DNA of 34,061 bases from Gemmatimonadota bacterium (GTDB lineage: Bacteria > Gemmatimonadota > Gemmatimonadetes > Gemmatimonadales > Gemmatimonadaceae). Location: NCBI GenBank assembly GCA_003134685.1, contig PLCA01000015.1:1-34061 (forward strand), written 5' to 3'. The notes below the pieces were generated by a model that saw only the letters and a list, made by a program, of their open reading frames with translations, was not told the origin of the DNA and made no database searches. Made by a program: the position numbers and the translations under genes. Of the stretch, positions 1-34,061 are shown piece after piece. Numbering within the stretch: position 1 is the first letter of the stretch; every line of letters starts with the position of its first letter.

Positions 1-212
1 CGATGATGGCGGTTGTTCTAAAATGTTCCAAAACAATTCTCCAGCTGTTTGTCTATACGATCAATCTTGAAAATCCAACAGACTCGCCACTGCGAATCGT
101 TGCCCTTAGCCGCTGTCTTCGTGATTCTTTACGAGCTAGTTCCGCAATTAGAAGCACGGCCTGCGTACTGGATGCCCCTCAGTCCAACGACAACCTTTGA
201 CCATTACGACAG

Positions 213-285
<73 letters not shown>

Positions 286-328
286 GACTAAGACACAACA
301 TACTGTTGACGCGAGGTCGTGAGAAGTC

Positions 329-348
329 CGGCAGCCTCCTAGCTGCCG
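329..348 (-). terminator. Hairpin downstream of the 377-928 gene
   Basis: CGGCAGC and GCTGCCG form a 7-bp stem around a 6-base loop, about 30 bases past the stop of the minus-strand gene. No real U tract follows on the minus strand, so a terminator role is only a suggestion. Confidence 0.3.
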
Positions 349-376
349 ACACCGCGAATGGATTACTTCGCCGCGA

Positions 377-928
377 TCAGAACGTGCGACTCACCTGAAT
401 CCCGAAAGCGCGTTGTCCGGCAGGCGTGAGACCTGAAGTGGGCCTAACGACTAGCGGCTTCCACTCCTCCGCTTTGATAAGTGCGCCGACGATCCCACCG
501 CCGGCGGCACCGAGTAGACCGAAGAATGCTGCCCCTAAGCCTGCTGTTGCCGCACGCGAGTTGGGCAAGAGGCACCAGTCAGTACAGGGAGCGTAGGCGC
601 TAGCCCCGAAGACGGCACCTCCGATCGCGCCAATGGTGAGCCCGACCAGCGCCCCGCGTCCCGGGTGGCGATGACTGCCTTGGCTGATATCGATCCGCTC
701 GATTTCGCTGACGGCCAGCGAGACCGTGAATGGATCGGCGTCCGGCCGGAACGCGACGGTGTCGTGGTCGGCCGAGATGATACGCCCGAGCTGGTGGTCC
801 GCCGGGAGCGATTGGGTGACGACACGGACCCGTGTACCGTCGACTAGAACGGGCAGCTGCGCATATCCCCGAGTTGCATCGAGCACAGCAAGCGCGAAAA
901 CGAAAGCCATTGAAGCAGGGGTCCGCAT
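377..928 (-). CDS. Exported protein with glycine-rich hydrophobic segment, unknown function
   Basis: I do not recognise a named family. The chosen ATG at 926-928 follows a strong AGGAGG site and gives 183 residues. An in-frame extension to 1018 lacks such a site and would bury the signal peptide. Residues 1-24 form a signal peptide ending in an A-Q type cleavage site (GYAQ). Residues 30-85 look like a small beta-rich domain (DGTRVRV, GRIISADHDTVAF). A Gly/Ala-rich hydrophobic stretch at about 95-155 has GxxxG spacing typical of glycine-zipper membrane segments and includes a short CTDWC motif. The protein ends in Phe, as many envelope proteins do. It sits between tRNA-Gly and tRNA-Thr on their strand but has its own ribosome site. 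Envelope location is inferred. Confidence 0.75.
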   Translation of the reverse strand: MRTPASMAFVFALAVLDATRGYAQLPVLVDGTRVRVVTQSLPADHQLGRIISADHDTVAFRPDADPFTVSLAVSEIERIDISQGSHRHPGRGALVGLTIGAIGGAVFGASAYAPCTDWCLLPNSRAATAGLGAAFFGLLGAAGGGIVGALIKAEEWKPLVVRPTSGLTPAGQRAFGIQVSRTF

Positions 929-1058
929 ATTTCCCTCCTGGTTGACCGCGCCACCACTTTGATGCGGAATCGCGCAAGTGACGAGAAGAGAGATAGGCCA
1001 GCTCGTCCACCGGCCCAATACGTCAGGTGACGTAGAAACCGAAGACCGCCATCAGGGG

Positions 1059-1088
1059 AAAAAAAAGCGGCGCCTGGTGGGCGCCGCT
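1059..1088 (-). terminator. Rho-independent terminator of the tRNA cluster
   Basis: A perfect 9-bp stem (AGCGGCGCC/GGCGCCGCT) with a TGGTG loop is followed on the minus strand by eight consecutive T. It lies about 25 bases past the 3' end of tRNA-Thr, so it probably ends the seven-tRNA transcript running from tRNA-His to tRNA-Thr. That would leave the 377-928 gene and tRNA-Gly to another promoter. Confidence 0.8.
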
Positions 1089-1113
1089 CCTGTTTTCATT
1101 TTTATCGCCGGAG

Positions 1114-1185
1114 AGCCACAGGTGAGAATTGAACTCACGACCGCCCGATTACGAATCGGGTGCTCTACCCCTGAGCTACTGTGGC
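1114..1185 (-). tRNA. tRNA-Thr (anticodon CGT)
   Basis: The minus strand folds as a cloverleaf with acceptor stem GCCACAG/CTGTGGC. The anticodon stem CCCGA/TCGGG holds loop TTCGTAA, giving anticodon CGT for ACG codons. The D arm (AGCTCAGGGGTAGAGC) and T arm (GTTCAATTC) are canonical. CCA is not encoded. Confidence 0.93.
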
Positions 1186-1260
1186 AAGTTCCAGATCAGA
1201 GTAATCCCGACTCGCGTGGCGGATAGAGCTCCGATCGATCGAATGGCCTAACTGCTGGAG

Positions 1261-1342
1261 TGCCCTGGAGCGGACTCGAACCGCTATGCCTTACGGCACC
1301 ACCCCCTCAAGATGGCGTGTCTACCAATTTCACCACCAGGGC
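1261..1342 (-). tRNA. tRNA-Leu (anticodon GAG)
   Basis: This is a class II tRNA with a long variable arm (GGTGCCGTAAGGCAT region). The acceptor stem is GCCCTGG/CCAGGGC with discriminator A. The anticodon stem CCATC/GGTGG holds loop TTGAGGG, giving GAG for CUC codons. The D-arm pattern GGTGAAATTGGTAGACAC is typical of tRNA-Leu. CCA is not encoded. Confidence 0.93.
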
Positions 1343-1407
1343 AACATCACTTCACGCGCGGCGAAACCCGCGCGTCACTTCCTTCAACCGAACTCCAAAA
1401 AAAACTA

Positions 1408-1482
1408 CGGGGCCGACGGGGCTCGAACCCGCGACCTCTCGAGTGACAGTCGAGTGCTCTAACCAAGCTGAGCTACGGCCCC
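1408..1482 (-). tRNA. tRNA-Asp (anticodon GTC)
   Basis: The acceptor stem is GGGGCCG/CGGCCCC with discriminator G, the aspartate identity base. The anticodon stem CTCGA/TCGAG encloses loop CTGTCAC, giving GTC. The T arm is GGTTCGAGCC. CCA is not encoded. Confidence 0.94.
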
Positions 1483-1565
1483 AACTACCGGAGTCAGGGT
1501 CGGAAACCCCTTACTCACTACGCACCATCCTCACTACCGAGCTGGTTGTCAATCAGCCCGCCGAA

Positions 1566-1637
1566 TAGCCCCAAGGGGAATCGAACCCCTCTCTGCACCG
1601 TGAAAGGGTGCCGTCCTAACCGATAGACGATGAGGCC
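1566..1637 (-). tRNA. tRNA-Glu (anticodon TTC)
   Basis: The anticodon stem GCACC/GGTGC encloses loop CTTTCAC, giving TTC for GAA/GAG. The acceptor stem GGCCTCA/TGGGGCT contains a G1-U72 wobble pair, and the D arm (TCGTCTATCGGTTAGGACG) is the characteristic tRNA-Glu type. It is paired with a CTC isoacceptor about 35 bases upstream on the same strand. Confidence 0.93.
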
Positions 1638-1672
1638 GATACGGAGCCCGAAGCATCCTCCATCCCATCAAA

Positions 1673-1745
1673 TAGCGCTAACGGGATTCGAACCCGTGTT
1701 TGGGCCTTGAGAGGGCCCCGTCCTAGTCCCCTAGACGATAGCGCC
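1673..1745 (-). tRNA. tRNA-Glu (anticodon CTC)
   Basis: The anticodon stem GGGCC/GGCCC encloses loop CTCTCAA, giving CTC for GAG codons. The acceptor stem is GGCGCTA/TAGCGCT with the same terminal G-U wobble as the neighbouring tRNA-Glu. A dedicated CUC isoacceptor fits a GC-rich genome that prefers GAG. Confidence 0.93.
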
Positions 1746-1838
1746 AACGATTCCCGTTTCGCTTTTGCTTTGACTCCTCCCAACCACAACGACCTTACCA
1801 CGGCGAGCCGCGAAACGTCGCAACCCGTTTTCGACTCA

Positions 1839-1911
1839 CAGGCCCGGCAGGACTTGAACCTGCAACCCCCGGTTTTGGAGACCGGTGCTCTACCAATTGA
1901 GCTACGGACCT
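1839..1911 (-). tRNA. tRNA-Trp (anticodon CCA)
   Basis: The anticodon stem CCGGT/ACCGG encloses loop CTCCAAA, giving CCA. The acceptor stem is AGGTCCG/CGGGCCT, and discriminator G is the tryptophan identity base. The T arm is GGTTCAAGTCC. In many bacteria tRNA-Trp is followed by secE and nusG, but here it lies inside a tRNA cluster. Confidence 0.94.
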
Positions 1912-1979
1912 ATACCGGCTGCATCCTGCGCGTCACCCGCGAAGTGTGCAGCGCCGACCCTTTTCCTCTTGTTCCGAGG

Positions 1980-2054
1980 GGTGGCTGACGGGAATTGAAC
2001 CCGCAACCCCCGGTGCCACAGACCGGTGCTCTAACCAATTGAGCTACAGCCACC
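1980..2054 (-). tRNA. tRNA-His (anticodon GTG)
   Basis: The anticodon stem CCGGT/ACCGG encloses loop CTGTGGC, giving GTG. The acceptor stem GTGGCTG/CAGCCAC is extended by a genome-encoded G at position -1 facing discriminator C, the hallmark of bacterial tRNA-His. It is the first tRNA of the cluster, 88 bases after the stop of efp on the same strand. Confidence 0.94.
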
Positions 2055-2058
2055 ATGA

Positions 2059-2110
2059 AGCTTCGCCTTTACTTCGAATTTCACGAACAACGCAGTCAAA
2101 CGGCGAAGCT
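2059..2110. repeat. Separated 9-bp inverted repeat between efp and tRNA-His
   Basis: AGCTTCGCC at 2059-2067 and GGCGAAGCT at 2102-2110 are perfect inverse copies 34 bases apart. They fill most of the efp to tRNA-His gap. A minus-strand TTGACT at 2099-2094 lies between the arms and could be a -35 element for the tRNA cluster, but no convincing -10 follows at 16-18 bases. No U tract follows either arm. Confidence 0.35.
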
Positions 2111-2142
2111 GCATCTTAACCGCGTTCTATAATCGAATCAAC

Positions 2143-2706
2143 TTACTTCGAGCGATCCATGTACTCGCCGGTGTTCGGATTCACGCGCACCTTCTCGCCC
2201 GTGTTCACGAATTCCGGCACGTTGATCGTGACACCATTTTCCAGCTTCGCCGGCTTGGTCGACGCAGTCTTCGTCGCCGTCTTCATCACGGGTGCCGTAT
2301 CGACAACCGCAAGTACCATCGAATTCGGCAGCGTAATGCCGATCACTCGGCCGTCGTAGTACTCAGCCTGGATCTTCATCCCCGACTGCATCCACTGTGC
2401 GTTGTCACCGAGCACCTCTTCCTCGATCTCCATCTGATCGTAGTTCTCGGTGTTCATGAAGTGATACGTTTCGCCGCCCTGATACATGAACTCGAGATCG
2501 TGTGTCTCCATCGACGCCTTTTCGATCGTGTCGGCGGCGCGGAAGCGGTGCTCGAAGTTGTTACCGGTGCGAAGATTCTTGAGCTTCGCCTGCACCATCG
2601 CGCGGAGATTGCCGGGCGTGTGATGGCGGAACTCTACTACGCGGCACGGATCGCCCTGGAACACGAGGACCATTCCGCGCCGGATCTGGGTGGCAGGCAT
2701 TGCCAT
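2143..2706 (-). CDS. efp: Translation elongation factor P
   Basis: EF-P enters the ribosomal E site and relieves stalling at consecutive prolines. The 187-residue length and three-domain layout are typical: an N-terminal KOW-like domain (about 1-65), a central OB domain (66-130) and a C-terminal OB domain ending NTGEKVRVNPNTGEYMDR. The loop that reaches the peptidyl-transferase centre reads TPGNLRAMV. The residue after PG, equivalent to Lys34 of E. coli EF-P, is therefore Asn33, with Arg two residues later. Neither the EpmA lysyl-lysine site nor the EarP rhamnosyl-arginine position is conserved, and no modification gene is in the window. ATG at 2704-2706 was chosen; a second Met two codons later is possible. 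The C-terminal part has an insertion rich in Thr/Lys (TATKTASTKPAK). Confidence 0.95.
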   Translation of the reverse strand: MAMPATQIRRGMVLVFQGDPCRVVEFRHHTPGNLRAMVQAKLKNLRTGNNFEHRFRAADTIEKASMETHDLEFMYQGGETYHFMNTENYDQMEIEEEVLGDNAQWMQSGMKIQAEYYDGRVIGITLPNSMVLAVVDTAPVMKTATKTASTKPAKLENGVTINVPEFVNTGEKVRVNPNTGEYMDRSK

Positions 2707-2740
2707 ATGCTTATTCCAATTACTGAGGTCTGAAACTGAA

Positions 2741-2774
2741 GATCGACGCCGGGTGCTGCCGTCTGGCGTCGATC
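2741..2774 (-). terminator. Strong hairpin between the esterase gene and efp
   Basis: GATCGACGCC and GGCGTCGATC form a perfect 10-bp stem around a 14-base loop that can itself pair (GGCAGC/GCTGCC on the minus strand). On the minus strand it is followed by TTCAGTTTCAG, a weak U-rich run. It may end the esterase transcript or act in the efp leader. Confidence 0.4.
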
Positions 2775-2807
2775 GATAAGGAGCGTAAACGCAAACAGCC
2801 TCGAAGC

Positions 2808-3575
2808 TTAGCCGCTTTTCGAACCTCGGTCAAGCTTCGCGACTATGGGCTTGAGTGCTTTCCACACGTTGTCGGCGACGATTTGCTCGCCAGTCACGTT
2901 TGGATGAATACCGTCGGGCTGGTTGAGTCGCGGAATTCCTGCTACCCCGCCGAGCAGAAATGGCAGCAGAGTGACATTCTCCTTCTTTGCGACTTCGGGA
3001 TAGATCGCGTGAAAGCTCCTGGTGTAGGACACGCCGAAGTTGGGGGGTGCTTCCATCTGAACCAGAGCGATCTTCGCCTGTGGCTGCTTCGCTCTCACGG
3101 CGGCGATCAGCTGCTCGAGATTCGCGCGCGCGTCCTCGGGAGGGAGACCGCGAAGCGCGTCGTTCGCGCCCCCTTCGATCACGACCAGATCCGCCGGTGC
3201 GCGAAGCACCCAGTCGATGCGTCGCACCGCGCCCGCGGTCGTCTCACCCGACAAGCCGGCATTCACCACCTTGACGGGAACGCCCTCCGCCCGCGCTTTC
3301 TTCTCGATCAGCGACGGAAATGCCTGCTCCGGATCCAGTCCGAGCCCGGCCGTGAGACTCGTGCCGAAGAAAAGAACGACTGGGGTGCGTATTGAACCGG
3401 CGCTGCTATCCACCGCTGTCGGCGATCCCGCTCCCTTCGCTACACTCATGTTATCCTTCTCTCTCGAATTCTTCGCACTGTCCGCATTTCCGCCCGAGCC
3501 ACACGCGACGACGCACGCGAGCGCGACCGCCTGAGCAACCCGTCGTCCGTGAAGCCAAAACACAACCTCGTTCAT
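2808..3575 (-). CDS. TesA-like GDSL/SGNH esterase, predicted lipoprotein
   Basis: This is a serine hydrolase of the SGNH family, the group of E. coli TesA (thioesterase I / lysophospholipase L1 / arylesterase). The blocks are visible in 255 residues: GTSLTAGLGL with nucleophile Ser73, Gly110 in NAGLSG, GGAND with Asn139, and DGIH with Asp221 and His224. The first block has GTSL where the family consensus is GDSL. A signal sequence ends in VVAC (Cys25), so the mature enzyme is probably lipid-anchored, followed by a Ser/Lys/Gly-rich linker of about 40 residues. The start at 3573-3575 overlaps the divergent ABC gene start by two bases; a longer in-frame reading to 3704 would run antisense through the ABC gene and is rejected. 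No clear Shine-Dalgarno precedes it. The tesA < > ybbA-ybbP arrangement matches E. coli. Confidence 0.88.
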   Translation of the reverse strand: MNEVVFWLHGRRVAQAVALACVVACGSGGNADSAKNSREKDNMSVAKGAGSPTAVDSSAGSIRTPVVLFFGTSLTAGLGLDPEQAFPSLIEKKARAEGVPVKVVNAGLSGETTAGAVRRIDWVLRAPADLVVIEGGANDALRGLPPEDARANLEQLIAAVRAKQPQAKIALVQMEAPPNFGVSYTRSFHAIYPEVAKKENVTLLPFLLGGVAGIPRLNQPDGIHPNVTGEQIVADNVWKALKPIVAKLDRGSKSG

Positions 3576-4263
3576 GCTGATTGCCCGTGAAGTAACCAAA
3601 GAATACATGAGCGGCGAGCAGAAGCTCGCCGTGCTGCGCGACGTGACGTTCACGATACCGCAAGGAGCCTTCGTCGCAATCGTCGGACCTTCCGGCAGCG
3701 GCAAGACGACCCTCCTGGGACTGCTCGCCGGTCTTGATACCCCGACGCGCGGAACTGTGCTCCTCGACGATACCGACCTCGGAAAGCTATCGGAGAACGA
3801 TCGCGCCCGATTGCGGGGCGAGAAAGTCGGCTTCGTTTTCCAGAGCTTTCAGCTTATCCCGACGCTTACTGCCCTCGAGAACGTGCAGGTTCCGCTCGAG
3901 CTGCGTGGCACGCCGGGCGCGGTCGAGCGGGCGCGCGACCTGATCGATCGCGTGGGGCTCTCCGGCCGAGGTCACCATTTTCCCACCCAGCTTTCGGGCG
4001 GAGAACAGCAGCGCGTCGCGGTTGCGCGAGCCTTCGCGAACTCGCCCAAGATCCTCTTCGCCGACGAGCCGACTGGAAATCTCGACAACGCGACCGGCCA
4101 ACGGATCTTCGAGCTCCTTCAGTCGCTCAACACCGATGGCGGCTCCACGATTGTGCTGGTGACCCACGAGCTCACGCTCGCGTCGAAGGCGTCGCGCATG
4201 ATCAGGCTGCTGGACGGCGCCGTCGTGGAAGATACCGGCGCGGACTCCGCGATCTCCGCGTGA
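3574..4263 (+). CDS. ABC transporter ATP-binding protein, YbbA/LolD type
   Basis: This is the cytoplasmic ATPase of a type VII (MacB/LolCDE-like) ABC system. The 229 residues hold all motifs: Walker A GPSGSGKT (38-45), Q-loop Gln90, signature LSGGEQQR (140-147), Walker B ILFADE (160-165), D-loop in GNLDN and switch His198. The ATG at 3574 overlaps the start of the divergent esterase gene (CATG). Spacing to the permease gene is 40 bases on the same strand, which indicates an operon. Type VII systems act mechanically on periplasmic or outer-leaflet substrates rather than pumping across the membrane. The substrate is not known for YbbA/YbbP relatives, and the esterase next door hints at lipid or acyl chemistry. 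Confidence 0.93.
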
Positions 4264-4303
4264 GAATCCATGAAGTGTTGAGCCGAGCCGCCGAGATCAG
4301 GCC

Positions 4304-6865
4304 GTGATCGGCATGTCGCGAAGCGTCTGGGGTCTTGCCTGGCGCGAGAGCCGCACCGCCCGCCGGCGGCTGCTGCTGTACATGTCGTCGATCTCCCTGG
4401 GAGTCGCCGCGCTTGTCGCCATCGACTCCTTCTCGGCCAACATCATCCAGTCGGTGAAGGATCAGTCGCGCTCCCTGATGGGTGGCGATGTTCAGTTCAA
4501 CTCCTCCAAGCCGATTCCTCCGGCGGTCGATTCCCTCTTCGATTCGCTAGCGCGCCACGGACTTTCGTTCGCCAGGGTGACGACCTTCCCGTCCATGGCT
4601 GTGGTTCCGCGCACAAGCGGCACCCGCTTCGCGCAGGTGCGCGGCGTCACCGACAACTATCCGTTCTACGGCGGCGTCGTGACGGAGCCGGCCGGACGCT
4701 GGGCACTCCTCAGGCAGGGCGCGAATGCGATCGTCGATCCGTCGCTCCTCGCGTCGCTCAACGCCAGAGTCGGCGACACTCTCAAGCTTGGCTTCGGCAC
4801 CTTCACCATCGTCGCCACCATCAAGGATGTCCCGGGTGCCGCCGGCATCGCCGAGATGCTCGGCCCGCGCATCTTCATTCCCGCGCGCTACGTGGCCGAG
4901 ACACAGCTGTTGGTCTTCGGAAGCACCGCGGAAAGAACGGTACTGGCGAAGCTGCCGGCTAGCGTCGATCCCGACAAGTTTGTCACCCCGTTCAAGAAAC
5001 GCGTCGAGGACCAGCAGGTGCGCGTCCGCACCGTCACGCAGAGCGAAATGGCGACCCAGGATGCAATCGAAAACCTTACGAGCTTCATCGGCATCGTCGG
5101 GCTGGTGGCGCTGCTGCTTGGCGGGATTGGAGTGGCGAGCGGTGTTCGCGCGTTCGTCGCGCGCAAGATCGACACTGTAGCCGTGCTTCGTTGTCTGGGC
5201 GCATCGAGCGGTCAGGTCCTGACGATCTACGTCGTGCAGGCCGCGGCGATGGGCCTGGTGGGCGCTGCCGCTGGTGCCGCGCTAGGCGTGGCCATCCAGT
5301 TTCTCCTTCCACACTTGCTCACCGATTATCTGCCAATCGATGTACGGGTAACGCTGGTGCCTTCGGCGGTGCTCACCGGACTCGTGGTTGGGGGATGGAT
5401 CGCGCTCATCTTTGCGCTGCGCCCCCTGCTCGCCCTCCGCAACGTCTCGCCACTTCAGACGCTCCGCCGCGACACCGACGCCGAAGTCTTGCGCATGCGG
5501 TGGAAGGATGCGCCAAGAATAGTCGTGAATGCAGCGATGGTGCTGAGCGTCCTAGGCATCGCCCTCTCGCGGGCGCAAACGACCAGGCAGGCATTCGCGA
5601 TGAGCGGGGCGACCGGCCTTGCGATCCTCGCTCTCGCCGCCAGCGCGGCACTTCTCTCCTGGGCCGCGCGCAAAGGACTTCGAACGCGTTGGCCGTACGT
5701 GGTGCGACAGGGTGTGGCGAACCTCTATCGCCCCGGGAATCAGACCCGCGCCGTGACGCTCGCTCTCGGATTCGGCGCGTTCCTGGTGAGCACGCTCTTT
5801 CTCGTGCAGAACAACCTACTGCGTCGATTCACGACGGCCGCGGCCGAGTCACGGGGCAATGTGGTCTTCTTCGACGTGCAGCAGGATCAGGCGGCGGGTC
5901 TCGATTCGATCGTCAGAGGTGGGGGCCACGACGTGGTCCAGCTGGCACCCGTGGTCACCATGCGCATCGCGTCGATCAACGGGAAACGCGTCAGCGACAT
6001 GACCCCGATTGCTCGCGGGCAGCGTGGCCGCGCGGGGTGGGCGCTCAGGCGTGAGTTCCGGTCGACCTATCGCGACAAGCCGGCGTCCAGCGAGACGATC
6101 GTCGCCGGCAAATGGTTCAGCGACAGCGCGATCAAGGTTGCGCGGGATACCGGAGAGATCTCTCTCGAGGAAGGAATTGCGACGGAGCTCAACGTCAAGC
6201 TCGGCGACATCATCGCCTGGAACGTGCAGGGCGTCGAGATCCCCACGCGCATCACGAGTCTCCGAAAGGTCATCTGGACCCGGTTCGAGCCCAACTTCTT
6301 CGTCGTGTTCGCGCCGCCCGCGCTGAAGGGGGCGCCGAACCAGTACGTGCTGCTCGCGCAGGTGAAGAATCCCGCCGCCGTCGCGCTCCTGCAGCGCCAA
6401 GTCGTGAACCGATTCCCGAATGTATCGAGCATTGATCTCACCGCGATCAAGCGCACGGTGGACAAGATCGTCGAGAGGGTGTCGCTGGCGATCCGGTTCA
6501 TGGCGCTCTTCAGCCTCGCAGTCGCAATCCCGGTTCTATTCAGCGCGGTGTCTGCGACGCGGCGCGAGAGGATTCGCGAAGGTGTGCTGCTCAAAACACT
6601 GGGCGCCACGCGCGGGCAGATCGCCCGCATCCTTCTCGCCGAGTACTCGCTGCTCGGCTTGATGGGCGGGCTGACTGGAATGTTGTTGTCGCTGGCCGGC
6701 GGCTGGGCCGTCGTGCGCTACATGTTCAAGACGCCATTCGCACCGGCAATCTTACCCGTTGCGGGTATCGCGGCGGTGATCGTTGTGCTGACGCTGCTCA
6801 TCGGCGTACTCGCCGGCCGCGACGTATTCCGCGAGACTCCTGTTACGGCGCTCCGGGACGCGTGA
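4304..6865 (+). CDS. ABC transporter permease with two FtsX domains, YbbP type
   Basis: This is the membrane partner of the preceding ATPase, 853 residues from a GTG at 4304 or 850 from the ATG at 4313; neither has a clear ribosome site. The first membrane helix is at about 25-45, followed by a periplasmic domain, then FtsX-type helices from about 260 to 380 (IGIVGLVALLLGGIGVASG, LTIYVVQAAAMGLVGAAAG). Further helices lie around 400-500, and a second periplasmic region spans about 515-720. A second FtsX block at about 725-850 carries the conserved LLKTLGATRGQIARILLAEY motif, matching VLRCLGASSGQVLTIYVV in the first copy. This duplicated layout is that of YbbP (about 800 residues), not the single-FtsX MacB. 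No fused ATPase is present. Confidence 0.9.
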   Translation: MIGMSRSVWGLAWRESRTARRRLLLYMSSISLGVAALVAIDSFSANIIQSVKDQSRSLMGGDVQFNSSKPIPPAVDSLFDSLARHGLSFARVTTFPSMAVVPRTSGTRFAQVRGVTDNYPFYGGVVTEPAGRWALLRQGANAIVDPSLLASLNARVGDTLKLGFGTFTIVATIKDVPGAAGIAEMLGPRIFIPARYVAETQLLVFGSTAERTVLAKLPASVDPDKFVTPFKKRVEDQQVRVRTVTQSEMATQDAIENLTSFIGIVGLVALLLGGIGVASGVRAFVARKIDTVAVLRCLGASSGQVLTIYVVQAAAMGLVGAAAGAALGVAIQFLLPHLLTDYLPIDVRVTLVPSAVLTGLVVGGWIALIFALRPLLALRNVSPLQTLRRDTDAEVLRMRWKDAPRIVVNAAMVLSVLGIALSRAQTTRQAFAMSGATGLAILALAASAALLSWAARKGLRTRWPYVVRQGVANLYRPGNQTRAVTLALGFGAFLVSTLFLVQNNLLRRFTTAAAESRGNVVFFDVQQDQAAGLDSIVRGGGHDVVQLAPVVTMRIASINGKRVSDMTPIARGQRGRAGWALRREFRSTYRDKPASSETIVAGKWFSDSAIKVARDTGEISLEEGIATELNVKLGDIIAWNVQGVEIPTRITSLRKVIWTRFEPNFFVVFAPPALKGAPNQYVLLAQVKNPAAVALLQRQVVNRFPNVSSIDLTAIKRTVDKIVERVSLAIRFMALFSLAVAIPVLFSAVSATRRERIREGVLLKTLGATRGQIARILLAEYSLLGLMGGLTGMLLSLAGGWAVVRYMFKTPFAPAILPVAGIAAVIVVLTLLIGVLAGRDVFRETPVTALRDA

Positions 6866-6869
6866 CTTC

Positions 6870-6898
6870 GGCGTTGGGACTTCCGACCTCCCAACGCC
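6870..6898. terminator. Hairpin between convergent genes
   Basis: GGCGTTGGGA and TCCCAACGCC form a perfect 10-bp stem with a 9-base loop, just after the permease stop and just before the stop of the convergent peptidase gene. No U tract follows on either strand, so it could be a two-way processing or termination element. Confidence 0.45.
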
Positions 6899-6916
6899 AA
6901 ATGAGAGCTATCCAGA

Positions 6917-8698
6917 CTATTGGACGCGAAGAACGTAGATATGCTCGCCTGTAAAGCTCGCGTTGGCAGTGCCGGTAGTATTTAGAACCTTCACGTTCTT
7001 AGCCCCCGCGCCCGCCGCGACCGTGAGCCGGAAGTACGACCCGGTGCCCGAGCGGTTCATCGCCGAGATGTTGTCGCTGCCGCTGCCGACGGCCTGAATC
7101 TGCAAAGGATAGCTGGCGACCGCCTGATTGAGGACTGCCCTCGCCACGGGCGGCATCACGCTGCGGAAATTGTACGAACGGTACTGGTACTTCGGGTCGA
7201 GCCCCGCGATACCAAGGTGGTCGGCGTACATCGACACCAGCCATGCCTTCACCACCGTATCGATGGGGGATTTGGTGGCGGCGACGAAATTCGTGACTCC
7301 CGTATCCGGTCCAGCCACGAGCGCCCGCGTAAACGTGCGTGGCAATCCGTTCGAGTAATTGTCGGCCCCGAAGCGAACGATCGCCCAAGCCGCTCCCCGC
7401 ACTGCCAGGCTAGTGTCCGCCATCCCACTCATCGGCGAGAAATGGTCAGGCTGGACCATCCAGTCGGTGAGTCGCGCGAGGTTCTGGAAGAAAAACGCGT
7501 TGAAGTCGTTGGCTTGTGTGCAGGGGGAATTACAGTTGGGAAGGTTGCTGGACGCGAAAGTCTGTAAGTCGGTCATCGCTACTACTTGTCGGCCGACGGC
7601 GTCCTCGGCGAAGTGCGCGAGCGCCTCATCGAGCCACGTCGCCTCGAAGTTGTTCACCAATGGGTTCTGGAGGCGATTCCCTGCGTTGATCATGTGCTGG
7701 AACTCGTGCGCGATTGTACCGCGCGTTCCCTGACGCACCGAGCTCGCGCTACGCACGTTGCCGTATTTTGTTCCTGTCGGATCAGGCGCCAGGAGATAGA
7801 AGATTTCCTCCTGGTTGCTCCCTAAACAGGCGCCCAATTGAGCAGTGGCAATAGGCGGGAAAAAATCACCCCCAAAGAAAAACCCCCCAACGAAGCCGCC
7901 CGCGGTGCTCGGCGGTGTGAGCTGGTTGATCCGGCCGGTGAACAGCATGATGATGTGACCATCCCCATTGATATCGGTGGGAGTGCCGAAGTACGCGGCG
8001 TCGGTGGGATAGGTATAGGTGTCGAATTCGTTCGTGATCGAATCCAGCTGGGCCTGCGTAAACAGCGTAAGCGGGGGCCCGTCGAGAGTGTCGACCATGA
8101 GAATGGCCTTTTGACTAACCGAAGCGACTACTGCTTGTGTCTGGAAAAAGTTCATGCAGAGATCGCTGGAATCTGCATTCGGAACGTTCACGTTGATCCT
8201 GTCGCCGACGGCCGGTGGGGCAAGCTGCGAAAACTGAGCGCTGCGGCGGGCAGAAATCCGTGAGCCGCCGAACAGGGGGGACCGTGAGCGCAGGGTAAGC
8301 CTCGAGCGCTCGAACGCGCGGACCCTGTTCTCCACGGCTTCCTGCGGCGTCCGCGCCAGCGGAACCTGGTTCAGCTGAAAGCTGGACTGGGCCGCGAGAT
8401 CGGCGGCCGCCTCGATGCCGAACACGCCGGTAGTCGATTTATCGGCCTTCACATTGAAGTTCGACACCACGTCGTGGAAATTGCTCGTGTTTCCAACGAC
8501 GATTATATAGTCGCGGGCGCCCGAGCCGGCGGGGAGGTCGATGCCGTTGGGGATATCGGACGGATTCAGGAGCCTCACATCGCCGACACTCATGCTGCTG
8601 ATGTCGCTCAGCTGGCCAACGGGCGGCGTTACGCCGTCACCGCCGCCGCCGCACGCGACAGCCAGGATCATGACAACGGGGACAAATCTCGTATTCAC
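6917..8698 (-). CDS. Predicted lipoprotein zinc metallopeptidase (M30/hyicolysin-like)
   Basis: The gene encodes 593 residues from a GTG at 8696-8698 with an AGGAG site six bases upstream; a longer in-frame ATG at 8794 has no such site. The N-terminus is a lipoprotein signal (VVMILAVAC, then a Gly run). The catalytic motif IAHEFQHMINAG (HEFQH at about 331-335) is a zincin HExxH. About 25 residues later, WLDEALAHFAED supplies a plausible third zinc ligand, a spacing seen in M30-type enzymes. Upstream, TDINGDGHIIMLFTGRI resembles a calcium-binding or structural element common in such secreted proteins. The C-terminal 100 residues look like a beta-rich domain ending YVLRVQ. Substrate is unknown. 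The family call rests on the motif pair only. Confidence 0.75.
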   Translation of the reverse strand: MNTRFVPVVMILAVACGGGGDGVTPPVGQLSDISSMSVGDVRLLNPSDIPNGIDLPAGSGARDYIIVVGNTSNFHDVVSNFNVKADKSTTGVFGIEAAADLAAQSSFQLNQVPLARTPQEAVENRVRAFERSRLTLRSRSPLFGGSRISARRSAQFSQLAPPAVGDRINVNVPNADSSDLCMNFFQTQAVVASVSQKAILMVDTLDGPPLTLFTQAQLDSITNEFDTYTYPTDAAYFGTPTDINGDGHIIMLFTGRINQLTPPSTAGGFVGGFFFGGDFFPPIATAQLGACLGSNQEEIFYLLAPDPTGTKYGNVRSASSVRQGTRGTIAHEFQHMINAGNRLQNPLVNNFEATWLDEALAHFAEDAVGRQVVAMTDLQTFASSNLPNCNSPCTQANDFNAFFFQNLARLTDWMVQPDHFSPMSGMADTSLAVRGAAWAIVRFGADNYSNGLPRTFTRALVAGPDTGVTNFVAATKSPIDTVVKAWLVSMYADHLGIAGLDPKYQYRSYNFRSVMPPVARAVLNQAVASYPLQIQAVGSGSDNISAMNRSGTGSYFRLTVAAGAGAKNVKVLNTTGTANASFTGEHIYVLRVQ

Positions 8699-8855
8699 GC
8701 AAGACTCCTGGGGCAGGGTTCGGAGGAAACTCCGGGATAATACCCGCGAGCCGGGAAAAGAGCCTGGCTGGCGGTCCAATAATCTAAGGCGCATCCCGCT
8801 GGTGAAGGCGTGGAAACCTGGCGTTTGGCAGCCATTCGGGCGCCAGCGACAGCAT

Positions 8856-8884
8856 TTGCTTGCTCAAGGTCCCGGCTGTACATA
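8856..8884 (+). promoter_or_regulatory. Candidate sigma-70-type promoter for the MarR gene
   Basis: TTGCTT (8856-8861), a 17-base spacer and TACATA (8879-8884) fit a housekeeping promoter. The predicted start of transcription is around 8891, about three bases from the ATG at 8894. No Shine-Dalgarno precedes that ATG, so the message may be leaderless. Confidence 0.45.
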
Positions 8885-8893
8885 GACTGAACC

Positions 8894-9352
8894 ATGGCGA
8901 CTGACGAGAAGCCTAGCCAGAACTTTCGCTCCCGCGAACAGGAGGCCACCCTGGGACTTCTCCGTACCGCCGATGCCGTGAAGCGCAGTCTCGCCCAGGT
9001 GATCGAGCCACACGGCATCACTCCGCAACAGTACAACGTGCTTCGCATCCTTCGCGGCGCCGGATCCGACGGAATTCCGACGCTAACGATCGGCGAACGC
9101 ATGATTGAGCAGACTCCGGGTGTGACACGCCTGGTCGACCGCCTCGAGCGAAAAGGGCTGGTGGCGCGCACTCCCTGCCCCAAGGACAGGCGCCGCGTCT
9201 TCTGTCGAATTACTGCCAAGGGTCTCGATTTGCTGAAGGAGCTGGACGATCCGGTGAACCGGTGGGATTCGCACGCCGTGTCTGTTCTCCCGCCTTCAGA
9301 GCTCGACACGCTCGTTGACTTACTCGACCGCGTTCGGGCGTCGAACTACTAA
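8894..9352 (+). CDS. MarR-family transcriptional regulator
   Basis: The protein has 152 residues, the usual size of this dimeric winged-helix family. N- and C-terminal helices would make the dimer interface. The DNA-binding part covers about 40-110: HGITPQQYNVLRILRGAG, then the recognition region TLTIGERMIEQTPGVTRLVDRLERKGLVAR, and the wing with the hallmark DRRRVFCRITAKG. No redox-type Cys pair stands out (single Cys at PCPKD and VFCR), although the two Cys residues could sense oxidants. The doxX gene follows 131 bases later on the same strand, with a perfect 12-bp palindrome in the gap. Autoregulation or control of doxX is inferred. Confidence 0.9.
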   Translation: MATDEKPSQNFRSREQEATLGLLRTADAVKRSLAQVIEPHGITPQQYNVLRILRGAGSDGIPTLTIGERMIEQTPGVTRLVDRLERKGLVARTPCPKDRRRVFCRITAKGLDLLKELDDPVNRWDSHAVSVLPPSELDTLVDLLDRVRASNY

Positions 9353-9434
9353 GAGGATACCCCTGATCGTACGACGCTCTTGATAATAGGACACCCTTGA
9401 AGAGCCTTGCCCTATCCTCCAAAGTTGCCGATTG

Positions 9435-9446
9435 TTGACTAGTCAA
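9435..9446. promoter_or_regulatory. 12-bp palindrome, candidate MarR operator
   Basis: TTGACTAGTCAA is a perfect palindrome in the gap between the marR-type gene and doxX, about 40 bases before the doxX start. Its first half, TTGACT, would also serve as a -35 element, so binding would block polymerase. The pairing with this regulator is inference from position. Confidence 0.4.
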
Positions 9447-9483
9447 TAGACGATAACACGGGCCCCCAAGCGAGGACCATCCA

Positions 9484-9942
9484 TTGTTCCGCAACATCAT
9501 CCGCACGAGTGACGACAAAGTCCTGACGCTGCTCCGGCTCGTCCTCGCGGTTGTCGTCTTTCCCCACGGTGCGCAGAAGGTGCTCGGCTGGTTCGGCGGG
9601 TTTGGTTTCTCGGGAACGTACGGGTTCCTGACTCAGCAGATGCACATCCCGGCCGCCCTTGCAATCCTCGTTTTCGCGGCCGAGTTCCTCGCTCCGATCG
9701 GACTCTTTTTCGGTTTCCTGGGCAGGGTGGCGGCGTTCGGGATCGCCGTCGATTTCGCCGTCGCGCTGTTCATGGTCCACCTTCCGAACGGCTTCTTCAT
9801 GAACTGGAGCGGGCAGCAGAAGGGCGAGGGGATCGAGTTCTTCTTTCTGGCGATCGGCATCGCGATCGCGATCATGATCGGCGGCAGCGGAGCGTGGTCG
9901 GTAGACGGGGTGCTCGCTCGAAAAAAGAATAACGGCAGTTGA
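9484..9942 (+). CDS. DoxX family membrane protein
   Basis: This 152-residue integral membrane protein has four predicted helices, at about 14-32 (LTLLRLVLAVVVFPHGAQKVLG), 56-74, 80-100 and 120-140. The N-terminal block with FPHGAQKVLGWFGG and the AEFLAPIGLFFGFLGRVAA motif are typical of DoxX. The family is linked to thiosulphate:quinone oxidoreductase in archaea and to oxidative or electrophile stress in bacteria; its activity here is not known. The start is TTG at 9484 with a GAGGA site seven bases upstream. It sits behind a MarR regulator, an arrangement seen for stress-inducible DoxX genes. Confidence 0.88.
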   Translation: MFRNIIRTSDDKVLTLLRLVLAVVVFPHGAQKVLGWFGGFGFSGTYGFLTQQMHIPAALAILVFAAEFLAPIGLFFGFLGRVAAFGIAVDFAVALFMVHLPNGFFMNWSGQQKGEGIEFFFLAIGIAIAIMIGGSGAWSVDGVLARKKNNGS

Positions 9943-9945
9943 TAC

Positions 9946-9969
9946 GAGACCGGCCGCCCAGCCGGCCTC
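9946..9969. terminator. Short hairpin between convergent doxX and phhA
   Basis: CCGGC/GCCGG, extended by GAG/CTC across one A-C mismatch, brackets a 6-base loop. It overlaps the phhA stop codon. No U tract on either strand, so the role is uncertain. Confidence 0.3.
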
Positions 9970-10732
9970 AGCGAATCGTTCCTATCCGCCGCCCCGCTTC
10001 TTCCACGGCTTGGTACAGGTGATCGAAGGACTCGGTCACAAAGAGAACGTCCTGAAAGTGATCGATCTCGAAGTGCTGGTTGAAAACCGCGTCCAGCGAG
10101 AACGGTCGGCGCTCGCATTTGGGGCCGAGGGCGTTCGCTGCATCGCCGTGGGAGGAGATGAGGCCGCTTCCGTAGACTTTTATCTGACCGTCTTCGCGGA
10201 TTAGCCCGAACTCCACCGTGAACCAGAAGAGACGCGCCATCCTCGTGATGTCCTCGTCGTTCTCGGCGGCCGCGGCGACCTGACCGTAGTGCTGGAGAAA
10301 GTCGGCGAAGACCGGATCGGCGTGAAGCGGCACGTGGCCAAAGACATCGTGGAAGATGTCGGGCTCCGGCAGGTAGTCGAGCTGCTCGCGGGTTCTTATG
10401 GTCACCGTCGTCGGAAACTTTCGGAGCGACAGGCACTGGAAGAACGCCTTGGCGGGTATGAAGCCGGACACGGGCACGGCTTCCCACCCAGTGGGCGGCG
10501 CCAGCCGGCGATTCACTTCCGCGAGATCGGGAACCGTCTCCCGCTTGAGCCCGATAATGTCGGCGCCCTTCAGAAAGATCCTGCTGCCGTTCTTCCGCAG
10601 CTCATTCATCCGGCGCTCGTAGAGCATGCCCCAGACTTCGTGGTCGTCAGGCGTGTACGATTTCCAGTCCTGTTTGATGAAGACTGCTGGATTTTCTACG
10701 AGGTCGTAGAGCGCGGCGGTTGATTGCGGCAA
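9968..10732 (-). CDS. phhA: Phenylalanine 4-monooxygenase (pterin-dependent aromatic amino acid hydroxylase)
   Basis: The enzyme hydroxylates phenylalanine to tyrosine with O2 and a tetrahydropterin, using a mononuclear iron. The 254-residue catalytic domain matches the short bacterial form without an ACT regulatory domain. The iron ligands are visible: PDIFHDVFGH gives His128 and His133, and WFTVEFGL gives Glu174. The YGSGLISS segment that lines the active site is also present. The start is a TTG at 10730-10732, with GGAG six bases upstream. It lies 40 bases behind a PAS histidine kinase gene on the same strand, so the two may be co-transcribed. No pterin dehydratase (phhB) is adjacent. Confidence 0.94.
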   Translation of the reverse strand: MPQSTAALYDLVENPAVFIKQDWKSYTPDDHEVWGMLYERRMNELRKNGSRIFLKGADIIGLKRETVPDLAEVNRRLAPPTGWEAVPVSGFIPAKAFFQCLSLRKFPTTVTIRTREQLDYLPEPDIFHDVFGHVPLHADPVFADFLQHYGQVAAAAENDEDITRMARLFWFTVEFGLIREDGQIKVYGSGLISSHGDAANALGPKCERRPFSLDAVFNQHFEIDHFQDVLFVTESFDHLYQAVEEAGRRIGTIR

Positions 10733-10772
10733 TGTCAGCTCCGGGACGCGAGAGGAGAACGCACTCTCAAAG

Positions 10773-12200
10773 CTAATTGCCGGTCTTGGAGCCTGAAAGC
10801 TTGTGGCCGGATCGCTTGCGCAGCGGCAGGATGAGCGTGAATACGGAGCCCACCCCGAGCGTGCTCGTGGCTGTCACGTCGCCGCCCATTGCGCGGGCAA
10901 GATCGCGACTGATCGGCAGGCCAAGACCGGTGCCTCCGCTCGGAACCGAGCCGGGCGAGCGCAGCTGCACGAACGGCTCGAATATATGCTCGAGCTTTCC
11001 CTCCGGAACGCCGGAACCGGTGTCGCGAACGCGCACGCGCAGATCGTCGTCTTCCACTCTCCAATCGAGCTCGACGGCTCCGCCAACCGGCGTGAACTTC
11101 ACCGCGTTGGCCAGAAGATTCACCAGGATCTGCTGCACCTTTTCGCGATCCGCGAACACGGTGAGCGAATAGTCGCCGCTTCTATGCGTATAGCTGACGC
11201 CTTTCTTGGCGAATTGAGGCGCGACGAGCGCCTCGGCGCCGCGGAGAGTCTCCTCGATTGGTATTTCGGCCATGGAAAGCTCGATCGGCCCTCCTTCGAG
11301 CTTCGCAAAATCGAGAATCATGTTGACGAGTGTCAGCAGGTGCTCCTGCGCCTGATGAATCCGTCCCACGTCTCTGCGCTGTTCGGCGTTGAGGCCGCCG
11401 TGAATATTCTGCTGGAGGATCTCCAGGTAGCCCGACACTGCGTGCAGCGGTGTCCGGAACTCATGACTGAGGCGTGCGAACAGCTCCGATTTGATGCGAT
11501 TTGCGGCTTCGGCGTCCCTGCGCGCGATTTGCTCGCCTTCGAGGGCAAGCTCCAGCTCGCGCGTGCGCTGAGCCACACGAGCGTTCAGCGACCGGTTGAG
11601 TGCCTGCATGCTCTCCTCGGTTTCGCGTCGCGCGCTCATGTCGCGAAGGAGCCAGCAAAGCGTGCTCGTTCCATCGGGGCGGGTTTCGAGAGTGGCGACG
11701 GTCGCCTCGACGGTGGCGAGCCGTCCATCGCGCACGATGGTCTCGATCATCCATTTCTCGACGTGGACTCCGTTCCCCAGCGCGTGGAGCTGCGTCTGAA
11801 ATTCTGACCGGGAGCGACCGTCTACGAACGTGACGAGGGCCTTGCCGACCAGATGCTTGGCGGCCAATCCAAGCATCCCGGAGGCGGCCGCGTTGGCTTC
11901 CTCGATTGTCCCCGAGTCGTCGGTCACGAAATAGGGATCGGGGGCGAGATCGAACATCGTGCGATAGCGGTTGCGCTGGATCTCGAGCAGGTTGAAGGTG
12001 TCGAGGAGAGTTTCCTGCTGCGCGCGCAGCTCTTCCTCGGCAACGCTGAGCTCCTCGAACGCGTACATCAACTCCTCATGCCGCTGGTCGGATGTCTGGC
12101 GCGTCGCTCCCTCGTAGTGCGGCGCATTGGGCTCGCGCGGCATGTCGACGGAGTTGGCAAACCGCTCGATATCTGAGTTACTCGGAACGGGTGCTGTCAA
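10773..12200 (-). CDS. Cytoplasmic PAS-domain sensor histidine kinase
   Basis: The 475 residues hold, in order, a helical segment at about 40-75 (EELMYAFEELSVAEEELRAQQETL), a PAS domain at about 78-190, a coiled-coil at 195-235, a HisKA domain with phospho-accepting His246 in ARLSHEFRTPLHAV, and an ATPase domain. The ATPase shows the N box (LVNLLANAVKF), G1 (DTGSGV), F box (FEPFVQL) and G2 (GGTGLGL). There are no membrane helices, so the signal is intracellular. The start is a TTG at 12198-12200 with an AGGA site nine bases away; an ATG 19 codons in is the alternative. No response regulator is adjacent. The neighbour downstream is phhA, 40 bases away. Confidence 0.9.
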   Translation of the reverse strand: MTAPVPSNSDIERFANSVDMPREPNAPHYEGATRQTSDQRHEELMYAFEELSVAEEELRAQQETLLDTFNLLEIQRNRYRTMFDLAPDPYFVTDDSGTIEEANAAASGMLGLAAKHLVGKALVTFVDGRSRSEFQTQLHALGNGVHVEKWMIETIVRDGRLATVEATVATLETRPDGTSTLCWLLRDMSARRETEESMQALNRSLNARVAQRTRELELALEGEQIARRDAEAANRIKSELFARLSHEFRTPLHAVSGYLEILQQNIHGGLNAEQRRDVGRIHQAQEHLLTLVNMILDFAKLEGGPIELSMAEIPIEETLRGAEALVAPQFAKKGVSYTHRSGDYSLTVFADREKVQQILVNLLANAVKFTPVGGAVELDWRVEDDDLRVRVRDTGSGVPEGKLEHIFEPFVQLRSPGSVPSGGTGLGLPISRDLARAMGGDVTATSTLGVGSVFTLILPLRKRSGHKLSGSKTGN

Positions 12201-12409
12201 GTTTCAAGGTCCTGAACGTGAATGGTACACTCGACCAGAATGCTGGAAACAGATGACTATTCGCCACATCCACACTAAGCCACAAACGGGATTTTGCAAT
12301 AGCGAATTGGGTACATCGCGCGCTATTCTCTCCTAACTACGTGTAAAGTATCGCCGACGCTGCACCGCGATGCGCGTACGTCGAATGTTCACCTGTCACG
12401 AATTCGCAA

Positions 12410-13702
12410 ATGACCTCCAGAGCACTGACACTCATGTTCGCGCTTCCACTCCTGGCGGCGGCGCAGACCCCCACACAATCGGCTGTTCCCTCGTACGTAA
12501 TCCGCGCCGCTCACATGATCGACGGGAGATCCGATGTCATGCAGAACGACGTCGCGGTGGTCGTGCAGGGCGAGCGAATAGTGGCGGTTGGAACACGCGC
12601 TCAGGTCGAGCCGCGAATTCCGGCCGGTGCGCAAGTCATCGATCTGGGTGGAGCGACAATTCTGCCAGGGCTGATCGACAATCACACGCACGTGCTCCTT
12701 CAGGGCGACATCACGAGCGCGGACTACGACGATCAGCTCCTCAAGGAGAGCATTCCCTATCGCGCGATCCGCGCGACGGCCGCGGTGCGAAACGCTCTGA
12801 TGAACGGATTCACGGCGATACGCGATCTCGAGACCGAGGGGGCGATGTACGCGGACGTGGACGTGAAGACCGCGATCGCGCGCGGTGTGATTCCGGGCCC
12901 GCGGATGTTCGTCTCCACGCGCGCCATGTCCACCACCGGCACCTACCCCCTGCTCGGCTATTCGTGGGAGCTCAAGATGCCGGAGGGCGTCCAGATCGTC
13001 GACGGACCGGAGGAAATCCGCAAAGCCGTGCGAGAGGAGGCGAAGTACGGCGCGGACTGGATCAAGTTCTACGCGGACAGGCGGTACTATATCGCGCCGG
13101 ACGGCCGGCTTCGCTCATGGCCGAATTTCACCGATGAAGAGTTAAAGATGCTCGTCGCCGAAGCCCACCGGCTCGGGAAAAGAGTCGCGGCGCACGCGAT
13201 GGGATGGGACGGAATCGACGCCGCGCTCAGGGCGGGCGTCAACTCGATCGAGCACGGCGATGGGCTCACCGACGATCTGCTCGATCGAATGGTCGCGCAG
13301 AAGGTGTACTGGTGCCCGACGATCTTTGTTGGCGTTTACGTAGCGCCCGGACGCGGCGGCATATGGCCGAAGATGGTCGATCTCGAGCGGGTAGCTTTCG
13401 GCAAGGCGCTCAAGAGGGGCGTCATGATAAGCTATGGCACCGACGTCGGCGGTTACGCCTGGACGGAGAACCAGGCGCAGGAATTCCCATACATGGTGCG
13501 CTACGGAATGTCGCCGATGGCGGCGATCAAGTCTGCGACCTCAGTCGCCGCCCAGCTTCTCGATCAAAGCGACAACTTCGGAACCATCGAAGCTGGAAAG
13601 TTCGCTGACATCGTCGCCGTTAAGGGCGATCCGATCGCGGACATCAGCGAGCTTACACGCGTGAGCTTCGTGATGAAGGGTGGGGCGATATACAAGCAGT
13701 GA
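12410..13702 (+). CDS. Exported metal-dependent amidohydrolase (prolidase/imidazolonepropionase-like)
   Basis: The protein has 430 residues with an N-terminal signal peptide (MTSRALTLMFALPLLAAAQ). It is a two-domain amidohydrolase: a small beta domain at about 30-85 closed by the C-terminal strand segment (IEAGKFADIVAVKGDPIADI), and a TIM barrel. Metal ligands are His92 and His94 in NHTH, Lys219 in DWIKFYA (likely carbamylated), His262 in AAHAMG, His282 in IEHGD and Asp345 in YGTDVGG. This set fits the binuclear subgroup that includes Xaa-Pro peptidase-type amidohydrolases. An export signal suggests periplasmic peptide scavenging. No good ribosome site precedes the ATG. Exact substrate cannot be read. 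Confidence 0.88.
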   Translation: MTSRALTLMFALPLLAAAQTPTQSAVPSYVIRAAHMIDGRSDVMQNDVAVVVQGERIVAVGTRAQVEPRIPAGAQVIDLGGATILPGLIDNHTHVLLQGDITSADYDDQLLKESIPYRAIRATAAVRNALMNGFTAIRDLETEGAMYADVDVKTAIARGVIPGPRMFVSTRAMSTTGTYPLLGYSWELKMPEGVQIVDGPEEIRKAVREEAKYGADWIKFYADRRYYIAPDGRLRSWPNFTDEELKMLVAEAHRLGKRVAAHAMGWDGIDAALRAGVNSIEHGDGLTDDLLDRMVAQKVYWCPTIFVGVYVAPGRGGIWPKMVDLERVAFGKALKRGVMISYGTDVGGYAWTENQAQEFPYMVRYGMSPMAAIKSATSVAAQLLDQSDNFGTIEAGKFADIVAVKGDPIADISELTRVSFVMKGGAIYKQ

Positions 13703-13741
13703 GAAACTGCACTGTTTCAGCATTGGGAAGACCGTCGCGGC

Positions 13742-16993
<3,252 letters not shown>

Positions 16994-17164
16994 TGGATTG
17001 GCTTTCGGTTGGAAGTTCGATCCGTCGGGTGATCGGGACGGTTCCAGCACTAAGTTAATACGCAGGTCTCGGGTGCGATGCTGAACAGCGCCTCACGCGG
17101 CGTTTCTTGGTGCTTAAGTTTCAGCGGAGAGTGAGCGACCGCTACCAAATCAGGTGAGCAACTC

Positions 17165-17794
17165 ATGACGACAATGATGACCCAGGGTGGTAACGCCACG
17201 ACGCGGCCCGCGACGACTCAGAATCCCCGTCCCGCGACGACCCAGAATCCCCCAACGAAGCAGGATCTGCAGACCGCCGCCCAACAATTGCGCGACGCCG
17301 TCCTAAGCAACGTCCAGGCGGACATAAACACGGCGCGTATCGAAGCTGCGGCTCAAAAGGCGGCAACGGCGGCTCAGCAGGCGGCAGCGGCGTCCCAGGG
17401 GCAAGCGGTGGTAGCACCCGAGCCGCCGCCGCCGCGCACGTTCACCATCCGCGGGCGTGACGGCCTTCAAACGTTCACGATTCCTGCAAATACTTTCGAC
17501 AACGTCATTCCGCAGCAGGTGGTGGACATCTCGATCGCGTTCTTCATCACTATGGCGATCATCATCATCGGCTTCCCGCTGGCGCGCGCGTTCGCGAGGC
17601 GCATGGACCGCCGCGGTGGCTCGGCGCAGATATCCAACGAGGTGTCGTCGCAACTCGCCCACCTCAATCAGGCCGTCGACGCGATCGCGCTCGAGGTCGA
17701 GAGAATCTCGGAAGGACAGCGCTTCACCACGCGGCTGCTGTCCGAACAGAAGGAAGCCGCTCGCCAGACTCTGCCCTCCGGCGCGAATCGATAA
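17165..17794 (+). CDS. Single-pass membrane protein with coiled-coil tail, unknown function
   Basis: I do not recognise a family. The ATG at 17165 follows AGGTGA at good spacing. The 209 residues read as follows: a Thr/Pro/Asn-rich N-terminus with a repeated ATTQNP motif (about 12-30); an Ala/Gln-rich helical stretch (35-80) with heptad character; a Pro patch (EPPPPR); a short beta segment (TFTIRGRDGLQTFTIPANTF); a strong membrane helix at about 120-143 (VDISIAFFITMAIIIIGFPLA); a basic stop-transfer (RAFARRMDRR); and an amphipathic helix to the end that looks like a coiled-coil. It is divergent from the BNR protein gene and convergent with a sensor kinase gene. Confidence 0.75.
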   Translation: MTTMMTQGGNATTRPATTQNPRPATTQNPPTKQDLQTAAQQLRDAVLSNVQADINTARIEAAAQKAATAAQQAAAASQGQAVVAPEPPPPRTFTIRGRDGLQTFTIPANTFDNVIPQQVVDISIAFFITMAIIIIGFPLARAFARRMDRRGGSAQISNEVSSQLAHLNQAVDAIALEVERISEGQRFTTRLLSEQKEAARQTLPSGANR

Positions 17795-17814
17795 TACCGG
17801 GGCGCGGCACAACT

Positions 17815-17852
17815 AACTGAAGACTACCTGCCAGGGGCGGCAGTCTTCAGTT
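17815..17852. terminator. Long hairpin between convergent genes
   Basis: AACTGAAGACT (17815-17825) and AGTCTTCAGTT (17842-17852) are perfect inverse copies, with further GCC/GGC pairing inside. The minus-strand kinase stop codon lies in the right arm. No U tract, so two-way termination is suggested only by position and stability. Confidence 0.5.
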
Positions 17853-20255
17853 GCGTTGGGTGTTAGAGCCTGGTTTCGCGGGAAGCGTCAGAGTGAACGT
17901 GCTCCCCTTGTCCACTCCGGATTCGACGCTCACTTCTCCGCCCAGGAGCCGCGCGAGACTCCGGCTCACACTCAAGCCAAGCCCGGTCCCGCCGATTCTC
18001 CGGGTGGAGCGCTGCTCCACCTGCCAGAACGGGTCGAAAATCTTCTCGAGGTTCTCGGGAGCGATGCCGATTCCCGGGTCAGCAATCGAGACCGCGACCG
18101 AGTCTCCGTTGAGCCGCGAGCGAACGACGATGTCGCCATCATCGGAGAATTTGATCGCGTTCGAGAGCAGGTTGAGTAGTATCTGCCGCACCTTCCCGCT
18201 GTCGGTAAGGAGCCGTGCATCGATCGTTTCATTTTGCAGCCGCAAGCCCTTTGCTTCGGCCAGCGGAGTCACCATCGTGAGGGCCTCGGCGACGATCGGG
18301 CCAAGCTGAACCTCGTCACTACGAACTACCTCCTTGCCCGCATCAACTCGGCTGAAGGTGAGTACCTCGTCGATCAGGCTCAACAGGTGATCGGCGCTGG
18401 CGCGAATCCGCGCCAGCTGCGCGAGCTGTGACGCGTTGAGGGAGCCATTGATTCCCTCCGCGAGCAGCGACTGATAGCCGATGATTGCATTCAGCGGCGT
18501 CCGCAACTCGTGACTCATCGTCGCCAGGAACGCCGACTTCGCATCGCTCGCGGCCAGGGCGCTCCTGTAAAGCTGCGCGTTGTCGATTGCGATCGCGGCC
18601 CGGGTGGCCAACTCCATAGCGAGCGACTGGTCCACTTCTCCGTAGCGGCGGCCCGTGTCGGTACTGATGAGAGTGAGCGCGCCGAGAGTGCGACCACGCG
18701 CGATCATTGGCACTACGAGCGCTGACTTGATCTGCAGCTCGCGCATGATGGCGAGGTGCTCGCCGTCTCGCGCGCCGGCAACCAGCATCTGATCGGAGAT
18801 CTCCGGGTATATCTCAGGCTGACCGGTTCGCATGACCTGACCGACGCCGGTTGGTCCACCATAGTCTGGCGGATACCGCTTATTCAGCTCCTTTGCCCAC
18901 TTGATCTTCGCCTCGTCCTTGTGCGACACGACAACCTGGCGGATCCCATCCGACTCGACGAGATCGACAGCGCACCAATCGGCGAGATCGCCGACGGCCA
19001 GCTTCGCCACGGCCTCGAGCGTCTTCTCGTAGTCGAGCGTAGAGGCGAGGACGCGGCTCGCATCGTTCAGCAGCTGGGCGCCCTGTTGCTCGCGTTTTCT
19101 GCGGGTGATGTCGCGAGTGAACGTCATTACCCCACCGCTCACGGGGACGATGCTGTTCTCAATCCACGCGTCGAGCTCGGAAGAATACTCTTCGTACTCG
19201 ATGACCTTCGCTTCGCGCACCGCGCGCCTCGTCTCCGCCTCGAACCTCGTGCCCCTCAGCCGTGGCATCACGTCCCAGAGCACTTTCCCGGTTACCTGCG
19301 AGGCATCGATCCCAATCGCCGTAAGGTTCCGCGCGCCGCTCGGGTTCACGTATCTCCACCGCCACTCGGAATCGAAGACGTTGGCGGCGTCGGGAAGATT
19401 CTCGAGCACTCGCTCGAGGCGTAGTCGCGCGCTTTCGGCGGCGTCGCGTGCCTGTTCGGCCGTGCGACCGGTGAGATTGAGCGCGTCATTGGTCGATCGG
19501 AGATCCTCGGCGGTGGCCTCGAGCTCCGCGGCCTGCGATTCCATCTCAACCGCCTGCATCTCGAGTTGCTCCGATTGTTGCTCGAGATCCTGGTTGACAT
19601 CCCTGAGCGCGGTGTTCGCGTTGTCACGCTCCTTCAGCGCGCGGGAGAAGGCAAGATTGACGAGGGCGCTGACCAGCAACGCGATGATTCCAGCGGCGCC
19701 AACCGCGAGCGAGGCGTTGCGCACGCTCCGTTGCTCGGCGACGCGTCGCTCGGCCAGCACGGTCTTCTCCCGTGCCTGCAGGTCCGATACGAGCGACCGC
19801 AATTGATCCATCTTCTCTTTGCCGGCGAGCAGGCGACTGGAGCTCGTCGCGGCACCGCGCCGGCGCAGCTGGATCGCGGTATCGAGAAGCGCGAAACGCT
19901 GGGGAATGAGACCTTCTATCGCATTGAGTCGGGCACTCTGGGCCGGCTCACCCAGCACGAGTCGCCGCAGTGAATCCAGCGAGCGCGCAATATCGGCGCG
20001 AGCACCGACGTAAGGCTCGAGGAGGGCTTCGTCGCCCGTCAGCAGGTAGGCTCGCTGTCCCGTCTCCGCGTCAACCGCTCGCGTAAGAAGGGCGTCGGAT
20101 CCCTCGATGATCTCGCTGCTCCGCCCCACCTCCTGCACGTCGGACACCACGCTGCGCGCCCGCTCGTACGCGAGCGCGCCGACCAGCAGAACCAGAACTG
20201 CCGGAACCAGCGCCAGAACACGTCGCTGCGCTGTACCGGTAAGTCTGAGGTCCAA
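17847..20255 (-). CDS. Membrane sensor histidine kinase with CHASE3, PAS and GAF domains
   Basis: I place the start at a TTG (20253-20255) with an AGGAG site ten bases upstream; the open frame continues to 20543 but that part runs antisense to the next lipoprotein gene and lacks a site. The 802 residues contain a first membrane helix at about 15-32 (VLALVPAVLVLLVGALAYE), a CHASE3-like periplasmic domain (ETGQRAYLLTGDEALLEPY) to about 175, and a second helix at about 180-200. A long coiled-coil of EQQ/ESQ repeats follows, then PAS (about 265-385), GAF (about 400-560), HisKA with His582 in ATMSHELRTPLNA, and an ATPase domain (N box LLNLLSNAIKF, G1 DPGIGI, F box FDPFWQ, G2 GGTGLGL). No partner regulator is adjacent; the nearest is 2 kb away on the other strand. 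Confidence 0.9.
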   Translation of the reverse strand: MDLRLTGTAQRRVLALVPAVLVLLVGALAYERARSVVSDVQEVGRSSEIIEGSDALLTRAVDAETGQRAYLLTGDEALLEPYVGARADIARSLDSLRRLVLGEPAQSARLNAIEGLIPQRFALLDTAIQLRRRGAATSSSRLLAGKEKMDQLRSLVSDLQAREKTVLAERRVAEQRSVRNASLAVGAAGIIALLVSALVNLAFSRALKERDNANTALRDVNQDLEQQSEQLEMQAVEMESQAAELEATAEDLRSTNDALNLTGRTAEQARDAAESARLRLERVLENLPDAANVFDSEWRWRYVNPSGARNLTAIGIDASQVTGKVLWDVMPRLRGTRFEAETRRAVREAKVIEYEEYSSELDAWIENSIVPVSGGVMTFTRDITRRKREQQGAQLLNDASRVLASTLDYEKTLEAVAKLAVGDLADWCAVDLVESDGIRQVVVSHKDEAKIKWAKELNKRYPPDYGGPTGVGQVMRTGQPEIYPEISDQMLVAGARDGEHLAIMRELQIKSALVVPMIARGRTLGALTLISTDTGRRYGEVDQSLAMELATRAAIAIDNAQLYRSALAASDAKSAFLATMSHELRTPLNAIIGYQSLLAEGINGSLNASQLAQLARIRASADHLLSLIDEVLTFSRVDAGKEVVRSDEVQLGPIVAEALTMVTPLAEAKGLRLQNETIDARLLTDSGKVRQILLNLLSNAIKFSDDGDIVVRSRLNGDSVAVSIADPGIGIAPENLEKIFDPFWQVEQRSTRRIGGTGLGLSVSRSLARLLGGEVSVESGVDKGSTFTLTLPAKPGSNTQRN

Positions 20256-20460
20256 GCGGAATTCTCTCCTGTGGATCGTGATGCGGCGACTAACGATCTT
20301 CACTGGAAGAAGATCGTGCGAGAAAAAAGTGAATCCTTGGCTACTTTCGGGCCACGGCGGTCGGACAACCGACATGGGGCCGGATTTTTGCTTGATCGGC
20401 CGCATGCTCTTGTCGAATCCCGAGCGGAGGCCCCGCGCTTGCACGATGGAGGAAATCAGA

Positions 20461-20892
20461 ATGAAGGCAGGTGATTTCGTGCGTCGAATCAACCCCCTCG
20501 CGCTTCTTTTGTTGCTGGCGGCGTGCGGCACGCGCGCGCACATCGAGGCCAGGAATCCCGCTCTCGCGCTCGCGCCAACATGCGCCGACGCGGTGCCGGT
20601 TTATGCGAGCAGCGCAGACGTACCGTACGACTACTATGAAGTCGCTCTGATCACAGCCGAGGGCAATTCGGTTTACACCGGCAATGGCGACGTGCTCAAA
20701 TCGGTGCGAAAGCAGGCGGCGAGCATCGGCGCGAACGGCGTGGTGGTCGATTCGCTCCGCGCGACCCATGCGACCGTCAAAGTCCTCGGCGCCGCCCTTG
20801 GCGGCAAGGACGCCGAGCGGAAGGCGCGTGCCGTCGCGATATGGATGCCGAGCGACACCGCCCGCGTGCGCGAAGCGTGCAGCGGAAAGTGA
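20461..20892 (+). CDS. Small lipoprotein, unknown function
   Basis: The 143-residue product starts at the ATG at 20461, with GGAGG upstream. Residues 1-21 form a lipoprotein signal ending LLAAC (Cys21). After a short linker the mature part has CADAVPVYASSADVPYDYYEVALITAEGN, then a helix with SVRKQAASIGANGVVVDSL and a C-terminal strand. A pattern of YEEVALI followed by A-x-x-x-GANG is common to small bacterial envelope lipoproteins of unknown role, and I cannot name the family. The next lipoprotein gene overlaps its stop (GTGA), so the two are translationally coupled. Confidence 0.8.
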   Translation: MKAGDFVRRINPLALLLLLAACGTRAHIEARNPALALAPTCADAVPVYASSADVPYDYYEVALITAEGNSVYTGNGDVLKSVRKQAASIGANGVVVDSLRATHATVKVLGAALGGKDAERKARAVAIWMPSDTARVREACSGK

Positions 20893-21500
20893 CAGCGGTC
20901 GCGTGGCTCTCGATGATTGCCGCGAGTGGCTGCCGGGACAGCCCGTGGACTCCGATGGGGAGCGCGGAGGTCGTGCTCTCGGAGATAAAGCTCGGTGGTG
21001 CGTCTCAAGTCTCGAAGCGAATCGATTCCGACGAGAATTTTGGGCGCACCGTGATGAACGGCATCGCCACTGGCGATAGCCTGTGGCTTCAGGTCGCCGA
21101 CAAGCTTACCCCCGCCTCAGCCGCCGCCGAGGCTACGATGTCCATCGCACTTGCTTCCGCCTTGCCCCACTCGCCCGACAAGGTTCTGGCGCTCGTCGGC
21201 GACAAGTATCCGATCGAGGAGGTTTGCGGCATCCCGTTCCTCAAAGGTGATTCCGCGCTCGTGATCACCTATCACGATGAGGCGATCGCCGCGGTCGCCC
21301 GGGTGCGGACGGTCTCGTTGTCACCCACGCGCGACGCCTGCCGCGCTGCTCTCGACGATGCGCGCGAGCGCCGGCTCGAGCGAATCAGCCCATCCTACGT
21401 CGTGAAGAACAAGCCCGTGGTGCCGCCGAGCCGGGTCCGGACGAAGGTGGTCAAGCCACCCCAACCCGTTACCCCGCAAGACACTAGCTCGTCCCGTTGA
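20889..21500 (+). CDS. Lipoprotein coupled to the preceding gene, unknown function
   Basis: A GTG at 20889 overlapping the previous stop gives 203 residues with a short signal ending in ASGC (Cys16), a lipobox. Earlier in-frame starts would overlap the upstream gene and displace the signal. The body shows alternating strands and helices (EVVLSEIKLGGASQVSKRID, DKVLALVGDKYPIEEVCGIPFLKGDSALVITYHDEAIAAVARV). The tail is basic and Pro/Thr-rich (PVVPPSRVRTKVVKPPQPVTPQ). It has two further Cys (VCGIPF and DACRAAL), possibly a disulphide. I recognise no family. Being in one unit with another lipoprotein suggests a joint envelope role. Confidence 0.75.
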   Translation: MTAVAWLSMIAASGCRDSPWTPMGSAEVVLSEIKLGGASQVSKRIDSDENFGRTVMNGIATGDSLWLQVADKLTPASAAAEATMSIALASALPHSPDKVLALVGDKYPIEEVCGIPFLKGDSALVITYHDEAIAAVARVRTVSLSPTRDACRAALDDARERRLERISPSYVVKNKPVVPPSRVRTKVVKPPQPVTPQDTSSSR

Positions 21501-21614
21501 CGCAACCGAACAAGACCCCGACTATCGGGTACGACTTCGATGCGCAACCGGAACCAGCGTCTGAACGGCGGCCGATCGGCCCGGCGCGGGCGCTTCCAAT
21601 AACAAGGAGTTGAT

Positions 21615-22160
21615 TTGAAGCGTTCTCTTTTCGCAGGTGCCCTCGCGGGCATGGTGATCGTGTCGCTCCCGTTTACGGCGCGCGCCCAGGTATCGAAGGT
21701 CGCTAACCCGGTACAGTTCGGTATCGCCGCCGGAGCGGCGATCCCGATGAGCGACCTGTCAAACGCAACCAGTACGGGATTCAACGTCACCGGCACCATC
21801 GGGTTCCATCCGCAGCTGATTCCGCTCGGAATCCGGGTCGACGGGGCGTACAACAGCTTCGGCGCCAAGGGTGGCGGGGCAAATGTCCACTTCACCAGCG
21901 TGACCGGCAATCTCGTGTACAGCATCCCCTCGGAGTCCGTCACACCTTACCTAATCGGTGGCGCCGGCTGGTACAATGCCGCGATCACCGTCACAGGATT
22001 CGGCACGGGTTCAGACAACCATGTAGGCTGGAATCTGGGCGGCGGCATCAAGATGCCACTCAGTGGGTTCGACACGTTCCTCGAAGCCCGCTACAACCAG
22101 GTTCAGGGCAACGGCGGATCGCTCAAGTTCATTCCGATCACGTTCGGAGTGATGTTCTAG
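21615..22160 (+). CDS. Outer-membrane beta-barrel protein (copy 1)
   Basis: The 181 residues start at TTG (21615-21617), with AAGGAG five bases upstream. A signal peptide (MKRSLFAGALAGMVIVSLPFTARAQ) is followed by alternating strands typical of an eight-stranded barrel: FGIAAGAAIPMSDL, FNVTGTIGFHP, LGIRVDGAYNSFG, HFTSVTGNLVYSI, TPYLIGGAGWYNAAI, VGWNLGGGIKMPL, DTFLEARYNQVQ and KFIPITFGVMF. The terminal Phe is the usual BAM insertion signal. A paralogue of nearly the same length lies at 24074-24616 and shares MKRSLF, GxRVDGAYNxFG, PYLIGGAG, DNHxGWN and FxEARYN. Transport or structural role unknown. Confidence 0.88.
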   Translation: MKRSLFAGALAGMVIVSLPFTARAQVSKVANPVQFGIAAGAAIPMSDLSNATSTGFNVTGTIGFHPQLIPLGIRVDGAYNSFGAKGGGANVHFTSVTGNLVYSIPSESVTPYLIGGAGWYNAAITVTGFGTGSDNHVGWNLGGGIKMPLSGFDTFLEARYNQVQGNGGSLKFIPITFGVMF

Positions 22161-22184
22161 GGGTTCCCCCTTGGGTTCGAAATG

Positions 22185-22218
22185 AAACGGGAGAGGGCTT
22201 TTAGCCCTCTCCCGTTTT
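22185..22218 (+). terminator. Rho-independent terminator after the first barrel gene
   Basis: A perfect 14-bp stem (AAACGGGAGAGGGC with its inverse) and a TTTTA loop are followed by T-rich sequence ending TTTTGCTTGCT. It lies 25 bases past the barrel gene stop. Confidence 0.85.
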
Positions 22219-22311
22219 GCTTGCTCCACTGCAACCTGACGCCCGATTCAGCGATACTCCATATAGCGTCATCTTTCGTCCTCGTGGATCAGCGGTTGAA
22301 CCCGGAGCTGA

Positions 22312-23028
22312 ATGCGCATTCTCGTGGTCGATGACGACAAGGCGATACTCAAGCTGATAACCCGCGTGCTCCGCGACGAGGCCTACGCGGTAGACACGGC
22401 GTCGACCGGCGAGGAAGCGCGGACGCTCGCGCTCGTGAATGAGTACGACGGAATAATCCTCGATCTCCACCTGGGGGACCGTCATGGGTTCGAGATTCTT
22501 CAGGAGCTGAGGCGGAATGGACGCCCCACGCCCGTGCTTCTCTACTCCGGACAGGCCGATACCGAAACCATTGTCCGCGGCCTCGACGCCGGCGCCGATG
22601 ATTACGTCGTCAAGCCGGTGTCGAACGAGGAACTGCGGGCACGTGTACGCACTCTCATCCGGAGAGGCGCCGGAAGCTCGCGCGTCGGCGAACAGGCCAA
22701 CGTGGGCAATCTCACCCTCAATCGCCTGACGCGCCGCGTGACGTGCAATGGCGAAGACGTCAGCCTCACCTCCATGGAGCTGAAGCTCCTCGAGCACCTG
22801 ATGATGAGGACCGGCGAGACTGTCTCCAGGAGTGAGCTCCACGACAAAGTGTGGGACATGCACTTCGATCCCAGCTCGAATGTCATCGATGCCCACGTCG
22901 CCCGATTGAGGAAAAAACTGCAGAAGTCAGGGGCCTCAGCGAGCATTACAACCCGTCGCGGGATCGGCTTCGTGCTCGAGCCCGTAACTCCTTCTCCTGC
23001 CATCACTTGGCCTATCGGCAAACAATGA
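22312..23028 (+). CDS. OmpR/PhoB-family response regulator
   Basis: The protein has 238 residues with an N-terminal receiver (1-120) and a C-terminal winged-helix DNA-binding domain (about 130-230). Receiver residues are visible: acidic pair in VVDDDK, phospho-Asp51 in IILDLHL, Ser in LLYSGQ and Lys in VVKPVS. The DNA-binding half shows LTSMELKLLEHLMMRTGETVSRSELHDKVW and the recognition region SNVIDAHVARLRKKL, with the wing ending TRRGIGFVLEP. A GGAG site lies four bases before the ATG. No kinase gene adjoins it, so it may answer to one of the orphan kinases nearby. Targets might include the flanking barrel genes, but no operator can be shown. Confidence 0.93.
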   Translation: MRILVVDDDKAILKLITRVLRDEAYAVDTASTGEEARTLALVNEYDGIILDLHLGDRHGFEILQELRRNGRPTPVLLYSGQADTETIVRGLDAGADDYVVKPVSNEELRARVRTLIRRGAGSSRVGEQANVGNLTLNRLTRRVTCNGEDVSLTSMELKLLEHLMMRTGETVSRSELHDKVWDMHFDPSSNVIDAHVARLRKKLQKSGASASITTRRGIGFVLEPVTPSPAITWPIGKQ

Positions 23029-23138
23029 CAATCTAGTCATAATCGCTTAACAAAGCCGTCACGGAGGGGGGTGCATATTGTGCCATAAGAAATCACCCTG
23101 GGTGGGCTCAGGCTCACCATTCGCAGAGGCTTTGCAAA

Positions 23139-23612
23139 ATGGCTAGAATTCGCGGGATGTGGACTGGACTCGTACTTGGAAGCGCGCTCCTTTCGAGCGT
23201 GGCAGTTGCCCAGAACGGGTCGTCGGTCAGCCTCACTCACTTGGTCACAGTGACTGTCCCCCCCCGCGTGAAGGTCCAGGTGAGCAGCTTCCCTCCCGCC
23301 GTTCAGACCGCGGTCATCGGTTCCTCGGTGCAGTCGACAAGCAATGGTCTCTCGCTCAGAATTCGCGCCACGCAGTCGTGGACGCTCTCGATCGGCTCAA
23401 CCGCGAAGACGTCGCAGCTCCAGTGGTCGCATGATCAGGCCTCGGGCTTTGCGAAGATGGGCGGACGTGATGCGATCGTCGCCTCGGGCACGAATGTTCA
23501 GGGAGCCACCGCCGCCACCGTCTTCTTCCGCAACGCAGCAGCGAATGGGTCTTCAGATCGTACCAGCACAGAAGGATCAGACACGGTCATCCTGACCGTA
23601 GCTGCGCAATAA
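23139..23612 (+). CDS. Small exported beta-rich protein, unknown function
   Basis: The 157 residues start at the ATG at 23139, with an AGAGG site nine bases upstream. A signal peptide (about 1-25, ending VAVAQ) is followed by alternating strands with Ser/Thr-rich turns: LTHLVTVTVPPRVKVQVSSF, GLSLRIRATQSWTLSIGS, TAATVFFRNAAANGS and DTVILTVAAQ. No Cys in the mature part. The pattern resembles small secreted adhesin-like or pilin-like beta sandwiches, but I cannot name a family. Its 110-base leader has short inverted repeats (CACC / GGTG / GGTGGGC / GCTCACC) that could fold in alternative ways. Confidence 0.7.
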   Translation: MARIRGMWTGLVLGSALLSSVAVAQNGSSVSLTHLVTVTVPPRVKVQVSSFPPAVQTAVIGSSVQSTSNGLSLRIRATQSWTLSIGSTAKTSQLQWSHDQASGFAKMGGRDAIVASGTNVQGATAATVFFRNAAANGSSDRTSTEGSDTVILTVAAQ

Positions 23613-23692
23613 GATCGGAATGGATGCTGGTGGCTTGCTCCGAGCTTCCACCAGCCCACCCATCGAGATTGTCTCGCTCCAAGAACTCCAAG

Positions 23693-23730
23693 AAAAAAAA
23701 ACGCACCCTGGGTCGGGTGCGTTTTTCTTT
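23693..23730. terminator. Two-way Rho-independent terminator
   Basis: AAAAACGCACCC (23697-23708) and GGGTGCGTTTTT (23715-23726) form a perfect 12-bp stem with a 6-base loop. On the plus strand it is followed by TTTTTCTTT and on the minus strand by nine T. It can end the 23139-23612 gene on one side, and a lost minus-strand gene on the other. Confidence 0.85.
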
Positions 23731-24073
23731 GTCGGTGGAGCCGCTGCTAACGCGTGAAGAACGAGAGGCCGACCAGGAAGGAGTTGGAATGAGTCGGACG
23801 GTTCGATCCGCTCGACATCTCGGCTTTCTGACGATCGGGCCGCCCGGAGTATCACAAATCCGCTACGGTCCCAAAGAGGCGGGTTTGACCACCTCACAAT
23901 CGTTACTCGCCAAAGCCTGACTCGTCGTTTGGACGGTGAGAGTTGATAGCGTTCTTGTGTCGCGGTCCAAAAGGCCGCAGCGAGGCGCAAGGACCCTCCC
24001 GTAAACCTGATCAGCGTTCAACCAAGCCAGGCTCACTGGCCCGGTTCGGCGCATTCTTGAACAAGGAGAAGCT
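23731..24073. other. Intergenic stretch without an intact gene
   Basis: This 343-base interval between the terminator and the second barrel gene holds no complete reading frame that I accept. It contains a possible barrel gene tail on the minus strand (23747-23818). Its last 70 bases form a leader resembling that of the first barrel gene (CAGCGT-type box, GGCCCGG, AACAAGGAG). Confidence 0.5.
23747..23818 (-). pseudogene. Possible 3' remnant of a barrel protein gene
   Basis: Read on the minus strand, the last codons before a TAG are SNSFLVGLSFFTR, an alternating hydrophobic pattern like the final strand of an outer-membrane barrel, preceded by a Met 23 codons from the stop. Sixteen bases past the stop is a minus-strand terminator with nine T, as expected for a real gene end. 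Upstream the frame closes at a stop nearby and no further barrel strands are visible. A chance match is quite possible. Confidence 0.3.
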
Positions 24074-24616
24074 TTGAAGCGTTCACTGTTCCTCGCGATC
24101 GCAACGATCGCCCTCGTCGCAGCCCCGCGCGTTTCGCATGCGCAGCTCGGCGTACTGAAGCCGTTCAGCCTTGGTATTGCTGGCGGCGCCACTCAGCCCA
24201 TGAGTGACCTGAAGACCAGCACCGCTATCGGTTACAACGGTACCGTTGCGATGGCAATCAACCTCCCCTTCATCCCGGTTGGTCTACGCGTCGATGGTGC
24301 GTACAACCAGTTCGGTCAGAAGGCGGGTGTTCCTGCCAAGCTCCACGTCATGAGCGCGACGGGTAACGTCGTGTTGCGTCTGCCGAGCATCGGCCTCTCG
24401 CCGTACCTGATTGGCGGCGCTGGACTTTACTCGACGGCCGCGACTGTTACTGGCGCTGCCAGCCAGACTGACAACCACCTCGGCTGGAACGCCGGCGCTG
24501 GTATCAATCTGCCGCTGTCGGTATTCCATGCATTCGTCGAGGCGCGTTACAATCGCGTCAAGACGGCGACCAGCTCGATGGAGTTCGTGCCGGTCACGTT
24601 CGGAATCATGTTCTAA
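24074..24616 (+). CDS. Outer-membrane beta-barrel protein (copy 2)
   Basis: The 180 residues start at TTG (24074-24076), with the same AAGGAG and five-base spacing as copy 1 at 21615. A signal peptide (MKRSLFLAIATIALVAAPRVSHAQ) precedes a barrel with strands FSLGIAGGATQPMSDL, YNGTVAMAINLPF, GLRVDGAYNQFGQ, HVMSATGNVVLRL, SPYLIGGAGLYSTAATV, LGWNAGAGINLPL, HAFVEARYNRVK and EFVPVTFGIMF. It ends in Phe. Relative to copy 1 the framework blocks are kept and the loops differ, so the pair is an old duplication. The response regulator and a small exported gene lie between the copies. Confidence 0.88.
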   Translation: MKRSLFLAIATIALVAAPRVSHAQLGVLKPFSLGIAGGATQPMSDLKTSTAIGYNGTVAMAINLPFIPVGLRVDGAYNQFGQKAGVPAKLHVMSATGNVVLRLPSIGLSPYLIGGAGLYSTAATVTGAASQTDNHLGWNAGAGINLPLSVFHAFVEARYNRVKTATSSMEFVPVTFGIMF

Positions 24617-24651
24617 AGCAGGTCGGCTCGAAGTCTGAGCCGCGTAACAGG

Positions 24652-24687
24652 AAAAAGGGGGAGGGCTAATTGCCCTCCCCCTTTTTT
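24652..24687 (+). terminator. Rho-independent terminator after the second barrel gene
   Basis: A perfect 15-bp stem (AAAAAGGGGGAGGGC with its inverse) around TAATT ends in six T. It is similar in design, though not in sequence, to the terminator after copy 1. Confidence 0.88.
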
Positions 24688-24838
24688 CGTTCGGTACCGC
24701 CCAGCTCGATCAATTGCAACTGTCGAAGCTGAACCTGTGACTTGTTTGAGATACGTGCCGTAGAATCGGACGAACTGTCCGCGTCGGAGGCAGTTGAGCA
24801 ATCGCGGTGCGTGATCGCCGGCTCTATCTTTGGATTCG

Positions 24839-25372
24839 ATGAGAACACTTCCAGGCCTGGTCCTGCTGACCTCAGCAGCTCTGGCCGCATGCACACGATC
24901 TTCTTCCGAGAGCGCCGGAACGGGCTCTTCGACGGCGTCGGTGTCGAACGGCGTAGCTGCATCTCGCCCCGCGGTTGCGACCGCCGGGGCACCCAAGGGC
25001 GGTGGCTGCCCTCGCACCGGCAAGTGGGCGCTTTGTAGCGTCGAGTGTCGGCTCGCGCAATCGGGGTTCGTGGTCAGGCGCATCAACGGTGATCCTCCGC
25101 GCCGGGCGGGTTTCAGCGTCATCCCCGCTGTCTACACCCTCGGCCGATCGCGCCTCGAAGTCTTCATTTATCCCAGCGAGTCGGCGCTCGCAGCCGATGT
25201 GGCGAAGATCGACACGGTTTCAGCCGCGCCGCGCGGAGCGCCAAACCCGTGGCCTTTCTTTTCACCAACGTTCGTGCGCTCCGCAAATCTCGCCGCGGTT
25301 TTTCTGACTGATAACGCGACGCAGGCTGAGCGATTGACGCTTGCACTCACCGCGGGCGCGCCGCAGCCCTGA
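24839..25372 (+). CDS. Predicted lipoprotein, unknown function
   Basis: The ATG at 24839 gives 177 residues; a TTG three codons earlier is the alternative. Residues 1-18 form a lipoprotein signal ending ALAAC (Cys18). A Ser/Thr/Gly/Ala-rich linker to about residue 50 is followed by a folded part beginning GGGCPRTGKWALCSVECRLAQSGF, which has three Cys that could form disulphides. Then come INGDPPRRAGFSVIPAVYTLGRSRLEVFIYPSESALAADVAKID and a Pro/Trp/Phe segment. No family recognised. Its stop overlaps the start of the kinase gene (TGATG), which implies translational coupling and suggests a joint role, perhaps sensing outside the cell. Confidence 0.75.
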   Translation: MRTLPGLVLLTSAALAACTRSSSESAGTGSSTASVSNGVAASRPAVATAGAPKGGGCPRTGKWALCSVECRLAQSGFVVRRINGDPPRRAGFSVIPAVYTLGRSRLEVFIYPSESALAADVAKIDTVSAAPRGAPNPWPFFSPTFVRSANLAAVFLTDNATQAERLTLALTAGAPQP

Positions 25373-26445
25373 TGGCTGACAAGCATCTCATTGGACCGCT
25401 GCCGGTATCGACACCAGCGGATCTGACGCGCTCGCGCGGTCGCAGCCGGGAGCTTCCGGACGACCTGTTGAGAGAGGCGTCGCTCCGCCTCGGAATCATG
25501 TCGCTGCTCTTCGCCGTGCTCTGGATCGTTGGGGTCGTACTCGGCCATCTCGCCGCGCGCGCGATCTACCCCGATCATCCCCGTTGGATGCAGTTCGATA
25601 TCACGGATGCCATTGCACTGGCGAGCGTGATCGCGTCGCTCGCGCTCTTCGTCTACACCCGAAGGGGAGAGAGAGACCCCAAGTTCGTTCTCGATCTGGG
25701 ACTTTGGTACATGGTTTTTACGGCGTTTGCCCTCGCCGTCATGTTTCATCTTGGAGGAGTACCCGAGGGTGGGGCCATTCTCCCGGAGATTTCCTGGGTC
25801 GGCGCCGTCGTCCTGATGTTCGCCGCCATCGTGCCGAGCACGCCGAAGAAAATGCTGATTGCGGGATTTGTGGCCGCGTCGATGAATCCCATCCTCATGC
25901 TGGTCAGCAGGTCCCGGGGGCTATGGAACTTCGGGCCGGCCCGCCGGGTGCTGATCATGCACTATCCGGACTACATACTCGTGGGCGCGGCTGTGGTCAT
26001 CTCGCACGTCGTGACGAAACTGGGTCAGCAGGTAACGAGGGCGCGCGAGATGGGCAGCTATCAGCTCGGAGAGCTGCTGGGCCGTGGAGGAATGGGAGAG
26101 GTTTACAAGGCTACCCATCGAATGCTCGCTCGCCCCGCGGCGATAAAGCTGATACGAACCGAGATGCTCGGCGCGGTCGACGATGAGGCGGCGAGACTCG
26201 CAGTCACGCGCTTTCGTCGAGAGGCGGAGGCAGCGGCGAACTTGCGATCGCAGCACACCGTCGAGCTGTACGATTTCGGCGTGACGGAGGACGGGACACT
26301 CTATCTCGTGATGGAATTCCTCGACGGCATGGACCTGGAAACGCTGGTCCGGACCAATGGGCCGCTACCCACCGGCCGCGTGATCCACATCCTGCGGCAG
26401 GTGTGCGATTCACTGGAGGAGGCGCACAGTCTCGGGCTCGTGCAC

Positions 26446-26493
26446 GCAACCGAGAGCATAGATGTCAGCGCGCCCATCCACCAGCTCGCCGAG
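26446..26493 (-). other. Inverted kinase segment (subdomain IX region)
   Basis: On the minus strand these 48 bases read LGELVDGRADIYALGC without a break, the stretch that normally follows PEMA in this kinase family. On the plus strand they produce the nonsense tail of the truncated kinase frame. Confidence 0.85.
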
Positions 26494-26583
26494 TCTCTAG
26501 TATAAGCGTCGAAACGTCGCTGGCGACGATTCCTGGTCCAGATGGCGCTCGGCACGCCTGCCTACATGGCGCCTGAAATGGCG

Positions 26584-26680
26584 CTCTTCTTTGACCAGGC
26601 CGAAGTCGAGCACCTTCACGAAGTCGTGACGGGAGTCCGACCCGCCCAAGGTGGATGTTTGCCGGCTTGATATCCCTGTG
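26584..26680 (-). other. Inverted kinase segment (catalytic loop to DFG)
   Basis: On the minus strand, from 26680 downwards, this reads HRDIKPANIHLG, then after a one-base frame change HDFVKVLDFGLVKE. These are the catalytic loop and the magnesium-binding loop missing from the plus-strand frame. The frame change lies between about 26622 and 26650. Confidence 0.85.
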
Positions 26681-27084
26681 TTGCCTACTATCTGATCACG
26701 GGCCAGCTCGTCTTCGAAGCAGAAAAAGCCTTTCAGATGATCGCCAAGCATTTGCAGGCCGCGCCTGTTCCTCCGTCACAGCGAACCGATCGGCCGGTAT
26801 CGCCGGAGCTGGAACGCCTGATACTGAAGTGTCTCGCCAAGGACGCGAAAGACCGTCCGCAGGGCGCGGCGCAACTGGCAGAGGCCCTCGACTGGATTCC
26901 GGCGGACGTCTGGGGCGAAGAGCGGGCGCAACGATGGTGGGAGGCCCACAGTCGGGAGACGCCGATTGCACCGAGGCCCCGGGAAGCCTCCTTGTACGCG
27001 CCAATTGTGACGGATTCGAGAATCCCGGGAGTCTAATTCTCACGAGGCCAGTTCCGTTGCCAGTCACAATCGGGAGGGAGCAGC

Positions 27085-27649
27085 GTGTCCGCCAATCGCC
27101 ATGAGCAACCACCCCGGGATGCCGCCGTCTTGCCGCAGAGCGAGCAGCTCTTCGCGGATGCCTTCGAGAACGCCCCTTACGGGATGGCGCTGATCGCGGT
27201 CGATGGTAGCATTATGCACGCGAACAGGTCGCTCTGTCGGAGAGCCCGTCTGCTTCATCGCCCAGGTCGAGAGCGTTGGACCGCAGAATTACGCCGAGGC
27301 TGACGACAGCCAGGATGCCTGGCTCGCACAATTCGGGGATGCCACGCTTTCTGAGTTTCACGAGATCGGTAACAGTCTCACTCCGCTCATGCTCAATGCA
27401 GAGATGATCATCGAGGAATCGAAGAGGAGCGACATCCGGGAGTCTGCGCACCAGATATTCAAGGCGGCCCGCCGCATTGCATTCGCGTTGCGTCGCCTTC
27501 GCGGCATCCAGAACGTCGAGCCAATGGCGTATCCAGGTGAAAGCCGGATGCTCGATCTGAGATTGGTGGCTCCGCCCACGGCCTACGAGGCAGCCAACCC
27601 GCGGGATGCAACCGCGGCCCGGCCGGGATCGCGCGTGCTCAAGGCGTAG
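27085..27649 (+). pseudogene. PAS-domain signalling gene with an internal deletion and frameshift
   Basis: The GTG at 27085 follows a strong GGGAGGGA site. The first frame reads LFADAFENAPYGMALIAVDGSIMHANRSLC, the beginning of a PAS domain. It then loses frame at about 27237. The sense continues in the next frame as GEPVCFIAQVESV, which is the end of a PAS/PAC domain. About 70 residues of the PAS core are therefore missing. That frame goes on to EFHEIGNSLTPLMLNAEMIIEESKRSDIRESAHQIFKAARRIAFALRRL, a helical pair resembling a histidine kinase dimerisation domain with an H-E-x-x-N box, and stops at 27649 without an ATPase domain. The gene lies 48 bases after the damaged kinase. Confidence 0.7.
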
Positions 27650-27739
27650 CTGGAGCGTGGGCTGGCTTAGCCCAAAATGGCTGGACAGGATTAGGCGCGC
27701 TCGGCAGAATTGAGGTCCCCGCTTACTGGAGCTACTCAA

Positions 27740-28279
27740 ATGCAGGCCCGCATCTACTCCGCAGCTCTTGCCACCGTGCTTGTGCTGCTGCCGAGAGTGA
27801 CCACCGCACAGCAGAGCAACCCGGTTGCTGACGCATTTCGTGACTACGCGCGCGCGTCCGCCAAGAACCTGATAGCGGCTGCCGAAGAATTTCCGGCTGA
27901 CAAGTTCTCATACAAACCTATGGCGCCGCAGATGAGCGTCGGTGACATCGCCGTGCATCTCGCGCAGGGGAATGATTATCTGTGCGGGACCATCGGCGCG
28001 ATGAAAGCACCGACGCGCACCAAAGTTGCCGCGACCGACAGCAAGGAGGCGCTGGTCGCGCGGCTCCGTGAAACCTTTGCCTTCTGCGACCAGGCGCTGG
28101 CATCGCTCAACGACTCGAATCTCGGAGAGGCGCTTCCCTTCTTCGGAGGCCGCAAAATGTCGCGCGCGGCCGTGATGACGCTGACCACGGGCGATTGGGC
28201 CGACCATTACAGTCAGTACGCGAACTATCTTCGCCTGAACTCTTTGTTGCCGCCGACGGCCAAGAAGCCGGCGATGTAG
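27740..28279 (+). CDS. Exported DinB-like protein
   Basis: The ATG at 27740 has GGAG at good spacing and gives 179 residues; an earlier in-frame start lacks a site and precedes the signal peptide. Residues 1-24 are a signal peptide ending TTAQQ. The mature part is a four-helix bundle of the DinB/DUF664 type: NPVADAFRDYARASAKNLIAAAEEFPADKFSYKP, then VGDIAVHLAQGNDYLCG with His73, and GDWADHYSQYANYLRLNSLLPP with His156. These His are at the usual metal-ligand positions; the third ligand is not obvious. DinB-fold proteins often act as metal-dependent thiol transferases, but a periplasmic form has no assigned substrate. Confidence 0.88.
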   Translation: MQARIYSAALATVLVLLPRVTTAQQSNPVADAFRDYARASAKNLIAAAEEFPADKFSYKPMAPQMSVGDIAVHLAQGNDYLCGTIGAMKAPTRTKVAATDSKEALVARLRETFAFCDQALASLNDSNLGEALPFFGGRKMSRAAVMTLTTGDWADHYSQYANYLRLNSLLPPTAKKPAM

Positions 28280-28292
28280 AACGGCAGGTACC

Positions 28293-28327
28293 CGCGAAAA
28301 CCCTACCGGCGTTTTCGCGCTTTTTTT
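28293..28327 (+). terminator. Rho-independent terminator after the DinB-like gene
   Basis: CGCGAAAAC and GTTTTCGCG form a 9-bp stem with a 9-base loop, followed by C and seven T. The stop of the convergent small gene falls inside the loop. Confidence 0.85.
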
Positions 28328-28512
28328 GGAATCGGCGCGGGGCGAGCCCTTTTCGGGTTACGCTCCGCGCCCGCGTCGGAAGCCTCCTTCGCGACGACAT
28401 CGAGGTCCGGCTTGCCGATTGGCCCTGCTTCGTCCGCGTCAATCTCGCGTGGGGTCCGGTGCTGACTCACCGGATGCGGGTTGGCTTGCGTCGCTTCGCT
28501 GGGGTCGCTCAT
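28303..28512 (-). CDS. Small disordered protein with a basic tail
   Basis: The gene encodes 69 residues from an ATG at 28510-28512 with a GGGAG site five bases upstream. The sequence is rich in Pro, Ala, Asp and Glu in the first 50 residues and ends in a strongly basic tail (NPKRARPAPIPKKARKRR) that could bind nucleic acid. No family recognised. It follows the DksA-like gene by 22 bases on the same strand, so the two probably form one unit. Real-gene support is the ribosome site and operon position. Confidence 0.55.
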   Translation of the reverse strand: MSDPSEATQANPHPVSQHRTPREIDADEAGPIGKPDLDVVAKEASDAGAERNPKRARPAPIPKKARKRR

Positions 28513-28534
28513 GGGCGCTCCCGCTTTGACGACG

Positions 28535-28903
28535 TCATTTTTCTGCGCGCTCGCAGGTGCGCGCCCACGGGATCAGGTCCAGGCGCGCAAACGGGATGTC
28601 TTTGCCCGTGACCTCGCAGACGCCGAATTTTTTGGGAGCCTGATAGAGTTTTTCGAGAGCGGCGTCGATCTCCGCGAGCTCGCGTGAAACGCGCGTCGCG
28701 TTCGAAGCGTCGAGCTCCTGCTGCATGGTGTCGGTACCAAGGTCGGCCATGTGAAGCGGCATGGACGTGAGGTCGCCGGAGCGGTCCTGCTCATCTCCAT
28801 CCGCGTTTTCGGCGACGGAGCGGCCGAGCGCCCGGAGGGCCCGGGAGCGCTCGTCCAACAGGCGCGATTCGAGATGCTTGCGCTGCGTTGCTGAAAGTGA
28901 CAT
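28535..28903 (-). CDS. DksA/TraR-family protein with an incomplete zinc finger
   Basis: The 122 residues have the family layout: an N-terminal helical hairpin (about 8-90, with SATQRKHLESRLLDERSRALRAL and VSRELAEIDAALEKLYQAPKKFG) and a C-terminal finger. The finger FGVCEVTGKDIPFARLDLIPWARTCERAEK keeps Cys96 and Cys117, but Thr99 and Ala120 replace the second Cys of each pair, so a classical four-Cys zinc site is not possible. The GKDIPFARLDLIPWA core is otherwise typical. DksA-type proteins reach into the RNA polymerase secondary channel and act with ppGpp. The hairpin tip carries acidic residues (DGDEQDRSGD), but whether it is a true DksA analogue is unclear. Confidence 0.85.
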   Translation of the reverse strand: MSLSATQRKHLESRLLDERSRALRALGRSVAENADGDEQDRSGDLTSMPLHMADLGTDTMQQELDASNATRVSRELAEIDAALEKLYQAPKKFGVCEVTGKDIPFARLDLIPWARTCERAEK

Positions 28904-29019
28904 TCCCTTTTCCCATCCTGTCGCTGCGGTGTGGCGCCCGCTCCCCAGCGAGCTTGCCCATTCATCGACCCGGCCTACGCCGGCATTCAGTGCAAGCTGC
29001 CCGCCACGCCGCCGAACTG

Positions 29020-30876
<1,857 letters not shown>

Positions 30877-30877
30877 T

Positions 30878-31252
30878 CTACACCGTCGCCTTCGGGAGCC
30901 GAGCCGCGATGGTCGCCAGGAATTCGCGGTACGCGAGGGGCTTGGCGATGTACCCGTCGCAGCCAGCCGCGCGAATGCGCTCTTCGTCACCTTTCATCGC
31001 CAGAGCGGTCAGCGCGATCACCGGAATGTCGCGCGTTGCCGGGTCCCCTTTGAGGACCGCGGTCGCTTGCAAGCCGTCCATCCCAGGCAGCTGAATATCC
31101 ATCAACACGAGATCCGGTTGCTCAGTACGAGCCAGCGCCAGGCCAGCCTCGGCGTCCACAGCGCTGAGCACCGCGTAGCCCGCGGACTTTAGCAGGAACG
31201 TCGCCAACGTCATGTTGGCGGGATTGTCCTCTACCACCAGAACTGTTGCCAT
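30878..31252 (-). CDS. Single-domain response regulator
   Basis: The 124 residues form a lone receiver of the DivK/CheY type without an output domain. Key residues are Glu-Asp in VVEDNP, phospho-Asp52 in LVLMDIQLPG, Thr in IALTALAM and Lys in IAKPLA. The ATG is one base after the stop of the hybrid kinase (TGACATG) and the stop is one base before the next ATG (TAGAATG), so all three genes should be translated together. It is probably the phosphate shuttle between the two kinases. Confidence 0.94.
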   Translation of the reverse strand: MATVLVVEDNPANMTLATFLLKSAGYAVLSAVDAEAGLALARTEQPDLVLMDIQLPGMDGLQATAVLKGDPATRDIPVIALTALAMKGDEERIRAAGCDGYIAKPLAYREFLATIAARLPKATV

Positions 31253-31253
31253 G

Positions 31254-34061
31254 TCAGGCTATCGAGTGGCGGCCCGCCATCGCCCTCCGAACTTCGCCGA
31301 TAAAGCGATCACGGTCGAAGTTCGCCTTTTCCATGATCGTCATCACATAGCCGTTGAGACGGTCGCGATCCTCCGCGGTGATGTGTTTGGCGGTGACCAC
31401 GAGGATCGGTATGCTTGCCGTCTGCGGGTCTTCGTGCAGAGCCGCCACGACGTCGAAGCCGTTCACCTCGGGCATCATCAAGTCGAGCACGATCAAATCT
31501 GGAATTTCCCGGCGTGCGGCATCGATCGCCTCCTGACCGCCGTATGCACGTAGCACGGTGCTAGCCAGGTCGAGAACCCGAACCGCGATTAGCTCAACCG
31601 CCTTGGGGTCGTCGTCGACAACGAGGATCTTGAGGGTGTGACCATGGGGAAGCGGAAACAGGCCAAGTCCGACGAGCGCGTCATACAACTCCTGGCGGGA
31701 TATAGGCTTTTGCATGACACCCGCTGCGCCCAGCGCGTAGCCTTTCTCAGGATCCGCAACGATCGATATGATGACGACCGGAATGTGTTTGAGAGCCGGA
31801 GTTTGCTTGATTCGACCAAGGAATTCCCAGCCGTCCATGTTCGGCAACATGATGTCGAGCGTTATCAGCGCCAGCGGCTGACGCGCCGCGAGAACGAGCG
31901 CCGTCTCGGCGGTCGCGGCGTGCAGAACTGCGAAGCCTTCCGCCTCGAGTTGCACGCGAATCAAATCAGCCGACTTGAAGTCGTCTTCAACCACCAGAGC
32001 GGTAAGCGATCCCGGCAACGCCACGTTTGTCAGGGCGGGCATGGGCCTGGCCGGTGTCAGCATCTTTCCCTCCGCCGGCCGGAATGGGAGCCAGACGGTG
32101 AACCGTGAGCCCTTGCCCACCTCGCTTTCGACGGCGACCGCGCCAGCGTGCAGGTCTGCAAGGAGCTTGACCATTGCCAGGCCGAGTCCCGTGCCCTCGA
32201 ACTTGCGTGCGAGGCCGCTGTCGATCTGACTGAACGGTTTGTACAGCAGCTCGAGTCCATCTGGCGAGATGCCCATGCCGCTGTCGGTGACAGTGATCTT
32301 GAGAAACTCCGTGAACTCACTGTCGGCGAGTGGGAAGCTCCGGCCCATGCTGGATTCGGACAGCCGGCCGACTTCCGCTCGGGGAACGCGCTCCGCTCGC
32401 AACGTGACCTCGCCCCGCTCGCTGGTGAACTTCACGGCGTTCGACAGCAGGTTGTAGACGATCTGCTTCACCTTGCGCGCGTCGCTGCGAATCGAACCAA
32501 GCTCTTCGGGAGCATCCATGGCGAGATTGATGTGGCGGGCGGCGGCTTTCTCCCGGATGATGGACAGGCTGTTCGCAAAGAGTGAGGACACCTGCACTGG
32601 CTCCAGATCGAGCGTCATTTTCCCTGCTTCGATCTTGGACAGGTCGAGGATGTCGTTGATCAGCGACAGGAGATGCTTACCGCTGCTGAAGATGTCAGTG
32701 AGAAAGCCGCGCTGCTGATCGGTCATTTCTCCAACGAGGCCGTCGACGAGCACCTCGGAGAATCCGATGATGGCGTTGAGCGGCGTTCTGAGCTCGTGCG
32801 ACATGTTGGCGAGAAATTCCGACTTCATCCTGCTCGCCTCTTCCAGCTCGACGTTCTTCTGCTGCAGCCGTTGCTCGAACAGCTTGAGCTCGGTCATGTC
32901 GCGTGCCGCGGCAAACACGCCCTGAAGAATCCTGTCACGGTCATGGAATGTGCTGGCGTTATACGACACGACCGTGAGCGTGCCATCTCTGGCGCGCGCC
33001 GTCAGCTCATAGTTGGTGACTTTGCCTTCGTTCAGCACCTGGACGATAGCAGCCTCGGCGCGGCTCGGATCCGTGAAGTAGTTCTTGAACGGCGCGCCGA
33101 TCAGCTCGTCGCGGGTGGCGCCAGTCAGACCCTCCATCTGCTTGTTGACGTCCGTGATGATTCCGCGTGGATCGGTGGTCATCAGTGCATCGATGTTCGA
33201 TTCGATCAGCGAGCGCGTGTAAAAGTGTTGATCGCGGAGTCTCTGATCGAGCTTCATTCGCTCCTCTTCGACCTGCTTCCGGGCGGTGTTGTCAGTGCCG
33301 ATCAGGAGGTACCCGATGATCGAATCCTGCGCGTCGCGCAGCGCCGTGACCGAAACCACAGCCGGAAACCGGCTCCCATCCTTCCGGATGTAGGTAAGCT
33401 CGTAGATATCTTCGATTCCGCGCGAGGCTTTGAATACCAGGGCCTCGAATCCCGGTGTGATCGTGGTCCCGAGCTCGACACTCAGTGCTTTGGCGCGCGC
33501 TATCACTTCCTGCGGATCAGAGATGTCGGCCGGCGTGATCTGGTTCATAACTTCGGCGGCCGTGTACCCGAGCATGCGCTCGGCGCCGACGTTAAAGATC
33601 TGGATGACACCCTTCGCGTCCGTGGCGATGCTCGAGAAATTGGCACTGTTGAAAATCGCACTCTGCAAAGCGCCAGCCTTGAGCAGCGCATCTTCCGCGT
33701 GTTTGCGCGCGGTGTTGTCCGTGCCGATCAGCAGATACCCGATGATCGCGTCCTGCGCATCGCGTAATGCCGTGACGGACACAACCGCCGGAAAGCGGCT
33801 GCCATCCTTACGGATGTAGGTCAGCTCGTAGATGTCTTCGATACCGCGTGATGCCTTGAAGACCAGGGCTTCGAAGCCCGGCGCGATGGGGGTTCCGAGC
33901 TCGACGCTGAGCGACTTGGCGCGCGCGACCACTTCCTGCGGATCGGAAATGTCGGCGGGCGTGATCTTGTTCATCACTTCTTCAGCCGTATAGCCGAGCA
34001 TTCGCTCGGCGCCGACATTGAAGATCTGAATGACGCCATTCGCGTCGGTGGCGATGCTCGA
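31254..34061 (-). CDS. Hybrid histidine kinase with tandem PAS domains and two receivers (5' end outside window)
   Basis: The frame is open to the right edge, so the start is missing; 935 residues are visible. Order: two nearly identical PAS-PAC units (visible residues 1-120 and about 143-262), a third distinct PAS (about 280-390), and HisKA with His422 in LANMSHELRTPLNA. The ATPase domain follows, with YNLLSNAVKF, DSGMGI, YKPFSQI and GTGLGLAM. Receiver 1 has phospho-Asp in LITLDIMLPNMDG and Lys in MQKPIS. Receiver 2 has Asp in LIVLDLMMPEVNG; its Lys is in an altered MEKANFD context. The Met in MLGYTAEEVM at 34001 is internal, because the preceding residues match the same place in the second repeat. 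More PAS copies may lie beyond the edge. Confidence 0.93.
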   Translation of the reverse strand, partial: SSIATDANGVIQIFNVGAERMLGYTAEEVMNKITPADISDPQEVVARAKSLSVELGTPIAPGFEALVFKASRGIEDIYELTYIRKDGSRFPAVVSVTALRDAQDAIIGYLLIGTDNTARKHAEDALLKAGALQSAIFNSANFSSIATDAKGVIQIFNVGAERMLGYTAAEVMNQITPADISDPQEVIARAKALSVELGTTITPGFEALVFKASRGIEDIYELTYIRKDGSRFPAVVSVTALRDAQDSIIGYLLIGTDNTARKQVEEERMKLDQRLRDQHFYTRSLIESNIDALMTTDPRGIITDVNKQMEGLTGATRDELIGAPFKNYFTDPSRAEAAIVQVLNEGKVTNYELTARARDGTLTVVSYNASTFHDRDRILQGVFAAARDMTELKLFEQRLQQKNVELEEASRMKSEFLANMSHELRTPLNAIIGFSEVLVDGLVGEMTDQQRGFLTDIFSSGKHLLSLINDILDLSKIEAGKMTLDLEPVQVSSLFANSLSIIREKAAARHINLAMDAPEELGSIRSDARKVKQIVYNLLSNAVKFTSERGEVTLRAERVPRAEVGRLSESSMGRSFPLADSEFTEFLKITVTDSGMGISPDGLELLYKPFSQIDSGLARKFEGTGLGLAMVKLLADLHAGAVAVESEVGKGSRFTVWLPFRPAEGKMLTPARPMPALTNVALPGSLTALVVEDDFKSADLIRVQLEAEGFAVLHAATAETALVLAARQPLALITLDIMLPNMDGWEFLGRIKQTPALKHIPVVIISIVADPEKGYALGAAGVMQKPISRQELYDALVGLGLFPLPHGHTLKILVVDDDPKAVELIAVRVLDLASTVLRAYGGQEAIDAARREIPDLIVLDLMMPEVNGFDVVAALHEDPQTASIPILVVTAKHITAEDRDRLNGYVMTIMEKANFDRDRFIGEVRRAMAGRHSIA
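33276..34061. repeat. Tandem repeat of a PAS-PAC coding unit (426-base period)
   Basis: The coding segments 33702-34061 and 33276-33635 are close copies offset by 426 bases (142 codons). Shared protein blocks include GVIQIFNVGAERMLGYTA, ITPADISDPQEV, ARAK-LSVELGT, PGFEALVFKASRGIED, IRKDGSRFPAVVSV and YLLIGTDNTARK. Differences are a few substitutions (for example KI/QI, PIA/TIT, DAI/DSI). Confidence 0.92.

Follow-up and report, generated by a model that had tools for sequence, protein, structure and literature searches.

Both micro-inversions and short-range template switches have been described in primates and in other eukaryotes (PMC8755829, PMC7954356). Each of the 59 human–chimpanzee micro-inversions is bordered by inverted repeats no shorter than 3 bp, and the definite primate set consists of inversions of 17–33 bp with inverted repeats of 3–75 bp (PMC8755829). 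Our search of the literature was limited and proves little; it yielded no bacterial nested micro-inversion of the kind described here. The locus in question is a scrambled Ser/Thr kinase gene that, judging from sequence comparison, is real in the assembly and represents gene loss by an accident that is unusual yet understandable.

The window, that is, the whole stretch of DNA analyzed, covers bases 1–34,061 of contig 2, which is 36,681 bp long; the genome, that of a Gemmatimonadota soil bacterium, is assembled in 16 contigs and is 98.4% complete. The genome assembly contains the same sequence, and related records carry the labels Gemmatimonadetes or Gemmatimonadaceae. Eight tRNA genes (Gly, Thr, Leu, Asp, Glu, Glu, Trp, and His) cluster at the start of the contig (212–2053), and contig bases 1–88 are 97% identical to the beginning of contig C12, as an assembly break at a repeat would produce.

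On the plus strand, the kinase gene runs from 25372 to its natural end at 27036. Its intact upstream part (25372–26445, plus strand), an open frame of 358 codons that ends at the H codon of HRD, encodes a predicted membrane N-terminal region followed by the kinase N-lobe, matches positions 1–121 of the Pfam Pkinase domain (PF00069) with 63 bits, and contains GRGGMGEVYK and AIKLI, the glycine-rich loop and the lysine of a Hanks-type N-lobe. The downstream part (26680–27036, plus strand), which runs in an open frame from VAYYLITG to IPGV and the stop codon, is also intact, with 82% nucleotide identity to the closest intact orthologue, that of genome G016. The gene resembles Hanks-type (PknB-like) kinases with a membrane N-terminus in containing all the motifs and in the 81% amino-acid identity of its upstream part to the G016 orthologue, but differs from them in that the catalytic core is scrambled: HRD, DFG, and APE are all present, yet are spread over both strands and several frames instead of following one another in a single frame. 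Because of this scrambling, we interpret the gene, a single-copy Hanks-type Ser/Thr kinase with a membrane N-terminus and a PknB-like kinase domain, as a pseudogene. Its product should end soon after the N-lobe, with HRD and DFG out of frame, and hence should be catalytically dead. A search of the genome detected neither an intact second kinase copy nor a second copy of the scrambled block. A paralogue was ruled out as the source of the pieces, given that matches elsewhere in the genome reach only 19–43 bp.

In the orthologues, the intact order of the core is X (HRD–DFG), M (GTPAYMAPE), and Y (DGRADIYALGC), whereas the order in the window, at 26446–26677, is Y'–M–X'; in other words, the ancestral arrangement pre–X–M–Y–post became pre–Y'–M–X'–post, which has four junctions and lacks none of the original sequence. 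Y' (26446–26490, minus strand), the inverted GELVDGRADIYALGC segment, and X' (26587–26677, minus strand), the inverted RDIKPANIHLGRVGL / RHDFVKVLDFGLVKE segment, match the orthologue solely as reverse complements. The upright segment M (26493–26586, plus strand; VSSISVETSLATIPG / QMALGTPAYMAPEMAL) retains its orientation, with 88% nucleotide identity. Formally, this is one inversion of approximately 228 bp, the middle 93 bp of which are re-inverted, and on these alignments the order in the window requires at least two inversions, one nested in the other.

Each of the two inversions has one clean junction and one with 2 bp added. The clean junctions, pre–Y' (26445/26446) and M–X' (26586/26587), are exact, whereas at Y'–M and X'–post the inverted piece continues 2 bp beyond its breakpoint, after which comes a single shared G. 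By junction arithmetic, the extra GA at 26491–26492 (J2) fits a 2-bp copy running beyond the M/Y breakpoint, and the extra GT at 26678–26679 (J4) fits one running beyond the upstream breakpoint. The flanking inverted repeats, read from the junction sequences, are 2 bp long for the outer inversion and 1 bp for the inner one. The block is 6 bp longer than its ancestral counterpart, which preserves the outer frame. Two single-base insertions, one near 26538 (in M) and the other near 26631 (in X'), are found within the 234-bp block, compared to no apparent indels in the 1,428 bp of the flanking gene, where both frames are open.

These boundaries refine a sequence-only reading of the same DNA, the arrangement of which stands, although the coordinates of the pieces had to be corrected to those given above, with the gene resuming at 26680. 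That reading also posited three single-base indels, of which two are the insertions just described and the third is the 2-bp junction addition near 26491. It further proposed CAC/GTG-type microhomology with about two duplicated bases at the outer junctions; the 2-bp additions are there, but the shared bases amount to just 1–2 bp, and the CAC/GTG match turned out to be one partly copied triplet.

Ten relatives encode clear full-length intact orthologues, with 59–81% amino-acid identity, and in every full-length orthologue examined, HRD, DFG, GTPAYMAPE, and DGRADIYALGC follow one another in a single open frame, the same order that the sequence-only reading had rebuilt. In the alignment to the closest one (G016:C309, L002/L147), which shows 86% nucleotide identity beside the breakpoint, 26444–26493 is inverted, 26493–26586 upright, and 26587–26680 inverted, between two collinear flanks. 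Each piece aligns strongly in one orientation only: Y scores 36 inverted and 11 upright, M 71 upright and 12 inverted, and X 65 inverted and 11 upright, against a best score of 18–22 in 2,000 shuffles. The inverted pieces also match on the opposite strand in most of 13 further orthologue loci, some of which are one record present in two collections. Thus, the segments are reverse complements of orthologous segments in the same place, as in a micro-inversion. The piecewise alignment and the shuffles bear out the nested double inversion proposed for the catalytic core, including the three orientations (first piece inverted, GTPAYMAPE upright, HRD/DFG inverted), and the open, collinear flanks agree with the proposal that the gene is intact on both sides.

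In a comparison of 142 kb of the genome's own distinct sequence with G014, G002, and G016, no other non-palindromic local inversion was detected. Two inverted matches, at 24651–24686 and 22185–22217, were rejected as inversions because they are palindromes (0.91 self-complementary); the former is a strong terminator-like hairpin that appears as an inverted match between relatives.

The two closest relatives have lost the kinase gene. In the sister genome G014, which is 92–97% identical in most aligned stretches, the kinase is cleanly deleted between 25450 and 26954, joining two copies of CGGGAG (G014:C39, L140), and the PAS-like gene that adjoins the kinase is cleanly deleted at the same locus (27094–27671). 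In G002 (about 88% identical), the kinase is deleted between 25493 and ~26979, and the PAS-like gene remains open. The end points of the two kinase deletions differ and neither deletion is nested in the other, so we regard them as separate events. In the window, the PAS-like gene (27086–27649, plus strand), the name of which comes from the motif pattern of its reading frame and not from a Pfam match, is broken: compared to the intact G002 copy, ~209 bp are missing and there is a frame change at ~27241–27245. Given these deletions in G014 and G002 and the broken PAS-like gene in the window, the kinase–PAS pair seems to have been lost repeatedly in this clade.

The inactivation of the kinase in the window appears to be recent. 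Compared to G016, dN/dS is 0.185 in the flanks overall, 0.13 in the kinase domain, and 0.07 in the pieces of the block when these are read in frame in their present form. With amino-acid changes polarised by G011, 23 fall on the window lineage and 44 on that of G016, that is, there is no excess on the window lineage, and the block is no denser in substitutions than the flanks. Non-coding DNA differs from that of the sister genome by 36 indels in 3,125 bp, which translates into 8.2 indels expected in the 1,428 bp of the flanks if the gene had died at the split from G014; none is observed (P about 0.0003). An old pseudogene is ruled out by the dN/dS values and the lack of flank indels. These comparisons indicate purifying selection on the gene until recent times, and because the flanks lack indels where about eight would be expected, we place its death within about the last third of the time since the G014 split (5% level).

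Undecayed flanks would also be expected of an artefact, and favor the view that the block is an assembly or amplification chimera in an organism that has an intact kinase, a source the sequence-only reading considered able to give the same picture. We consider this improbable. The junction overlaps of 1–2 bp are far below assembler overlap lengths and cannot alone join contigs, so the joined sequence must have been present in the reads; furthermore, a reciprocal product with four junctions is an improbable chimera. Real genes nearby contain few frameshifts, with indels relative to G014 mostly located outside real genes; no similar scars are found in the rest of the 142 kb compared; and gene loss at this locus is real, affecting the kinase in the nearest relatives and the neighbouring PAS-like gene.

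The undecayed block, along with the +6 length change that retains the outer frame, could also suggest a programmed, reversible inversion switch, an intragenic inverton that toggles the kinase on and off. This appears extremely unlikely: the flanking inverted repeats span just 1–2 bp, far from recombinase-length repeats, all orthologues are in a single orientation, the gene is deleted in relatives, and the two single-base insertions would keep it frameshifted even after the pieces were flipped back.

We think it probable that a Hanks-type kinase died recently when local break-and-rejoin or template switching turned X–M–Y into Y'–M–X' with nothing lost. Under the first option, three short fragments would have been broken and rejoined by Ku/LigD end joining, with the 2-bp additions representing filled-in staggered ends. 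In the genome, the genes for Ku and for a 944-aa LigD lie near each other on opposite strands (G000:C8:103158–106478), two further LigD-type polymerase domains are encoded, and a search of 19 genomes of the genus found Ku in 17. The junctions in the window are compatible with Ku/LigD joining, for which 0–3 bp matches and filled-in ends would be expected, and this pair is a candidate for the causal role. Under the second option, microhomology-mediated template switching, of the four-point or MMBIR type, a nascent strand would have jumped between nearby templates at 1–2 bp matches. One error-prone episode would then account for the inverted pieces as well as for the short duplications and the indels close by. 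This is a rival of the end-joining half only. It is a plausible explanation, albeit held with less than even confidence. A short local inversion with clustered indels fits the class described previously (PMC7954356, PMC8755829), and both single-base insertions lie within the 234-bp block (P about 0.02 under random placement), but template switching requires four reciprocally paired switches without loss, the flanking inverted repeats are merely 2 and 1 bp long, and the substitution density in the block is not above that in the flanks.

Given that the flanking repeats are only 1–2 bp long and that Ku and LigD are encoded, end joining explains the scar at least as well as replication switching, and the near absence of flanking repeats, along with the filled-in appearance of one of the two junctions of each inversion, favors the joining of staggered breaks. 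A point against end joining is that zero loss across three short fragments is demanding. The two insertions in the block suggest error-prone synthesis, which would be compatible with either route. On balance, we rank break-and-rejoin and template switching about equal, so that replication template switching, raised by the sequence-only reading, is possible but not singled out, since Ku/LigD end joining fits as well.

Both inversions were perhaps made within one episode, as suggested by the shared design of their junctions (one clean, one with 2 bp added). The alternative is two separate, successive micro-inversions, by any mechanism, in an already dispensable gene. The nested pair as the minimum edit and the gene losses at this locus in several relatives are in line with such a course of events, but the absence of any other non-palindromic inversion in the 142 kb makes two in one 228-bp stretch unlikely unless they are linked, and we consider it rather unlikely. 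With one sequence to go on, we tentatively place a single episode ahead of two independent ones, given the rarity of such inversions here and the shared junction design. A more specific version of the single episode, a local shatter-and-rejoin, chromothripsis-like at ~230 bp, in which three fragments of 45–93 bp were rejoined by Ku/LigD in a new order with nothing lost, and in which each inversion left one clean junction and one with 2 bp added, is a speculative possibility that we doubt.

If the junctions are confirmed, this locus would provide a clear, datable bacterial nested reciprocal micro-inversion that is almost free of flanking repeats, and it would offer a way to weigh end joining against template switching as origins of small complex rearrangements in bacteria with Ku/LigD. 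Scars of this kind are readily overlooked by gene callers and aligners, whose output would show just a truncated kinase.

Like bacterial invertons, including intragenic ones (PMC11892184), the rearrangement in the window is an inversion within or beside a bacterial gene, but it has no long inverted repeats and no sign of reversibility, and the gene is frameshifted. With the template-switch clusters of the four-point model, it may share local inverted copying and clustered small changes, and the window shows two block indels, none in the flanks, and no substitution excess; the majority of the patterns in that class create inverted repeats, whereas the window contains two nested reciprocal inversions with nothing lost (PMC7954356). 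Human–chimpanzee micro-inversions are alike in that a short segment is inverted in place as a precise copy with short flanking matches (PMC8755829), but the window case, with inverted repeats of 2 bp (outer) and 1 bp (inner) that fall short of the 3 bp minimum of that set, encompasses 228 bp, a nested 93-bp re-inversion, 2-bp additions, and indels, and is bacterial.
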